Assembly (NCBI GenBank): GCA_900466605.1
Contig: UBMU01000003.1
Location: 124,001 to 188,000, forward strand
DNA from: Hyphomicrobiales bacterium
GTDB lineage: Bacteria; Pseudomonadota; Alphaproteobacteria; Rhizobiales; Rhizobiaceae
Direction: 5' to 3'
Length of the DNA stretch: 64,000 bases
The notes under the pieces: generated by a model
What the model saw: the letters and a program-made list of their open reading frames with translations, nothing else
Database searches by the model: none
What the model was told of the DNA's origin: nothing
Program-made: the position numbers and the translations under genes
In this document: piece after piece, positions 1-64,000 of the stretch
Position numbering within the stretch: the stretch's first letter is position 1
Layout: each line of letters starts with the position of its first letter

Positions 1-483
1 GACTTCGACGAGCCGTTCGCGCGTCTCCCCGCCGTTGGCGCCGGCGTTCATGCGCGCCGCACCGCCGATGCTGCCGGGAATGCCGTAATAGAAATGGAAG
101 CCACCAATTCCATTGTCCATAGCCATGGCCGCGACATGCTTGTCCGGGCAGATCGCACCCGCACGGATGCGGTTCTCGCCTGCCAGCTCGACGGAGCCGA
201 AGCCCTTGGCCGAAAGCCGCAGCACGACGCCAGGAATGCCGCCGTCACGCACGAGAATATTGGAGCCGACGCCCACAACCGTGATCGGCACCTCTTCCGG
301 CAGAATCTTCAGGAAGGCGATCAGGTCGTCCTCGTCGTGCGGCTGGAACATCAGCTCGGCCAGACCGCCGGCATGGAACCACGTAACACGGTCCATCGGG
401 GCATCCGGTGTGATCCTCCCACGGATGTCCTTTACACCGTCGCCAAGCGACGCAAGAAGCTTTTCCCCATTCACCTGTTTCAT
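1..483 (-). CDS. murB: UDP-N-acetylmuramate dehydrogenase MurB, N-terminal 161 codons (cut by window edge)
   Basis: MurB reduces UDP-GlcNAc-enolpyruvate to UDP-MurNAc with NADPH and FAD in the cytoplasm, the second committed step of peptidoglycan precursor synthesis. The visible part carries the FAD-binding features of the family: a TWFHAGG segment near residue 34, [13 protein letters not shown] near residue 70, and [16 protein letters not shown] near residue 140. The ATG at 481-483 overlaps the murC stop (ATGA), so the two are translationally coupled. The rest, including the C-terminal catalytic Ser/Glu part, lies beyond position 1. Confidence 0.95.
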
Positions 484-1895
484 GCAGATATTCCCGAAAG
501 GCTTTCCAATTGCTTGGGCAGCGCTGCCGCCCAGTACGTGATACTCCCAGCCCCCAACAGAACCACAAAATCGCCCGGCTTTGCAATCTCTGCGACCATT
601 TCAGGCAAAAGCTCTGGGGACGAAAGGAAGCGGGCATCGCGGTGACCGCCTGATTTGATCCTCGATACAAGCGCCTCCGAGTTCATGCCCTCGATGGGAT
701 CCTCACCCGCCGCATAGACAGGAGCAAGGAAAATGCTGTCCGCATCGTTGAAGCAGGACGCGAATTCCTCGAACAGACTGGATAGTCGCGAATAGCGATG
801 CGGCTGATGGATCGCAATCACGCGACCCTTGCATGCCTCGCGCGCAGCCCGCAGCACCGCCTTGATCTCGACTGGATGGTGACCGTAGTCATCGAAAATC
901 TGCACACCGTTCCATTCGCCTGTCAGCGTGAAGCGGCGCTTGACACCACCGAAGGACGCAAGCCCTTTGGCAATATCCTCACTCGACATGCCGAGACGGT
1001 TTGCAACAGCGATCGCCGCGGTGGCATTGGAGATATTGTGGCGCCCCGGCATCGGCATCACCAGGTTGTCAAGCTTGATAACCTGTCCGGTCCGCCGGCG
1101 ACGGATTTCAACGTCGAAGATCGAACGCGGACCATCGATACGGACATTCATGAAACGCACGTCGGCCTGCGGATTCTCGCCGTAGGTAACGATCTTGCGA
1201 TCCTCGATACGGCCAACAAGCGCCTGGACCTCCGGATGATCGAGGCACAACACGCCGAAACCGTAGAAAGGCACGTTCTCCACGAATTGCCGGAATGCAG
1301 CGCGCACAGCGTCGAAGTTGCCGTAGTGGTCGAGGTGTTCGGGATCGATGTTGGTGATAACAGCAACATCGGCAGGGAGTTTCAGGAAAGTGCCGTCTGA
1401 CTCGTCGGCTTCCACCACCATCCACTCACCCTCGCCCATGCGGGCATTGGTGCCATAAGCATTGATGATGCCGCCATTGATCACCGTCGGGTCGAGGCCG
1501 CCTGCCTCCAACAACGTTGCCACCAACGACGTGGTCGTGGTCTTGCCATGCGTACCGCCGATCGCGATCGCATTGCGGAACCGCATCAGTTCGGCAAGCA
1601 TCTCCGCGCGGCGTACGACTGGCAGCAGCTTTTCGCGCGCCGCGACGAGCTCCGGATTGTTCTTCTTGATCGCGGTCGAGACGACTACCACTTCGGCGTC
1701 ACCGAGGTTTTCTGCCTTGTGGCCGACGAAAACTTCGATGCCCTTGTCACGCAGACGTTGCACATTCGCACTGTCGGCCTGGTCCGATCCCTGCACCCGA
1801 TGGCCAAGATTGTGGAGTACCTCGGCAATACCGCTCATACCGATGCCGCCGATACCGATGAAATGAACGAGGCCGATGGCCTTCGGCATTTTCAT
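480..1895 (-). CDS. murC: UDP-N-acetylmuramate--L-alanine ligase MurC
   Basis: MurC adds L-alanine to UDP-MurNAc at the expense of ATP, the first step of stem-peptide assembly. The 471-residue protein has the expected Mur-ligase layout: a nucleotide-sugar binding start ([11 protein letters not shown], about residue 14), the ATPase P-loop [10 protein letters not shown] (about 113), a central domain with [13 protein letters not shown], and a C-terminal domain with [12 protein letters not shown] and HQPHRYSR. Length is normal for the family. The start ATG overlaps the stop of murG, and the stop overlaps the start of murB, so it sits in a tightly coupled run of genes. Confidence 0.97.
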
Positions 1896-3016
1896 GCGCG
1901 TTTCCCCTTGAACTCTGCAATTGTACGTCGTGCCGCAATAGCCTCTACCATGTCGGCAAGCAAGTTCGCAGCGTCGGGTTTGCCTGCCTGCTTCGCGGCA
2001 GCGGCCATCCGGGCAAGCTTTTCCGGGTCTTTCATCGCATGTGTAAGGATCGAAGCGATCTTCTCGGGCGACAGCTCCGCCTGCGGAATGACCTTAGCGC
2101 CACCTGTCGCCGCAAGCGCTGCCGCATTCGCCGCCTGATCGTGATCCAATGCATGTGGATAGGGTACGAGCACGGCCGGTCGCCCAATCACCGAGATCTC
2201 CGAAACCGTCGATGCGCCGGACCGGCAGATGACCAGATGTGCGGCAGCAAGTCGTTCGGCCATATCGGTGAAAAATGGTGCTGTGTCAGCCGCCATCTTC
2301 AATTGAGCGACGCAAGCGCTCATCATCCCCATGTCTTCCGACCGAACCTGCTGGGTAATGCGCAGGCGGTCACGAAGCCCCTCTTCAAGTAAGCTGATGG
2401 CAGTCGGCATCGCCTTGGAGAAATACTGCGCGCCCTGGCTCCCGCCAAAGACGACGAGATTGAAAGCTTCGCCGGGATTGGATGGAGAATACGGCATCTT
2501 TGCCGCATCGATGATTGCCGGGCGCACCGGATTGCCTGTCGTCACCGTCTTGTCCGGAAACTGACCACCGCCTTCAGGCAGGAAGCCGCCGGCAATCGCC
2601 TGCACGCGGCTTGCCAGTGCCTTGTTCGCGCGCCCCATCACGGCATTCTGCTCGTGAACCATCGCGGGCACGCCGAGACGCGTCGCAGCCAGCAACGGAG
2701 GCACCGTCGGATACCCTCCGAAGCCGACAACCACGACAGGCTTCAGGCGCGCGATGAGCTTCTTGGCTGCCCGCATGCCGCTCCAGAGCGTCCAGAGCGA
2801 GCGCGCAACTGCGACCGGGTTCTTGGAACCGATCGTCGCCGACGGCACGACGTGAATCTCATCGGCCGGAAACTTGCCGGCATAGCGCTCAGCGCGGCTG
2901 TCGGTGACAAGATGCACGGAATAGCCGCGTTCCTTCAGCTTGTAGGCCAAGGCCTCAGCAGGAAAAACATGGCCGCCGGTTCCCCCCGCGGCAAGCAGGA
3001 CGATGCCTTTACTCAT
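1892..3016 (-). CDS. murG: Undecaprenyl-PP-MurNAc-pentapeptide GlcNAc transferase MurG
   Basis: MurG is the membrane-associated GT28 glycosyltransferase that turns lipid I into lipid II on the cytoplasmic face. The 374-residue protein has the N-terminal glycine-rich loop [14 protein letters not shown] (residues 11-24), [11 protein letters not shown] near 123, a second G loop FGGSQGA near 192, and the donor-binding [11 protein letters not shown] near 266. It starts 6 bp after the ftsW stop and overlaps murC by ATGA. All motifs are intact. Confidence 0.97.
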
Positions 3017-3022
3017 GAACTC

Positions 3023-4177
3023 TCACTCCGCCGGCATGCCATGCGCGACACGGAAGAGGCTCCGGTCCTGCGCACGCTTTTCGGGCCTATGACGCGTCAA
3101 CGCGAGAATGAACCCAGCGGTGACGCAGATAGCGACCATGGACGAACCGCCGTAGGAGATCAGCGGCAGCGTCATACCCTTTGCCGGCAGCAATTCGAGA
3201 TTGACGCCCACGTTGATGATCGACTGTATGCCGATCTGCAGCACGAGACCAGCGACAGCAAAGCGGTTGAAATCGTTGCGCTCCCTGTAGGCATGCGAGA
3301 GCCCCCGCAACACAAGGACGGAAAACAACGCGACAAGCGCCATGCAGAAGATGATGCCGAACTCCTCGGCAGCCACAGAGAAAATGAAGTCGGTGTGCGC
3401 GTCCGGAATGATCCGCTTGACGATACCCTCGCCCGGCCCCTGGCCAAACCAGTCGCCACGGATGATAGCTTCGCGCGCCGTGTCGATCTGGAAGGTGTCA
3501 CCCTCGCCGGTCAGGAACTTGTTGATACGCAGCGCCACGTGCGGGAACACATAGTAGGCGCCGACGAGGCCGCCAGCGCCGCCTGCTCCAAGCAGGATGA
3601 TCCATATCCATGGCATGCCGGCCATGAAGAACATACCGCCCCACACCGCCGTCGTCAGGATCGTCTGTCCAAGGTCCGGCTGGGCGACCAGAAGTGCTGC
3701 GACGATGCCGAAAAGAATGATGGCAAACAGGTTGCCCGGAATTTCAGGCTGGCGCGCATGCTCCGCAAAGAGCCACGCGCAGACCACCACAAAGGCCGGC
3801 TTCATGAACTCGGACGGCTGGATCGAGATGCCGGCCAAGGTTACCCAGCGCCGTGAACCTTTGACCTCGATACCAAAGAACAATGCCAGCAGCATCATGG
3901 CGAGAGCGACGATCAAAAGGATGATCGCAGTGCGTCGTACCTGACGCGGCGTCAGGAAGGAGAGCCCGATCATCACGCCGAGCGAAGGGATCATGAACGC
4001 CGCGTGTCGCTTCACGAAATGGAAAGGTTCCAGCCCGATGCGTTCGGCAACTGCGGGCGACGCGGCAAACGACAACATGAAGCCTATGCCCATCAGGAAG
4101 ATGAACATCGCCAGGAAAAAGCGGTCGATGGTCCAAAACCAATCGGCCAGAGGCCCACGTTCCGCGCGGCTTACCAT
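3023..4177 (-). CDS. ftsW: SEDS-family peptidoglycan glycosyltransferase FtsW
   Basis: FtsW polymerises septal glycan strands from lipid II as the partner of FtsI in the divisome. The 384-residue protein is mostly hydrophobic with about ten membrane spans, and carries the SEDS signatures KGSRRWVTL near residue 110, a conserved loop with DAHTDFIFSVAAEEFG near 250, and LPLISYGGSS near 338. The start lies directly after the murD stop, with one base between them. Its position between murD and murG is the usual dcw order. Confidence 0.96.
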   Translation of the reverse strand: MVSRAERGPLADWFWTIDRFFLAMFIFLMGIGFMLSFAASPAVAERIGLEPFHFVKRHAAFMIPSLGVMIGLSFLTPRQVRRTAIILLIVALAMMLLALFFGIEVKGSRRWVTLAGISIQPSEFMKPAFVVVCAWLFAEHARQPEIPGNLFAIILFGIVAALLVAQPDLGQTILTTAVWGGMFFMAGMPWIWIILLGAGGAGGLVGAYYVFPHVALRINKFLTGEGDTFQIDTAREAIIRGDWFGQGPGEGIVKRIIPDAHTDFIFSVAAEEFGIIFCMALVALFSVLVLRGLSHAYRERNDFNRFAVAGLVLQIGIQSIINVGVNLELLPAKGMTLPLISYGGSSMVAICVTAGFILALTRHRPEKRAQDRSLFRVAHGMPAE

Positions 4178-4178
4178 G

Positions 4179-5591
4179 TCATTTATCTCCTGTTGCCGAA
4201 CCGATCAGCATGGTGATTCCGTCGAGCGCTGCCACATGGCTGACAAATGCATCGCCCCTGACTTCAAAATTCTTATATTGGTCGAAGCTTGCGCAAGCCG
4301 GGGACAGCATCACGGCCAACGGGCCGCTCTGATCCTTTTCGGCGTCTGCGGCAGCGTGCGCTACGGCGCGCTCCAACGTATCAGAGATTTCATATGGCAC
4401 CGCCTCGCCGAGCGTCGCGGCAAATTCGGCGGCCGCTTCGCCGATCAGATAGGCCTTGGCGATGTGTGGGAAGAACCCCGCCAGAGACGTGATGCCTCCG
4501 GCTTTCGGCAGCCCGCCGGCGATCCAGTAGATGCGGTCGTAGCTCGACAGCGCTGGAGCAGCCGCATCCGCGTTGGTGGCCTTCGAGTCGTTGACGAAAA
4601 TGGCGTTGCCGCGACGTCCAATCGGCTGCATGCGATGCTTGAGGCCGGGGAAGGATGCGAGCCCAGCGCGAATTTCGTCTTCGGCGACCCCGACAGCCAG
4701 ACATGCGGCAACCGCAGCTGCGGCATTTTGTGCGTTGTGGCTGCCGCGTAGTGTCTGGATCCCATCAAGGTCCGCGATCGGAAGCGCTGCGCCCGCGGCC
4801 GCCCGCATGAGCTTAGTGCCCTCGGCGTAGATGCCGTCTGCGAGAGGGTGTCGCCGCGAAATCCTCGCAACCTTGCCGCCTGCCCGCTCGATGCGATCAG
4901 CGATCATCTGGCAATGGCTGTCGTCCACGCCAATGATCGCAACGCCGCTTCCGGCAACAAGACGCTCCTTGACGTCGGCATAGTGCTGCATCGTTCCGTG
5001 GCGATCGAGGTGATCGGGCGTCAGGTTGAGCAGGATGCCGGCTGATGGATTGAGTGTCGGTGCAAGATCGATCTGGTAGGACGAGCATTCGACGACGTAG
5101 AAGCGTCCATCCTTCGGCGGATCAAGTGTCAGCACCGCCGTACCTATGTTGCCGCCAAGCTGTGTGTCGCGTCCGCTGGACTTTAGAATGTGCGCGATCA
5201 AGGCCGTCGTCGTCGACTTGCCGTTGGTGCCGGTTATAGCGATGAACGGGCAATCCGGCGCATGCGCCCGTCGTTCCCGCACAAAAAGCTCCACGTCGCC
5301 GACGATATCCACACCTGCAGCACGAGCGAGATCCACCGTCCAATGCGGTTTCGGATGCGTCAGGGGAACGCCCGGCGAAAGCACGAAGAGCGACTGCACA
5401 CTCCAGTCGATCGTGCGCAGATCAGCGGTATGGATGCCCTCGGCAGCAGCTTTGATGACGCTGTCCGGGTTATCATCCCATGCCGTCACGTCGGCGCCGC
5501 CCAGCTTCAGAGCGCGCGCCGTGGCAAAGCCGGAACCGCCGAGCCCGAACAGCGCGACCTTCTTTCCTGCTAGTGTCGTAACGGGAATCAT
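4179..5591 (-). CDS. murD: UDP-N-acetylmuramoyl-L-alanine--D-glutamate ligase MurD
   Basis: MurD adds D-glutamate to UDP-MurNAc-L-Ala using ATP. The 470-residue protein shows the N-terminal Rossmann segment [14 protein letters not shown], a P-loop [14 protein letters not shown] near residue 118, [11 protein letters not shown] near 188, the lysine-containing [10 protein letters not shown] region, and [11 protein letters not shown] near 322, as in the family. Motif order and length are normal. It lies 7 bp downstream of mraY in the same operon. Confidence 0.97.
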
Positions 5592-5598
5592 CGCCGCC

Positions 5599-6699
5599 TC
5601 ACCGCAGCTTCAGGGTGGACAGGCCAAGCAATGCGAGACCGACCGCGATGATCCAGAAGCGGATCACCACCTGGCTCTCCGTCCAGCCCTTCTTTTCGAA
5701 ATGGTGATGGATCGGCGCCATCAGGAAGACGCGCCGGCCGGTCATCTTGAAAAAGCCGACCTGGATGATGACAGAGAGTGTTTCCATCACGAACAGACCG
5801 CCGATGATGGCCATGACGATCTCGTGCTTGGTAGCGACCGCAACCGTGCCGATCGTGCCGCCGAGCGCCAGCGAGCCGGTGTCGCCCATGAAGATAGCCG
5901 CGGGCGGCGCATTGAACCAAAGGAATCCAAGACCGGCACCGATGACGGCACCGAGAACCACCGACAACTCGCCGGTGCCGGGCACAAAGTTGATTTGCAG
6001 ATAGTTCGCAAACACAGCGTTACCGGCGAGGTAGGCAATGACGCCAAAGGAGGCAGCGGCAATCATCACCGGCACGATGGCAAGACCATCGAGACCATCG
6101 GTCAGGTTCACCGCATTGCCGGCACCAACAATCACGAAACCGCCGAAGGCAACAAACATGATGCCGAGATTGATCATGAAATCCTTGAAGAAGGGAAACG
6201 CAACGGACGAACCGAATGTCGAACCCGCGATCCCGGATGCCAGCGCCGTGCGCATCATGAAGTACACAGCAATGCCGGCGATCACGAATTCGATGCCGAG
6301 GCGCGCCTTGCCGGAGAAGCCCTTGTGGCTCTGCTTGGTGACTTTCAGATAGTCATCATAGAAGCCGATCGCGCCGAAACCGAGGGTCACGAGCAGCGTG
6401 GCAACCACGTAAACGTTCGAAAGGTCCGCCCAAAGCAGCGACGAACCCACAATACCGGCGAGGATCATCAAGCCGCCCATGGTCGGCGTACCGGCCTTCT
6501 TGAAGTGCGTCTGCGGACCATCGGCACGGATAGGCTGACCCTTGCCCTGGCGGATACGCAGCGAGTTGATGATCATCGGACCGAAGAGGAACACGATTAG
6601 GGCGGACGTAAACAGGGAGGCACCCGTACGGAAGGTAATGTACCTGAACAGATTCAAGAATTTCAGGTGTTCCGACAGTTCGACAAGCCAAATCAGCAT
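5599..6699 (-). CDS. mraY: Phospho-MurNAc-pentapeptide transferase MraY
   Basis: MraY is the integral membrane enzyme that attaches phospho-MurNAc-pentapeptide to undecaprenyl phosphate, giving lipid I. The 366-residue sequence has about ten membrane segments and the catalytic signatures [15 protein letters not shown] near residue 117 (paired Asp), [13 protein letters not shown] near 195, and the histidine motif [11 protein letters not shown] near 330. It begins 22 bp after the murF stop. No anomalies are visible. Confidence 0.97.
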
Positions 6700-6721
6700 T
6701 CAGGGCCCCTTGTTTACCCGC

Positions 6722-8155
6722 TCAAAAATCGCGTTGCGTGTCGGCAAATGGCGGGAACTTGTCAAGGAGCGCGGCGACAATCCTGCCGAAACCTATGCCC
6801 AGTGACGATTTTACCATCAGCACGTCGCCAGCCGCGACAGCGTTCAATACATATTCTGCTAGTTCTTCGGTCTTTTCGTAGTGAATGACCTGCACGCTCT
6901 CGGGGAGCGATTGCTTCAGCGCAACCATTTCAGGGCCAGCGAGCCAGACATGCTCAACACCAGCAGCCAGTAATGGTCCCGCCAGGTCCGAATGGACTTT
7001 CTCCGCGTAGTCGCCCATCTCGAGCATGTCGCCAAGCACGGCGACACGGCGCCCGGCATCCGTCGGAACAGAGCTTGCCAGCACAGCGATCGCCGCCCGC
7101 ATCGAAGCAGGATTGGCGTTATAGCTCTCGTCGATCACCGTTAAGGTGCCTCGGTCGATTGCCAGTCGATGCCGCCGACCCCTGCCCTTTTCCGGTTGCA
7201 GGGTCGCAAGTGCACCGATCGCTTGCTGCATGTCCGCGCCGACGATCTTCACGACACCAAGGGCGGCGAGCGCGTTCTCCGCTATGTGCCGGCCCGGTGC
7301 TCCGATCGCGACTTCCTTCGTCTCACCGTCAATGGTGATCCACAGCGTCGAACTCTGGTCGGAGCCATTGAATTCCGCCAGGCGAAACTCTGCCTTCGCA
7401 TGCTGACCGAAGGAATGAATATGCTGGATGCCACAAGCCTGCGCAGTACGCTCCAGGAAGTTGAACTGATCGTTGTCTCGATTGAGCACGACCTGGCCGC
7501 CCGGCACGACGCCTTCGAAAATCTCGGCCTTGGCGACCGCGATCTCCCGTATGCTCTTGAAATTTCCGAGGTGAGCCGGCGCGATCGTCGTGATCACCGC
7601 CACATGCGGCTTGATCATCTTGACCAGCGGGCGGATCTCGTCCGGATGGTTCATGCCCACCTCGAAAACGCCGAAATACGTATCGAGCGGCATCCGGGCG
7701 AGCGTCAAAGGTACGCCCCAATGATTGTTGAAGGAGGCGACGGAGGCATGCACTTTGCCCGACGGGGACAAAACCCGCCGCAACATCTCCTTGGTGGTCG
7801 TCTTTCCGACCGAGCCGGTGACGGCGATGATCTGGGCGCGCGAACGAGCGCGAGAGGCTTGACCCAGCTTACCGAGCGCCTCCAGCACATCCTCGACGAC
7901 GATCATCGGAACAGTCAGCCGGCCCATGGCGGGAAGACGCGCCTCGTTGACAACGAGAAGAGCGGCCCCGTTGGCCATTGCCATCGACGCATAATCGTGA
8001 CCGTCAACGCGGTCGCCCTTGATGGCGAAGAACGCTTCGCCGGGCGCAATGGAGCGGCTATCGATGGAAATACCGGTGATGCCCTCAGGCAAAGTGCCAA
8101 ACGGCCGCCCTGCCATGGCGGCAACCATGTCTTCCGTCGTCCAAAGCCAGTTCAC
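6722..8155 (-). CDS. murF: UDP-MurNAc-tripeptide--D-Ala-D-Ala ligase MurF
   Basis: MurF completes the cytoplasmic precursor by adding D-Ala-D-Ala to UDP-MurNAc-tripeptide. The 477-residue protein has the P-loop [14 protein letters not shown] near residue 113, [10 protein letters not shown] near 143, NAPLTL-type substrate segments and [11 protein letters not shown] near 335. Position 8155 reads GTG rather than ATG, and this GTG overlaps the murE stop (GTGA); the alternative codon is consistent with coupling to murE. Length is normal. Confidence 0.96.
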
Positions 8156-9612
8156 GGTTTCAGCTCCTCCAAAGCCTTACGCAATTCGGCATGATCCGAA
8201 AACGGAAGGGTGACGCTCCCGATGGTCTGCCCTTCCTCGTGTCCCTTCCCGGCAACAATCAATGTGTCGCCAGACGCCAGCATCTGAACCGCCGTTCGGA
8301 TCGCCTCGGCTCGGTCGCCGATTTCGGCTGCGCAGCCTGCGGCCGCCATGATTTCGGCGCGGATAGCCGACGGCTCTTCCGAGCGTGGATTATCGTCGGT
8401 AACAATCACCACATCGGCCAGGCGGCAGGCGATTTCTCCCATGATCGGGCGCTTGCCGCGATCCCGGTCGCCGCCGCAGCCAAATACCACGATCACCCGG
8501 CCGGTTGTGAACGGCCGAACGGACTCCAGAACGTTCGCGAGGGCGTCCGGCTTGTGTGCATAGTCAACATAAGCAAGCGCACCGTCCTTGGTGTGGCCCA
8601 CCAATTCGAGGCGCCCGGATGCGCCCTGCAACTTCTCAAGCGCCGCCATGGCGACCTTTGCCGGCACGCCGGTCGACATGGCAAGGCCCGCTGCCACGAG
8701 CGCGTTGGCCACCTGGAAGTCACCGGCAAGAGGAATATCGACCTCGAAGATCTCACCGTCGGCATGGATTTCAGCCACCTGTTTGTGGCGGAAATGCTCA
8801 ACGCGCTTCAGCGTCAGGTAATCGCCCTTGCGGCCGACAGTGCGAAGGTCGTGCCCCGCACGGCGAGCTGCCTCGACGGCCTGCTCCGACCAGGCATCAT
8901 CGGCAAAGATGACGGCCGGTGCGCCCTTCGGAAGCAGTGTGTCGAACAGCCGCATTTTCGCGGCCATGTAGCTTTCGATTGTCGGATGATAGTCCATATG
9001 ATCGCGGCCAAGGTTTGTGAACGCAGCGGCAGCGAGTTTGACGCCATCCAGGCGGCATTGGTCGAGACCATGGCTGGATGCCTCCATCGAGGCATGTGTA
9101 ACTCCCTCATCCGCGAGTTCCGCCAGCAACTTGTGGAGCGAAACCGGATCGGGCGTCGTCAGCGAACCATATTCATTGCGTGTCGGCGACACCACACCCG
9201 TCGTGCCGATCATAGCGGCCGGATGTCCGGCATAGGCCCAGATCTGTCGCGTGAACGAGGCCACCGACGTCTTGCCGGCCGTGCCTGTCACCGCGACCAT
9301 TGTTGCCGGCTGCCTTCCATAAAAGCGCGAAGCCGCGACAGACAGGAAACGACGCGAATCCTTGACCACGAGAACCGGGATTGAAGCATCGATGCTATGG
9401 GAGGCGACCGCAGCGACCGCGCCACGCCCCGCAGCATCCGCAATAAAGCCTGCTCCATCAGCCTTCGTCCCGGCGACGGCTACAAATACCATTCCGGGTT
9501 CGATCCTGCGGCTGTCGGGTGAAATGCCCGAAACCACCAGCGCCCCGACAGACCCGGCCAATTGATCCTCAAGTTCCGGAAATGCATTTCCGGCGATGTC
9601 TCGCAAGTTCAT
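8152..9612 (-). CDS. murE: UDP-MurNAc-L-Ala-D-Glu--meso-diaminopimelate ligase MurE
   Basis: MurE adds the third amino acid of the stem peptide. The 486-residue protein has [16 protein letters not shown] near residue 109 (P-loop) and [11 protein letters not shown] near 192. The DNPRSEEP motif near 409 is the known signature of enzymes selecting meso-diaminopimelate rather than lysine, which fits a Gram-negative wall. It follows ftsI after a 67 bp gap, the widest in this gene run, and overlaps murF. Confidence 0.97.
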
Positions 9613-9679
9613 CGAATGTACTTTTCTTTCTCAAGCCGCCGCGCCCCCTTGGCGAATCGGCTCCGACATTCATTCAGCC

Positions 9680-11422
9680 TTAATAAGACACCAACATGGC
9701 CGATCCGTCGTCACCGAACTTGGGTTCCACACCGAGAATTGGCGCTGCGCGGGCAATGATGTTCTTCACCATCGGGGCTGCAGTGTACGCAGCAATGTTC
9801 TGGCCCTTCTCACCATTGTGCGGCTCGTCGCAGAAAGTAAGCACGACGTATTTGGGATCATCGATCGGGAACGCCGCAAGGAACGCATTGAAATTGAGGT
9901 TTGTCGCATAGCGGCCGTTCACGACCTTGTCGGCCGTTCCGGTCTTTCCACCAACGTTGAAACCGGGCACATCTGCGTTGCGGCCCGAGCCTTTGATGCC
10001 GTTCAACTTGAAGAGATAGCGTACATCGTCGCTGGTGCTTTTCTTGACGACCGCTTCAGCGACTTCGTCTGCCTGCTCACGATTGCGCGGCAGGAACGTC
10101 GGCTCGATCAGCTTGCCGCCATTGACGAGCGCGGCGCCTGCAACCGCCGTCTGCAGCGGCGTGGTGGAAACACCATGGCCGAACGAAATCGTCACCGAGT
10201 TGATCTTCTTCCAGACCTTAGGCTGGCTCGGCATCTTCACCTCGGGAAGTTCGGTTTTCATCTTGGTCAAAAGGCCGAGCTTCGTGAGATAATCTTTCTG
10301 AGCGTCAATGCCGACGATGTCGATGATGCGGGCGGTACCGACGTTTGACGAGTACTGGAAGACCTCGGGCAGCGTCAGCCAACGGCGCTGACCGTGGAAG
10401 TCGTGAATGGTGAAACCGCCGATGCGGATCGGCTGTGTCGCATCGAAGCTATCGTTGAGGCTGACCTTGCCGGTGTCGAGCGCCATGGCGAGAGAGAAGG
10501 TCTTGAAGGTCGACCCCATCTCGAACGTGCCGTTCGACATGCGGTTGAGCCAGCCTTCCTTGGCACCTTCCAACGGGTTGTTAGGATCGAAATCCGGGGC
10601 CGATGCCATTCCAAGCACCTCACCCGTGTGAATATCGAGAATGACGGCGCCGGCGCCCTTTGCTTCGTAGTTTTTAACGGCGTTGACGACGACATCGCGT
10701 ACGATGTTCTGGACTCGGACGTCGATTGACAGGCGGACTGGCTCGAGTGGTTGGTCGCTTGTCATGCCGACTGAAGCAAGGTCGGCAAGTCCCTGATCGT
10801 CGATGTATTTTTCCATGCCGGCAACGCCGCGGTTGTCGATGTTGACGTAACCGAGAATATGCGCGGCAGTCGGACCACCCGGATAGAAGCGGCGCTTCTC
10901 AGGCCGGAAGCCGATGCCGGGAATGCCAAGCGCCAGGATCTGGCTCTGCTGCTTCGGTGTCAGCTGGCGTCGCAGCCAGGCAAAGTGGGATGTTCGATTC
11001 GCGAGCTTCTTGTAGGTCCCTTTCACGTCGAGGTCGGGCAGAACGGTGGCGAGCTTTTCCACGGCCTCATCCGTATCGACGACCTTGTTCGGTTCGGCAA
11101 AGAGCGAGACCGTACGGATGTCCGTTGCCATCACTTCGCCGTTGCGGTCCAGAATATCAGGGCGCGACGCCATCAGACGATCCGGCGGCAGGATGCTCGA
11201 TACCACTTCGGGATCGCGGATCGCGTATTCGACGAGACGCCCGCCGATCACGCAATAGACACCGATAAATCCAATGATCAACAGCCCAACCCGGCTCTTG
11301 GCCTGTCCCGTCCTCTTCTTTCGCGACCCTTCGATCGGCATGTTGCCGCCGAGCCGGTTATTCGTACCCGCGGAAAAATGCGCCTGGCTCTTCAATACCA
11401 TGATGCGTGAAAGAAAAGACAT
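9680..11422 (-). CDS. ftsI: Septal peptidoglycan D,D-transpeptidase FtsI (PBP3)
   Basis: FtsI cross-links septal peptidoglycan, working with FtsW. The 580-residue protein has a short basic cytoplasmic tail, one membrane anchor (GLLIIGFIGVYCVIGG, about residues 46-61), a PBP dimerisation domain, and a penicillin-binding domain with the three active-site motifs: STFK near residue 307, SSN near 360 and KTGT near 493. It begins 2 bp after the ftsL stop. Length and motifs match class B PBPs. Confidence 0.97.
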   Translation of the reverse strand: MSFLSRIMVLKSQAHFSAGTNNRLGGNMPIEGSRKKRTGQAKSRVGLLIIGFIGVYCVIGGRLVEYAIRDPEVVSSILPPDRLMASRPDILDRNGEVMATDIRTVSLFAEPNKVVDTDEAVEKLATVLPDLDVKGTYKKLANRTSHFAWLRRQLTPKQQSQILALGIPGIGFRPEKRRFYPGGPTAAHILGYVNIDNRGVAGMEKYIDDQGLADLASVGMTSDQPLEPVRLSIDVRVQNIVRDVVVNAVKNYEAKGAGAVILDIHTGEVLGMASAPDFDPNNPLEGAKEGWLNRMSNGTFEMGSTFKTFSLAMALDTGKVSLNDSFDATQPIRIGGFTIHDFHGQRRWLTLPEVFQYSSNVGTARIIDIVGIDAQKDYLTKLGLLTKMKTELPEVKMPSQPKVWKKINSVTISFGHGVSTTPLQTAVAGAALVNGGKLIEPTFLPRNREQADEVAEAVVKKSTSDDVRYLFKLNGIKGSGRNADVPGFNVGGKTGTADKVVNGRYATNLNFNAFLAAFPIDDPKYVVLTFCDEPHNGEKGQNIAAYTAAPMVKNIIARAAPILGVEPKFGDDGSAMLVSY

Positions 11423-11424
11423 CT

Positions 11425-11826
11425 CTACTCCACCGATCCGGTTGCCATCAGGTCTTCTTCCTCGGGTTGCGGCACCACTGCCTTCGGCTTCGCTTTAGCG
11501 CCGGCTTTAGCCTCGGTAATGTCGGGAACAGGAACCTGCGACTTCAGCATCGGCAACTCCCTGGCATGGACGAGAGAGGTGGACGGCGTCGGCTGCAGCT
11601 GGAGCTCGCCATTATAGTTGTTGACGAGGCGCTCGAGCCTGTTGGGCTGAGACAGCAGGGCCCAATCGGCCTTCAACAGATCGATCGTGTCCTTCTCGAG
11701 TTTGATCTCCGCCTCGAGGCGATGAACCTCCTCGAGCTTGAGTTCTGCGTGATGCTTGATTGTATAGGTTACGGCGGCAGCGGCCGTCATGACACCGACC
11801 AGGATGAGGTCCAAGGTTCTCAGCAT
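11425..11826 (-). CDS. ftsL: Cell division protein FtsL
   Basis: A 133-residue bitopic protein in the ftsL position between rsmH and ftsI. It has a membrane span (DLILVGVMTAAAAVTYTI, about residues 6-23) followed by a heptad-like stretch with HAELKLEEVHRLEAEIKLEK, consistent with the FtsL/FtsB coiled coil that links FtsQ to FtsWI. The C-terminal 40 residues are rich in Ala/Pro/Lys and look disordered. I chose the ATG at 11824-11826; an in-frame extension upstream would run into the rsmH coding region. Confidence 0.88.
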   Translation of the reverse strand: MLRTLDLILVGVMTAAAAVTYTIKHHAELKLEEVHRLEAEIKLEKDTIDLLKADWALLSQPNRLERLVNNYNGELQLQPTPSTSLVHARELPMLKSQVPVPDITEAKAGAKAKPKAVVPQPEEEDLMATGSVE

Positions 11827-11827
11827 A

Positions 11828-12853
11828 TCAGGCTCCGAGCTTTCCGAGACTTGCCAGATTCGGCAGCCCGAAGATGGAAACATCCGCCGCTTCGGCAGGC
11901 GCCGAAGTCCGCAGTCCGGCCCGCAGCTTCGCCGAGCGCGCCCGCGGGTTTTCCTGCGCCTCTGCCTCGGTCGCAGCAACCATCGGCTTGCCGATCCGCT
12001 CGAACGTGGCGGCACGCTCGTGCGCGACGGGCAGATGACGAGAGCCGGAAGCCTTGCCGGCACGGTCGGAGAAGAAGGTTTTGACGATCCTGTCTTCAAG
12101 GGAATGGAAGGTAACCACAACGAGACGCCCGCCAGGCTTCAGCGCGCGCTCGGCGGCAAACAGCGCCTGCGCCAGTTCACCGAGCTCATCATTGACGAAA
12201 ATCCTGAGCGCCTGAAACACGCGCGTCGCGGGATGAATCTTGTCCTTCATCTTGCGAGGCGTGACGAGTTCGATAAGGCCCGCCAGATCACGCGTCGTTT
12301 CGAACGGCTTCTCGGCACGCCGCCTTTCGATTGCGTGGGCGATGCGCGGCGACTGACTTTCCTCTCCGAGAAAATGGAAGATGCGAATTAGGTCCGCCAC
12401 CTTGGCACGATTGACGACATCGGCGGCAGAGACACCTGCAGCCGACATACGCATGTCGAGAGGACCATTCTTCTGAAAGGAGAAACCGCGATCTGCTTCA
12501 TCGATCTGCATCGACGACACACCGATATCGAGGACCACCCCATCCAGTCCATCGGGTGGAGCACACTCTGCCAAACGAGAAAACTGCGAATGAAAGAGCT
12601 TCAGACGACCTTGGCTGCTCGCAACAAGAGCCTGACCGACTTCGATAGCCGTCGGATCGCGATCCAGCGCAACCACGTCGGAACCGAAGTCCAAAATGGC
12701 AGAAGTATAGCCACCTGCCCCAAAGGTACCATCCAGAATGACTTTGCCGGGCAGCGGCTCAAGCGCAGCAAGAACCTCATTGAGAAGAACCGGAACGTGG
12801 CGAACCGGTCCGCCACCGGCATCAGTTGAATCTCCGCCAGGATTCGCCGCCAT
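11828..12853 (-). CDS. rsmH: 16S rRNA (cytosine-1402-N4)-methyltransferase RsmH (MraW)
   Basis: RsmH methylates N4 of C1402 in the ribosomal P site using SAM. The 341-residue protein begins MAANPGG, with [10 protein letters not shown] near residue 18, the SAM loop [15 protein letters not shown] near 39, [11 protein letters not shown] near 105, and [13 protein letters not shown] near 255, all typical of the family. The reading frame stays open upstream through mraZ, but the ATG at 12851-12853 is 17 bp after the mraZ stop and gives the normal length. It is the second gene of the dcw operon. Confidence 0.96.
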
Positions 12854-12870
12854 TCCGTTCCCTCGTATTA

Positions 12871-13308
12871 TTAGGAACGCCCGCCCGCCAGCCGACGCCC
12901 TCCTCGTGCCTGCATCTGAGCCGCCTGAAAGGCCTGCGGCTGCCACAGCTGAAAATGATCCGCCCGACCGACGAAGGCCACTTCGTCCGAGATGCCAGTG
13001 AAGTCGCGAATGAAATCCGTGACCATCAACCGACCTTCCGCATCGAGCTTCATGAAGATACCGCCTCCGTGGATGAGAAGCGACATCTCGTTCGCATCCG
13101 GCGAAAACGGATCCTCCGCAGCAATCTGGCGCTCGAACCTCTCCAGGAGATCCGGACCGCCGACGCTGATCGCCGGAAACACAAAGTCCTGAAAGCAATA
13201 AAGCTCCTGAACATTGCGCTGCGCCAGCACGGATCGAAAAACCGCCGGCACGGAAACCCTGCCCTTGGAATCGATTCTGTTGGTCGCGCTTGAAAGGAAG
13301 CGGCTCAT
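12871..13308 (-). CDS. mraZ: Division/cell-wall cluster transcriptional regulator MraZ
   Basis: MraZ is an AbrB-fold DNA-binding protein that heads the dcw operon and in other bacteria represses its own promoter. The 145-residue protein has the doubled fold, with [16 protein letters not shown] near residue 10 and [16 protein letters not shown] near 82. I place the start at 13308 (MSRFLSS), matching the usual family N-terminus; an ATG 12 bp upstream (13320) is also possible. The putative operator is at 13485-13520, about 175 bp upstream. Confidence 0.94.
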
Positions 13309-13889
13309 GACACGAAACATCCGTTCCCGAAAGAGCCCGGACAGAACTCAGGAGCCCGGAACCTCGAAATTCAGGCACAACTTCGCGAGCCGGACGGACA
13401 AAATTCCATCCGGCGCTTCCAAAAAGGAAGGCGCCTTGGCTTTGCGATTGGTGGGCACCTACTTGCCCTTGCGCAGTGCGTAAATGGGATAACATGGGAC
13501 CATATGGGCGTCAATGGGAAACGCCCGTCTCACGATGAGCGCAGTATCGAAAATTTATAAGCTGTTAAGTTTAACAAAGGGTTAGGATCGCCCTTTCGAG
13601 GAGGCGAGCAGCAAGGCATCCTGCACCCCCACAACGACAGTGGGCGCCTAAAACCAGCACAACCGAATAGGCGATTTCAAACAGCGCCTTAAGCACGGCC
13701 GGCTCACACGCAGGTCAGGGATTGCGGCACTTTGCATAAGAAGGCGTAGCTGCCGCTATCTAGTTCGAAGTAGGCAACCAACCCCTTCGGATATGGCCAT
13801 ATGCAAAATAATAAAGAGCCGGAGAATTGAATTAATTCGGCACCGCCGCATATTACGGAAGACTAAATAAGTAACCGTGGAGTAACACT
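13309..13889. other. Intergenic region: mraZ promoter and leader, then unassigned DNA
   Basis: No convincing gene in 581 bp. The left part holds the mraZ leader and the promoter/operator described separately. The right part is AT-richer than its surroundings and contains two perfect palindromes: ATATGGCCATAT at 13791-13802 and GAATTAATTC at 13829-13838, both upstream of the small gene at 13890. These could be regulator sites, but their role is unknown. Confidence 0.6.
13485..13520 (-). promoter_or_regulatory. mraZ promoter interleaved with four MraZ-type TGGG boxes
   Basis: Four TGGG copies start at 13485, 13495, 13505 and 13515, an exact 10 bp period matching the TGGGN-N5 arrays known to bind MraZ. 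On the minus strand a TTGACG -35 element (13509-13514) and a TATCCC -10 element (13486-13491) are separated by exactly 17 bp and lie inside the array. Bound MraZ would therefore cover the promoter, implying autorepression of the dcw operon. The boxes read TGGG on the strand opposite to transcription. Confidence 0.75.
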
Positions 13890-14084
13890 ATGACAAACTT
13901 CACACTAAAGGGACTTCTTTACGGACGTTTTGAGCCGGAAAAGCGTATTCCGCTATCGCAGTCTGGCATGACGGCCGACATACAATGCGATTCCTGCGGC
14001 AAGATATTCAAGCGCTGGTCCATTCTCGCTCGCAGCAGCACGACGTGCGAAGAATGTCTCGCGAAGGCGCCGACAGCCCATTAA
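13890..14084 (+). CDS. Small zinc-ribbon-like protein, 64 residues
   Basis: I do not recognise a named family. The 64-residue protein has two CxxC pairs (C33/C36 and C53/C56) separated by 16 residues, the spacing of a small treble-clef or zinc-ribbon metal site. The N-terminus (MTNFTLKGLLYGRF) is basic and the C-terminus short and Ala-rich. A GTGGAG Shine-Dalgarno lies about 9 bp before the ATG, supporting real translation. It stands alone between the mraZ promoter region and rnpB, transcribed towards rnpB. A role in nucleic-acid or protein binding is only a guess. Confidence 0.65.
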   Translation: MTNFTLKGLLYGRFEPEKRIPLSQSGMTADIQCDSCGKIFKRWSILARSSTTCEECLAKAPTAH

Positions 14085-14117
14085 GGGCAATCGCACGCGA
14101 CCCTCACCGCAAAGGTA

Positions 14118-14525
14118 GTTCGCCAGCTGGCCTGTAAGCCGGGTTCTGTATGGCTCCGGCCGAGGCCGGAACGTGGCAGCCATTCCTCTGGGACAGCGTT
14201 CGCACGCTGCCTCACGCAACCCACCCGGATGACTGACCTGGAAACCGGCCGGAAGGCTTGCGCCAACCACGTCATCCCTATTCGGTCTTGCTCCCGGTGG
14301 GGTTTACCTTGCCATCGCCGTTACCGGAGATGCGGTGGGCTCTTACCCCACCCTTTCACCCTTACCTGCCGAGGCAGGCGGTTTGCTTTCTGTGGCACTT
14401 TCCCTGAGGTCGCCCTCGCCGGACGTTATCCGGCACCGTGTTTCCGTGGAGCCCGGACTTTCCTCACCCTACCGCCTTTCGGCATTGGTAAAGCGCGGCT
14501 GCCCGGCCAGCTGGCACGGCTCCCA
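14118..14525 (-). ncRNA. rnpB: RNase P RNA (class A)
   Basis: RnpB is the catalytic RNA of RNase P, which matures tRNA 5' ends. Read on the minus strand it begins near 14525 with GGGAGCCGTGCCAGCTGG and contains the conserved GAGGAAAGTCCGGGCTCC block, the ACAGAAA-type core, GGTAAACCCCACCGGGAGC, the AGAGGAATGGCTGCC segment and the 3' block ACAGAACCCGGCTTA. The P1 helix pairs GCCAGCTGGCC near each end (14122-14132 with 14506-14516). Ends are accurate to a few bases only. Confidence 0.95.
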
Positions 14526-14592
14526 TAGCGGAGACTTGTGACGAATACCACTGAAATATCGCCGCCCCCGCACGCAATGCCGCAACGTGCGC

Positions 14593-15780
14593 CTAGCGGA
14601 AAACTGGCGTCAGCTCTCTTCCGAAGTCCTCAGCGCCCAACCAACCTTTGGTCATGATGACGGCGCCCAGTCGACCAAGCTCATCCGACGATTTCGCAGC
14701 AACGAAGTTGCCGCCGGCCAGAACAGCGATCCGCGGCGAACCCGTATAGCCTACATACGGATATCCACTTTTCGTAAACGTTGCAGCACATGGCGCGGAG
14801 GTCGTCGGACAGCCGGCCAAGGCCGGCATCAGCTCCAGGGCCGTAGACACGAGAAGATCTCGTTCAAGCGGATCACCATCAGAGCGAAACCACGCCCCGA
14901 TATCATTGAGCGTCTCGAACGAGCGCGTCTCCAGATCACCGCCGAGCTTGAGATAGATCTTGCCGTCGGGATAGCGCACCGGCGGCAGGATATAGACGTG
15001 GTCTTCGTCGCGGTCCCCGAAGACGATCGTCGAAGGCATACTTGAGAAAATGTCCACCTCGCGCTCGCCAAGCTCGAAGAAGGCGACCGTGCGGGCAGCA
15101 ACCCTGATATCAATGGCATCAGGCAGGAGATCGTTGAAATTGCTGAAGCCACCCGCGGCGACCAGCACTCGCTCTGCCGTGTAACGCTTCCCGCCTGCAT
15201 GGACCTCAACGAACGCGCCCTCATCGCGAACCGAGGCAACCGTTGCATCGATGATCGTCACGCCGCCCTGTTCAGCGAGTTTGGTTTGAGCCCGAACCAA
15301 CGCGCGCGGATTGATGTGGCCCGCGCGCCGTGCTTCGAAATAGCCGTTGAAGGTGGGATTGAGCGAGAATTGAGGAAAGCGCTCATGCAATGCCGCTGGT
15401 GACAACGTTTCGACGCTGAGATCGAGCGCTGCGCTTACCTGCAACGCCCGCCCAAGGTATCGATCGCCCGGTCGTGCGTGCGGTCCGGCAAACAGACAAC
15501 CCACCTCCGAGAAGAAGGAAATGCCGCTCTTTGCTTCAATGTCGCTGTAGCGATCGAGCGATCGAGCCGCCAGCGTCGCCCAAATCACATTGTCGTCGAA
15601 GGACCGCGTGATACGGGCCTCGTCATAGTGGCTGGCAAAAACGCCACTATGACTCTTGCGCTCGATTGGCTCACCGGGGCCGATGAGCGCAACACCTTCG
15701 ATCATCCCGGAAAGATGGCGGGCCGCAGCCGCGCCCATCATTCCGCGTCCGACGATGATCACCTTGAAATCAACTGCCAT
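14593..15780 (-). CDS. FAD-dependent oxidoreductase, DAO family
   Basis: The 395-residue protein belongs to the D-amino-acid oxidase/sarcosine oxidase (DAO) family. It has the dinucleotide-binding loop VIIVGRGMMGAAAA (Gly at 11, 13 and 16), a second FAD segment around RVLVAAGGF, and a C-terminal region with GYTGSPRIAVLAGGNF. Such enzymes oxidise secondary or primary amines, but the substrate cannot be inferred here. I chose the ATG at 15780, which has GAGGTGG just upstream, rather than an in-frame ATG 39 bp earlier. It is monocistronic, with rnpB following. Confidence 0.8.
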   Translation of the reverse strand: MAVDFKVIIVGRGMMGAAAARHLSGMIEGVALIGPGEPIERKSHSGVFASHYDEARITRSFDDNVIWATLAARSLDRYSDIEAKSGISFFSEVGCLFAGPHARPGDRYLGRALQVSAALDLSVETLSPAALHERFPQFSLNPTFNGYFEARRAGHINPRALVRAQTKLAEQGGVTIIDATVASVRDEGAFVEVHAGGKRYTAERVLVAAGGFSNFNDLLPDAIDIRVAARTVAFFELGEREVDIFSSMPSTIVFGDRDEDHVYILPPVRYPDGKIYLKLGGDLETRSFETLNDIGAWFRSDGDPLERDLLVSTALELMPALAGCPTTSAPCAATFTKSGYPYVGYTGSPRIAVLAGGNFVAAKSSDELGRLGAVIMTKGWLGAEDFGRELTPVFR

Positions 15781-15879
15781 ATGCCACCTCGTTTCGAGGT
15801 CAGATAACACAGCCGCCAAGCGGAATCATATTCTTAAGTGCCCGGTCGAAACGATTCTCGAACAAGCACTTTCGGAAGA

Positions 15880-16398
15880 TCAGTAAAGCATCGCCAAGAC
15901 CTTGCCGCAGTAGGCTTTGGAGACCGGATTCATGCGGGTTGCGCCGTGGCCGGCATTGTATTTCAGGATCGTGTCGCAGGTTGCCCCACCGCCGAGCTCA
16001 TGGGCGGCAGCCAAATATTTCATGCCAAACTTGATGTTTGTCTCCGGATCGAAGAGGCCCTTCTTCGTACCGGCGTAACCCATCATCTTTGCAGTGGCGG
16101 GCTTGATCTGCATGAGGCCGACTTCGCCTGCACTGCCGCGAGCATTGGGATTGAAATTGCTTTCCACTCGCACGACCGCATGGGCAAGCTCGACAGGCAC
16201 GTTGTACTGGTTTGCATATTTGACAATGAGAGCAGAGTACTTGTTAGCCGTGAAATCCGGCATTGCGTAACCGCTGGTCCGATCAACGGTCTTCAAAGGA
16301 ACTGTCTGGGACCTCGCGCCCCATTCGCCCGCAAAGGCGCAATTGATACCCATCAACAGTGCGCTTGCGCACACTGCAGCAGAAATAATCTTCTTCAT
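15880..16398 (-). CDS. Secreted lytic transglycosylase, SLT domain
   Basis: The 172-residue protein has an N-terminal signal peptide (cleavage near AFA-GEW, residue 23) and a compact SLT domain. E79 in VRVESNFNP is the expected catalytic acid, followed by GEVGLMQIKPATA and YNAGHG. These enzymes cut the MurNAc-GlcNAc bond of peptidoglycan, leaving 1,6-anhydro ends. It is short, with little besides the catalytic domain. Such small transglycosylases can serve envelope assembly machines, but no such genes adjoin it. Confidence 0.88.
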   Translation of the reverse strand: MKKIISAAVCASALLMGINCAFAGEWGARSQTVPLKTVDRTSGYAMPDFTANKYSALIVKYANQYNVPVELAHAVVRVESNFNPNARGSAGEVGLMQIKPATAKMMGYAGTKKGLFDPETNIKFGMKYLAAAHELGGGATCDTILKYNAGHGATRMNPVSKAYCGKVLAMLY

Positions 16399-16658
16399 GC
16401 AGTCTAAATACTCCGACCCAAAGAATTTCCGGATCGAAATTTCAATAACAATCCGGCCATATGCGGCAGATACATATTAGATATACTGCAGCAATTCTTT
16501 TTGTTTCAATTGACAACCGCTATGAACCCCAAACAAAACAAGCGGCGCCGTTCGACGGTTGGCGTTAGACCATCGCAATGAGGAGATAATAGGGAAATCA
16601 TGTGGCGATACCGTAGACTCCCAAAATCCAGGAAATCAGCACCGCTCAAAAGTACGAC

Positions 16659-17423
16659 TTATGCGGCGTAACGCGGGAGCGACGCCAGCAGACGGTGCAG
16701 CGTGTCTATGGTCGAAAAATCCGCAATTCCATCGACGCGGGCCGGCCGGAAATGGCGCTGGAAGGCTTCGACGTCCCCCGCCGTCTTATCGGAGAATTCG
16801 CCTGTGATCTCAGTCGCATAACCGTAGAGGGAGAGCATCGACTGCAGCGCCTCGACCGGCTGGCCGCGATCGCCACGTTGGAAAAATCTTCCACCAGCAA
16901 TCTCCGCGGGCTCCACCCAGTGCCCGACACCGGCCGTATGAAGTTCATTCCAGGGAAATTTTTCTCCCGGATCGACCTTTCGAATCGGTGCGACATCGGA
17001 GTGCCCTAGCACCCTTTCCGGCGCGATGGACCAACGTTGGCCGCAATCGCGACACAATTCGATGACCGCCTGAACTTGCTTTTGGGGATACTCCGGCAAC
17101 CCGCCAGGATGGCCCGCATTGGCAATCTCGATCCCGATCGACAAAGAGTTGATATCGGTCTCGCCCTGCCACCAGCTTTTACCCGCATGCCAGGCACGGC
17201 GCGCCTCAGGCACGAGTTGAAGAACCTCACCGTCTTCACGTACGAAGTAATGGCTCGAGACCTGACTTTCTTCACGACAGAGCCACTCCAGCGCTCCGTC
17301 CGGCGTTGGCATGCCTGTGTAGTGAAGGAGGATCATGTCGGGCTTGCGCCCGCCCGCACGCTCGCCGTGATTGGGCGAAGGGCGAACGATAGCTTTCCGG
17401 TAGTCGGCCTCAAACGAGGTCAT
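16659..17423 (-). CDS. N-acetylmuramoyl-L-alanine amidase (AmpD/AmiD type) with peptidoglycan-binding domain
   Basis: The enzyme cleaves the amide bond between MurNAc and L-Ala. The 254-residue protein has an Amidase_2 domain with the zinc ligands His in LLHYTG (about residue 34), His in LGHSDVAP (about 142) and Asp in KVDPGEKFPW (about 150), followed by a C-terminal peptidoglycan-binding repeat (about residues 182-248). No signal peptide is evident, so a cytoplasmic recycling role like AmpD is likely, although the extra binding domain resembles AmiD. The start overlaps the stop of the DnaJ-domain gene. Confidence 0.9.
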   Translation of the reverse strand: MTSFEADYRKAIVRPSPNHGERAGGRKPDMILLHYTGMPTPDGALEWLCREESQVSSHYFVREDGEVLQLVPEARRAWHAGKSWWQGETDINSLSIGIEIANAGHPGGLPEYPQKQVQAVIELCRDCGQRWSIAPERVLGHSDVAPIRKVDPGEKFPWNELHTAGVGHWVEPAEIAGGRFFQRGDRGQPVEALQSMLSLYGYATEITGEFSDKTAGDVEAFQRHFRPARVDGIADFSTIDTLHRLLASLPRYAA

Positions 17424-18127
17424 GCTGCACGGCGTTCCTTCTCAATCGCCTCGTAGGCTGCATTCAGCGCAGCCATACGCTCGTTGGCAATGGCGTGGAA
17501 CTCAGCTGGCACGCCGCGAGAAATCAGCCGATCCGGATGATGTTCGCTGACAAGACCATGATAACGGCGACGGATTGTCGTGAAGTCGTCTGATGGCAAA
17601 ACGCCCAGCACCTTGTAGGGGTCACGGCCCATAGAGACGTGACGCGCGGCAATCCGTTCGAATCGATCGTCGTTCATATGGAAGATCTCGCCGACATGAC
17701 GCAGGAACGCGAGCTCCTTCTCATGGATGAGCCCGTCCGCCTTGGCGATGTGGAAGAGGCCGTCCAGAACCTCCTCTAGCACTGGGCAATTGGCGGCACA
17801 TGTCACACACAGGGATGAAAGGCGCTCGGCATAGGCCTCGTAACCGGCAACGTCCTGACGTGCCAGATTATAGAGGCGTGCGACGTTCTTTGCCTGCTCC
17901 GGAGGGAACTCGAAGATTTCGCGGAAGGCATTCACCTCCTTCTCGCTCACGATTCCGTCCGCCTTGGCCATCTTTGCCGACAGAGCGATGATCGCAACGG
18001 AGAAGGCAACCTTCCGGCGCGTCTCCGGGTCGCCTTCGAAAACCGTCCTGATAGCCTCGACCACCGCCGAGAGCACATTGCCCGCGGCGTTACCAATGGC
18101 ATTCAGTAGTTTTTCCCAGAAGGACAT
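17420..18127 (-). CDS. TerB-like and DnaJ-domain protein (DjlA-like)
   Basis: The 235-residue protein has a tandem TerB-like helical region (AKADGIVSEKEV near residue 54, AKADGLIHEKEL near 128) and a C-terminal J domain (residues about 169-235) with the HPD tripeptide at 197-199, so it should stimulate an Hsp70 such as DnaK. E. coli DjlA combines the same two domains but has a membrane anchor; here the N-terminus is amphipathic without a clear span. The start at 18127 has GAGAGG upstream; a longer in-frame start at 18169 is less likely. It is coupled to the downstream amidase by a 4 bp overlap. Confidence 0.82.
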   Translation of the reverse strand: MSFWEKLLNAIGNAAGNVLSAVVEAIRTVFEGDPETRRKVAFSVAIIALSAKMAKADGIVSEKEVNAFREIFEFPPEQAKNVARLYNLARQDVAGYEAYAERLSSLCVTCAANCPVLEEVLDGLFHIAKADGLIHEKELAFLRHVGEIFHMNDDRFERIAARHVSMGRDPYKVLGVLPSDDFTTIRRRYHGLVSEHHPDRLISRGVPAEFHAIANERMAALNAAYEAIEKERRAA

Positions 18128-18504
18128 AAGGCCTCTCGCACCGCTGATAGATGTCAACACCTTGACCAAATAATGCCTGCCTTTGCAAGGCGGCGTTTGG
18201 TCCTAGGGGCGAATACACTTTTCACAATTCGTTCATGGTCGCGTCAGAAACGCGCCTTCGCATCGCGCGCGTGCCACGGACCATTGCTGCCGAGCAGCGT
18301 GACCTTGCGATTTCCACAAGCCATCGCGGCGGCCATCTCGAGCTTGAAACGATTATATCAGTGCTTCTGGTCCCCTTTGACGTCAGGCGGCGTAGGAAGG
18401 CACCATTTTCACAATAACTACACTTTACATGCCTCTTTCCCTGCCGCATCCATGCGTTAGGTAAGCAGCACGCACCAGCGCCGATACGATGTAATGGAGG
18501 GATC
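18128..18504. other. Divergent intergenic region between the DnaJ-domain gene and pfp
   Basis: About 377 bp with no credible gene on either strand; open frames there have no Shine-Dalgarno or family resemblance. It must carry promoters for both neighbours. A TGACGTCA palindrome lies at 18378-18385. I see no clear promoter with good spacing and no structured RNA. Confidence 0.5.
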
Positions 18505-19716
18505 ATGGCCAAACAGAAAGTCGCAATGCTCACGGCTGGAGGCCTGGCACCCTGTCTCTCTTCCGCCGTCGGTGGACTCATCGAACGTTACAGCGATGTG
18601 GCGCCCGACATCGATCTCGTCGCCTATCGCTCCGGTTACCAGGGCGTGCTCCTCGGCGACAGCATCAAGATCACGTCCGACATGCGCGAAAAAGCGCCAC
18701 TTCTGCATCGCTATGGCGGCTCACCGATCGGCAATAGCCGCGTCAAGCTCACCAATGCAGCCGATTGCGTGAAGCGCGGTCTCGTCAAGGAAGGCGAAAA
18801 TCCGCTGCGCGTGGCCGCCGAACGCCTTGCCAACGATGGCATCACTATCCTTCACACGATCGGTGGTGACGACACGAATACAACGGCAGCTGATCTCGCG
18901 GCATACCTCGCTGCCAACGGTTATAATCTGACCGTCGTTGGATTGCCGAAGACTGTCGACAACGACGTCGTCCCTATCCGCCAGTCGCTCGGCGCATGGA
19001 CGGCAGCCGAAGTTGGCGCACACTTCTTCGACAATGTCAGCAATGAGCAGACCGCCGCGCCGCGCACCCTGATTATCCACGAGGTCATGGGGCGCCACTG
19101 CGGCTGGCTGACGGCAGCCACTGCCCAGGCCTATCTGCGGCGGACCAAGAACTATGAATATGTCGATGGATTGATGACGAACGCCAAGATGAAGAGCGTC
19201 GACGCGGTCTACCTGCCCGAAATGGCATTCGATCTGAACGCGGAAGCGGCCCGGTTGAAGGAAGTCATGGACCGCACGGGCCATGCCACGGTCTTCGTTT
19301 CGGAAGGCGCCTGCCTTGATGCCATCGTTGCGGAACGCGAAGCGGCAGGCGATACCATCAAGCGGGATGCGTTCGGACATGTGAAGATCGACACGATCAA
19401 TGTCGGTGGCTGGTTCCAGAAGCAGTTCGCGGGCCTCATCAACGCCGAGCGCTCGCTCGTGCAGAAGTCAGGCTACTTTGCGCGTTCGGCCCCAGCAAAC
19501 GGCGACGACCTTCGTCTGATTCAGAGCATGACTGACCTTGCTGTCGAAAGCGCCCTCAACAAGGTTTCCGGCGTCACCGGCCACGACGAAGCGCAGAACG
19601 GCAAGCTGCGGACGATCGAGTTCCCTCGCATCAAGGGTGGCAAGGCCTTCGATGTCTCCACCAAGTGGTTCACCGAAGTGATGGACACGATTGGGCAGAA
19701 ATACCGAGCGGCATGA
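18505..19716 (+). CDS. pfp: Diphosphate--fructose-6-phosphate 1-phosphotransferase
   Basis: PPi-dependent phosphofructokinase interconverts fructose 6-phosphate and fructose 1,6-bisphosphate reversibly. The 403-residue protein has GGDDT at 120-124 (Asp where ATP-dependent enzymes have Gly, the known marker for PPi use), LPKTVDNDV at 147-155 and MGRHCGWLTA near 196. A strong GGAGGG precedes the ATG. Many rhizobia lack ATP-PFK and use Entner-Doudoroff glycolysis, so this enzyme may act mainly in gluconeogenesis or pentose recycling. It appears monocistronic. Confidence 0.93.
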   Translation: MAKQKVAMLTAGGLAPCLSSAVGGLIERYSDVAPDIDLVAYRSGYQGVLLGDSIKITSDMREKAPLLHRYGGSPIGNSRVKLTNAADCVKRGLVKEGENPLRVAAERLANDGITILHTIGGDDTNTTAADLAAYLAANGYNLTVVGLPKTVDNDVVPIRQSLGAWTAAEVGAHFFDNVSNEQTAAPRTLIIHEVMGRHCGWLTAATAQAYLRRTKNYEYVDGLMTNAKMKSVDAVYLPEMAFDLNAEAARLKEVMDRTGHATVFVSEGACLDAIVAEREAAGDTIKRDAFGHVKIDTINVGGWFQKQFAGLINAERSLVQKSGYFARSAPANGDDLRLIQSMTDLAVESALNKVSGVTGHDEAQNGKLRTIEFPRIKGGKAFDVSTKWFTEVMDTIGQKYRAA

Positions 19717-19773
19717 TTGACTGAGGGTTAATATGGTGTCTTTGCTTTCCCCTAGGGAATAGGAGGAGATTCC

Positions 19774-20409
19774 ATGTCGCTCGAAGCTTGGTTCGCTTTT
19801 GCCGCTGCGTCTGCAATCATGCTGGCCATACCGGGTCCGACGATACTCCTCGTTGTTTCCTATGCACTTGGCCATGGACGCAAGACGGCACTCGCGACCG
19901 TAAGCGGCGTTGCGCTCGGCGACTTCACGGCAATGACTGCATCGCTATTCGGATTGGGGGCCGTGCTCGCGGCCTCCGCGACGCTGTTCACAGTGCTGAA
20001 ATGGATCGGCGGCGCCTACCTGATCTGGCTCGGCATCAAACTCTGGCGGGCGCCGCTCGTTTCCGAGCCTATGGCGGACAATGACAACTTGCCCGAAAGG
20101 AAATCGCTCAAGGTTTTCCTCCACGCTTATGTCGTTACGGCGCTCAATCCGAAGAGCATTGTGTTTTTCGTGGCATTCGTTCCGCAGTTTCTGAATCCGG
20201 CTCGACCATTCTTCGGCCAGATGCTCATCATGGAAGCCACCTTCCTGGTCCTCGCCACCATCAATGCTTCAGTCTATGCACTGGCCGCAAACGCAGCGCG
20301 CGGCCTTATTCGCAAGGCAAGCGTCCAGCGTGCCGTCAACCGCACTGGCGGCACTTTGCTGATTGCAGCAGGCGCCGTAACCGCCGGCTATCGGCGCATC
20401 GCCGCGTAA
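19774..20409 (+). CDS. LysE/RhtB-family amino-acid exporter
   Basis: The 211-residue membrane protein has about six hydrophobic spans and the LysE family start (AIPGPTILLVVSYALGHGRKTAL, around residues 16-38) with GGAYLIWLGIKLWR near 75. Members export amino acids such as lysine, threonine or homoserine lactone-like compounds; the substrate cannot be told from sequence. AGGAGGAG lies about 6 bp before the ATG. It stands 57 bp after pfp on the same strand and might be read with it. Confidence 0.88.
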   Translation: MSLEAWFAFAAASAIMLAIPGPTILLVVSYALGHGRKTALATVSGVALGDFTAMTASLFGLGAVLAASATLFTVLKWIGGAYLIWLGIKLWRAPLVSEPMADNDNLPERKSLKVFLHAYVVTALNPKSIVFFVAFVPQFLNPARPFFGQMLIMEATFLVLATINASVYALAANAARGLIRKASVQRAVNRTGGTLLIAAGAVTAGYRRIAA

Positions 20410-20522
20410 ATATTTCCGGCGGGTTGCAGCAAAGCAACGAATACGTTAATTGCGGAATCCGGGCTTAAGGTTTTTGGTAACTTCTAACGCTGCCGGGGCG
20501 GCGCGTTCACGAAAGTGAGAGT

Positions 20523-21458
20523 ATGGTAGCGATCGGTTTTTCCGGCCTGAAACGCAGTCTCATCGTGTCGACGATGCTCTGCGGCGTTGTTGCCGGATGC
20601 ACGAGCGTCGAATACACGTCGCAGGCAGAATTGACCGCAGCCCAGACTGTTATCCCCACTCCGAAGCCCGGCGAAGATGCCACCCTTGCAGCCGTGCCCG
20701 CCGGTGAAGGATTGCCCCAGACGGCGATGATTGCCACCGCCGACCAGACGGCAACTGCCTTGGCGGCACCCGCCATGCCGGCGACCGATCCTTCCCAGTT
20801 GAACGGTCAAATCCAGACAGCGACGGCAACGGGTTATGCGCAGATCCCGCTGACGCCCGAGATGACGGCTATCCAGTCCGTTGTACCAACCCCGCGCCCA
20901 GGCACCCCTTCCCCGGCGACCCAGCTTGCCTTTGCAGCAACGCCTCAGGCCGGAAATGGCGCCATTGCCGCACTTTCCGCAATCGACACGACGCCGCATC
21001 CGATGATGGATTACGGCTTCGACACATCGGGCCCTTCAGACCCACCGGCCGCTCCGCCCATGTTCAGCGACAGCGACGATGATGGCGCGCCAACGGTCGA
21101 AAAGAGCGCTATCACCAAGATTATCGACAAGTACTCAAAGCTTTATCAGGTGCCCGCCTCGCTGCTTCACCGCGTCGTCCATCGCGAAAGCCGCTACAAC
21201 GCCAAGGCCTATAACAAGCGCGGCTATTTCGGCCTGATGCAGATCAAATACAACACCGCCAAGTCGATGGGCTACGACGGCGAACCCGCGGGTCTGTTCG
21301 ACGCCGAAACCAACATCAAATATGCCGCCAAGTATCTTCGCGGCGCATGGCTTGTCTCCGACAACAGTGAGGACGATGCCGTCCGCCTTTATGCACGCGG
21401 CTACTACTACGACGCCAAGCGCAAGGGCATGGACGATGTCGCCCACGGCAACTACTGA
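20523..21458 (+). CDS. Lipoprotein lytic transglycosylase, SLT domain
   Basis: The 311-residue protein has a lipoprotein signal (VVAGC, Cys26) and a long low-complexity Ala/Pro/Thr linker with two related segments ending in PTPKPGEDAT and PTPRPGTPSP. The C-terminal SLT domain carries E222 in VHRESRYN as catalytic acid, then FGLMQIKYNTAKSMGY. It probably sits on the outer membrane inner leaflet and cleaves peptidoglycan at a distance set by the linker. It converges with the serine hydrolase gene with no bases between the two stop codons. Confidence 0.9.
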   Translation: MVAIGFSGLKRSLIVSTMLCGVVAGCTSVEYTSQAELTAAQTVIPTPKPGEDATLAAVPAGEGLPQTAMIATADQTATALAAPAMPATDPSQLNGQIQTATATGYAQIPLTPEMTAIQSVVPTPRPGTPSPATQLAFAATPQAGNGAIAALSAIDTTPHPMMDYGFDTSGPSDPPAAPPMFSDSDDDGAPTVEKSAITKIIDKYSKLYQVPASLLHRVVHRESRYNAKAYNKRGYFGLMQIKYNTAKSMGYDGEPAGLFDAETNIKYAAKYLRGAWLVSDNSEDDAVRLYARGYYYDAKRKGMDDVAHGNY

Positions 21459-22838
21459 CTACTGCTGAGGGAGCGCCGCTAGAACCGCCTTCACCAGTAT
21501 CTGCGGCCGATATCGGAGCCAGCTCGGCGTCAGCCCGAGTCTCACGACAACCAGCTTCGCCGACGGCACGATTGCGACGCTCTGCCCATCGTGCCCCTCC
21601 ATCCAGAACGTGTCATCCGGAAGACCGGCAATTTCGCTACTATCGCCACCCGGCGCGGCAAGCCAGGCTTGCGCCTGCGTATATTTGCCGCCCGAGGCGA
21701 CAGTCGGCGTCCGCATCGCTGTCATGAAACGTTCCGGCAGCAGCCTCTCTCCATTCCAGACGCCGTCCTGAAGAAGGAACTGCCCGAAACGTGCCCAGTC
21801 GCGTGCCGTGGCGTACAGATAGGAACTGCCGGCGAAGGTGCCGCGTGCGTCAACTTCCAGAACGGCACTCGACATGCCGATCGGATCGAAGAGCGCAGTC
21901 TTTGGATAGGCGAGCGCCGCCTGCATGTTGCCAATCCTGTCCATCCAAATCTTCGAGATTAGAACCGACGTTCCGCTTGAATAGTTGAAGCGCTCGCCCG
22001 GGCTCGCTTCCAAGGGAAGACCAGCAGGTAGCGTCGTCATATCGGGATCGAGATAGAGCATCCGGGTGACATCGGCGACCGTGCCGTAGCTCTCGTTGAA
22101 TGCCAGGCCGCTCTCCATGCCTAAGAGGTCGCTGAGCTTGATCTTCGAATGATCGCCGCGCTGCCACTGCGGCAGGAGAGCCGCATCCTCGAATGCCATC
22201 TTGTTGTCGAGCATGAGCCGTCCGACGATCGCAGCATTGACGGTCTTCGTCATCGACCAGCCGGTCAGTGGCGTCGCCGGACCAAAGCCATCCCCATAAC
22301 GCTCGGCAATAATGCGACCGTTATGAACGACGACAACGGCGCGCATCGCCGGACCCGTCAAATCGCTGTTAGAAAGCAGCGCCCCGACGCGGCTGTCATT
22401 GGCCTTTGTGACGGCATTCCCCTCCGGCCAAATGGCATCTTTTTGCGGTTCCGGACCGACCGAAGAACTCCGTACAGCACCTGCTGCCGTCGCAAAGTCG
22501 CCATCCGGCACGCTGCTACAGCCAAACGCTCCGTGATACATCGCATATCCCGGCGCAAAGAGCCCGAGAATGCGCGCTGTAACCCGTTTTTCCTGCCGGT
22601 CGACAGCCACACGCACCAATCGCAGCAACGGATTTCCTGGCGCCTGAACGTCCTCGTAGAGCACCTGTTCAGGATCGCGCCCTGCGAGAAACACATTCGA
22701 GCAAACGATCTTGGCTGCATAGCCATCGCCCACCCGCAGCAATTCAGGTGGCCTCACGTAGAGCCAAGCCGCCCCGGCAGCGACAATAACGACCAGTAGA
22801 AGGGCAAGTGACTTCACGAGACGCAGCACAAATCGCAT
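21459..22838 (-). CDS. Serine hydrolase, class C beta-lactamase/DD-peptidase fold
   Basis: The 459-residue protein has an N-terminal membrane anchor or uncleaved signal (residues about 7-28) and a beta-lactamase-fold domain with the nucleophile motif SMTK at 195-198 in GWSMTKTVNAAIVG, as in EstB-type esterases and DD-peptidases. The later Tyr motif reads YSSG rather than YxN, favouring esterase or amidase activity over classical beta-lactamase. The start at 22838 is supported by AAAGGAGG 7 bp upstream; a hairpin touches that ribosome site. The substrate is unknown. Confidence 0.85.
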   Translation of the reverse strand: MRFVLRLVKSLALLLVVIVAAGAAWLYVRPPELLRVGDGYAAKIVCSNVFLAGRDPEQVLYEDVQAPGNPLLRLVRVAVDRQEKRVTARILGLFAPGYAMYHGAFGCSSVPDGDFATAAGAVRSSSVGPEPQKDAIWPEGNAVTKANDSRVGALLSNSDLTGPAMRAVVVVHNGRIIAERYGDGFGPATPLTGWSMTKTVNAAIVGRLMLDNKMAFEDAALLPQWQRGDHSKIKLSDLLGMESGLAFNESYGTVADVTRMLYLDPDMTTLPAGLPLEASPGERFNYSSGTSVLISKIWMDRIGNMQAALAYPKTALFDPIGMSSAVLEVDARGTFAGSSYLYATARDWARFGQFLLQDGVWNGERLLPERFMTAMRTPTVASGGKYTQAQAWLAAPGGDSSEIAGLPDDTFWMEGHDGQSVAIVPSAKLVVVRLGLTPSWLRYRPQILVKAVLAALPQQ

Positions 22839-22848
22839 ATGCGATCCT

Positions 22849-22874
22849 CCTTTCCTGCAAGAAAAGCAGGAAAG
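22849..22874 (-). promoter_or_regulatory. Inverted repeat abutting the ribosome-binding site of the serine hydrolase
   Basis: TTTCCTGC (22851-22858) and GCAGGAAA (22866-22873) form a perfect 8 bp inverted repeat with a 7-base spacer. In the mRNA of the minus-strand hydrolase the hairpin ends directly against the GGAGG Shine-Dalgarno. It could be an operator or a translational control hairpin; the sequence alone does not decide. Confidence 0.45.
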
Positions 22875-22946
22875 CTGACACCGCGAAAGACCCCACGGCA
22901 CGGATGGTTTTTCATTTCCACCTGTCGAGGCATGCGCCCACAGCCT

Positions 22947-22964
22947 GCGTCATCAAACTGTAGT
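22947..22964 (+). promoter_or_regulatory. Possible Pho box upstream of btaA
   Basis: GCGTCAT-CAAA-CTGTAGT matches the PhoB direct-repeat pattern (CTGTCAT-N4-CTGTCAT) at 5 of 7 bases in each half, with the correct 4-base spacer, 46 bp before the btaA start. Betaine-lipid synthesis is known to be induced by phosphate starvation through PhoB in Sinorhizobium meliloti, which makes the match meaningful despite its moderate score. Confidence 0.55.
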
Positions 22965-23010
22965 CACGGCGCGCTACACGCCCTGAACGCTAAACGGGTG
23001 AAAGACTCAT

Positions 23011-24255
23011 ATGACGGAATTTGCACCGGATGCCGGCTTCCGCAAGAACCGGAAACTCAAGGCAGCTCTTCTCCGCCACAGTGCCTTTTCCAAGGCAGGC
23101 TTTTCTGAACGGCTTTTCGGCCTGTTGTTCTCCGGTCTGGTCTATCCGCAGATCTGGGAAGATCCCGATCTCGACATGCTCGCGATGGAGCTCCAGCCGC
23201 ACCATCGTATCGTGACCATCGGCTCCGGCGGCTGCAACATGCTCGCCTATCTCTCCAAAAGCCCAGCGTCGATCGATGTGGTAGATCTCAATCCACACCA
23301 TATCGCCCTCAACCGCCTGAAGCTTGCCGCGTTCCGTCACCTTCCCGGTCATGCCGATCTCGTCCGTTTCCTCGCCACGCCGCAGGAGACATCGAACAGC
23401 CGCGCCTTTGACCAGTTCCTCGCTGCCAATCTTGACGACGCGACCCGCAACTACTGGAATGGCCGCAAGTTCGGTCGTCGGCGCGTCACCGTGTTCGACC
23501 GCAATATCTACAAAACCGGCCTGCTCGGTCGCTTCATCGGCGCAGCCCATCTGCTTGCCCGCCTGCATGGCATCGACCTGACCGAGATGACGAAAACGCG
23601 TTCGCTGCGCGATCAGCGCCAGTTCTTCGATGAGAAGATCGCGCCGCTGTTTGACAAGCCGGTCGTACGCTGGATCACCGGCCGCAAGAGCTCGTTGTTC
23701 GGCCTGGGTATCCCGCCACAGCAGTATGACGAACTCGCAAGCCTGGCTGCCGACCAGTCGATCGCACCGGTCCTGCGGCACCGCCTCGAAAAGCTTGCCT
23801 GCCATTTCCCCATGCAGGAAAACTATTTTGCCTGGCAGGCGTTCGGTCGCCGCTACGCGCCGAAGGGGGAAGGCCCGCTGCCGACCTATCTCGAACCCGC
23901 AAACTACGAGGCGATCCGTGCCAATGTGGATCGCGCCACCGTCCATCATGCAAGCTTCACGGAGCTGCTCGCGGGGGAGCCGGCTGCATCGCGCGATCGC
24001 TACATCCTTCTGGATGCGCAGGATTGGATGACGGACCAGCAGCTCAACGATTTGTGGGCCGAGATCAGCCGCACGGCGCGCGAAGGCGCTCGCGTGATTT
24101 TCCGCACCGCGGCTGAAAAGAGCATCATCGAAGGACGTTTGTCGCCGGCGATCCGCAATCAGTGGACCTACTTGGAGGAACGCTCAGCCGAACTGTCCTC
24201 GCGTGACCGCTCGGCAATCTATGGCGCCTTCCACATCTACGGGAAGACTGCGTGA
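23011..24255 (+). CDS. btaA: S-adenosylmethionine:diacylglycerol 3-amino-3-carboxypropyl transferase BtaA
   Basis: BtaA transfers the aminocarboxypropyl group of SAM to diacylglycerol, making diacylglyceryl-homoserine, the first step to the phosphorus-free membrane lipid DGTS. The 414-residue protein starts with YPQIWEDPDLDMLAMEL near residue 46 and has a SAM-binding fold with TIGSGGCNMLAYL near 69 and VVDLNPHH near 91. It overlaps btaB by a GTGA junction. This lipid replaces phospholipids when phosphate is short, and a possible Pho box precedes the gene. Confidence 0.93.
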   Translation: MTEFAPDAGFRKNRKLKAALLRHSAFSKAGFSERLFGLLFSGLVYPQIWEDPDLDMLAMELQPHHRIVTIGSGGCNMLAYLSKSPASIDVVDLNPHHIALNRLKLAAFRHLPGHADLVRFLATPQETSNSRAFDQFLAANLDDATRNYWNGRKFGRRRVTVFDRNIYKTGLLGRFIGAAHLLARLHGIDLTEMTKTRSLRDQRQFFDEKIAPLFDKPVVRWITGRKSSLFGLGIPPQQYDELASLAADQSIAPVLRHRLEKLACHFPMQENYFAWQAFGRRYAPKGEGPLPTYLEPANYEAIRANVDRATVHHASFTELLAGEPAASRDRYILLDAQDWMTDQQLNDLWAEISRTAREGARVIFRTAAEKSIIEGRLSPAIRNQWTYLEERSAELSSRDRSAIYGAFHIYGKTA

Positions 24256-24923
24256 GCCGGATCGACACAAGATCCGTCGCAAAGGACGACGGCCATGCCG
24301 TCCTCATGGACGGCATGTACCGCTATCAGCGCCATATCTATGATTTGACCCGCAAGTACTACCTGCTCGGTCGCGACACGACGATCCGCAAGCTTGACGT
24401 GCCGGCAGGCGGCAGCCTGCTGGAGGTTGGTTGCGGAACTGGCCGTAATCTGGCGCTTGCCCATAGATATTACCCGCAGGCCCGGCTCTTCGGCCTTGAT
24501 ATTTCGGCCGAGATGCTGATCTCAGCGCGCAAGACGTTCGAGACCAAGCCCACGCTCCCGGATTTCCGAGTCGCGGACGCCACGGCCTTCACGCCGCGCG
24601 AATTCGGCGTCGACGGCTTCGACCGGATTCTCATTTCCTACGCACTTTCCATGATCCCCGACTGGGAATCCGCGATCGATTCGGCCCTGGCCGCCCTTGC
24701 CCCCGGCGGCGAGCTGCACATCGTCGATTTCGGTCAGCAGGAACGCCTGCCGGGCTGGTTTGCGCGGTTCCTCAAGGTATGGCTGCGAAAATTTCATGTG
24801 TCGCCGCGCGCCGATCTGAGGCAGCTCCTCGAGGCCCAAGCCTCTGAAAATCAAGCACGACTAATGTTCGAAACCGTCGGTGGCGGCTATGCCTGGCGGG
24901 CTGTCATTGTGACCAAACCTTGA
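24252..24923 (+). CDS. btaB: Diacylglyceryl-homoserine N-methyltransferase BtaB
   Basis: BtaB methylates diacylglyceryl-homoserine three times with SAM to give DGTS. The 223-residue class I methyltransferase has YRYQRHIYDLTRKYYLLGRD near residue 23, the SAM loop LLEVGCGTGRNLALA near 56, and ILISYALSMIPDW near 120. It starts with GTG (24252), overlapping the btaA stop, so the pair is translationally coupled. No other lipid genes follow. Confidence 0.92.
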   Translation: MSRIDTRSVAKDDGHAVLMDGMYRYQRHIYDLTRKYYLLGRDTTIRKLDVPAGGSLLEVGCGTGRNLALAHRYYPQARLFGLDISAEMLISARKTFETKPTLPDFRVADATAFTPREFGVDGFDRILISYALSMIPDWESAIDSALAALAPGGELHIVDFGQQERLPGWFARFLKVWLRKFHVSPRADLRQLLEAQASENQARLMFETVGGGYAWRAVIVTKP

Positions 24924-25054
24924 CATTTCGCTTGAAACTAACCGAATTTTTACGTTGATATGTGAAATAGAGGGGACATTCCTCTGCTGGACACGTCTTT
25001 CAAGAAGGTCGAGCTGTGGGGCAAAAATTCCATTCGTTTCGCGACGGAACACCT

Positions 25055-25852
25055 ATGCGCCGGCTTCTGTTTTGCGTTTTGCCGTTGGCTATCATGCTCG
25101 CTGGATGCACGTCATCGGGCTATGACTATCTTGAAACAGCTTCGGTAAAGCCAAAAACGCGCTTCAAGGACACCGATCCCCAGGACTTCGGAACAAAGCA
25201 TCCGGAGAAGCAACCGATCCACGGCATCGACGTGTCGAAGTGGCAGGGCGATATCGACTGGCAGACAGTCAGGAACTCCGGCGTCGCCTTCGCATTCATC
25301 AAGGCAACCGAAGGCAAGGACCGTATCGATCCGCGCTTCAATGAGTACTGGCAGCGTGCCCGCGCCGTGGGCATTCCTCACGCACCCTATCATTTCTACT
25401 ATTTCTGCTCGACGCCTGACGAACAAGCCGACTGGTTCATCAGCAACGTGCCGAAGGATTCGATGCGTCTGCCGCCCGTCCTCGATGTCGAATGGAACTC
25501 GGAATCGAAGACCTGCCGCTATCGCCCTGATCCGGCGACGGTCCGCGCCCAACTGCAGCGCTTCATGGACCGTCTCGAAACCTATTACGGCAAGCGCCCG
25601 ATCATCTACACATCCGTCGACTTCCATCGCGACAATCTCGTCGGCTACTTCCAGAATTATCACTTCTGGGTCCGCTCCGTCGCCAAGCACCCTGAGGTGA
25701 CCTATGCCGACCGGCGATGGGCCTTCTGGCAGTACACGTCGACAGGTGTCATCCCTGGCATCAAGGGCCCGACGGACATCAATGTTTTCGCCGGATCGAC
25801 GCAGAACTGGCACAACTGGGTGGCCGCGGTATCCAAGGACACAAATTCTTAG
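25055..25852 (+). CDS. GH25 lysozyme-like lipoprotein
   Basis: The 265-residue protein has a lipoprotein signal (MLAGC, Cys18) and a glycoside hydrolase family 25 barrel. Catalytic residues typical of the family are visible: D59 in HGIDVSKWQGDIDW and the DVE triad D144/E146 in VLDVEWN. Such enzymes cut the MurNAc-GlcNAc bond hydrolytically. I prefer the ATG at 25055 because it gives a proper lipoprotein signal; an in-frame GTG at 25016 adds a hydrophilic extension. GH25 is more often seen in phages and Gram-positives, but host homologues occur in rhizobia. Confidence 0.87.
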   Translation: MRRLLFCVLPLAIMLAGCTSSGYDYLETASVKPKTRFKDTDPQDFGTKHPEKQPIHGIDVSKWQGDIDWQTVRNSGVAFAFIKATEGKDRIDPRFNEYWQRARAVGIPHAPYHFYYFCSTPDEQADWFISNVPKDSMRLPPVLDVEWNSESKTCRYRPDPATVRAQLQRFMDRLETYYGKRPIIYTSVDFHRDNLVGYFQNYHFWVRSVAKHPEVTYADRRWAFWQYTSTGVIPGIKGPTDINVFAGSTQNWHNWVAAVSKDTNS

Positions 25853-25935
25853 TAACGTCCGGCGGTCTTTCTTGCTTCCGTCACAATCATTTGGGAAATC
25901 GACGGAAATTCCATTTGATGACGAGGATCGAAACC

Positions 25936-27165
25936 ATGCACCGCTCGCCCGCAAGCCGCACGGCACTTGCACTCCTTTTTGCTGCCGGTCTCGCGACCGC
26001 CGCCGCCGCGCAGACGCCGGCGAGTGCACAGGCCTCACAGGCGGCTTCCCCGGCATGTGACGGCGATCTTCCCGAGTTTCTGGCCGGCGTGAAAGCGGAA
26101 GCCATTGCAGCAGGCGCATCCGCTGAAGCCGCCGACAGAGCGCTGGAAGGCGCACAGATCGACCCGAAGGTCTTGAGCCGCGACCGTGCACAGGGTGTAT
26201 TCAAGCAGACCTTCCTGGAATTCTCACAGCGGACTGTCAGCCAGGCCCGCCTCGACATCGGCCGCCAGAAGATGAAGCAGTATGCCGATGTCTTCGCGCG
26301 TGCCGAACAGGAGTTCGGTGTACCCGCCGGCGTCATCACCGCCTTCTGGGCAATGGAAACCGACTTCGGCGCAGTGCAGGGCGATTTCAACACCCGTAAC
26401 GCCCTCGTGACCCTTGCTCATGATTGCCGCCGGCCTGAGCTGTTTCGCCCTCAATTGATTGCCCTCATCGAAATGGTCCAGCATGGCGACCTCGACCCGG
26501 CGACCAACACCGGCGCCTGGGCCGGCGAGATCGGTCAGGTACAGATGCTGCCGCGCGACATCATTGCCTATGGCATGGACGGCGACGGCGACGGCCACGT
26601 GCGCCTCAAGCAGAGCAGCCCCGACGCGATCCTGACGGCAGCCAAGTTCATCCAGCATCTCGGCTTCCAGAAGGGACAGCCGTGGATCCAGGAAGTTACT
26701 CTTCCCGAGAACCTCCCTTGGGAGAAGTCCGGTATCGGTGGCCCCCTGACAGCCGGCGAGTGGTTTGCCCTCGGGGTCAAGCCGCGCGATGGCAATACGA
26801 GCTTCGGCAACCTGCATGGTGACCTCATATTGCCGCAGGGCCGTCTTGGACCGACCTTCATCGCCTATCCCAATTTCCAGATCTACCTCGAATGGAACAA
26901 ATCGTTCATCTACACGACCTCCGCTGCTTATTTTGCAACCCGCCTCGCCGGCGCTGAGCCCTATCTCAAGGGTGCGCCCGAACTGGGCCTTTCCAATGAT
27001 CAGATGAAGGAACTGCAGACGAAGCTCGGGACGCTCGGCCATGACGTCGGCAAGGTCGACGGTATCCTGGGTTCGGGCACTCGCGTAGCAATCCAGAAAG
27101 AACAGAAGCGGCTTGGCATGCCGGCCGACGGCTGGGCAACGCCGACACTCCTCAACTCCCTCTGA
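25936..27165 (+). CDS. Lytic murein transglycosylase, MltB type, with peptidoglycan-binding domain
   Basis: The 409-residue protein has a signal peptide (cleavage near AAAAQ, residue 25), a family 3 transglycosylase domain with the catalytic Glu in FWAMETDFG and the GEIGQVQMLPRDIIAYGMDGDGDG block, and a C-terminal PG_binding_1 repeat ending KRLGMPADGWATPTLLNSL. It makes 1,6-anhydro muropeptides in the periplasm. The ATG at 25936 is preceded by GAGGA. It lies 83 bp after the GH25 gene on the same strand, so the two may share a transcript. Confidence 0.92.
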   Translation: MHRSPASRTALALLFAAGLATAAAAQTPASAQASQAASPACDGDLPEFLAGVKAEAIAAGASAEAADRALEGAQIDPKVLSRDRAQGVFKQTFLEFSQRTVSQARLDIGRQKMKQYADVFARAEQEFGVPAGVITAFWAMETDFGAVQGDFNTRNALVTLAHDCRRPELFRPQLIALIEMVQHGDLDPATNTGAWAGEIGQVQMLPRDIIAYGMDGDGDGHVRLKQSSPDAILTAAKFIQHLGFQKGQPWIQEVTLPENLPWEKSGIGGPLTAGEWFALGVKPRDGNTSFGNLHGDLILPQGRLGPTFIAYPNFQIYLEWNKSFIYTTSAAYFATRLAGAEPYLKGAPELGLSNDQMKELQTKLGTLGHDVGKVDGILGSGTRVAIQKEQKRLGMPADGWATPTLLNSL

Positions 27166-27177
27166 TCACCTCGTGCT

Positions 27178-27210
27178 TAAGGGCCGGGCTCGTGGACCCG
27201 GCCCCTTCAT
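27178..27210 (+). terminator. Rho-independent terminator after the MltB-type gene
   Basis: GGGCCGGG (27181-27188) pairs with CCCGGCCC across a short loop (CTCGTGGA), followed by TTCATTT. It sits 15 bp after the stop codon. The U tract is weak but the stem is GC-rich. Confidence 0.6.
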
Positions 27211-27471
27211 TTCCCGCGATTGTTCCGTTGTTTCAGGGGCTTCAGCACCAGCCTTCATCTCGCCGCAAGCGTAAAGACCAAATCGCCGACTTTAACGCCA
27301 CGTTAAAATCTGTGAATATTTTTGGTCGGCGATTTCCCCTGAACTTTCAGTGTATTAGACGCAAGCCCACGTCCGCGATGTGACATTTTCGCCGCAGTGC
27401 AATATAAAATCTGCTTTCCAAGCGACACATTCGCGACATATTATCCTCGCCGTTAACGCGAGGAGACAGAC
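27207..27471. other. Intergenic region with a nested inverted repeat upstream of a 25-residue ORF
   Basis: Apart from the terminator and the small-gene leader, this stretch holds an 11 bp inverted repeat AAATCGCCGAC (27280-27290) / GTCGGCGATTT (27325-27335) enclosing a second perfect one, TTTAACG-CCA-CGTTAAA (27291-27307). The nested arrangement suggests a structured RNA or a regulator target. CCCCTGAACTTTCAGTG follows immediately. No protein-coding frame is credible here. Confidence 0.5.
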
Positions 27472-27549
27472 ATGGGACTCACACAATCCTTGAATGTCCT
27501 TTTGGTCAGCGCGGCGTTTGCATTTGTATTGACAATGCTTTTCATCTGA
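27472..27549 (+). CDS. 25-residue single-span membrane peptide
   Basis: A short frame encodes a 25-residue peptide: MGLTQSLNVL followed by a hydrophobic stretch to the C-terminus (VLLVSAAFAFVLTMLFI), enough for one membrane span. A strong GAGGAG Shine-Dalgarno lies 8 bp before the ATG, and a good terminator follows 60 bp downstream, so it has the parts of a complete gene. The Shine-Dalgarno lies in a CCTCGC/GCGAGG hairpin (27445-27463), which may control translation. The function is unknown. Confidence 0.6.
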   Translation: MGLTQSLNVLLVSAAFAFVLTMLFI

Positions 27550-27609
27550 ACGTCGTGCCGATTGAACAGTGCCGAGACTCCTGAGTAGCGAAACAGTTCA
27601 ATGAATCAG

Positions 27610-27646
27610 AAAAGCGCATCCCACCAGGAGATGCGCTTTTCTTTTT
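27610..27646. terminator. Bidirectional terminator between the small peptide gene and metF
   Basis: AAAAGCGCATC (27610-27620) and GATGCGCTTTT (27630-27640) form a perfect 11 bp stem with a 9-base loop, with T-rich sequence on the plus side (CTTTTTG). It can end the small peptide transcript on the plus strand and the metF transcript on the minus strand. Confidence 0.85.
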
Positions 27647-27665
27647 GTCTTCCGACGGGAGCGGC

Positions 27666-28565
27666 CTACGCGGCGGCACCGGCCTTCTTGTCGCCTTCAC
27701 GTGTGAAGCCGAGATTGGTCAGCACGGCGGAGACGAGCGGCGCACGATTCATCGTGTACAGATGGAAGTCGGTGAGCCCACGGCGAGCCAGATCCTCGAT
27801 CTGTTCAGCCGCAACGTCAGCAGCAACCTTGGCTCTGTCCTCGGGCTTGTCGTCAAAGCCCGCAAAACGCTCATCCAGAAAAGCCGGTATGATGGTACCG
27901 CAGGCACCAGCGAAGCGCTTCAGCTGTGTCAGGTTCTGAATTGGCATGATGCCCGGCACAACAGGAATTTTGATGCCTGCAGCCCGCACCTTCTCCAGAT
28001 AGCGCTCGAAAGTGTCATTATCGAAGAAGAACTGCGTCAGCGCACGCGTCGCGCCGTTGTCCGCCTTCTGCTTCAGCATGTCGATGTCGGCCGCAGTATC
28101 ACGGCTCTCCGGATGCTTTTCGGGATAGGCAGAGACCGAAATCTCGAAATCGCCAATCTCCCGCAGTCCGGCGACCAATGCCGCCGCGTTGGAGTAGCCG
28201 CCGGGATGCGGCTGATAGGGCGCGCCGACGCCACCCGGGGCATCACCGCGAAGCGCTACGAAATGCTTGACGCCGACCTTACGGAAGGTTTCGATAACGC
28301 TGTGTGTCTCGTCCTTCGTCGCCCCGACGCAAGTGAGGTGCGACGCCGTGGCAAGCGGGGTCTCGGCGAGAAAGCGCGAGACCGTCGCGAGCGTCGGCGC
28401 CTTGGTGGTGCCACCAGCGCCATAGGTCACAGATACGAAATCGGGGTTCCAGTCCTGCAGCTCGGTGACCGTGTTCCACAGCTGACCTTCCATCTCTTCC
28501 GACTTCGGCGGAAAGAACTCGAAGGAAATGCCGATCTTGCGGCGCGCGTCGCTGTTCAAAGCCAT
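27666..28565 (-). CDS. metF: 5,10-methylenetetrahydrofolate reductase MetF
   Basis: MetF reduces 5,10-methylene-THF to 5-methyl-THF with FAD and NAD(P)H, supplying the methyl group for methionine synthase. The 299-residue TIM-barrel protein has SFEFFPPKSEEMEGQLW near the start, FVSVTYGAGGTTK near 45, HLTCVGATKDE near 76 and ALRGDAPGG near 107. The ATG at 28565 has GGGAGA upstream and is 4 bp from the stop of the ArsR-methyltransferase gene, so the two form an operon. A much longer in-frame extension overlaps that gene and is not the real start. Confidence 0.95.
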   Translation of the reverse strand: MALNSDARRKIGISFEFFPPKSEEMEGQLWNTVTELQDWNPDFVSVTYGAGGTTKAPTLATVSRFLAETPLATASHLTCVGATKDETHSVIETFRKVGVKHFVALRGDAPGGVGAPYQPHPGGYSNAAALVAGLREIGDFEISVSAYPEKHPESRDTAADIDMLKQKADNGATRALTQFFFDNDTFERYLEKVRAAGIKIPVVPGIMPIQNLTQLKRFAGACGTIIPAFLDERFAGFDDKPEDRAKVAADVAAEQIEDLARRGLTDFHLYTMNRAPLVSAVLTNLGFTREGDKKAGAAA

Positions 28566-28569
28566 TTTA

Positions 28570-29592
28570 TTATCTCCCGGCAAGTATGGGTTCGGCGCCT
28601 TCGCTCGCTGTGGAGGCAACAAGGCGGCGTGGGTCGCGCGCAAGCCAGACGGTGACGGTGAGCCCCTGCCCGCTTTGATGACCCGGATGAAGGTCGACGA
28701 CCTGCTCGACATTCAGCCCCGCCTTGCGCAGCCAGTCGGATATCGACTGATGCGAGAAGCCGAGCCGAACATGTGCATGCTCGTCACGTAGGTATTCCAG
28801 CCAGTGCGGCGCCAGATCGATAATGACCAGCCGCCCGCCCGGCCTCAGCATGCGCGCGGCTTCGCCGATCGCGATCTCGGGCTGGTCGAAGAAATGCAGC
28901 ACCTGATGAATCGTCACCACGTCGAAATCCTGCGCCTCGAACGGCAGGTTCAGGATATCGGCGTGGCGGACGGATGCCTTGGTAATCCCTGATTTGTCGA
29001 GATTGGCGCGCGCCACACTCAGCATATCTCGGCTTGCGTCGACGCCAATCGCGCGGCGATAAAGACCGGACAGCAGTTCAAGGATACGACCGGTGCCGGT
29101 GCCTAGGTCGAGAAGAGAATCGATGGGCTGGCTGCCGAGCAGCCGAATGACGGCGGCATCGACCTCCTCATCGGCGGCGTGCAGCCGGCGAAGCTCGTCC
29201 CACTCGGCGGCGTTGCGGCTGAAATAGGCCTGCGCACGCTCGGCCCGCTGACGCTTGACCGCAGCCAACCGTTCGCCATCCCGCAGGACCACGGGATCGT
29301 TCTCTGAGGCATGAGCGAGCAGGCTGCGTACGAAAATCGCGGCCCTTCCATCCTGGCGAAGCCGGAAATAGGCCCAGGCTCCTTCCTGGTAACGGTCGAT
29401 GAGATCGGCTTCGCCAAGCAGCTTGAGGTGGCGCGAGATGCGCGGTTGGGATTGGCCGAGGATTTCTGTAAGATCGGTGACTGTCAGGTCACCTGCGGCG
29501 AGCAGAGCCAGCAGGCGCAGACGCGTCGGCTCGCCGGCCGCCCTGAGGACGTCCACCAACGCATCCAATCCGAGTCTGATAGGCTCACTCAT
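28570..29592 (-). CDS. ArsR-family regulator fused to a SAM-dependent methyltransferase (SahR-like)
   Basis: The 340-residue protein joins an N-terminal winged-helix ArsR domain (residues about 10-90, with TDLTEILGQSQPRISRHLKLL as recognition region) to a class I methyltransferase domain (SLLDLGTGTGRILELL near 160, DVVTIHQVLHFFDQ near 222). Such fusions next to metF fit SahR-type regulators that sense S-adenosylhomocysteine and control methionine-cycle genes; that identity is inferred. Start at 29592 rather than 18 bp upstream. A palindromic operator overlaps its promoter, and metF follows 4 bp later. Confidence 0.85.
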   Translation of the reverse strand: MSEPIRLGLDALVDVLRAAGEPTRLRLLALLAAGDLTVTDLTEILGQSQPRISRHLKLLGEADLIDRYQEGAWAYFRLRQDGRAAIFVRSLLAHASENDPVVLRDGERLAAVKRQRAERAQAYFSRNAAEWDELRRLHAADEEVDAAVIRLLGSQPIDSLLDLGTGTGRILELLSGLYRRAIGVDASRDMLSVARANLDKSGITKASVRHADILNLPFEAQDFDVVTIHQVLHFFDQPEIAIGEAARMLRPGGRLVIIDLAPHWLEYLRDEHAHVRLGFSHQSISDWLRKAGLNVEQVVDLHPGHQSGQGLTVTVWLARDPRRLVASTASEGAEPILAGR

Positions 29593-29610
29593 ACCAAATC
29601 CAATCAACAT

Positions 29611-29648
29611 ATAAAGATATCTTTATGTGAATCGAGAGACCGTGGCAA
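29611..29648 (-). promoter_or_regulatory. Promoter and palindromic operator of the ArsR-methyltransferase/metF operon
   Basis: A perfect 16 bp palindrome ATAAAGATATCTTTAT occupies 29611-29626, 18 bp before the start codon. On the minus strand a TTGCCA -35 element (29643-29648) and TAAAGA -10 element (29620-29625), 17 bp apart, place the -10 inside the palindrome. A dimeric ArsR-type protein, probably the product of the first gene, could repress the operon here. Confidence 0.65.
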
Positions 29649-29705
29649 GCCGCATTCGATCCGTTCGCGAAATTAGCTGCACGAATAGCGACATAGCATA
29701 GCCGC

Positions 29706-29733
29706 AAAAAAGCCCCGGCGAACCGGGGCTTTG
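29706..29733 (-). terminator. Terminator after ettA
   Basis: On the minus strand AAAGCCCCGG-TTCG-CCGGGGCTTTTTT forms a strong hairpin with a UUCG loop and a six-T run, 24 bp after the ettA stop. It could also act weakly on the plus strand. Confidence 0.88.
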
Positions 29734-29756
29734 ACTTCGACCGTCGTACTTCGCGA

Positions 29757-31406
<1,650 letters not shown>

Positions 31407-31632
31407 TGATGCGTTGCTCCGGGGAATTTTAGTTTTGCCGCTATGTAGGCGAATTGGCGCCGGGGAGCAACGAGCGGCGCCCAAAAAGCAGAGGCTTTTA
31501 TGAGCCTCGCAGTGAATGAAACCCGCCCTGCCACTTCATGACAGCTTTACGTGCTCAATACTTATGGGCAGGACTTCGTAGCGTTGGGAGGACGTCGACC
31601 GGCAGTCGCCGCAGTTTCGTCAACCGGCAGGA

Positions 31633-32364
31633 TCAAAACCCTGCGGCATCCACGACACCTTCATTACAGCCGAATGACGTTCGTCCGGCGCCTTGGATGA
31701 GGTCGCGCAGGCTTGCGTCGTCGGATGTAGCGTCCTCTGAAAGACCTATCGTGAGTTCGCTAATAACGCGGGTTCCACCAGCACGCCGGCAACTCATCTT
31801 TACGCGATCTCCGGCGCCAGCGCCAAAGCTCTTATCAAAGGCAGCCTTGATCGCCTCCGCCTTAAGCGGCTTGCCGATATTGGTTGCGAACAGCTCGCGG
31901 ACCGCCGAAGCATTGAGCTCGTCGATCAGACTGACCGACCTGTCGAAATAGTTGTCGGCGCTCATCGTGGTGCAGGTGCCATGCTTGACCCATTCGTGAC
32001 GCTCCAGGCCGGATTGCGTTCCGGGCATCACCTTCTCAAGGGCAGCCTTGGTCTCCGCCGAAAGCTCCACTTGGGGCAGTTTCCTCCAGTCGCCGTCATT
32101 GTCAGCAGCACGCAGAGCGCCGGAAACGTCGCAATAGTCCTTACGCATCGGCCAGAGCCCGTGCAGCGAGAAATTGGTCGCATCGAATCTGTCTTTGGTC
32201 TGACTGCTGCATTCCGGTTTGCGCTGGTTTGTTTCGCAGAAGGCGGGTTGCCAGCTTGCCGCCAGAATGAAGCGCGTTCTTCCAGCAGGATCCTGAGCTC
32301 CAGCAACACCAGCAACCGTTATTGCAACCAAGAAAACAGCCATGCGCAAAAATGGATTGCTCAT
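31633..32364 (-). CDS. Secreted RNase T2-family ribonuclease
   Basis: The 243-residue protein has a signal peptide (cleavage near AGA-QDP, residue 23) and both RNase T2 active-site segments: FSLHGLWP (H68) and HEWVKHGTC (H123, E124, H128). It should cut RNA to 2',3'-cyclic nucleotides in the periplasm, probably for phosphate or nucleotide scavenging. Paired cysteines (C43/C53, C131/C198 region) fit the disulfide-rich fold. A perfect GGGAGGTG precedes the ATG. It is alone between ettA and the divergent hydrolase operon. Confidence 0.92.
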   Translation of the reverse strand: MSNPFLRMAVFLVAITVAGVAGAQDPAGRTRFILAASWQPAFCETNQRKPECSSQTKDRFDATNFSLHGLWPMRKDYCDVSGALRAADNDGDWRKLPQVELSAETKAALEKVMPGTQSGLERHEWVKHGTCTTMSADNYFDRSVSLIDELNASAVRELFATNIGKPLKAEAIKAAFDKSFGAGAGDRVKMSCRRAGGTRVISELTIGLSEDATSDDASLRDLIQGAGRTSFGCNEGVVDAAGF

Positions 32365-32520
32365 TGTCACCTCCCAAAAGAACAATTCATGAACACGAAA
32401 TCATGCTGGGTTTGATTTCACAACCCTCAATCCGTAGGGTGTGAAAATCCCGTCGCATAAATATCTGGACGTGTTGCATTTCCCGATCGATCTGGTCTTC
32501 TCCCGCAACGGGAGGATTTG

Positions 32521-33450
32521 ATGTTCGCAGATACGCAACGCCTTGAGACCGCGAATGCCTCGCTGGGTTTTCATCATGAACCAGCGCGACCGAAGGCACG
32601 CGGAATTCTCCTTTTGTCTCATGGGCTGGCCGAGCATTCCAAGCGCTATTCCCGCTTCGCGGCAACAATGGCTGCCCGAGGCTACCATGTCTTCGCATTT
32701 GATCACCGTGGACACGGCGAAACGACAGCGCCGGATGCGCCGATCGGGCGTTTTGCCCGCCGGGAGGGCGTCCAACACGTAATCGATGATGTTGGTTCGA
32801 TCCGCGAGTGCGCCGTAAAGCACTATCCCGGTCTGCCCGTCATCCTCTTCGGACATTCGATGGGAGGCCTCATCGCGCTTAACGCTGCCGTTACCCATCC
32901 AGAAAAATACGATGCGGTCGCCGTCTGGAATTCGAACTTCAATCCCGGCATGTCAGGACGGGCGGCACAAGCGGTCCTTCTTGCCGAACGCGCTTTGAAA
33001 GGTTCCGACGTTCCAAGCGGCATCCTGCCGAAACTCACCTTCGGCACTTGGGGCAAGTCAATTGTCAACCGTCGAACGGAGTTCGACTGGTTAAGCCGCG
33101 ACCCCGCAGAAGTCGACAAATATATCGCTGACCCGCTGTGCGGTTTCGATGCCTCGGTGTCGCTCTGGCTCGATATCTTCGAGCTGACGTTTCGCGCACC
33201 ACAAACGCCGCATCTGGACCGTCTACCGAAGCAAACGCCGATCCATCTTGTCGGCGGCGGACAGGACCCGGCAACAGACGGCGGAAAAGCGGTGATATGG
33301 CTTTCAAACCATTTGAAAGCCCACGGCTTCTCCCGTATCACGACACAGATATATCAGGACATGCGCCACGAAACTCTGAATGAAATTGGAGCGGACGCGG
33401 CCATCGCATCATTCGCCGACTGGTGCGATGAAGCGATCGCAAGATCCTGA
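32521..33450 (+). CDS. Alpha/beta hydrolase, monoacylglycerol lipase/lysophospholipase-like
   Basis: The 309-residue protein has the serine hydrolase fold seen in monoacylglycerol lipases: HGLAEHSKRYSRFA near residue 36, FDHRGHGET near 61, the nucleophile elbow FGHSMGG near 112, an Asp near QDPATDG and a His in MRHETLNE near 283. GGGAGG stands 6 bp before the ATG at 32521. The true substrate, a lipid or small ester, cannot be read from sequence. It heads a four-gene operon with a DMT transporter, a CoA-transferase and a TPP enzyme, 16 bp before the second gene. Confidence 0.87.
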   Translation: MFADTQRLETANASLGFHHEPARPKARGILLLSHGLAEHSKRYSRFAATMAARGYHVFAFDHRGHGETTAPDAPIGRFARREGVQHVIDDVGSIRECAVKHYPGLPVILFGHSMGGLIALNAAVTHPEKYDAVAVWNSNFNPGMSGRAAQAVLLAERALKGSDVPSGILPKLTFGTWGKSIVNRRTEFDWLSRDPAEVDKYIADPLCGFDASVSLWLDIFELTFRAPQTPHLDRLPKQTPIHLVGGGQDPATDGGKAVIWLSNHLKAHGFSRITTQIYQDMRHETLNEIGADAAIASFADWCDEAIARS

Positions 33451-33466
33451 ACTGAAGGATTTCGCG

Positions 33467-34423
33467 ATGAGCAATGGTATTTCTTCCCGCCCCGCCGCCG
33501 CTTCGGAGGTGTCGACCGGTATTCTTCTGATGTTCCTGTCGGTACTCGTCTCGCCGATCATCGACATCTTTTCCAAGCTCGCGATCGCCACGATTCCTGC
33601 CGCTGAGATCACCGCCGCCCGCTTTGTAGTGCAGGCACTCTGCATGTTGCCGATCGTTATCTGGCGCGGAAGCTGGAAGGGCTTCTCCTGGCGTGCCAAC
33701 ATCTTTCATGCCATCCGTGGTGCCATCATAACCATCTCCATGGTCTCCTTTGTGACGACGCTCAAGTACATGCCGGTTGCCGACGCTATCGCGATCTTCT
33801 TCGTCGAGCCTATCATCCTGACGATCCTGAGCAGCATCTTCCTCAAGGAAACGATCGGCTGGCGCCGGTACACCGCCTGCGGCGTCGGCTTCTTCGGCGC
33901 AATGTTGATCATCCAGCCAAGCTTTCAGGAGGTCGGCTACGTGGCACTCCTGCCCGTCGTCAGCGCCTTCTGCATTGCCATCTTCGCCCTGATGACCCGT
34001 GTGCTTTCGCACCGGGAAGACCCATGGGCGATGCAGTTTCAGATGGGCATCTGGGGTCTATTGTTCTGCGCCATCCTGCTTGCTTTCGGCAACGGCACGG
34101 GTTCCGACGTCTTTGACTCGGTGCTCCCGGACAGCCGAGGCTACCTCTACCTGCTCGGCGTCGGCGTCACGGCGGCGATTGCCGGCATCTTCGGCGTCTA
34201 TGCCTACCGCGCAGCGCCGGCCTCGACATTGGCGCCACTGCAGTACTTCGAGATCGTGTCGGCGACCATTTTTGCCTGGCTCGTCTTCGGTGATTTTCCG
34301 GATGCGATCAAATGGCTCGGCATTCTCATTATCATCGCGTCGGGCCTATACATCATCTGGCGCGAGCGACGCTTTGCATCGAAGCCGGTATCCGATACAC
34401 CTCAATCGGCACTGGCGCCCTGA
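33467..34423 (+). CDS. DMT-superfamily transporter (EamA type)
   Basis: The 318-residue membrane protein has about ten hydrophobic spans in two EamA repeats, with FVEPIILTILSSIFLKETIGWRR near the middle and LAPLQYFEIVSATIFAWLVFGDFPD near the end. EamA members export or import metabolites such as amino acids and organic acids. The ATG at 33467 (GAAGGA upstream) was chosen over in-frame starts inside the preceding gene. It is tightly spaced with the hydrolase before and the CoA-transferase after (18 bp), so it probably moves a substrate or product of the same pathway. Confidence 0.87.
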   Translation: MSNGISSRPAAASEVSTGILLMFLSVLVSPIIDIFSKLAIATIPAAEITAARFVVQALCMLPIVIWRGSWKGFSWRANIFHAIRGAIITISMVSFVTTLKYMPVADAIAIFFVEPIILTILSSIFLKETIGWRRYTACGVGFFGAMLIIQPSFQEVGYVALLPVVSAFCIAIFALMTRVLSHREDPWAMQFQMGIWGLLFCAILLAFGNGTGSDVFDSVLPDSRGYLYLLGVGVTAAIAGIFGVYAYRAAPASTLAPLQYFEIVSATIFAWLVFGDFPDAIKWLGILIIIASGLYIIWRERRFASKPVSDTPQSALAP

Positions 34424-34441
34424 CCTGCTCCCGGGAGGAAC

Positions 34442-35644
34442 ATGACGGACCATCAGCCCAAGAAACCGCCGCTGTCCGGCATACGCGTCATCGAGCTCGC
34501 ACGTGTGCTTGCAGGTCCATGGGCAGGCCAGATGTTGGCCGATCTTGGCGCCGACGTCATAAAAGTCGAAAACCCGGATGGAGGCGATGACACCCGGCAC
34601 TGGGGGCCGCCCTTTGTAGAGGGCGTCGACGGACAAAACCTCTCCGCTGCCTACTACCATGCCGCCAACCGCGGCAAGCGCTCGATCACTGCAGACCTGA
34701 AGCGCGAAGAGGATCAGGCGCTGGTCCGTCGTCTGATCGGCACGGCTGATGTGGTCATAGAGAATTTCAAGCTCGGCGGGCTCGTGAAGTACGGACTCGA
34801 CTACGAGAGCCTGAAGACGATCAACCCAAAGCTCGTCTATTGCTCGATCACCGGTTTCGGCCAGAACGGTCCCTATGCCGCCCTTGCCGGCTACGACTAT
34901 ATCGTTCAGGGCATGTCCGGTTTCATGTCGATCACCGGCGAACCGGACGGACAGCCGATGAAAGCGGGCGTTGCGATCGCCGACATCTTTACGGGCATCT
35001 ATGCGGTTGCAGCCATCGAGGCGGCGCTCATCCACGCCCAAAGGACTGGTGAAGGCCAGTTGGTCGACATGGCGTTGCTTGACGTCCAATCGGCGGTGCT
35101 TGCCAACCAGAACATGAATTATCTGATCTCCGGCCGCGCTCCGTCGCGGCTTGGAAACGCGCATCCGAATATTTCGCCCTATGAAGTTGTCCCCGCCGCC
35201 GATGGCTATCTGATCCTCGCGGTCGGCAATGACGGCCAATTCCGCCGCCTGTGCGCGATCCTAGGTCTCGACGGCATAGCGGACGACCCTCGCTTTTCGA
35301 CCAACAAGGAGCGTGTGGCAAACCGCGACGAGGTTCGCAGGCTGGTTTCGACCGAAACGCTGAAATGGCAGAAGGCCGACCTGCTGAGGGCCTGTGAAGC
35401 CAACGCTGTTCCGGCCGGCGCGATCAACACCATCGAGGAAATGTTCGAGGATCCACAGATCCAGGCGCGTGGGCTGCGGGTCGATCTCGCCGACGCAAAG
35501 GGTACGGTCATTCCTGGCGTGAGGACGCCGGTCGTGCTGTCGCAAACGCCCTTACGTTACGAACGGCCGAGCCCGAGGCTGGGAGAGCATCAGGAGGAAG
35601 TTCTGGCGGAGCTCGCCGAACTGGAGGGGAAAAGACCAACATGA
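34442..35644 (+). CDS. Class III CoA-transferase (CaiB/BaiF family)
   Basis: The 400-residue protein starts PLSGIRVIELARVLAGPWAGQMLADLGADVIKVE, the family signature, and has the catalytic-region GVAIADIFTGIYA near residue 180 with the conserved Asp. These enzymes move CoA between carboxylic acids (formyl-, succinyl-, malonyl-CoA donors). GGGAGGAAC precedes the ATG. Its stop overlaps the start of the TPP enzyme (ATGA), so the two proteins are probably made in fixed ratio for one pathway. A formyl-CoA transferase role was considered but not supported. Confidence 0.9.
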   Translation: MTDHQPKKPPLSGIRVIELARVLAGPWAGQMLADLGADVIKVENPDGGDDTRHWGPPFVEGVDGQNLSAAYYHAANRGKRSITADLKREEDQALVRRLIGTADVVIENFKLGGLVKYGLDYESLKTINPKLVYCSITGFGQNGPYAALAGYDYIVQGMSGFMSITGEPDGQPMKAGVAIADIFTGIYAVAAIEAALIHAQRTGEGQLVDMALLDVQSAVLANQNMNYLISGRAPSRLGNAHPNISPYEVVPAADGYLILAVGNDGQFRRLCAILGLDGIADDPRFSTNKERVANRDEVRRLVSTETLKWQKADLLRACEANAVPAGAINTIEEMFEDPQIQARGLRVDLADAKGTVIPGVRTPVVLSQTPLRYERPSPRLGEHQEEVLAELAELEGKRPT

Positions 35645-37299
35645 AGAAGACCGGCGGGGAACTGATCGTCGAGGCCTTGAAAGCAAATGGGGTGAAACGC
35701 CTCTCCTGCGTGCCCGGCGAGAGCTTCCTTGCCGTTCTCGACGCGCTTTATGATAGCGACATCGACGTCGTGGTCTGCCGCCAGGAAGGCGGCGCGGCCA
35801 TGATGGCCGATACCTGGGGTAGACTTACCGGCGAACCCGGCATCTGCATGGTAACGCGCGGCCCCGGCGCCACGAACGCCACGGCCGGTCTGCATATCGC
35901 CAGGCAGGACTCCATTCCGATGATCCTCTTCATCGGACAGGTGCAGCGCGACGCCCGCGAGCGGGAGGCCTTTCAGGAGGTCGAGTTCCGCCGCGCCCTG
36001 ACTGAGTTCAGCAAATGGGTCGGCGAGATCGACGATGCTGCGCGTATTCCGGAATTCGTCACCCGGGCCTTTGCGATCGCCACATCAGGGCGTCCAGGCC
36101 CTGTCATCTTGTCACTGCCCGAAGACATGTTGCGTGATGAGGTGGAGGCGCCCCGCGCCAAGCGCTATTCTCGCGTCGAAGCCCATCCCGGTCGTCGCCA
36201 GATTGACGACTTCTACCTGCGGCTGCTGAAGGCGGAGCGACCGATGGTCATCGTCGGCGGCACCCGCTGGGATGCGGATGCGGTAGCCGATCTGAAAGCC
36301 TTCTCGGAGCGCTTCGCGCTGCCTGTCGGATGCTCGTTCCGTCGGCAGATGCTGTTCGACCACTTACACCCGAACTACGCCGGTGATGTCGGCATTGGGA
36401 TCAATCCCGCGCTGGCGAAGGAAATCAAGGAGAGCGACCTGCTTATCCTGCTCGGCGGCCGGATGTCGGAGATGCCCTCCTCCGGCTATACGCTGATCGA
36501 CATCCCCTACCCGCAGCAGTCGCTCGTCCACATTCATCCTGATCCTTCAGAGCTCGGCCGCGTCTACAGGCCCGACCTCGCAATCTGCGCGAGCCCGAGT
36601 GACTTCGTCGCGGATCTCATCGATCTTGAGGCACCAAGCGAACTCAGATGGGCGGAGCGCACCGAACGGATGCATCAGGGCTACATTGCGTGGTCGACGC
36701 CGCCGCAGAGCGGTCCCGGTCCGGTCCACATGGGGCCGATCATGGAATGGATCGAGGCAAACACGCGCCCGGATGCGATCTTCACCAACGGCGCCGGAAA
36801 CTATGCCACCTGGCTGCATCGCTTCCATCGGTTCCGTCAATTCAACACCCAGGCGGCCCCGACATCAGGCTCCATGGGCTACGGCCTCCCGGCCGCAGTG
36901 GCCGCCAAGCGGCTTTTTCCCGAACGTGAAGTCATCTGCTTCGCCGGAGACGGGTGCTTCCTGATGCACGGCCAGGAATTTGCGACCGCCGTTCGCTATG
37001 AACTGCCGATCATCGCCATCGTCATCAACAATGGCATATACGGCACCATCCGCATGCATCAGGAGCGCGAATATCCCGGTCGTGTCAGCGGGACCGACCT
37101 GACCAACCCGGACTTTGCCTCGCTTGCACGCGCTTATGGCGGTCATGGGGAAACGGTGGAAACGACTGAAAGCTTCGCGCCCGCCTTCGAGCGCGCGCGC
37201 GCAAGCGGCAAGCCCTCGATCATCGAGGTAAAACTTGACCCGGAAGCAATTACACCGACCCGGACGCTTTCGGAAATCGCCCAAACAAAAAGCCGGTGA
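35641..37299 (+). CDS. Thiamine-diphosphate-dependent enzyme, acetolactate synthase-like
   Basis: The 552-residue protein has the three-domain layout of TPP decarboxylases and synthases: N-terminal PYR domain with the activating E49 in CRQEGGAAMMAD and MVTRGPGATNA, a central domain, and a C-terminal PP domain with the TPP/Mg motif GDGCFLMHGQEF...NNGIYG. It resembles acetolactate synthase large subunits but has no regulatory subunit beside it, and the CoA-transferase partner suggests acyl-CoA chemistry. The C-terminus runs into a terminator whose stem includes the stop codon. Confidence 0.85.
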   Translation: MKKTGGELIVEALKANGVKRLSCVPGESFLAVLDALYDSDIDVVVCRQEGGAAMMADTWGRLTGEPGICMVTRGPGATNATAGLHIARQDSIPMILFIGQVQRDAREREAFQEVEFRRALTEFSKWVGEIDDAARIPEFVTRAFAIATSGRPGPVILSLPEDMLRDEVEAPRAKRYSRVEAHPGRRQIDDFYLRLLKAERPMVIVGGTRWDADAVADLKAFSERFALPVGCSFRRQMLFDHLHPNYAGDVGIGINPALAKEIKESDLLILLGGRMSEMPSSGYTLIDIPYPQQSLVHIHPDPSELGRVYRPDLAICASPSDFVADLIDLEAPSELRWAERTERMHQGYIAWSTPPQSGPGPVHMGPIMEWIEANTRPDAIFTNGAGNYATWLHRFHRFRQFNTQAAPTSGSMGYGLPAAVAAKRLFPEREVICFAGDGCFLMHGQEFATAVRYELPIIAIVINNGIYGTIRMHQEREYPGRVSGTDLTNPDFASLARAYGGHGETVETTESFAPAFERARASGKPSIIEVKLDPEAITPTRTLSEIAQTKSR

Positions 37300-37318
37300 G
37301 CGAGCGCACCGGCTTTCA
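37287..37318. terminator. Bidirectional terminator overlapping the TPP-enzyme stop codon
   Basis: AAAGCCGGTG...CACCGGCTTT forms a 10 bp stem between convergent genes. Its left arm contains the TGA stop (37297-37299) of the plus-strand TPP enzyme. On the minus strand it is followed by TTTTTGTTT, an efficient terminator for ridA-like transcription; on the plus strand the T tract is weak. Confidence 0.8.
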
Positions 37319-37338
37319 AAAAACGGATAGCGACGTGC

Positions 37339-37680
37339 TTAGATAGCAGCCGTAACCGTGAACTCGACCTTGTACTTCGGCGCAGCAAGCTTGGCTTCGC
37401 TGGTAGCGCGAGCCGGCGTGTTGGCCGGGTCAACCCAGGCTTCCCAGGCAGCGTTCATTTCTGCGAAGTAGGACATGTCGGAGAGGTAGATCAGCGTCTG
37501 CAGGATCTTGGACTTGTTCGAGCCGGCCGCCGCGAGCAGGCGGTCGACTTCGGCCAGTGCCGACTTGCACTGTTCGGCGACGCTTTCGCCCTCGCCGACC
37601 TGGCCAGCCAGATAGACGGTGTTGCCGTGGACGACTGCACCGCTCATGCGGGCGCCGGCGTCGATACGCTTGATGCTCAT
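37339..37680 (-). CDS. RidA family protein (YjgF/YER057c/UK114)
   Basis: The 113-residue protein has the RidA trimer fold with the conserved R91 in TPARATSEAKLA, which in RidA binds the imine substrate. RidA-type proteins hydrolyse reactive 2-aminoacrylate and other enamines; the exact clade cannot be told, and the C-terminus (KVEFTVTAAI) is typical of RidA2-like members. AGGAGA precedes the ATG. It follows the DUF442-type gene by 73 bp on the same strand. Confidence 0.88.
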   Translation of the reverse strand: MSIKRIDAGARMSGAVVHGNTVYLAGQVGEGESVAEQCKSALAEVDRLLAAAGSNKSKILQTLIYLSDMSYFAEMNAAWEAWVDPANTPARATSEAKLAAPKYKVEFTVTAAI

Positions 37681-37753
37681 GATGTTCTCCTGTTTACGAA
37701 ACGAAAGACGCCGCTGAAACAACGCGGCGCCGGACTTGGATCAGTGATCGGAA

Positions 37754-38092
37754 TTAAGCGCGGATGTGATGCGTCTTCTGATAGATCGCAGTCGAGCGCG
37801 CGCCGGAGCGGCAATAGCCGAGCATAGGGCGCGGGAATTCGTCGAGCGCGTCGACCATCCCCGTGATCGCCTCTTCGGTGACGCCCATCGGGCCGACCGG
37901 CACATGTGCGATATCGAGGCCGAGTTCCTTTGCACGCGTTTCGACCAGCGCATAGGGCGTCTGGTCCGGGCTCTCATCGTCCGGGCGATGGCAAACGATC
38001 GATTTGAAACCCAACGCCTTGATCTGATCGAGATCCTCGACCGAAATCTGCCCGGAAACCGAATATTCGTCGTCGATCTGGCGAATGTCCAT
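37754..38092 (-). CDS. DUF442/TIGR01244-type phosphatase-like protein
   Basis: The 112-residue protein has the protein-tyrosine-phosphatase-like fold of the DUF442 (TIGR01244, Blh) family with the P-loop YCRSGARST (C94, R99) and FKSIVCHRPDDE near residue 29. Relatives are linked to sulfide metabolism or beta-lactamase-like hydrolase fusions; its substrate is unknown. AGGAGG precedes the ATG at 38092, which was chosen over in-frame starts upstream. It lies between a DUF4432 gene and the RidA gene on the same strand. Confidence 0.82.
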   Translation of the reverse strand: MDIRQIDDEYSVSGQISVEDLDQIKALGFKSIVCHRPDDESPDQTPYALVETRAKELGLDIAHVPVGPMGVTEEAITGMVDALDEFPRPMLGYCRSGARSTAIYQKTHHIRA

Positions 38093-38161
38093 CGCTAATC
38101 CTCCTGAAATCGTGGGCTGAATGACTACGCCGCCCCATGCCAAGCGTCAACCGCAGATCAT

Positions 38162-39001
38162 TCAAACGAAGGCGAAGCTGAGCGCATAATTTCGGCTCTC
38201 GCCGGGCTTCAGCATGATGAATTCACCTGATACCTCCAACTCTGAACGCGGCACCCAACGATGAGACACCGGCTCGATGCCAAGGACGTCCGCAGGCGCA
38301 TTCTGATTGCGCCAGACCTGCAGGTGCGGCAACGTCTCTGCAAGGACGCGCACTCGGAGGACCTTGCCGTCGATTGCGGCGATCGGGCCAAGGCGCACCT
38401 CTGCAAAAGCGCCTTCCGTTGCCGGCGCCTCAACGCAGAAGATCCCCCCTGGCTCCTCTCCAAAATTCCAGGGAAACCCACCGCCATCGAGCATCTTGCC
38501 CTCAAGACGCGTACCGGCATCGAACCATTTACCACCGATATTCATATGATACATCAGGAAGGTCGGCACGATCTCGTCGCTCGTATTAACGACTTTGTCA
38601 TTGAGGCTGACCTCGCCTGTGCGGCCGTCAATGAACCAATGGCGCTCGATACGAGCCGGCCAGCCTTCGACCGTTACAACATCGATATCCGCCCTGCACT
38701 CGGCATTCCCATTCTCAAACTTCGTCCAAAGAATCGTGGCTGCGTGGCCCGGTCCCGAACCATGCAAGGGATAGACCTCGCCATCGGTACGGCCGGGAAT
38801 CGGCTGGCGATGGCGGATATGGTCCGGTCCGCAGGTAAAGAGGAAGCCTTCGACAGAATGCGAGATGCGGGCATCGCCATCATCGGGGACCGCCTTCTTG
38901 GGAGCAATGTCGATACCGTTGACGACACATCCGCCGATATCCATCAGCGATGTCTCGTCCAGCATCAATTTGGGGCCTACGGCGGCGGCAAACTCGATCA
39001 T
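38162..39001 (-). CDS. DUF4432 family protein (aldose-epimerase-like fold)
   Basis: The 279-residue protein resembles the DUF4432 group of galactose-mutarotase-like proteins, with segments such as GEVYPLHGSGPGHAATI and RIERHWFIDGRTGEVSLNDKVVNTSDE, and a conserved MYHMNIGG. Family members are thought to bind carbohydrates; no catalytic function is known for this one. The GGAGGAATTTGGAG leader precedes the ATG. It is the first gene of a possible three-gene minus-strand run with the DUF442-type and RidA genes. Confidence 0.72.
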   Translation of the reverse strand: MIEFAAAVGPKLMLDETSLMDIGGCVVNGIDIAPKKAVPDDGDARISHSVEGFLFTCGPDHIRHRQPIPGRTDGEVYPLHGSGPGHAATILWTKFENGNAECRADIDVVTVEGWPARIERHWFIDGRTGEVSLNDKVVNTSDEIVPTFLMYHMNIGGKWFDAGTRLEGKMLDGGGFPWNFGEEPGGIFCVEAPATEGAFAEVRLGPIAAIDGKVLRVRVLAETLPHLQVWRNQNAPADVLGIEPVSHRWVPRSELEVSGEFIMLKPGESRNYALSFAFV

Positions 39002-39234
39002 TCTCCAAATTCCTCCCGGTTTTGACAGCTTACGCAGCGTTATGTCTCGCCGCCGAATTCGTCAATCGCGACGAGACCTACGACTTGCTGGAACCGACAT
39101 GCAGGCCCAAATGTTTATGGCCAAAGGAGAAATCACTGAATTTTTATCTTTTGTTCAGCACGATTTCATAAATTCCACACTAGCGTCAAAATTCGCGGGT
39201 GTGTGTCGGCCAAGTCACTGAAGGATATGAAGAC

Positions 39235-40581
39235 GTGAATCGCTTTGTAAGATCGGGATTGTCAGCAGCAGCACTGCTGGCCGTGGTTGCCGCAGCGCCC
39301 CTTGCTGAAGCGCAACAGTTCTACAACGGCCAGCGCGACGTCGTCTTCGTCGCACCGAATGGCGATATCCTTGACTATGTGCCGTCCGGCGCAGCCTACG
39401 CTCGCGACCGGCGTGGCAACCGCGTGCTGATCGATCCATACGGCAATATCATAGCGACCGAAATGCGCGCCCGAGGCTACTACCCCCGCCCTCCTGTCCG
39501 CGACGCCTACAATGGCGGCGACGTCTATGGGGACGATCCTTACGGAGATAGTCATTACTCTGAACGGGGTGCGGTAACCGGCTCGATCCCGCGCAACGGT
39601 CAGATCGACCGCCAGCCGCTCGACGACCAGCCCTATCCGCAAAGCGACGACTACGCGTCCATTGAGCCCGATCAGCAATCACCCGATGTGATGCAGCCGA
39701 AGCCGCCTCAGGAGCCGGTGATCACGCTCAAGAACAAGTCGAAGTCCGAGATCGTCGCCCTGCAGGTTTTCCTGGACCGCGCCGGTGTTTCCCCTGGTGC
39801 GATTGATGGCCACATGGGCGCGAACGTCACCAAGGCGATCTACGCCTACCAGCAGATGACGGGCGAGACGCTCGACCCGAACAACACCGACGCCATTCTT
39901 GAGCAGTTGCGCATGAGTGGCGGCCTGCCGCTCGTCGGCTACACGATTACACCCGCCGATGCTGCTGGTCCCTACGTTGCAGCAATCCCGGAGGACTACG
40001 CGCATAAGGCGGCGATGTCATCGCTCGGCTATACCTCGACGACCGAAGCGCTCGCCGAACGCTTCCATATGGACGAAGGCTTCCTGAAGGAAATCAACCC
40101 GGGCGTTGATTTCACCGTGCCTGGCACGATCGTAAAGGTCGTCAATCCTGGTGACGTGAAAAGCGGATCGGTCGCGCGCATCATTGCCGACAAGGGCCGC
40201 AAGCAGGTCTTTGCCTATGACAACGCTGGCAATCTGATCGCCGCCTACCCAGCCTCGATTGGTTCCACCGATACCCCCTCGCCGTCCGGTACGGTGACCG
40301 TCGAACGCGTTGCCTTCAATCCGGGCTACACCTACAATCCGAAGATCAATTTCCAGCAGGGTGCCAACGACAAGATCCTCAACATTCCGCCAGGTCCGAA
40401 CGGGCCGGTCGGTACGGTCTGGATGGCGCTCTCCAAGCCGACCTACGGCATTCACGGAACGCCGGAGCCATCGAAGATCGGCCGCACACAGAGCCATGGC
40501 TGCATCCGTCTGACGAACTGGGATGCGACCGAACTGGCAAAGATGGTCAAGCCCGGCGTGACGGTCGAATTCGTCGATTGA
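39235..40581 (+). CDS. L,D-transpeptidase (YkuD domain) with peptidoglycan-binding domain
   Basis: The 448-residue secreted protein has a signal peptide (cleavage after AEA, about residue 23), a low-complexity Gly/Asp/Tyr region, a peptidoglycan-binding repeat (about residues 170-230) and a C-terminal YkuD domain with the active-site motif SHGCIRL (C423). Such enzymes form 3-3 cross-links or anchor proteins to peptidoglycan. The GTG at 39235 fits the signal peptide; an ATG 8 bp upstream is out of frame and stops at once. Confidence 0.9.
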   Translation: MNRFVRSGLSAAALLAVVAAAPLAEAQQFYNGQRDVVFVAPNGDILDYVPSGAAYARDRRGNRVLIDPYGNIIATEMRARGYYPRPPVRDAYNGGDVYGDDPYGDSHYSERGAVTGSIPRNGQIDRQPLDDQPYPQSDDYASIEPDQQSPDVMQPKPPQEPVITLKNKSKSEIVALQVFLDRAGVSPGAIDGHMGANVTKAIYAYQQMTGETLDPNNTDAILEQLRMSGGLPLVGYTITPADAAGPYVAAIPEDYAHKAAMSSLGYTSTTEALAERFHMDEGFLKEINPGVDFTVPGTIVKVVNPGDVKSGSVARIIADKGRKQVFAYDNAGNLIAAYPASIGSTDTPSPSGTVTVERVAFNPGYTYNPKINFQQGANDKILNIPPGPNGPVGTVWMALSKPTYGIHGTPEPSKIGRTQSHGCIRLTNWDATELAKMVKPGVTVEFVD

Positions 40582-40600
40582 TCCCTAGGCAATTCCCATC

Positions 40601-40636
40601 AAAAAAATGCGCCTGTAAGGGCGCATTTCTATTTTG
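40601..40636. terminator. Terminator between L,D-transpeptidase and ParA genes
   Basis: AAATGCGCC-TGTAA-GGGCGCATTT forms a stem between two convergent genes. The minus strand carries a run of seven Ts after it and the plus strand has TTTCTATTTTG, so it can serve both. Confidence 0.82.
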
Positions 40637-40652
40637 TAGACCATCTTCTTGT

Positions 40653-41366
40653 TTAAGCGGCCGAACGGATCAGAGGACCTGTGCTACGCACTGGCTCCGG
40701 AAGCTTTACCGGGACCTTGCCCATGATCTCCTCAGCGAAGCAGCGGGCGTTTTCACGCGCCTTGTCGAGATTGCTGACGCGCGCCGGGTCGAGCGAGTGC
40801 AGCGTACCGCCGCAGTCAAATATATCGCGGAATGCAGAGCGTTCGATGATTGCCGTGTCGAGCACGGGCACCTGACGTTCGCTCAGCAGCGACTTGACGA
40901 GAGAGAGTGCCCGTGTCGTCACCATCGAGTTAACGCGCGTCAGCACGACTGAATGCCCGATGCGAATGCCTGCCTTCTCGTCGAGATATTGCAGCAGCTC
41001 GAGAACCTGCGCGCCACCACGCGCATCCATGGCGCATCCCTGGATCGGGATCAGCACATGGTCGGAGAGGCCAATTGCGGTCGCAAGCAGCGGATTGCGA
41101 GCGCCCGGAAGATCGATGATGAAATAGTCGGTATTGTGCTTGTTTTCCGAAATGTGCAGCGGCAAGGACGCCGACGTAACGAAATCGATCACCGAGATAT
41201 TCGCTACATGTCCGGACACTTCATGCCATCGCGTGATCCAATGCTGCGGATCGGCGTCTAGGATCGTCACCCGGTAGCCCCTATGGGCAAGCTCGGTGGC
41301 GAGAAGAAGTACGGCTGTGGTCTTGCCAGCGCCGCCCTTGGTGTTTGCGAAAGTGATGACTGGCAT
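40653..41366 (-). CDS. Orphan ParA-family ATPase
   Basis: The 237-residue protein has the deviant Walker [15 protein letters not shown] (residues about 10-23), an Asp-containing LDADPQHW near 37, and YFIIDLPGA near 82, so it belongs to the ParA/MinD ATPases. No ParB or parS-like element adjoins it, and its partners are unknown. It may position a protein complex or chemotaxis array, or be a chromosomal partition relative. The start at 41366 ([12 protein letters not shown]) is the natural one for the family. Confidence 0.85.
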
Positions 41367-41534
41367 GTTCGGTCCTCGAAGGGAAGTGAGCCTTTCTATG
41401 GCTCTGTCACGCACTCTCGGAAGCATCGTGCGGTTAATGCATCCTTTCTAATCATGGTTAACAACTCCTAAACGCGACATCTGAAATTGCGGCCAGCATT
41501 TCTTGCACTCTGGAAAACAAGGATACGCCGGGAC

Positions 41535-41570
41535 GAAAAAAGCCCGGAAAGCCTAGGCTTTCCGGGCCGT
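41535..41570 (-). terminator. Terminator after the iron-type alcohol dehydrogenase
   Basis: A perfect palindrome GCCCGGAAAGCCTAGGCTTTCCGGGC (41542-41567) is followed on the minus strand by six Ts. It ends the five-gene minus-strand cluster. Confidence 0.9.
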
Positions 41571-41595
41571 TTCAGGTCCGCCGTCTTATCTGAAT

Positions 41596-42747
41596 TCAGA
41601 AGCAATCTTTAAAGAGTGACTTAGTATTTTCGAGCGTCATCTTGACCGGATTGCCGCCCGCGCTTGGATCCTCGATCGCCATTGCCGAAAGTTCATCGAT
41701 TCGATCCGGCTTGATTCCCATCGCCGACAGGCTGTCGGGAACGCCAAGCTCGGCGCGAAGCTGCAGAACGTAATCATAAAAGCCGTCGAAGCCGCCGGAA
41801 ATGCCAAGATAGGCAGCAGCACGTGCGATCCTGTCCTCGATCACCGAGCGATTGAAGCGCAGCACAGCAGGCATCACCACGGCATTCGTCATGCCGTGGT
41901 GGGTGTTGTAGACCGCGCCGATCGGATGCGACAGCGCGTGAATGGCGCCGAGGCCCTTCTGGAAGGCAACCGCGCCCATAGCAGCCGCCGACATCATGTT
42001 GGCTCGGGCTTCGAGATCCGTGCCTTCCTTGTAAGCGCGCGGCAGGAACTCCTTGACCAGCCGCATGCCCTCAAGCGCAATGCCTGCCGACATCGGGTGA
42101 TAGAAGGGCGAGGAGTAGGCTTCCAGGCAGTGCGCGAAGGCATCCATGCCGGTGCCTGCAGTGATGATCTTCGGCATGCCGACCGTCAGCTCCGGATCGG
42201 CAATGACGACGCCGGGCAGGAACTTCGGATGGAAGATGATCTTCTTCACATGCGTTTCGGAATTGGTGATGACGCTGGCGCGGCCGACTTCCGAGCCCGT
42301 GCCTGCCGTCGTCGGCACGGCCACGATCGGCGCGATGCCCTCGACGCTCGCACGCGTCCACCAGTCGCCAATATCCTCGAAGTCCCAGACAGGTCGCGTC
42401 TGGCCGGCCATGAAGGCCACGCACTTGCCGAGATCGAGGCCCGAACCGCCGCCGAAGGCGACCACGCCATCGTGGCCGCCATCCTTGAATGCCTTGACAC
42501 CGGCGTCGAGGTTCTTCTCATTCGGGTTCGGATCGACATCGGCGAAGATCGCGCGACCGAGACCGGCATCTTCGAGAATATCGAGCGCGGTCTTGGTGAT
42601 CGCCATCGACGCGAGGCCGCGATCGGTGATCAGCAACGGCTTCTTGATGCCCAGGCTCTTGCAGGCGTCCGCCAGTTCCTTGATGCGGCCCCGGCCGAGC
42701 TTGAAGGCGGTCGGATAGCTCCAGTTGGCTATGATGTTGCTGCTCAT
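41596..42747 (-). CDS. Iron-containing alcohol dehydrogenase (group III)
   Basis: The 383-residue protein belongs to the iron-type ADH family: NAD loop FGGGSGLDLGK near residue 98, VPTTAGTGSEVG near 144, and metal ligands D202, H206, H270 or H274, and H283 or H284 (in AFAHCLEAY and GAIHALSHPIGAVYNTHHG). Substrate alcohols range from ethanol to 4-hydroxybutyrate. The ATG at 42747 overlaps the aldehyde dehydrogenase stop (ATGA), so the pair is coupled. In this cluster it would oxidise an alcohol group of a gamma-glutamylated substrate (inferred). Confidence 0.93.
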   Translation of the reverse strand: MSSNIIANWSYPTAFKLGRGRIKELADACKSLGIKKPLLITDRGLASMAITKTALDILEDAGLGRAIFADVDPNPNEKNLDAGVKAFKDGGHDGVVAFGGGSGLDLGKCVAFMAGQTRPVWDFEDIGDWWTRASVEGIAPIVAVPTTAGTGSEVGRASVITNSETHVKKIIFHPKFLPGVVIADPELTVGMPKIITAGTGMDAFAHCLEAYSSPFYHPMSAGIALEGMRLVKEFLPRAYKEGTDLEARANMMSAAAMGAVAFQKGLGAIHALSHPIGAVYNTHHGMTNAVVMPAVLRFNRSVIEDRIARAAAYLGISGGFDGFYDYVLQLRAELGVPDSLSAMGIKPDRIDELSAMAIEDPSAGGNPVKMTLENTKSLFKDCF

Positions 42748-44129
42748 GCTGTGACTTTCTTCAGATGGTAGGATTTCGGACGCGTGAGGTTCTGGAAGCC
42801 GATGATGGACAGCGAGCCGCCACGGCCCGTCTCCTTGACGCCGGTCCAGCACAGAGCCGGATCGAGATAGTCTGCGCGGTTCATGAACACGGTGCCGGTT
42901 TCGATCTCGCGACCAAGCCGCCCTGCCCGCTCCGCATCCTGCGTCCAGAGCGATGCCGTCAGGCCGTACTGGCTGTCGTTCATCAAGGCGATTGCCTCGT
43001 CGTCGCTCTTCACCTTCATGATGCCGACGGCAGGACCGAAGGTTTCTTCGCGCATGAAGGCCATCGAGTGATCGACGTTGACGAGGATCTGCGGAGCCAG
43101 ATAAGCGCCGCCATCATCCTGCGGGAACAGCTTCGGATCGACCAGCGCCTTGGCGCCCTTGGAGACCGCATCGGCGATCTGCTCGCGCACCACCTTGGCG
43201 AAGCGCTTGTTGGCCATCGGACCGAGCGATGTTTCCGGATCGAGCGGATTGCCGAGCTTGTAGTTCGACACCCAAGCGACCGACTTCTCGACGAAGCTGT
43301 CATAGAGCGATTCATGCACATAGATGCGCTCGATGCCGCAGCAGCACTGTCCAGAATTATAGGTCGCACCGTCCATCAGCGTATCGACGGCTGCGTCAAG
43401 ATCGGCATCTTCCATGACATAGCCCGGATCCTTGCCGCCAAGCTCGAGGCCGAGGCCAGTGAAGGTGCCGGCCGCCGCCCGCTCCATCGAGCGTCCACCT
43501 TCGACCGAGCCGGTGAAATTCACGAAGTTGAAGCTGCCCGCACCGATCAGCGCCGAGGTCGTCTCGTGATCGAGGAACACGTTCTGGAAAACATCCTCCG
43601 GAACGCCGGCCTCGACAAAAGCCTGAACCAGCCGCTCGCCGACCAGAAGGGTCTGCGAAGCATGCTTGAGAACAACCGTATTACCGGCCATCAGTGCCGG
43701 CGCGATCGTGTTGATCGCCGTCATGTAAGGATAGTTCCACGGCGCCACGACGAACACCACGCCATGCGCCTCGCGCTCGATGCGGCGCTCGAACTTGTTG
43801 CTCTCTTCCACGACCAGCGGCGCCAGCGCATCGGCGGCGATCGAGGCGACATAGTTGGAGCGCTCGTTGAAGCCCTTGTACTCACCGCCGTAGCGGATCG
43901 GCCGGCCCATCTGCCAGGCAAGCTCCGGCACGACGACATCGGACATCTCGTTCAACCGCGCGACGCCCTTCAGTACGAGCTGGACGCGATCTTCAAGCGG
44001 TCGCTTTGCCCATGCCTTCTGAGCCTTACGCGCGCGCGCCACGACTTCCTTCGCGGCGTCCAGCGACAGTGCCGGACGCTCGGCGTAGACCGATCCATCG
44101 ATCGGTGAAATGCATTGGATCATTCCCAT
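42744..44129 (-). CDS. NAD(P)-dependent aldehyde dehydrogenase
   Basis: The 461-residue protein has the ALDH residues: WNYP near 131, the glutamate E229 in LELGGKDP and the catalytic Cys263 in NSGQCCCGIERI. Its substrate class is not certain; relatives oxidise succinate semialdehyde, betaine aldehyde or gamma-glutamyl-aminoaldehydes. AGGAAGG precedes the ATG at 44129. It lies between the glutamine-synthetase-like ligase and the iron alcohol dehydrogenase and is coupled to the latter, which suggests successive oxidation from alcohol to acid. Confidence 0.92.
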   Translation of the reverse strand: MGMIQCISPIDGSVYAERPALSLDAAKEVVARARKAQKAWAKRPLEDRVQLVLKGVARLNEMSDVVVPELAWQMGRPIRYGGEYKGFNERSNYVASIAADALAPLVVEESNKFERRIEREAHGVVFVVAPWNYPYMTAINTIAPALMAGNTVVLKHASQTLLVGERLVQAFVEAGVPEDVFQNVFLDHETTSALIGAGSFNFVNFTGSVEGGRSMERAAAGTFTGLGLELGGKDPGYVMEDADLDAAVDTLMDGATYNSGQCCCGIERIYVHESLYDSFVEKSVAWVSNYKLGNPLDPETSLGPMANKRFAKVVREQIADAVSKGAKALVDPKLFPQDDGGAYLAPQILVNVDHSMAFMREETFGPAVGIMKVKSDDEAIALMNDSQYGLTASLWTQDAERAGRLGREIETGTVFMNRADYLDPALCWTGVKETGRGGSLSIIGFQNLTRPKSYHLKKVTA

Positions 44130-44235
44130 GATCACCTTCCTATGTTTTCGCGAGCCGAAGCCGGCCGCACCCTGTACAATCCCAGAAGATATGGAGATCG
44201 TATGACGGGATGCGTACCGCTCTTGGCTACGCCTA

Positions 44236-45603
44236 TTATGCTCTTTCGAAACCGCGCGCCACTTCCCAGTCGGTGATGCGACGATCGTACTCTTCCTGCT
44301 CCCATTCAGCAGCGCGGGTGTAGTGATCAATGACGTCGTCGCCGAAGGCCTTGCGCAGCATTTTTGACTTGGTCATCGTGGCTGTTGCCGCCCTTAGCGT
44401 CCGCGGAATTTCGCGAACGCGTCGTGCACCATAGGCGTCGCCGACGAACGGTGCTTCGAGCTCCATATTGTTCTCGATGCCATCGATGCCTGCGGCTAGT
44501 AGCGCCGCGAAAGCGAGATAAGGATTGAGGTCTGAACCGCCGACACGGCACTCGATGCGGATTGCCTTGGTGCCGTCACCGCACAGGCGATAGCCGGCGG
44601 TGCGGTTGTCCTTGCTCCAGATCGCCTTGGTCGGCGCGAATGTGCCGGCCATGAAGCGCTTGTAGGAATTGATGTAGGGCGCCAGGAAATAAGTGATCTC
44701 GCTCGCATGAGCGAGGAGACCGGCAATGTAGTTTTCCATCAGCGGCGACATGCCGTATTTGCCCTTGTCGTCGGCAAACAGCGGCGTCTTTCCGTCTGCG
44801 CTCCACAGCGACTGATGGATGTGGGACGAACTGCCGGCGGCGTTGTAATGCCACTTGGCGAGGAAGGTGATCGCCTTGCCCTTCGACCAGGCGATTTCCT
44901 TGCAGCCATTCTTGATAATCGCATGACGGTCCGCCATAGCAAGCGCATCGGCGTAGCGGACGTTGATTTCCTCCTGGCCCGCGGAGGCCTCGCCCTTGGA
45001 GTTTTCGACAGGAATGCCGGCTCCCTGAAGCCCGGTGCGGATCGCCCGCATCACCTCTTCTTCCTTGGTCGTCTGGAAGATGTGATAGTCCTCGTTGTAG
45101 GCGCTGGCGAGTTTCAGGTTCCGGTAGCCGGACGTGTGCGCGGATTCATAGGTCTGATCGAACAGGAAGAATTCAAGCTCCGACGCCATGAAGGCCTTCA
45201 TGCCCATGTCCTCGAGACGCTTGACCTGCTTCTTCAGGATGGCGCGCGGCGAATGCGGCACTTCTTCATGGGTGTGATGGTCGAGCAGGTCGCAGAGCAC
45301 CAGCGCCGTACCCTCTAGCCAGGGAATGCGGCGCAGCGTCGAAAGGTCCGGCTTCATGGTATAGTCGCCGTAGCCCTTTTCCCAACTCGTCGCCTTGTAG
45401 CCAGAGACAGTTTCCATCTCCATGTCGGTGGCAACGAGATAGTTGCAGCTATGCGTTTCCTTCCACGCGCTCTCGAGAAAGTATTCGGCCTGGAAGCGCT
45501 TGCCCATTAGTCGGCCCTGCATGTCCACCTGGCATGCGAGAACCGTATCGATGCGCTTGTCGGCTACATCCTGCTTCAGATCGTCAAGAGTATAGATGCT
45601 CAT
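44236..45603 (-). CDS. Glutamine-synthetase-like gamma-glutamyl amide ligase (PuuA type)
   Basis: The 455-residue protein has the glutamine synthetase fold and metal ligands (E142/E144 in ASELEFFLF, E205 and E212 region, H263 in GSSSHIHQSLW, E351/R353 in RIECRVGGSDLNPYLAFAALL). The residue aligned with the ammonia-binding Glu327 of GlnA is Phe322 (NSYKRFMAGTFAPT versus PGYEAP), and the Asp50-type loop is absent. That pattern fits a ligase joining glutamate to an amine, like PuuA or GlnA3/4-type enzymes, rather than true glutamine synthesis. It follows the permease gene by 148 bp. Confidence 0.88.
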   Translation of the reverse strand: MSIYTLDDLKQDVADKRIDTVLACQVDMQGRLMGKRFQAEYFLESAWKETHSCNYLVATDMEMETVSGYKATSWEKGYGDYTMKPDLSTLRRIPWLEGTALVLCDLLDHHTHEEVPHSPRAILKKQVKRLEDMGMKAFMASELEFFLFDQTYESAHTSGYRNLKLASAYNEDYHIFQTTKEEEVMRAIRTGLQGAGIPVENSKGEASAGQEEINVRYADALAMADRHAIIKNGCKEIAWSKGKAITFLAKWHYNAAGSSSHIHQSLWSADGKTPLFADDKGKYGMSPLMENYIAGLLAHASEITYFLAPYINSYKRFMAGTFAPTKAIWSKDNRTAGYRLCGDGTKAIRIECRVGGSDLNPYLAFAALLAAGIDGIENNMELEAPFVGDAYGARRVREIPRTLRAATATMTKSKMLRKAFGDDVIDHYTRAAEWEQEEYDRRITDWEVARGFERA

Positions 45604-45751
45604 ATTGATTCCGCCTGAACCTTGAACTGAAAAAATCGGGGCAACGAAAGAGCATGCCGTGAAACGGGCTAACCGCTTCTGATGCGTTTTCGTTGAGCCG
45701 TGGAACGGGGCCGCCATAGCGGCCCCGCAGTCATAGAGGGAAGTCGAAACC

Positions 45752-47299
45752 TCAAGCTTCGCCGACAGCCTTTTCGGCAGCAGCAATCTCCGCCTGACGG
45801 CGCGCGACCTCTTCGCCGATCGGCGGGCCCTTGAAGCGGCGGCTTTCGAAGCCGAACCACACGATAGCCGTCAGCACCAGGAAGCCCACCGTGATGTAAA
45901 GCGCCCACTCGTTCGGCGGCTGAACGCCGAGAACGAAGATGAGGATCATCGCCAGGATCGTCAGAACGGAGAAGAGCTTGTACATGCCCTCCCCGATATT
46001 CCACGGGCCCATCTTGTCCCACTTCGACGTACCCCAGGCGAAGAGACCGAGCGTGATCGGGATCGCGAAGGAGAAGAACAGGAAGATGACCGTGCACGAG
46101 ACGACGATCGTGTACACCGGCGTATCGCCGATCGAGACAAGCGACGAACCCCAGACGAACAGAACCGAGAGGATCGAACCCGTCCAGATCGCAGAGACCG
46201 GCGTGCGGTACTTCGGGCTGACCTTGGCCAATGCCTTAGATGCCGGCAGACCGCCGTCACGCGAGAAGGCGAAGATCATGCGCGAAACCGAGGTGACGGT
46301 TGCCAGACCGCACAGCCACTGGCTGACGAGGATCGCGAAGTAGAGCAGATCCTTGACGACCGGGTTGACCTGGCTGTCCATCGCCCAGAAGAACACATTC
46401 CAGCCCTGCTTGGCGGCATCGTCCATGCTTGGCAGCATTAGAACGAACGAGCAAAGCATGATGTAGCCGAAAAGCGCCGACCACAGCACGGACGAAACCA
46501 TACCGCGCGGCACGGAATGAGCAGCCTTGACCGTTTCTTCCGACGTATGCGCAGAGGCGTCGTAGCCGGTGATCGTGTAGATCGGCAGCAGCAGACCGAG
46601 CAGGAATACCCAGGTGCCAGAGGTTGCCGGCCAGACGTTGCCGCCCGCTTCGCCGGAATAGTTGGCGAATGTGAAGAGGCGCGCAAAATCATAGGACGGA
46701 GCGGCGAGCAAGCAGACCGCCGCCAGGACGATAGCGGTGGCGAAGATCAGATAGCCGGAAAAGTCGGTGAGCTTCGCAGTCAGTCCGATCCCCATGTGGT
46801 TCACGAGCGCCTGCGCGCCAGTGATGATCACCAGGAAGACGATACGGACCGTCGTGGTGTCCGTCAGGCCGAAATAGGTCGTGCCGAAGGAGCCCATGAA
46901 GAAGTAGTAAGTACCGACGTTGATGGCGCCGAGAACGGTGACGAGGCCGAGCAGGTTGAACCAGGCGGTCAGCCAGCCGGTAAATCGGTTGCCAAGGATT
47001 GAACCCCAGTGGTAGAGGCCGCCGGCCGTCGGATAAGCGGAGCTGATCTGCGCCATGGCGACGGCGAACACCAGCGAAACGAAGCAGCCGACCGGCCAAC
47101 CGATGCCGATGGCCGCGCCGCCGGCACCGGCGGTCGCCTGTGCCAGCGAGTTAATGCCGCCGGAAAGAATGCAAATGATGGAAAACGAGACAGCAAAATT
47201 CGAGAACGAGCTCATGCGTCGTTCCAGCTCCTGGGCATAGCCCATGGAGTGCAGGATGTGGACATCCTGCTTCTTGTCGAGTTCCGAGTAATCGGACAT
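45752..47299 (-). CDS. APC-family amino acid/amine permease
   Basis: The 515-residue membrane protein has about twelve spans and the APC family look, with SYAQELERRMSSFSNFAVSFSIICILSGGI near the start and YPTAGGLYHWGSILGNRFTGWL near residue 92, as in GABA, putrescine and choline/ethanolamine-type permeases. GGGGGAAG precedes the ATG. Lying between the N-formylglutamate amidohydrolase-like gene and the ligase gene, it probably brings in the amine that the ligase then captures. Confidence 0.9.
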   Translation of the reverse strand: MSDYSELDKKQDVHILHSMGYAQELERRMSSFSNFAVSFSIICILSGGINSLAQATAGAGGAAIGIGWPVGCFVSLVFAVAMAQISSAYPTAGGLYHWGSILGNRFTGWLTAWFNLLGLVTVLGAINVGTYYFFMGSFGTTYFGLTDTTTVRIVFLVIITGAQALVNHMGIGLTAKLTDFSGYLIFATAIVLAAVCLLAAPSYDFARLFTFANYSGEAGGNVWPATSGTWVFLLGLLLPIYTITGYDASAHTSEETVKAAHSVPRGMVSSVLWSALFGYIMLCSFVLMLPSMDDAAKQGWNVFFWAMDSQVNPVVKDLLYFAILVSQWLCGLATVTSVSRMIFAFSRDGGLPASKALAKVSPKYRTPVSAIWTGSILSVLFVWGSSLVSIGDTPVYTIVVSCTVIFLFFSFAIPITLGLFAWGTSKWDKMGPWNIGEGMYKLFSVLTILAMILIFVLGVQPPNEWALYITVGFLVLTAIVWFGFESRRFKGPPIGEEVARRQAEIAAAEKAVGEA

Positions 47300-47425
47300 G
47301 ACTTCCCCCTGTTTAGCGATCGACCGCGGAATTGCGGATGATCATCCAGTGCCAAAGTGCCCGCGACGTTTTCGCCTGCGGGCGGATCGCAGTTAAACTG
47401 CTCCCTGGGGTCTTATCTTTTGTCG

Positions 47426-48199
47426 TCAGGCGTCCAGGCTCCGCTGGAGCAGCCTCGTCAGATAGTCGGCCATGACCCCTTGGCCGGCTTGGTCTGAGAT
47501 GAGGTCGTTGCGGACCTCGATCATTACATTGCGGAGCCCGTTCGAAAGACCGTGCAGGACCAGCGTGTGTGTCACGCCATCTGCCGGGCCGTAGGGCTCG
47601 TTGCGTTCGATTTTATAAAGAGGCGAGCCGGTCGATGCGGCGTTCAGGACGCTGTCGGCGAAGCGGCTATCTTCGTCATGCAATATGCCGATTTCCACGG
47701 CGCGCGTCTTGCCGTGGTAAACAGGAGTGAAGCTGTGGACCGTTGCAATCACCGTCTCCTGCCCCCTCGCCTTGCGTTCGCGAATCAGTGCGCGAATGGC
47801 GTCGTGGAAGGGAATATACAACGCTTCGGTGCGCGCGACGCGTTCTTCCGCGCTGAGATGGGCGTTGCCTGGTATTTCGTAGACTTCGCTTTTCTCCGGC
47901 ATGGCGCCCGGCGCCTCTGGCGGCCTGTTGCAATCGTATATCAATCGCGAATATCGCTGAAAGACGAGAGTGGCATCGAGCGCTTCCGAAATCCCACGCG
48001 CAACAGCCAAAGCGCCCGGATCCCACGCGATATGGCTCTTTAACGCCTCATCGGAGAGCCCGAGTGTCCCGTACCGCTCAGGAAGCAGTCGGGACGCATG
48101 CTCGCAGATCACCAGCATCGGGCTCTTGCCATTCGGCCGCTCGACCGAAACGCACTCGCCTTCCGCTTCGCTTAGGACCTTGGATTGAGCAGGCACCAC
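47426..48199 (-). CDS. N-formylglutamate amidohydrolase-family protein
   Basis: The roughly 257-residue protein has the family markers CEHASRLLP near residue 31, HIAWDPGALAVA near 56, RYSRLIYDCNR near 80, and the C-terminal NVMIEVRNDLI. The family removes formyl or acyl groups from the amide nitrogen of glutamate; here it could release glutamate from a gamma-glutamyl product (inferred). The start is uncertain: I use the GTG at 48199, but a TTG at 48256 and a second GTG at 48196 are in frame. It is the first gene of the minus-strand cluster and divergent from the RpiR regulator. Confidence 0.8.
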   Translation of the reverse strand: MVPAQSKVLSEAEGECVSVERPNGKSPMLVICEHASRLLPERYGTLGLSDEALKSHIAWDPGALAVARGISEALDATLVFQRYSRLIYDCNRPPEAPGAMPEKSEVYEIPGNAHLSAEERVARTEALYIPFHDAIRALIRERKARGQETVIATVHSFTPVYHGKTRAVEIGILHDEDSRFADSVLNAASTGSPLYKIERNEPYGPADGVTHTLVLHGLSNGLRNVMIEVRNDLISDQAGQGVMADYLTRLLQRSLDA

Positions 48200-48375
48200 A
48201 GCCGCATTCCGATCATTAATAAAGAATGTATAAGAAAAGAATTCTTCAGGTTCCAACGACTGTCAAGCGCACTCTGAAAATTTCTTTTCATGACAACAGT
48301 TGACATGGATTGTGACAGCGTTGTTAACTTTGAGTGGGAAAGTGGCACAAGACCAATCCCGGGGAGCAAGATCGC
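48200..48375. promoter_or_regulatory. Divergent promoter region between amidohydrolase cluster and RpiR gene
   Basis: About 175 bp with AT-rich DNA. On the plus strand TTGACA (48300-48305) is followed 18 bp later by TTAACT (48324-48329), a reasonable sigma-70 promoter for the RpiR gene. Repeated GTTGAC/GTTAAC-like motifs (CAACAGTTGACA, GTTGTTAAC) might be regulator half-sites. Not proven. Confidence 0.45.
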
Positions 48376-49248
48376 GTGACCGCTGCGTCGAAGACAGTTT
48401 CGGACGTAATCCATTCGCATTTTGGCATGCTTACGCGAGCCGAAAAGCAATTGGCCGAGAGCCTGCTGGACAACTACCCGGTCTCCGGACTGGGGAGCAT
48501 CACGACGATTGCCGAGAACGCTGGTGTATCGACACCCACGGTCGTTCGCATGGTGCAGAAGCTGGGCTTCAAGGGCTATCCGGACTTTCAGGCACATCTC
48601 CACCAAGAGTTGGAAGCGACGATTTCAAACCCGATCGCCAAGCATGACCGATGGGCATCCAACGCTCCTGGCACGCATATTCTGAACCGCTTTGCCGATG
48701 CGATCATGGGCAACCTGCGCCAGACGCTCAGCGGGCTCGATACGGCGACGTTCGACAGTGTCGCCTCGCTGCTATCCGACCGCAAGCGCGGCCTCTATTT
48801 TGTCGGCGGACGCATTACCGGCGCGCTGGCCGAATACTTCTTTACGCATATGCAGGTCATTCGCCCGAGCACTGCGCTGCTCTCATCGAATTCGAGCAGC
48901 TGGCCACAGTACGTGCTCAATATGAATCCAGGCGACTTGCTGGTGATATTTGATATCCGCCGCTACGAGCAGGAAATGGTCAGCCTGGCGACAGCCGCCC
49001 GGAAGAGAGGCGCCGAGATCGTCGTTTTCACCGATCAATGGGGATCGCCAGCCGCCAAGCTCGCGCGCCATACCTTTCGTGTGCAGATCGAGGCGCCGTC
49101 AGCCTGGGACTCTTCCGTCGTTACTCTCTTCATCGTTGAAGCGCTGATCGAAGCCGTTCAGAGCTCGACATGGGACGAGACGAAAGAACGTATGAAAACC
49201 CTGGAGGGCCTGTTCGAACAAACCAGACTCTTCCGCAAACTCGGTTAG
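48376..49248 (+). CDS. RpiR/MurR-family transcriptional regulator
   Basis: The 290-residue protein has an N-terminal HTH of the RpiR type (SITTIAENAGVSTPTVVRMVQKLGF, around residues 40-64) and a C-terminal SIS domain (residues about 125-270, with FVGGRITGALAEYF and ARKRGAEIVVFTDQ), which binds phosphosugars or related ligands. GGGGAG lies 11 bp before the GTG at 48376; a GTG at 48334 is less likely. It lies between two oppositely transcribed units and could control either or both. Confidence 0.86.
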   Translation: MTAASKTVSDVIHSHFGMLTRAEKQLAESLLDNYPVSGLGSITTIAENAGVSTPTVVRMVQKLGFKGYPDFQAHLHQELEATISNPIAKHDRWASNAPGTHILNRFADAIMGNLRQTLSGLDTATFDSVASLLSDRKRGLYFVGGRITGALAEYFFTHMQVIRPSTALLSSNSSSWPQYVLNMNPGDLLVIFDIRRYEQEMVSLATAARKRGAEIVVFTDQWGSPAAKLARHTFRVQIEAPSAWDSSVVTLFIVEALIEAVQSSTWDETKERMKTLEGLFEQTRLFRKLG

Positions 49249-49430
49249 GAGGGAAAATACGACAGAGAGATGACGCAAGTGCGCGGCGGCAAGGAACGTG
49301 TCGTAAATGAAACATCACGGCCAACTGCCTGCTATACAAAGAAAAAATAACGTCACCGAACTGTCACGAAAGCTTCACGTAACGTAAGTAACAGCATCGT
49401 CGGACACTGAAAACCCGAAGGAGAACAACA

Positions 49431-50534
49431 GTGATCTCTAATATTTCGAAAATGCTTTCGCTTTCTACTGCAATCGTTGTTGCCTCGACTGCAATTGCGG
49501 CTGCGGAACCTAGCGCTGAACTTATCGCTGCCGCCAAGAAGGAAGGCACGCTGACGACCATCGCCCTTCCGCACGACTGGTGCGGCTACGGCGACGTCAT
49601 TGCCGGCTTCAAGGCCAAATACGGCATCGACGTCAACGAACTGAACCCGGACGCAGGCTCGGGCGATGAAATCGAAGCCATCAAGGCCAACAAGGGCAAC
49701 ACCGGCCCGCAGGCTCCTGACGTCATCGACGTCGGCCTCTCCTTCGGCCCGTCTGCCAAGGCCGATGGCCTGATCCAACCTTACAAGGTCTCGACCTGGG
49801 ACTCGATCCCTGACAGCGCCAAGGATGCCGACGGCTACTGGTACGGCGACTACTACGGCGTTCTCTCCTTCGTCGTGAACACGGACATCGTCAAGGACGT
49901 CCCGAAGGACTGGGCTGACCTGAAGAAGTCGGACTACGCGAACAGCATCGCCCTCGCCGGTGACCCGCGCGCCTCGAACCAGGCTGTCCAGGCTGTTTAC
50001 GCCGCCGGCATCGCAGCTGGTGAAAAGGATGCGACCAAGGCTGGTGAAGCTGGCCTCGCCTACTTCGCCGAGCTCAACAAGGCTGGCAATCTCGTTCCTG
50101 TCATCGGCAAGTCCGCTTCGCTGGCACAGGGCTCCACCCCGATCGTCATCGCCTGGGACTACAACGGTCTCTCCTGGCGCGACACGCTGAAGGGCAACCC
50201 GCCGGTTGAAGTCGTCGTTCCGGCATCGGGCGTCAACGCTGGCGTCTACGTCCAGGCGATCTCCGCTTTCGCTCCGCATCCGAACGCTGCAAAGCTCTGG
50301 ATGGAATACCTCTATTCGGACGAAGGTCAGCTCGGCTGGCTGAAGGGTTATTGCCACCCGATCCGCTTCAACGACCTGGCGGCGAACAAGAAGATCCCGC
50401 AGGAACTTCTCGACAAGCTGCCGCCGGCAGCTGCCTATGAAAAGGCCGTGTTCCCGACCCTCGACGAGCAGGCCGCCGGCAAGGCTGCCATCACCACCAA
50501 GTGGGACAGCGTCGTCGGCGCCAACGTCAAGTAA
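49431..50534 (+). CDS. ABC transporter periplasmic substrate-binding protein (PotD/Fbp-like)
   Basis: The 367-residue protein has a signal peptide (cleavage near AAA-EPS, residue 25) and a family 1/6-type two-lobe fold with KKEGTLTTIALPHDW and PDVIDVGLSFGPSAKADGL. Relatives bind polyamines, iron or small organic cations; the ligand is unknown. Codon use is strongly biased to C-ending codons, suggesting high expression. GAAGGAGA precedes a GTG start. The first of a plus-strand importer operon with two permeases and an ATPase. Confidence 0.87.
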   Translation: MISNISKMLSLSTAIVVASTAIAAAEPSAELIAAAKKEGTLTTIALPHDWCGYGDVIAGFKAKYGIDVNELNPDAGSGDEIEAIKANKGNTGPQAPDVIDVGLSFGPSAKADGLIQPYKVSTWDSIPDSAKDADGYWYGDYYGVLSFVVNTDIVKDVPKDWADLKKSDYANSIALAGDPRASNQAVQAVYAAGIAAGEKDATKAGEAGLAYFAELNKAGNLVPVIGKSASLAQGSTPIVIAWDYNGLSWRDTLKGNPPVEVVVPASGVNAGVYVQAISAFAPHPNAAKLWMEYLYSDEGQLGWLKGYCHPIRFNDLAANKKIPQELLDKLPPAAAYEKAVFPTLDEQAAGKAAITTKWDSVVGANVK

Positions 50535-50546
50535 TCTCTGACGCAG

Positions 50547-50583
50547 GACCTCTCCGTCCCCGCGGCGGGGAGGTCTCATTTTC
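50547..50583 (+). terminator. Attenuating hairpin between binding-protein and permease genes
   Basis: ACCTCTCC...GGGGAGGT (about 50548-50574) forms a GC-rich hairpin with one G-U pair, followed by CATTTTCATT. Located 12 bp after the binding-protein stop, it likely stabilises the upstream mRNA or limits read-through so that more binding protein than permease is made. Confidence 0.6.
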
Positions 50584-50606
50584 ATTGCCCGGTAAGGCTG
50601 TCGTCT

Positions 50607-51500
50607 ATGAGCACTGTTTCAACATCCGTGGCCAGCACCACGCCCCTGATAAACCGCGACAGGGTCATAGACTGGCTCGGCATCGCGCCGTTCATGATTT
50701 TCGCCGCGATGTTCCTGATCATACCGACGCTTTATCTCGTCGCAGGTGCGTTCCTGACGCCGGAAGGCGAACTGACACTCAAGAACATCGCCGACCTGTT
50801 CACGCCCTCGATTCTCAGCGCCTACTGGATCAGTATCAAGGTATCGGTGGCCTCGGCCCTCGGTGGCGCGCTGATCGGCTTCTTTCTCGCCTGGGCAGTC
50901 GTGCTCGGCGGCCTCCCGAACTGGGTCCGGTCCGGCCTTCTCACATTTTCCGGCGTTGCCTCAAATTTTGCGGGCGTACCGCTCGCCTTTGCCTTCCTCG
51001 CCACGCTCGGACGCACCGGTCTGGTGACCGTTTTGATGCGCGACTGGTTCGGCTTCAATCTCTATTCCACCGGCTTCAACCTTCTCAGCTTTTTCGGGTT
51101 GACCCTTACCTACATGTACTTCCAGATCCCGTTGATGGTGCTGATCCTCACTCCTGCACTGGACGGTATGAAAAAGGAATGGAAGGAGGCCGCATCCATT
51201 CTCGGTGCTACCAACGGCCAATACTGGCGCATGGTTGCCTTCCCTATCCTCTGGCCGAGCCTGATGGGCACCACGCTGCTTCTCTTCGCAAACGCCTTCG
51301 GCGCAATCGCCACTGCCTACGCCTTGACTGGTAGTTCGCTGAACATCGTGCCGATCCTCCTCTACGCCCAGATCCGCGGCGACGTGCTGCACAACGCCAA
51401 TCTCGGCTACGCGCTGGCGCTCGGCATGATCGTCATCACCGGCCTATCCAACCTCGTCTACATCCTGCTGCGCATGCGCGCCGAACGGTGGCAAAAATGA
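50607..51500 (+). CDS. ABC transporter permease, first subunit
   Basis: The 297-residue protein has six predicted spans and the inner-membrane permease EAA loop (KEWKEAASILGATNGQYWRMVAFP near residue 190) that contacts the ATPase. It matches the PotB-like permeases of family 1/6 importers. It overlaps the second permease by ATGA at 51497-51500, so translation is coupled. Confidence 0.88.
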   Translation: MSTVSTSVASTTPLINRDRVIDWLGIAPFMIFAAMFLIIPTLYLVAGAFLTPEGELTLKNIADLFTPSILSAYWISIKVSVASALGGALIGFFLAWAVVLGGLPNWVRSGLLTFSGVASNFAGVPLAFAFLATLGRTGLVTVLMRDWFGFNLYSTGFNLLSFFGLTLTYMYFQIPLMVLILTPALDGMKKEWKEAASILGATNGQYWRMVAFPILWPSLMGTTLLLFANAFGAIATAYALTGSSLNIVPILLYAQIRGDVLHNANLGYALALGMIVITGLSNLVYILLRMRAERWQK

Positions 51501-52285
51501 AGACCTCACGCCTTGGAGCCTGGATCGCCATCGCAATCGGCGCGACATACTTCGTCCTGCCGCTCATCGCCACCATCGAATTCTCGCTGCGCATGCGCCG
51601 CGGCGCCTACAGTTTCGACGCCTATGCCTCGGTTTTCTCCGAGGCGCAGTTCCGCGAAACCTTCGGCTATTCGATGCTGATGGCGCTGCTGACCATCGTC
51701 TTCGGCATGCTTCTCGTGGTGCCGACCGCCTATTGGGTTCGCCTGCGCCTGCCGCAGATCCGCCCGATCGTCGAGTTCATCACGCTGCTGCCGCTAGTCA
51801 TCCCGGCAATCGTGATCGTCTTCGGCTACCTCAGAATGTACAACTCGTCCTCGATGCTGCCGCTGACGGGCTCGACGACGGGTACCAACGTGCTGCTCGT
51901 CCTCTCCTACATCACGCTGTCGTTGCCCTACATGTACCGCGCCGTTGACACGGCAATGCGCGCGATCGACGTCCGCACGCTGACCGAGGCCGCAGAAAGC
52001 CTCGGCGCAAGCTGGATGACCATCATGTTCAAATGCATCTTCCCGAACGTCATGAGCGGTGTTCTCTCTGGCGCCTTCATCACGCTTGCGATCGTCATGG
52101 GCGAATTCACCATGGCTGCACTCCTTAATCGTCCGGCCTTCGGCCCCTATCTGCAGCTGGTCGGCGCCAACCGCGCCTACGAGCCGTCGGCCTTGGCCGT
52201 CATCGCCTTCTCGATCACCTGGCTCAGCATGGGCCTGCTGCAACTCGTCTCCCGCTTCCACAAAGCCGCTCCGGCTAAGTCGTAA
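51497..52285 (+). CDS. ABC transporter permease, second subunit
   Basis: The 262-residue protein has six predicted spans and an EAA motif (TLTEAAESLGASWMTIMFKCIFPN near residue 155). It resembles PotC-like permeases. I chose the ATG at 51497, overlapping the stop of the first permease; a GTG 9 bp upstream is in frame but less likely. The ATPase gene follows 14 bp later. Confidence 0.88.
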   Translation: MKTSRLGAWIAIAIGATYFVLPLIATIEFSLRMRRGAYSFDAYASVFSEAQFRETFGYSMLMALLTIVFGMLLVVPTAYWVRLRLPQIRPIVEFITLLPLVIPAIVIVFGYLRMYNSSSMLPLTGSTTGTNVLLVLSYITLSLPYMYRAVDTAMRAIDVRTLTEAAESLGASWMTIMFKCIFPNVMSGVLSGAFITLAIVMGEFTMAALLNRPAFGPYLQLVGANRAYEPSALAVIAFSITWLSMGLLQLVSRFHKAAPAKS

Positions 52286-52299
52286 GGTATCTGGTTTTC

Positions 52300-53361
52300 A
52301 TGGCCTTTCTCGAACTCGCAAACCTCAAGAAATCCTTCGGCGCCACGCAGGTCGTGCATGACTTCAACATGCAGATCGAGAAGGGTGAATTCATCTCTTT
52401 CCTCGGTCCCTCGGGCTGCGGCAAGACGACTGTCCTGCGCATGATCGCAGGCTTCGAAACGCCCTCTGCCGGACGCATTGCCATCGGCGGCAAGGAGCAG
52501 AACAATCTGAAGCCCAACAAGCGAAATATCGGCATGGTTTTCCAGGCCTATGCGCTGTTTCCCAACATGACGGTTCACGACAACGTCGCCTTCGGCTTGA
52601 AGGTCGCAGGCACACAGCCAGCCGAGATCGATGCTCGCGTCAAGGAAATGCTCGGGCTGATCAAGCTCGATCACCTTGCCGACCGCTATCCCTATCAGCT
52701 CTCCGGCGGCCAGCAGCAGCGCGTGGCGCTTGCCCGCGCCCTGGCGGTGCGCCCGCAGGTCCTGCTGCTCGATGAGCCGCTGTCAGCTCTCGACGCCAAG
52801 ATCCGCGTCTCGTTGCGCGAGGAAATCCGTGCCATCCAGCAGAAGCTTGGGATCACCACCGTCTTCGTGACGCACGATCAGGAAGAAGCGCTCTCGATCT
52901 CCGACCGCATTGTCGTCATGAATGCCGGCCGCGCCGACCAGATCGGCACGCCATTCGAAATCTACAATACGCCGGCAACACGCTTCGTCGCGTCCTTCGT
53001 CGGCACGCTCAACATGATCGAGGCCAAGGTCGTCGATCCGGCCGCCAATCGTATCCAGATAGGCGATCAGGGCATAACGCTGAAGCAGTCAGTCGCCGCG
53101 TTCAAGGCGGGCGATACGGTCTCACTGGCATTGCGTCCCGAAGCCGGATCTCTGGCCGAGGAAACACCGAGCGATACGAAGCTGACAGGAGTGGTCGTAT
53201 CCGCCCACTTCCTCGGTTCCGTCATCCGCACGCGCATGAATGTCGGCGGCAATGTCATTTCCTTCGACATGTTCAACAGCCCGGGTGTGACGCCACCGGC
53301 GGCCGGCGAAACCGTCACGCTCCGCTTCATGGCCGCCGACCTCCTCGTCATTCGCGATTGA
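52300..53361 (+). CDS. ABC transporter ATP-binding protein (PotA/FbpC-like)
   Basis: The 353-residue ATPase has Walker A GPSGCGKTT near residue 36, signature LSGGQQQRVALARAL near 133, Walker B LLLDEPLSALDAK and a C-terminal TOBE-like regulatory domain (from about residue 245). It powers the importer encoded just upstream (14 bp spacing). The MFS gene follows after 145 bp. Confidence 0.92.
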   Translation: MAFLELANLKKSFGATQVVHDFNMQIEKGEFISFLGPSGCGKTTVLRMIAGFETPSAGRIAIGGKEQNNLKPNKRNIGMVFQAYALFPNMTVHDNVAFGLKVAGTQPAEIDARVKEMLGLIKLDHLADRYPYQLSGGQQQRVALARALAVRPQVLLLDEPLSALDAKIRVSLREEIRAIQQKLGITTVFVTHDQEEALSISDRIVVMNAGRADQIGTPFEIYNTPATRFVASFVGTLNMIEAKVVDPAANRIQIGDQGITLKQSVAAFKAGDTVSLALRPEAGSLAEETPSDTKLTGVVVSAHFLGSVIRTRMNVGGNVISFDMFNSPGVTPPAAGETVTLRFMAADLLVIRD

Positions 53362-53506
53362 CGGCGCGCCGCGCTCAGTCTTTGCGCCTTTGCCACACTC
53401 GCGTCCGCATTTCCGGTGCTGCATTCCGCGGCGCCGGAAAGTGCTTGAAATGATGTCCTTGATGCGCAACGACGGCTGAAGCCGTTCATCCAGCAAAGTC
53501 AGCATC

Positions 53507-54841
53507 ATGTCCCCCACCCCGACCGCCGCGGCGCCTCGCCGCCTCACCTCGCAGGATTTCCGCACACTCGGCCTCTCGGCCCTTGGGGGTGCGCTCGAAT
53601 TCTATGACTTCATCATCTTCGTTTTCTTCGCGGCAGTTATCGGCAAGCTGTTCTTTCCGCCCGATATGCCGGAATGGCTGGTGACGATCCAGACGTTCGG
53701 GATTTTCGCCGCCGGCTACCTCGTGCGCCCGCTCGGCGGCATCGTCCTCGCCCACTTCGGCGATCTTTTCGGCCGCAAGCGCATCTTCGCCTTCTCAATT
53801 CTGCTGATGGCGCTTTCGACGCTCGGCATGGCGGCGATGCCGACCTATGCCACGATCGGCGTTGCCGCTCCGATCCTGCTCGTGTTGATGCGTCTCCTGC
53901 AAGGAGCGGCGATCGGCGGCGAAGTGCCGGGCGCATGGACCTTCGTGGCTGAGCACGTCCCGTTCCGCCGCGTCGGCTTTGCCTGTGGCTTTCTTTGCTC
54001 AGGTCTGACGCTCGGCATCCTGCTCGGATCCTTTATCGCGACGATCATCAACTCGGCCTTCACGCCGGACGACGTTGCCGCCTACGCTTGGCGTATCCCC
54101 TTCTTCCTCGGCGGTATCTTCGGCCTTGTTGCTGTCTATCTGCGCCGCTGGCTGCAGGAAACGCCGGTCTTTGCGGAGATGAAGCAAGCCCGCTCGCTTG
54201 TGCCTGAACTGCCGCTGAAGGCTGTCCTGCGCGACTATCCGCGTGGCGTCATCATCTCAATGCTGCTGACTTGGATCCTGTCGGCCGGCATTGTCGTGAC
54301 GACGCTGATGACCGCGACCTTCCTGCAGAAGCTCTATGGCTACACGGCTCAGCAATCGCTGGCGGCTACCAGCTTCGGCACGCTATTCCTGATCTTCGGT
54401 ACCGCGGCTGCAGGCGCGATCGTCGACCGGGTCGGCTCAGGACGCTTCTTTGTTGTCTCCAGCGTCTTCTTTGGTGCAGCAACCTTCGCATTCTACACCT
54501 ACGCGGCCGTTTCACTGACCGTCCTATTCACGCTCTACGCAATCATGGGGCTCTCGGTTGGTATGGTTGGAGCAGTGCCCTATGTGATGGTCCGCGCCTT
54601 CCCTGCCCGCGTTCGTTTCAGCGGCCTCTCCTTCTCCTACAACGTCTCCTATGCGATTTTCGGTGGCCTGACGCCTCTCGCAGTCGCATCGCTGCTGCCA
54701 ATCAATCCGATGGCACATGCCTACTACCTGCTCTTCATCGCCGCCCTCGCCTTCGTGCTCGGGCTCTACCTGATCGCCAAGGGAGACAGTGTCGAGGCAG
54801 ACGTCGGCATCGAGGAGCTCACCGAGCGCCTCGCCGCCTGA
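53507..54841 (+). CDS. MFS transporter, metabolite:H+ symporter type (ProP/KgtP-like)
   Basis: The 444-residue membrane protein has twelve predicted spans and the MHS family signature GGALEFYDFIIFVFFAAVIGKLFFP near residue 27, with GHFGD-like loop LAHFGDLFGRKR near 77. Such symporters import organic acids, betaines or proline. Plus strand downstream of the ABC importer, 54 bp before the NIPSNAP gene; the two importers may serve the same nutrient. Confidence 0.88.
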   Translation: MSPTPTAAAPRRLTSQDFRTLGLSALGGALEFYDFIIFVFFAAVIGKLFFPPDMPEWLVTIQTFGIFAAGYLVRPLGGIVLAHFGDLFGRKRIFAFSILLMALSTLGMAAMPTYATIGVAAPILLVLMRLLQGAAIGGEVPGAWTFVAEHVPFRRVGFACGFLCSGLTLGILLGSFIATIINSAFTPDDVAAYAWRIPFFLGGIFGLVAVYLRRWLQETPVFAEMKQARSLVPELPLKAVLRDYPRGVIISMLLTWILSAGIVVTTLMTATFLQKLYGYTAQQSLAATSFGTLFLIFGTAAAGAIVDRVGSGRFFVVSSVFFGAATFAFYTYAAVSLTVLFTLYAIMGLSVGMVGAVPYVMVRAFPARVRFSGLSFSYNVSYAIFGGLTPLAVASLLPINPMAHAYYLLFIAALAFVLGLYLIAKGDSVEADVGIEELTERLAA

Positions 54842-54895
54842 CGCTAGCGAAGACGTGTGGCCGCCGTCCGGTATTGCTTCAAAGGAAATGTTTCA

Positions 54896-55201
54896 ATGAT
54901 TACTTGCTATCTGCGTTACACGATCGACCCGTACAAGACCGCCGAATTCGAGGAATATGCGCGCCTCTGGATTCCGATCGTCAATCGAATGGGCGGCGCG
55001 CATCACGGTTATTTCCTGCCGTCCGAGGGTGCCAACAACATTGCCATCGCGCTGTTTTCGTTCCCGAGCCTCGCGGATTACGAGGACTACCGCACGCGTA
55101 TGGCAAGCGATCCCGAATGCCAGGCCGCGTTCGACTTAGATAAGCGCAACCGCAGCATCATCAGCTACGAGCGCAGTTTCATGCGCCCTGTTCTTGGCTG
55201 A
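54896..55201 (+). CDS. NIPSNAP-family small protein
   Basis: The 101-residue protein has the NIPSNAP/dimeric alpha-beta barrel look: YLRYTIDPYKTAEFEEYARLW near the start and a C-terminal RNRSIISYERSFMRPV. AAAGGAA precedes the ATG at 54896. Such proteins often accompany oxygenases or transporters and may act as small cofactor or substrate-binding barrels. The role here is unknown. Confidence 0.8.
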   Translation: MITCYLRYTIDPYKTAEFEEYARLWIPIVNRMGGAHHGYFLPSEGANNIAIALFSFPSLADYEDYRTRMASDPECQAAFDLDKRNRSIISYERSFMRPVLG

Positions 55202-55209
55202 TCGATAGA

Positions 55210-55244
55210 AATGGAAAGCCCCGCTCTGGCGGGGCTTTCAGTTT
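55210..55244. terminator. Bidirectional terminator between NIPSNAP gene and sugar ABC operon
   Basis: GAAAGCCCCGC-TCTG-GCGGGGCTTTC (55214-55239) is a strong hairpin between two convergent transcripts, with TTT-containing flanks on both sides. Confidence 0.85.
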
Positions 55245-55255
55245 GACATTGGGCT

Positions 55256-56257
55256 CTAGCGGATAGCCTTGTCATTGGCATCGAACCGATGCATGTGGGC
55301 TGTATCCGGGGTCGCATAGACGATCTCGTCGGGCTCGTACTGATGCTCACCGAAAAGGCGCGCGGTGATCAGGCCGCACTGCTCGGATTCGAGATAGAGG
55401 ATCGTGTCCGCGCCGAGATGTTCGACGTGGACGACCTTCGCCCGCCACGTGCCATGCTCGCGCGAAAGGGTCAGGTGCTCTGGGCGCACGCCAACAGTCT
55501 TTGCCCCGGCATCGCTAACCTTGTCGCCCGGAATGAAGTTCATCATCGGTGAACCGATGAAGCCGGCAACAAAGACATTTGCAGGACGGTTGTAGAGTTC
55601 CATTGGTGAGCCGACCTGCTCGACGGCACCGGCATTCAGCACCACGATCTTGTCGGCAAGCGTCATCGCCTCGACCTGGTCGTGGGTGACGTAAATCATC
55701 GTTGCCTTGAGGCTGCGATGAAGACGGGCAATCTCGAGGCGGGTCTGGACGCGCAAGGCAGCATCGAGGTTCGACAGCGGCTCGTCGAAAAGAAAGAGCG
55801 CCGGCTCGCGCACGATCGCGCGGCCAATGGCGACACGCTGGCGCTGACCACCAGAAAGCTCAGCCGGGCGCCGAGCGAGATAAGGCTCCAACGACAGCAT
55901 CGAGGATGCCTTGTTGACTCGCTTGTCGATCTCGTCCTTCGGCGTGCCGGCCTGCTTGAGACCGAGGCCCATGTTGTCCTTGACCGTCAGGTGCGGATAG
56001 AGCGCGTAGGATTGGAACACCATCGCGATGCCGCGTTTGGCGGGTGGCGTCAGTGTCTCTTCCTTGCCATTGATGAAGACGGAGCCAGAGGTGACGTCCT
56101 CCAGTCCGGCAATGCTGCGCAAAAGGGTCGATTTACCGCAGCCCGAAGGTCCGACAAAAATGACGAACTCGCCGTCCTTGACCTCCAGGTCGATGCCCTT
56201 CAGCACCTCATGCGTGCCGTAGGTCTTGCGGATGGATTTGAGTTGAAGCGATCCCAC
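55256..56257 (-). CDS. Sugar ABC transporter ATP-binding protein (UgpC/MsmK-like)
   Basis: The 333-residue ATPase has Walker [10 protein letters not shown] near residue 37, signature [13 protein letters not shown] near 134, [11 protein letters not shown] and a TOBE domain from about 240. It is the last gene of a minus-strand sugar importer (binding protein, two permeases, oxidoreductase, ATPase). The Gfo/Idh/MocA gene ends 12 bp before it. Confidence 0.93.
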
Positions 56258-56269
56258 TAGTCGTATTCC

Positions 56270-57352
56270 TTACAGTTTGACCGGCTCTTGGAGCTTGACG
56301 GCTTGGCCGGTACGCACGCTTTCGTCGGCGGCGAGGCAGATGCGCAGCGAAGCGACGGCGTCTGCCATGTGGCGGTTGAGGTCGATGTCCTCGCGAATGG
56401 CCTTCAGCATGAAGGCCTGCTCGCGGTCGCAGAGTTCCTGATGGCCCGGCTCTCCCGCCATCGTCATATCCTGGTCCGGCTTGATGAACTTGCCGTCGGA
56501 TCCCGTCTCTGCCGTGTGCAGGCGAATGACCGAGGTCTTGGTGTGAGCGTCGATATCGTCGGACTTGGCGTTGGGGTCCATGACGATCGAGACCGATCCC
56601 TTCGGCGACATGATGTCCTTCACGAAGAAAGCCGTTTCCGAGATCATTGGCCCCCAGCCGGCCTCGTACCAGCCAACGGAACCATCCTCGAAAAGCACCT
56701 GAAGCTGGCCGTAGTTATACATGTCAGATGCGATTTCGTTGGAGAGCCGCAGCCCCATGCCGCGCACCTCCACCGGCTTGGCGTCGGTGATCTGGCACAT
56801 GACGTCGACATAATGCACGCCGCAATCGACGATCGGTGACGTCGTCTGCATCAGGGACTTATGCGTCTCCCAGGTTGGACCGCTGGACTGCTGATTGAGA
56901 TTCATGCGGAAGACATACGGGCCGCCGAGCTTGCGGGCCTCTTCGATCAATCGCATCCAGGACGGGTGGTGGCGAAGGATGTAGCCGATCACCAGCTTCC
57001 GGCCAGCCTTCTTTGCCGCCGCGACGACGCGCTCCGCGTCGTCGACTGTTGTCGCGAGCGGTTTTTCGACGAAGACATCGCAACCGGCCTCGAAGGCGGC
57101 GACCGCGTAGTCGGCGTGCGTGTCCGAATAGGTGCAGACCGCGCAGAGATCCGGCTTCAGCTCTGCAAGCGCCGCCTGGAAGTCCGAGTAAATCTCGTAG
57201 CCCTGCAATTCCTCGGGCAGCTTGGGTTTGGACCTGTTGACCAGGCCGACAATCTCGAAGCCGGGATTGTTATGGTAGGCCAGCGCATGGCTGCGTCCCA
57301 TGTTGCCGAGGCCGGCGACCAGAACGCGGATTGGCTTGTCGGACGCACTCAC
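56270..57352 (-). CDS. Gfo/Idh/MocA-family oxidoreductase
   Basis: The 360-residue protein has the Rossmann loop VLVAGLGNMGRSHA near residue 10, the family's EKPLA motif (VFVEKPLATTVDDAE near 94) and a C-terminal (alpha/beta) substrate domain. Members reduce or oxidise sugars and inositols using NAD(P). Its stop region and start overlap neighbours in the operon (4 bp overlap with the permease), so it probably modifies the imported sugar. Substrate unknown. Confidence 0.9.
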   Translation of the reverse strand: MSASDKPIRVLVAGLGNMGRSHALAYHNNPGFEIVGLVNRSKPKLPEELQGYEIYSDFQAALAELKPDLCAVCTYSDTHADYAVAAFEAGCDVFVEKPLATTVDDAERVVAAAKKAGRKLVIGYILRHHPSWMRLIEEARKLGGPYVFRMNLNQQSSGPTWETHKSLMQTTSPIVDCGVHYVDVMCQITDAKPVEVRGMGLRLSNEIASDMYNYGQLQVLFEDGSVGWYEAGWGPMISETAFFVKDIMSPKGSVSIVMDPNAKSDDIDAHTKTSVIRLHTAETGSDGKFIKPDQDMTMAGEPGHQELCDREQAFMLKAIREDIDLNRHMADAVASLRICLAADESVRTGQAVKLQEPVKL

Positions 57353-58191
57353 TTGACAGCTCCGGAGGTGATGCCGCGGATCAGCTGCCGCGAGAAGATG
57401 ACGTAGAGGACGAGGATCGGCAGGATAGCCAGCGACAGCGCGGCAAGCACCGCGTTCCAGTTGGTGACGAACTGGCCGATGAAGATCTGCGAGCCGAGAG
57501 TAACCGTCTTCGTTGCTTCGGACGGCGCCAGGATCAGCGGGAACCAGAGGTCGTTCCAGATCGGGATCATCGTGAAGACGGCAACCGTTGCCATCGCCGG
57601 GCGCACCAGCGGCAGGACCAACCGGAAGAAGATCGAATACTCCGACAGCCCATCGATGCGGCCGGCATTCTTCAAATCGTCGGAAACAGTCCGCATGAAT
57701 TCCGAGAGGATGAAGATCGCAAGCGGAATACCTTGGGCAGTGTAGACAAGGATCAGCGCCGTCAGCGTGTTGACGAGGCCGGCTGCCACCATGCCCTGCA
57801 GGATCGCGACCGTGCCGAGGCGGATCGGGATCATGATACCGATCGCCATGTAGAGGCCGGTCAGCGTGTTGCCCTTGAATTTGTATTCGGAGAGCGCAAA
57901 GGCGGCCATCGCGCCGAACAGCAGCACGAAGAAGATCGAAACGACCGTGACGATGAAGCTGTTCTGGAAATAGTTGGCGAAATCACCCTGCCCCAGCACT
58001 GTCTGATAACCGACGAGGCTGAAGGTCGAAGGCGTCGGCACCTGCATCGGCGAACGGAAGATCGCGTTGCGGTCCTTGAACGAGTTGATGATCGTCAGGA
58101 ACACCGGGAAGATGGCAACCAGCGTATAGCCGATGAGTGCCAGGTGGATGAGGCCGGTGCGGATGGGGGATGTGCGTGCTCTATTGGACAT
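57349..58191 (-). CDS. Sugar ABC transporter permease (MalG-like)
   Basis: The 280-residue protein has six predicted spans and an EAA loop (DLKNAGRIDGLSEYSIFFRLVLPLVRP near residue 192). The form is typical of carbohydrate CUT1 importers. It is coupled to the oxidoreductase gene by a 4 bp overlap and lies 10 bp after the other permease. Confidence 0.92.
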   Translation of the reverse strand: MSNRARTSPIRTGLIHLALIGYTLVAIFPVFLTIINSFKDRNAIFRSPMQVPTPSTFSLVGYQTVLGQGDFANYFQNSFIVTVVSIFFVLLFGAMAAFALSEYKFKGNTLTGLYMAIGIMIPIRLGTVAILQGMVAAGLVNTLTALILVYTAQGIPLAIFILSEFMRTVSDDLKNAGRIDGLSEYSIFFRLVLPLVRPAMATVAVFTMIPIWNDLWFPLILAPSEATKTVTLGSQIFIGQFVTNWNAVLAALSLAILPILVLYVIFSRQLIRGITSGAVK

Positions 58192-58201
58192 GACACACTC
58201 C

Positions 58202-59149
58202 TCAGAACTGGTACCGGCGCATGCGCCGCTGGATGGCGAAAAGGTAGAAGGACACGCCGGCGAGGATGATCAGGAACATCACCGTCGCGATTGTCGCCCC
58301 CATCGAGCGGTCACCGAGCTGCAGCTGGAAACCGAAGAAGGTGCGGTAGAGCAGCGTACCCAGAATATCGGTCGACATATCGGGCCCGGCAAGCGCACCC
58401 TGTACGGTATAAATCAGGTCGAAGGCATTGAAGTTGCCGACGAATGTCAGAATCGAGATGATACCGATCGCAGGCAGGATGAGCGGCAGCTTGATCTTCC
58501 AGAACTGCGCCCAGCCGGTGATACCGTCGCATTCGGCGGCCTCGATCACCTCTTCCGGAATGCTGAGCAGAGCGGCGTAGATCAGCATCATCGGAATGCC
58601 GATGTACTGCCAGTTGGATATCAGCGATACGGCAATCAGCGCCGGTCCGGACTGTCCAAGCCATGGAGCGAACAGTCCCTTCATGCCAACGAGGCTCATC
58701 AGCCACGGCGCAACGCCCCAGATCGGTGACAGGATCAGTTTCCAGATGAAGCCGACGATCACGAAGGAAAGCAGAGTCGGCAGGAACATCGCCGTACGGT
58801 AGAACGCCACAAAGCGAAGCCGCGGCGTCGACAGCAGCGCCGCCAGCGCGACGCCGATCGGGTTCTGCACGCACATGTGAATGAGGAAGAAGATGAAGTT
58901 GTTGACCAGCGCGTTCCAGAAGTCATGCGCCCAGCGCGCATCGCCAAACAGCACCTCGTAGTTCGCGAGGCCGACGAAGGCAGGCGCGCCATCGACCGTG
59001 TTGTAGAACGAAAGCCTGAGCGTTTCGATCAGCGGCAGGACCATGATCGCCGAGTAGACGACGAATGCCGGGAAAAGAAAGACGCCAATGTGCCAGCGCA
59101 CGGGGCGCTTGATGGGGACGACATCGACAGCGGATTCGGCTTCGCTCAT
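58202..59149 (-). CDS. Sugar ABC transporter permease (MalF-like)
   Basis: The 315-residue protein has six predicted spans and an EAA loop (IPEEVIEAAECDGITGWAQFWKIKLP near residue 207), as in CUT1 sugar permeases. I place the start at 59149; a longer in-frame start at 59200 is less likely. A hairpin-rich 186 bp gap separates it from the binding-protein gene. Confidence 0.9.
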   Translation of the reverse strand: MSEAESAVDVVPIKRPVRWHIGVFLFPAFVVYSAIMVLPLIETLRLSFYNTVDGAPAFVGLANYEVLFGDARWAHDFWNALVNNFIFFLIHMCVQNPIGVALAALLSTPRLRFVAFYRTAMFLPTLLSFVIVGFIWKLILSPIWGVAPWLMSLVGMKGLFAPWLGQSGPALIAVSLISNWQYIGIPMMLIYAALLSIPEEVIEAAECDGITGWAQFWKIKLPLILPAIGIISILTFVGNFNAFDLIYTVQGALAGPDMSTDILGTLLYRTFFGFQLQLGDRSMGATIATVMFLIILAGVSFYLFAIQRRMRRYQF

Positions 59150-59224
59150 GGCTTTTGCCTGTTCTTCTTGGCTGCACCTGCGGCACAGCGCGTCTGACAC
59201 AGCGGGCAGAACGCCCTTCCCTCT

Positions 59225-59330
59225 AATCGTCTCCCCGTCGCTTCGGGCTTCGAAGACGGCGGGGAGAGGAAAAGCGGATACGAAATTGGCTTGGAGCCTA
59301 AGTGAGGGACGGCTGACACCGCCCCTCAGC
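59225..59330 (-). promoter_or_regulatory. Intercistronic hairpins between binding protein and permeases
   Basis: Two imperfect inverted repeats lie just downstream of the binding-protein stop: TGAGGGACGG...CCGCCCCTCA (59303-59328) and TCTCCCCG...CGGGGAGA (59230-59267) with an inner CTTCG/CGAAG. Such structures commonly protect the binding-protein mRNA and lower permease expression. Confidence 0.6.
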
Positions 59331-59335
59331 TTTCG

Positions 59336-60595
59336 TTACTTGCCTGGCTTGTACCAGCTGTCGAGGCCCTTCTGGAGCTTCTCTGCAGCCGCCTGCGGCG
59401 TATCGGTGCCGTTGATGACGTTCGCCGATTCAATCCAGGTCTCGTTTTCGATGTTCGGCGTGCCGCGCCCCAGGATCTGATAGGTCGAGCGGATTGTCGA
59501 CTTGTACGGGCCGCGCCAGGAAACGAATTCCTGAGCCAGCGGATCGCTCATCTTCACCGGGTTGGAGTTCAGGCTGAAGAAGCCCGGCAGCGAGTTCGCG
59601 TAGATGTCGGCGAATTCGCTGGAAGCGACCCACGAGAGGAACTTCTTGGCTTCCTCGGCATGTGCACTCTTGGCGTTCAGCGCAACGCCGATATCCGGAT
59701 GGTCAGAGATGTAGCCCTGGTCGCCAGCCTTCGGAACTGGCGGCGGGAAGGCACCCATCTTGAACTGCGCCTGGCTGTTGAACAGCGCGATTTCCCAAGA
59801 ACCGGCCGGGTAGATGGCCGCACGACCAAGCGTGAAGAGGTTCTGGCTATCCGAATAGGTCTGAGCTTCGAAGCCGTCGCCGAGGTACGGCTTCCACTTG
59901 GCAAGCTCTTCATACGGCTTGACCCAGTCGGCATCCGTCAGCTTCTGCTTGCCCTCGATCAGCGCCAGACGACCATCTTCGCCCTTCCAGTAGTTCGGGC
60001 CGATGTTCTGGTAGCCCATGGTTGCGGCTTCCCAGAGGTCCTTCGTGCCCATGGCGAGCGGGATATAGGTGCCGTCCGCCTTGATCTTCTCCAGAGCTGC
60101 GAAGAACTCGTCTTCCGTCTTCGGAACCGAGATGCCGAGCTTGTCGAAGGCGTCCTTGTTGTAGATGAAGCCGTGGATGACCGAAGCCATCGGCACGCAG
60201 AAGGTGGACTTGCCGTCGTCGGTCGACCAGGCAGCCTTTGCAACCGGCGTGAAGTTCTCGATGCCGGCCAGGCTGGTGAGATCGGCGAGCTGCTGCTTCT
60301 TGAAGAGTTCAAGTGACGTATCGAACGGACGGCAGGTGATGATGTCGCCTGCGGAGCCGGCATCGAGCTTGGCGTTCAGCGAAGCGTTGTATTCGGTCGG
60401 TGCGGTCGGCGAGAAGATGATCTTGATGCCGGGGTTCTTGGCTTCGAACGCCGGGATGATCTTTTCCTGCCAGATCTGCAGGTCGTCGTTGCGCCAGCTC
60501 TCGACCGTCAGCGTGACGTCGGCGGCGTGAGCAAAGCCGACAGATGTCAGCAGGCTCGAGGCCAGCAGGAAGCCTTTCAGTGCAGTATGTTTCAT
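59336..60595 (-). CDS. Sugar ABC transporter substrate-binding protein
   Basis: The 419-residue protein has a signal peptide (cleavage near AHA-ADV, residue 24) and a two-lobe CUT1 binding-protein fold, with TLTVESWRNDDLQIWQEKIIPAFEAKNPG near the start and an AGSWEIALFN region near 270. CAGGAGAG precedes the ATG at 60595. By context with a BadF-type kinase and a GntR regulator it probably binds an amino sugar or other hexose; the similar rhizobial operon for N-acetylglucosamine uptake (NgcEFG-type) is the model. Confidence 0.88.
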   Translation of the reverse strand: MKHTALKGFLLASSLLTSVGFAHAADVTLTVESWRNDDLQIWQEKIIPAFEAKNPGIKIIFSPTAPTEYNASLNAKLDAGSAGDIITCRPFDTSLELFKKQQLADLTSLAGIENFTPVAKAAWSTDDGKSTFCVPMASVIHGFIYNKDAFDKLGISVPKTEDEFFAALEKIKADGTYIPLAMGTKDLWEAATMGYQNIGPNYWKGEDGRLALIEGKQKLTDADWVKPYEELAKWKPYLGDGFEAQTYSDSQNLFTLGRAAIYPAGSWEIALFNSQAQFKMGAFPPPVPKAGDQGYISDHPDIGVALNAKSAHAEEAKKFLSWVASSEFADIYANSLPGFFSLNSNPVKMSDPLAQEFVSWRGPYKSTIRSTYQILGRGTPNIENETWIESANVINGTDTPQAAAEKLQKGLDSWYKPGK

Positions 60596-61101
60596 TTCCC
60601 TCTCCTGTTTTGAGCGCCATGAGGCGCCGTTCTTGACCTGAAACGAGCTGCTGCATGCACGAAGTGACACGCAACGCCCTCTTGAGGGCCGTCAACAATT
60701 GCCGGCCCGAAAGCTCAATAGGCGCGACAGGGCAAACACCCGTCGACCAGACAGCGTACCCGAACAAGAAACCGATCCGGCACAACCACGAAAGGGAAAA
60801 CCGATGCCAAGAAACGGCTTGAGGACGACAGAGCCGTCCCGGCCGAATCCGCATTTCATCGAGTGGCCCGGCTTATCTTTGTCCTGCCGGTTCGTTGCTG
60901 CTCGATGCGCTGTTCCCTTTGATGGAATTAAGTCCAAAAACATACCAATTGTCCAGCCAATTTTAACCTCTGGATGACAGAAAAACAAAATAAAAAAATT
61001 TATCCATTAAAATCAAATAGATAAAAAGATGAACATTTGTCGCTCTTTTGGCTTGGTAAATGGTATTTTTTTGGTATTGTATTAAAAACAAGGGGAATTG
61101 A
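60596..61101. promoter_or_regulatory. Divergent promoter region between sugar importer and kinase/regulator genes
   Basis: About 505 bp without a credible gene; open frames there have no family resemblance. The right half is AT-rich. TGGTAW half-sites lie at 61054 (TGGTAA), 61061 and 61072 (TGGTAT), and the inverse ATACCA at 60942-60947, resembling the TGGTnTAnACCA operators of GntR/HutC-type proteins. The adjacent GntR regulator is the likely binder. Confidence 0.55.
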
Positions 61102-62004
61102 GTGGCTTTTGGTGGTTCAATGACAGAACTTGCGATCGGCATTGACGGCGGCGGCTCCAGCTGCCGCGCCGCAGTCACGGATGCGACAGGGCGCATCCTG
61201 GGCCGCGGGACAGCCGGCCCTTCGAATATCCTGTCGGACATCGACAATTCGCTGATCAACATCGTGGCATCCGCCAGAGACGCATTGAATAATGCCGGCC
61301 TTCCGCTTGAAACCGTGTCCAGAGTTGCCGCCGTCGTTGGGGTTGCCGGCGCGAATGTGGGCGATAATGCCGAACGCATTGAACGCGCCCTACCCTTTGC
61401 CAGACGCCGCGTTGTCACCGATGCGACGACAGCACTCCAGGGAGCGCTGGGCGATTCCGATGGTGTGATCGGCGCGCTTGGGACCGGCTCCGTCTACAAC
61501 GCGCGCCGCGACGGAAGGCTCTACGGCATCGGCGGTTGGGGATTCGTCGTCGGCGACCAGGCAAGTGGCGCCCGCCTCGGGCGCGACCTACTGGAACAGT
61601 CTCTACTGGCCCATGACGGGGTACGCCCGTCGTCTCCTGCTATCCAGACCGTGATGGCCGAGTATGGCAGTGATCCCGAGCGCGTAGTGGAGTTTGCCCA
61701 TGTCTCCCGCCCCAATGACTTCGCCCGCTATGCACCCATCGTTTTCGAGGCCGCTGCAAAAGGCGATCCGGTTGCGACCGCAATCGTGCAGAGCGCCGTA
61801 TCGTCAATCGGAGAAAGCCTTGACGCGCTGCTGTGGCCGGAGTGCGAGGCCATCTGCCTGCTCGGCGGCTTGGCGCGGGCTTATCGTCCATGGCTCGCAG
61901 AACGCCACACCGCCCTGCTCCGCGACCCGAAAGGTGACGTCCTGCAAGGTGCCATCGAACTTGCGGTAAAGTTTCTGCGGGAAGAAGGAAGAGGCGCGGT
62001 ATGA
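61102..62004 (+). CDS. BadF/BadG/BcrA-family kinase (N-acetylglucosamine kinase-like)
   Basis: The 300-residue protein has the ASKHA-fold start (ELAIGIDGGGSSCRAAVTD) and ALGTGSVYNARRDGRLYGIGGWG near residue 130, as in bacterial N-acetylglucosamine or glucosamine kinases of the BadF type. It would phosphorylate the imported sugar in the cytoplasm. The start is uncertain: GTG at 61102 has AAGGGG at ideal distance, while the ATG at 61120 gives MTELAIGIDG. Its stop overlaps the GntR start. Confidence 0.85.
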   Translation: MAFGGSMTELAIGIDGGGSSCRAAVTDATGRILGRGTAGPSNILSDIDNSLINIVASARDALNNAGLPLETVSRVAAVVGVAGANVGDNAERIERALPFARRRVVTDATTALQGALGDSDGVIGALGTGSVYNARRDGRLYGIGGWGFVVGDQASGARLGRDLLEQSLLAHDGVRPSSPAIQTVMAEYGSDPERVVEFAHVSRPNDFARYAPIVFEAAAKGDPVATAIVQSAVSSIGESLDALLWPECEAICLLGGLARAYRPWLAERHTALLRDPKGDVLQGAIELAVKFLREEGRGAV

Positions 62005-62765
62005 CCGACGATTTTGCAAGCCTCCTTTCCCCCGAGCGCCTTCAAGCCGGCGGCACCGGCCCGCTCTACGTCAAACTGCGACGCACGTTGGAAGATGCCA
62101 TCCGCGCGGGCACGCTCGGCCATGGCGATGCCTTGCCGCCCGAGCGCGATATCGCCGAATTTGCGACAGTCAGCCGCGTCACCGTTCGCAAGGCCATCGA
62201 CGAACTTGTTGCAGATGGTCTGCTTGTCCGTCGTCATGGCTCTGGGACCTTCGTGACAAGGCCCGTATCGAAGGTCGAGCAGCGCCTCTCGCAGCTAACC
62301 TCCTTTACCGAGGATATGGCTCGGCGTGGAATGACCTCTCGCTCCGAATGGTTGCACAAGGGCATCCATACGCCCTCACCGGATGAAATGATGATCCTCG
62401 GACTCGCGACCGATGTCAGGGTCTCCCGTCTCAGCCGTCTGCGCATCGCCGACGACCAGCCGCTAGCGATCGAAAACGCCAGCGTCTCCGGCGAATTCCT
62501 GCCCGATCCTTTCGTTGTCACGACATCGCTCTATGCAGAACTGGAACGTCGCCAGGTCCGCCCGGTCCGCGCCGTTCAGAGGATTTCGGCGACCAACATG
62601 AAAGAGGCCGACGCCCACCTGCTCGGCGTCCCCGTGGGCGCCGCGGGACTATCGATCGAGCGCATCTCCTATTTGGGCTCGGGACGTGCGGTCGAGTTTA
62701 CCCGTTCGCTCTACCGCGGCGATGCTTATGACTTCGTTGCCGAGCTCACAATCAGCGTACCGTGA
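62001..62765 (+). CDS. GntR-family regulator, HutC/UTRA subfamily
   Basis: The 254-residue protein has an N-terminal winged-helix domain (PPERDIAEFATVSRVTVRKAIDELV, around residues 35-59) and a C-terminal UTRA ligand domain (residues about 95-245). In N-acetylglucosamine systems such regulators bind phosphorylated amino sugars. The start overlaps the kinase stop. It probably controls both its own operon and the divergent importer through the TGGTAT sites upstream. Confidence 0.9.
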   Translation: MTDDFASLLSPERLQAGGTGPLYVKLRRTLEDAIRAGTLGHGDALPPERDIAEFATVSRVTVRKAIDELVADGLLVRRHGSGTFVTRPVSKVEQRLSQLTSFTEDMARRGMTSRSEWLHKGIHTPSPDEMMILGLATDVRVSRLSRLRIADDQPLAIENASVSGEFLPDPFVVTTSLYAELERRQVRPVRAVQRISATNMKEADAHLLGVPVGAAGLSIERISYLGSGRAVEFTRSLYRGDAYDFVAELTISVP

Positions 62766-62814
62766 TGCCTGGTCGCATTGAATGGACGGTGATAGGCGTC
62801 TATTGAATACACAC

Positions 62815-63684
62815 ATGACATCCAGCATCACGATCATCGACACCATCTCGGATCCCGGAAATCCTGCGAAGCCGAACGACGACGACTTCGGGCACAACGA
62901 GGCTTGCGCCTTCGTCATAGACGGTGCGACGGGCCTGGGTGATCGGCAGTACATGGATATAACAGGCAGCGACGCCGCCTGGATCGCCGCGCGATTTGCG
63001 CGGGGCTTTCAACAGCAGATCACGTGTGACGGTAATGTCTCCGACGTTGCACGCACCATTTCTCTCGAAGCCCGGGAAACCTTTCTCGGACTCAATGCAG
63101 ATGTGCCGCGCTACGCCTGGCCCCTCTCGGCCTTCGCCATGGTGCATGCAACACGCCGCGGATTTTCGTTTCGCGGCCTGGGTGACTCCTGCCTCTTCCT
63201 GCTGCGCGATGACGGGACGGCTTCGCTGCACATACCGATCCCCGGTGCCTATGAGCACGAGCAGGTCCAGGCACAACGTCACATTGCCCGCACCGGCGGC
63301 ATCACCAAGGGCGGCGGCACGCTGGGCAATCCGGAAACACTTGCTGGCCTTCGCCGGCATCGCGAAAGCCAGAATACGCCCGACAGCGGTGTCTGGACGC
63401 TTGGCCTCGTACCCGAGGCAGCCGACCATCTCGTCTCCGAAGACCTTGAGATCAAGGGAAAGGCCCACGCCATCGTCTGCAGCGACGGCTTCTCGGACCT
63501 CGTCGTCCTCTATGCGGCATACACGTCTGCCAGCCTGGTGCGGACAGCACTCGACAAGGGGCTAGCGCCAATGGTGGAGGAACTGAGACGCTTTGAACGA
63601 GAAGTCGATCCTGAAGGACTTCGCTATCCACGCTACAAGCAGAGCGACGATACGACCGCACTATTGATCGAACTGACGGCCTGA
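62815..63684 (+). CDS. PP2C-type (PPM) metal-dependent phosphatase-like protein
   Basis: The 289-residue protein has PP2C metal-binding markers: FVIDGATG (D36) near the start, a CSDGFSDL motif near 222 and SDDTTALLIEL at the C-terminus. So it may be an active Ser/Thr phosphatase or a small-molecule phosphatase. The start is weak: no good Shine-Dalgarno before ATG 62815, and ATG 62782 is in frame. It follows the GntR gene by 49 bp on the same strand, possibly in one transcript. Confidence 0.75.
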   Translation: MTSSITIIDTISDPGNPAKPNDDDFGHNEACAFVIDGATGLGDRQYMDITGSDAAWIAARFARGFQQQITCDGNVSDVARTISLEARETFLGLNADVPRYAWPLSAFAMVHATRRGFSFRGLGDSCLFLLRDDGTASLHIPIPGAYEHEQVQAQRHIARTGGITKGGGTLGNPETLAGLRRHRESQNTPDSGVWTLGLVPEAADHLVSEDLEIKGKAHAIVCSDGFSDLVVLYAAYTSASLVRTALDKGLAPMVEELRRFEREVDPEGLRYPRYKQSDDTTALLIELTA

Positions 63685-63700
63685 GCGCGAAGCCATTTTC

Positions 63701-63758
63701 GATTCAGGATCAGCGCGTTGGCCGCCACACCTGAATCATTTTATCGACATCCTGAATC
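63701..63758. repeat. Three copies of CCTGAATC (two direct 21 bp apart, one inverted)
   Basis: CCTGAATC occurs at 63730-63737 and 63751-63758, exactly 21 bp apart, and the inverted copy GATTCAGG at 63701-63708. GATTCAGGAT (63701-63710) and ATCCTGAATC (63749-63758) form a perfect 10 bp inverted repeat. It lies in the convergent gap between the phosphatase gene and metH. It could be a weak terminator or a protein-binding site. Confidence 0.5.
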
Positions 63759-63779
63759 AAGACTTGAAGACGCAACCAC

Positions 63780-64000
63780 TTAGGCCGCGTCGTCAATCTC
63801 TTCATCGCGCTTGCGCGGCACATAGTTGAGAACCGGGCCGAGCCAACGCTCGACGTCAGCAACATCCATGCCCTTGCGAACGGCATAGTCCTCGACCTGA
63901 TCCCGCTCCACCTTGGCGACGCCGAAGTAATAGGATTCGGGATGACCGATGTAGATGCCGGAAACGGAAGAGCCTGGCCACATCGCATAGCTCTCGGTAA
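63780..64000 (-). CDS. metH: Methionine synthase MetH, C-terminal fragment of activation domain (cut by window edge)
   Basis: The last 73 codons of a minus-strand gene read [26 protein letters not shown]...ERDQVEDYA, which is the SAM-binding activation domain end of cobalamin-dependent MetH. MetH makes methionine from homocysteine and 5-methyl-THF supplied by MetF (gene at 27666-28565 here). The start and the other three domains lie beyond 64000. Confidence 0.93.

Follow-up and report, generated by a model that had tools for sequence, protein, structure and literature searches.

Five consecutive genes on the minus strand of a Rhizobiaceae genome, publicly annotated in part as a glutamine synthetase family protein and an N-formylglutamate amidohydrolase, raise the question of whether they serve one pathway and, if so, which substrate it consumes. 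We propose that the operon very probably uses ethanolamine as a nitrogen and carbon source by way of gamma-glutamylation, probably under the control of a divergent RpiR-family regulator. The window referred to throughout is the whole 64-kb stretch of DNA analysed.

Organisation and conservation of the operon

Reading of the open reading frames within the window placed the five genes at 41596-48199, as the earlier note had described, and both coordinates and Pfam domains confirm them, the scores of all five proteins lying far above cut-off. In the direction of transcription, they encode an FGase-family protein, probably a gamma-glutamylglycine amidohydrolase (GGAH; 47426..48199, PF05013, 148 bits); an APC-superfamily permease resembling TIGR00907, a probable ethanolamine importer (45752..47299, PF13520); a glutamine-synthetase-like ligase, probably a gamma-glutamylethanolamide synthetase (44236..45603, PF00120); an aldehyde dehydrogenase (ALDH), the probable gamma-glutamyl aldehyde dehydrogenase (42744..44129, PF00171, 400 bits); and an iron alcohol dehydrogenase (Fe-ADH), the probable gamma-glutamylethanolamide dehydrogenase (41596..42747, PF00465 and PF25137), the last two also being assigned by their conserved position. 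The amidohydrolase frame starts with GTG at 48199, and the protein analysed comprises the 245 residues from 48163 on. The Fe-ADH and ALDH frames share 4 bases, and the gaps from the amidohydrolase to ALDH measure 126, 148 and 106 bases; at over 100 bases each, they could accommodate internal promoters. A hairpin resembling an intrinsic terminator follows the Fe-ADH gene on the same strand (41541..41568; 12-pair stem with 8 G-C pairs, T tail), such sites numbering 7 across the whole region against a shuffle mean of 7.3, that is, without excess.

The search for the same genes elsewhere, proposed in the earlier note, showed that 78 of the 80 named Rhizobiaceae loci examined (the best 80 of at least 592 confirmed loci) have amidohydrolase, ligase, ALDH and ADH together on the same strand, the two loci without the full set (L088 and L095) being interrupted by contig ends. 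Of 40 additional loci from the order, 29 agreed with this, the full enzyme set being absent from the other 11; these 40 were taken down the score list of the order sample, in which 72 genomes have the ligase, a choice that left out most matches near contig ends and kept the remaining 32 genomes outside the count. Since detection within loci used tblastn at E 1e-10 or stricter, absences among the distant loci are weak. The grouping is kept in both sets and is therefore not due to chance; the present analysis establishes the genes and their order.

Comparison with published pathways

The route itself is already published in other bacteria. The ethanolamine operon of Phaeobacter sp. MED193 (MED193_10021-10056) has the order RpiR, amidohydrolase, transporter, ligase, ALDH and alcohol dehydrogenase, as in the window, and the same steps are named for it; its transporter is the TRAP system EtoVWX, whereas that of the window is an APC permease, and the available text describes no ABC cassette beside it, whereas the window has one (PMC10132767). 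This likeness to MED193 is by description; Ruegeria sp. B32, which we compared by sequence, has the same gene order as MED193. The Phaeobacter pathway proteins increase when phosphorylethanolamine supplies the phosphorus, and the protein resembling formylglutamate amidohydrolases has already been named gamma-glutamylglycine amidohydrolase (PMC10132767). In Chromohalobacter salexigens and Streptomyces coelicolor the pathway is listed with four enzyme families (PF00120, PF00465, PF00171 and PF05013; PMC9397018), all of which are found in the window. The route of C. salexigens and A. tumefaciens C58 is called demonstrated in PMC10132767, and the C. salexigens steps are called proposed in PMC9397018.

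Homology to these proteins is direct. The window ligase is of the Csal_0679 type: among the matches listed in a fold search it aligns with Csal_0679 at 60% identity (rmsd 1.6 over 367 residues, Z 49.7), and it matches 5dm3, the title of which names Csal_0679, at E 2e-191. The locus number of Csal_0679 adjoins that of Csal_0678, a homologue of the ethanolamine-binding protein EtoX (PMC10132767). The amidohydrolase is 59% identical to Atu2144/2odf, and one locus, whose amidohydrolase shares 88% identity with Atu2144, has both the operon layout of the window and its flanks of ABC cassette, MFS, ParA and L,D-transpeptidase genes. The three differ in their transporter: C. salexigens has EtoX, the Atu2144-like locus has Eat and the window has a TIGR00907-like permease.

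The GlnA4 pathway of S. coelicolor (SCO1611-1615) likewise begins with gamma-glutamylethanolamide, a step backed by mutant and enzyme, and its later steps have been proposed in the same manner as ours (PMC6529630). It differs from the window in its regulator and in the short-chain dehydrogenase that the figure legend gives in place of an Fe-ADH; the legend presents its orf5 as a glutamine amidotransferase, whereas the text assigns it to the formylglutamate-amidohydrolase family (PMC6529630). In the literature searched, with most subscription papers outside its scope, no study of this operon as an ethanolamine pathway in Rhizobium was found.

Transporter exchange, EutB avoidance and the substrate

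The window permease is neither Eat nor EtoX. It best fits TIGR00907 (199 bits against a cut-off of 598), and the Eat model TIGR00908 is absent from its matches at E 0.001; the permeases of four relatives score 359-374 on TIGR00908, slightly below its cut-off of 381.75. Near the ligase in 120 loci, the transporter was of the window's type in 76, the ethanolamine TRAP importer EtoVWX in 27 and Eat in 4, with none in 13, and two kinds never occurred together (0/120). The EtoX of the relatives is 70% identical to Csal_0678, in a fold search among the matches listed. This exchange, established here, of the permease for EtoX or Eat points to ethanolamine as the substrate.

The second test is the distribution of ethanolamine ammonia-lyase (EutB). 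In the order sample of 150 genomes, 72 have the ligase and 34 have EutB (one of these matches, in G089, being a fragment of 32 positions), and 4 have both where 16 are expected (p 7e-7); in the family sample of 61 genomes the numbers are 41, 13 and 2 (p 2e-5), both p values taking related genomes as independent. Counted by genus, which does not share that assumption, 49 of 89 genera have the ligase, 21 have EutB and 6 have both (p 0.005). Ligase and EutB thus avoid each other, but not strictly, since the window's own genome combines the ligase with a EutB-EutC fusion, and three further ligase genomes from the order sample (G058, G064, G095) and one from the family sample (G485) have an ordinary EutB.

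With these two tests, ethanolamine, one of two candidates in the earlier note, is well supported as the substrate. The same chemistry could act on a different amino alcohol, for example alaninol (2-amino-1-propanol), or on several, yielding gamma-glutamylalanine; nothing in the sequences would seem to rule out the methyl group, the EutB-EutC fusion already provides for ethanolamine, and the permease belongs to another model than Eat. We nevertheless regard this as improbable, as EtoX or Eat in the permease's place, the avoidance of EutB and the published Phaeobacter proteome response (PMC10132767) all point to ethanolamine. The published ethanolamine pathway moreover fits enzyme by enzyme, with the same families and the Phaeobacter gene order, and replaces the isopropylamine/alaninol route that had been put forward as the closest logic. 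That route, the Ipu pathway, proceeds through a glutamylated amino alcohol, a feature that it shares with our proposal by description.

Active site of the ligase and rival enzyme assignments

The earlier note was correct that the ligase lacks the ammonia-site glutamate: in an alignment with L162, a GlnA-like protein of the same genome, Phe322 takes the place of the flap glutamate, and it is invariant in 32 aligned sequences, the window's among them. The alignment further identifies residues of the metal and nucleotide sites common to the ligase and GlnA, the roles of which we take to be those familiar from this family; the ATP, metal and glutamate site is retained, and the GlnA ammonia site is not. 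A paralogue of the same genome (L164, 33% identical) also has Phe at the ammonia position, and therefore this residue alone is no sign specific to the pathway.

In the Puu putrescine pathway of E. coli, gamma-glutamyl protection precedes oxidation and glutamate is released last. Puu shares this protection and final release with our proposal, and differs in its amine oxidase, its hydrolase family and its diamine substrate. A Puu-like gamma-glutamylation of a polyamine of the putrescine type would be in line with a ligase match to NF045547, the model for gamma-glutamylputrescine synthetase, but this match reaches 198 bits against a cut-off of 650 and the operon encodes an alcohol dehydrogenase where Puu has an amine oxidase, which the operon lacks; this reading is very unlikely. 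That these are genes of ordinary glutamine synthesis and of histidine degradation lying side by side by chance, a reading for which the public annotation speaks, is largely contradicted and scarcely credible, given the Phe at the ammonia site, the scores on the GlnA model TIGR00653 (262 bits against 429) and the HutG N-formylglutamate deformylase model TIGR02017 (22 bits against 278.75), a separate HutG elsewhere in the genome that passes the latter (346 bits), and the conserved grouping.

Proposed mechanism

For ethanolamine use by gamma-glutamylation, we infer all the reactions, and the RpiR control, from published homologues. The permease would import ethanolamine, which the ligase would join to glutamate at the expense of ATP to give gamma-glutamylethanolamide; Fe-ADH would oxidise this to the aldehyde and ALDH would convert the gamma-glutamyl aldehyde to gamma-glutamylglycine, from which the FGase-family enzyme would release glutamate and glycine. 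In this way glutamate would be recycled and a free toxic aldehyde avoided. This logic of import, gamma-glutamylation, two oxidations and hydrolysis stood in the earlier note and holds, its four enzyme families and gene order being published; the newness that the note gave to the amidohydrolase's role does not, a gamma-glutamyl hydrolase role for such an amidohydrolase having already been proposed in print (PMC10132767, PMC6529630, PMC9397018).

The putative regulator, of the RpiR/MurR family (HTH_6 and SIS; PF01418 and PF01380), is encoded divergently on the plus strand at 48334..49248. Among loci having the full enzyme set, all 78 named ones and 26 of the 29 from the order contain an RpiR match. 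Two candidate operator palindromes, 42 bases apart from start to start, lie at 48234..48290 (minus strand) and follow the pattern TGAARANNNNTTTTC, which was derived from the operon's own promoter. Within the window it matches at these two promoter sites only (0.09 expected); it is present in 68 of the 80 named loci (the best 80 of at least 592) and in only 2 of the 40 other order loci, one of these two occurrences not being at the promoter. A sigma-70 promoter scan gave no match.

The neighbouring ABC importer

Beyond the regulator, a plus-strand cassette (49431..53361) encodes the solute binding protein (SBP; SBP_bac_6, 49431-50534), two permeases (50607-51500 and 51488-52285) and the ATPase (52300-53361) of an ABC importer, presumably the one labelled a putative Fe3+ transporter in Sinorhizobium (SMc01605 set). 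We considered control of the cassette by the same operator; the absence of the pattern upstream of the window's SBP gene, and of any conserved palindrome common to both intergenic regions among the 25 commonest exact palindromes of each, speak against it. A reading as an aminoethylphosphonate importer was also rejected, the SBP scoring 28-68 bits on models with cut-offs of 310-395 (PRK15046 and PhnS, 68 against 310 and 64 against 395).

Ethanolamine or a derivative is possibly the cargo. Of the 23 Rhizobiaceae genomes having both the ligase and a PhnS-like importer, 20 encode the two no more than 8 kb apart, and the other 3 have SBP and ligase on different contigs. The link is positional only, the presence of the two being unassociated across the 61 family genomes (p 0.59). 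Any ethanolamine route occurs in 31 of 32 genomes with the SBP and in 21 of the 29 without it (p 0.008; p 0.11 without four genomes below 3 Mb), and among 20 ligase-free genomes EutB occurs in 8 of 9 with the SBP against 3 of 11 without it (p 0.009; p 0.08 without the small genomes), an association that is only suggestive. The cassette lies near eat or eut genes in two of these nine genomes (L177, L178); no ethanolamine gene was recognised within about 9 kb on each side in the other seven, where models were run on two further ORFs, both of L174.

We tentatively suggest, with some doubt, that rhizobia import substrates of ethanolamine catabolism through the TIGR00907-like permease together with the PhnS-like cassette, the latter bringing in ethanolamine or an ester (phospho- or glycerophosphoethanolamine) and being kept whether the genome uses the gamma-glutamyl or the EutBC route. 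In the literature searched, with most subscription papers outside its scope, this permease type standing in for Eat or EtoX and a PhnS-like importer beside the ligase both seem unreported, and no description of either as an ethanolamine importer was seen.

If the proposed pathway is correct, it would correct the public glutamine synthetase and N-formylglutamate amidohydrolase annotations in many rhizobia, with transporter exchange and EutB avoidance serving as a test of the substrate independent of annotation, and would tie rhizobial ethanolamine use to a route that dispenses with the B12-dependent lyase.

The operon and its ligase

The earlier note placed five consecutive genes on the minus strand, and gene coordinates and domain matches bear this out: an amidohydrolase-like gene of the formylglutamate amidohydrolase (FGase) family (47426-48199), a permease gene (45752-47299), a glutamine-synthetase-like ligase gene (44236-45603), an aldehyde dehydrogenase (ALDH) gene (42744-44129) and an iron alcohol dehydrogenase (Fe-ADH) gene (41596-42747), with a terminator-like stem of 12 pairs 3' of the last. 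An RpiR-type regulator gene (48334-49248, plus strand) is divergent from the operon, and a four-gene ABC cassette lies on the same strand as the regulator (49431-53361). The host genome is a 6.6 Mb draft; the closest named loci among the matches listed are from Rhizobium spp. and Rhizobiales isolates, with 95-98% ligase identity. The ligase falls below the cut-off of all four glutamine-synthetase-type models that it matches, i.e. TIGR00653 (262 bits, cut-off 429), glutamine synthetase type III (240, cut-off 470), gamma-glutamylputrescine synthetase (198, cut-off 650) and PRK09469 (141, cut-off 845). In an alignment with L162, a GlnA-like protein of the same genome, the acidic, His and Arg residues assigned to the metal, ATP and glutamate sites by analogy to Salmonella glutamine synthetase are also present in the ligase, and the N-terminal Asp-Gly-Ser-Ser stretch is absent from it. 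The ammonia-handling flap glutamate of L162 is replaced by Phe322, so that the loss of this residue, previously read from the sequence, is confirmed. Phe322 is invariant in all 32 aligned ligase sequences, the window's included, down to 49% identity (Arthrobacter), and is not unique to this ligase type, because paralogue L164 of the window genome also has Phe at this position (Ser in paralogue L163). Among the matches listed, the nearest solved structures, both at 60% identity, are 5dm3 (titled Csal_0679, Chromohalobacter salexigens; Z 49.7) and 11zs (titled glutamine synthetase, Brucella melitensis; Z 47.6). As 11zs combines this identity with a Phe at the ammonia-site position, the Brucella protein is, judged by its sequence, probably an ethanolamine-type ligase. 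Six order genomes (G061:C19, G120:C10, G098:C2, G144:C254, G114:C400, G038:C347) have a second ligase-like paralogue, with 41-44% identity, which perhaps serves another amine.

According to excerpts of PMC6529630, GlnA4 of Streptomyces coelicolor is a gamma-glutamylethanolamide synthetase, and the later steps are proposed to involve two dehydrogenases and then a formylglutamate-amidohydrolase-family enzyme, which yields glycine and glutamate. For C. salexigens, the corresponding part of PMC9397018 lists PF00120, PF00465, PF00171 and PF05013, the same four enzyme families as in the window operon, and terms the steps proposed; a passage of the citing paper PMC10132767 credits the route in C. salexigens and A. 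tumefaciens C58 to Vetting 2015. The amidohydrolase step rests, in these published excerpts, on family, gene context and proteomics. Since it has already been proposed as part of the published pathway, the gamma-glutamyl hydrolase role that the earlier note had considered new is not. The window amidohydrolase scores 22 bits against the HutG model (cut-off 279), whereas a different gene of the window genome scores 346. Among solved structures, only Atu2144 (59% identity) matches it at E 0.001, and H22, H44, R73, D77, N79, R80, P98, H143, N188 and E216 (numbered in a 245-residue stretch) do not vary in an alignment of it with 16 orthologues and four paralogues.

Conservation of the gene order

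The same genes do occur together elsewhere: amidohydrolase, ligase, ALDH and ADH stand on one strand in 78 of the 80 named Rhizobiaceae loci (the best 80 of at least 592) and in 29 of 40 further loci of the order. An RpiR match lies within all 78 of these named loci and 26 of these 29, and in some order loci (L117, L157, L160) the regulator is downstream instead. The ligase is present in 72/150 genomes of the order (E 1e-100), 41/61 of the family and 31/299 of the phylum (both E 1e-120). An amidohydrolase 88% identical to Atu2144 (E 1e-110) was found in one of 247 family genomes, in a locus with RpiR, amidohydrolase, Eat (ethanolamine permease), ligase, ALDH and ADH genes, flanked as in the window by ABC cassette, MFS, ParA and L,D-transpeptidase genes. 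Annotated replicons with the window arrangement are Rhizobium leguminosarum pSK03 and S. meliloti Ak57 pSymB; Ruegeria sp. B32 is an annotated example with a TRAP transporter. On the Aminobacter aminovorans plasmid pAA03, typed as conjugative, the operon (L172:1771-18366) has no transporter gene between amidohydrolase and ligase and is flanked by an LLM monooxygenase/flavin reductase set and by bhcRABCD (beta-hydroxyaspartate genes); it perhaps serves the breakdown of an ethanolamine-containing compound. On an Arthrobacter sp. U41 plasmid (L173:7959-12260), a gamma-glutamyl-GABA-hydrolase-family protein and a 3-oxoacyl-ACP-reductase-like dehydrogenase replace the FGase and Fe-ADH.

Two candidate RpiR-operator-like palindromes, 42 bases apart, lie between the RpiR and amidohydrolase genes (48234-48290). 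The pattern TGAARANNNNTTTTC occurs at these two sites and nowhere else in the 64 kb (0.09 expected), a uniqueness that is partly by design because the pattern was derived from this same promoter. It was found in 68 of the best 80 of at least 592 named loci, many of them single-site; just two of the 40 order loci carry it, L141 in the promoter and L153 at another place. It was not found upstream of the window's substrate-binding protein (SBP) gene.

Evidence on the substrate

Transporters within 6 kb of the ligase, usually between amidohydrolase and ligase, were of the window permease type in 76 of 120 loci (the best 80 of at least 592 named, and 40 of the order), TRAP ethanolamine importers (EtoX) in 27 and Eat in four, with none in 13; no locus of the 120 had two kinds together. 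L113 carries an EtoX with 70% identity to Csal_0678 (4uab/4xf5; Z 39). On the ethanolamine permease model, the scores of the four Eat proteins range from 359 to 374 bits, slightly below its cut-off of 381.75, with the next model at least 220 bits lower. Because EtoX or Eat stand where other loci have the window permease type, we infer that ethanolamine is their common cargo, although the loci are related, so that the 76 and the 27 do not count as separate events.

The ligase also avoids EutB, a component of ethanolamine ammonia-lyase. Among the 150 order genomes, 72 have the ligase, 34 EutB and four both, against about 16 expected (Fisher one-sided p 7e-7); by genus the counts are 49/89, 21/89 and six (p 0.005), and in the 61 family genomes 41, 13 and two (p 2e-5). 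Exceptions with ordinary EutB are G058, G064 and G095; G485 has ordinary EutB and also, inside an 802-aa frame, an EutB match similar to the fusion of the window genome. The window's own genome is a further exception, its EutB being a divergent EutB-EutC fusion encoded as one 781-aa protein (L161:7675-10020, contig C37). By eye, the N-terminus of this fusion resembles a twin-arginine signal, and the NCBIfam Tat model gave no match to it at E 0.001; if the signal is real, export of such a fusion would be unusual for an ammonia-lyase.

The ABC cassette suggests import of ethanolamine or a derivative, with statistics that are weak without the small genomes and no operator in common with the operon. 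Its SBP is a PhnS/Fe3+-type protein that scores below the cut-offs of the aminoethylphosphonate-binding models. Of the 23 family genomes that have both the SBP gene and the ligase gene, 20 have them no more than 8 kb apart, the SBP gene being either divergent, as in the window, or downstream on the operon strand. In a ligase-free, EutB-positive genome (L178:5138-13847), where the pathway genes are missing, the cassette faces an Eat gene, and the cassette and this gene are flanked by ParA and L,D-transpeptidase genes resembling the window's; in another ligase-free genome (L177), eat and eutC are found about 6 kb away from the cassette, and EutB adjoins them. In the other seven ligase-free SBP genomes, no ethanolamine genes were recognised within about 9 kb on either side of the cassette. 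Excerpts of the S. meliloti literature name SMc01605 a putative Fe3+ transporter and SMc01594 a putative glutamine synthetase. The window operon and cassette presumably have their S. meliloti counterparts in the locus of these two genes.

The earlier observation is correct, but the pathway has already been described, and we assign the window operon to the gamma-glutamyl ethanolamine route as a Rhizobium representative predicted from its genes. Since ligase and EutB co-occur less than expected, the simplest reading is that these are two routes to one nutrient which mostly replace each other.
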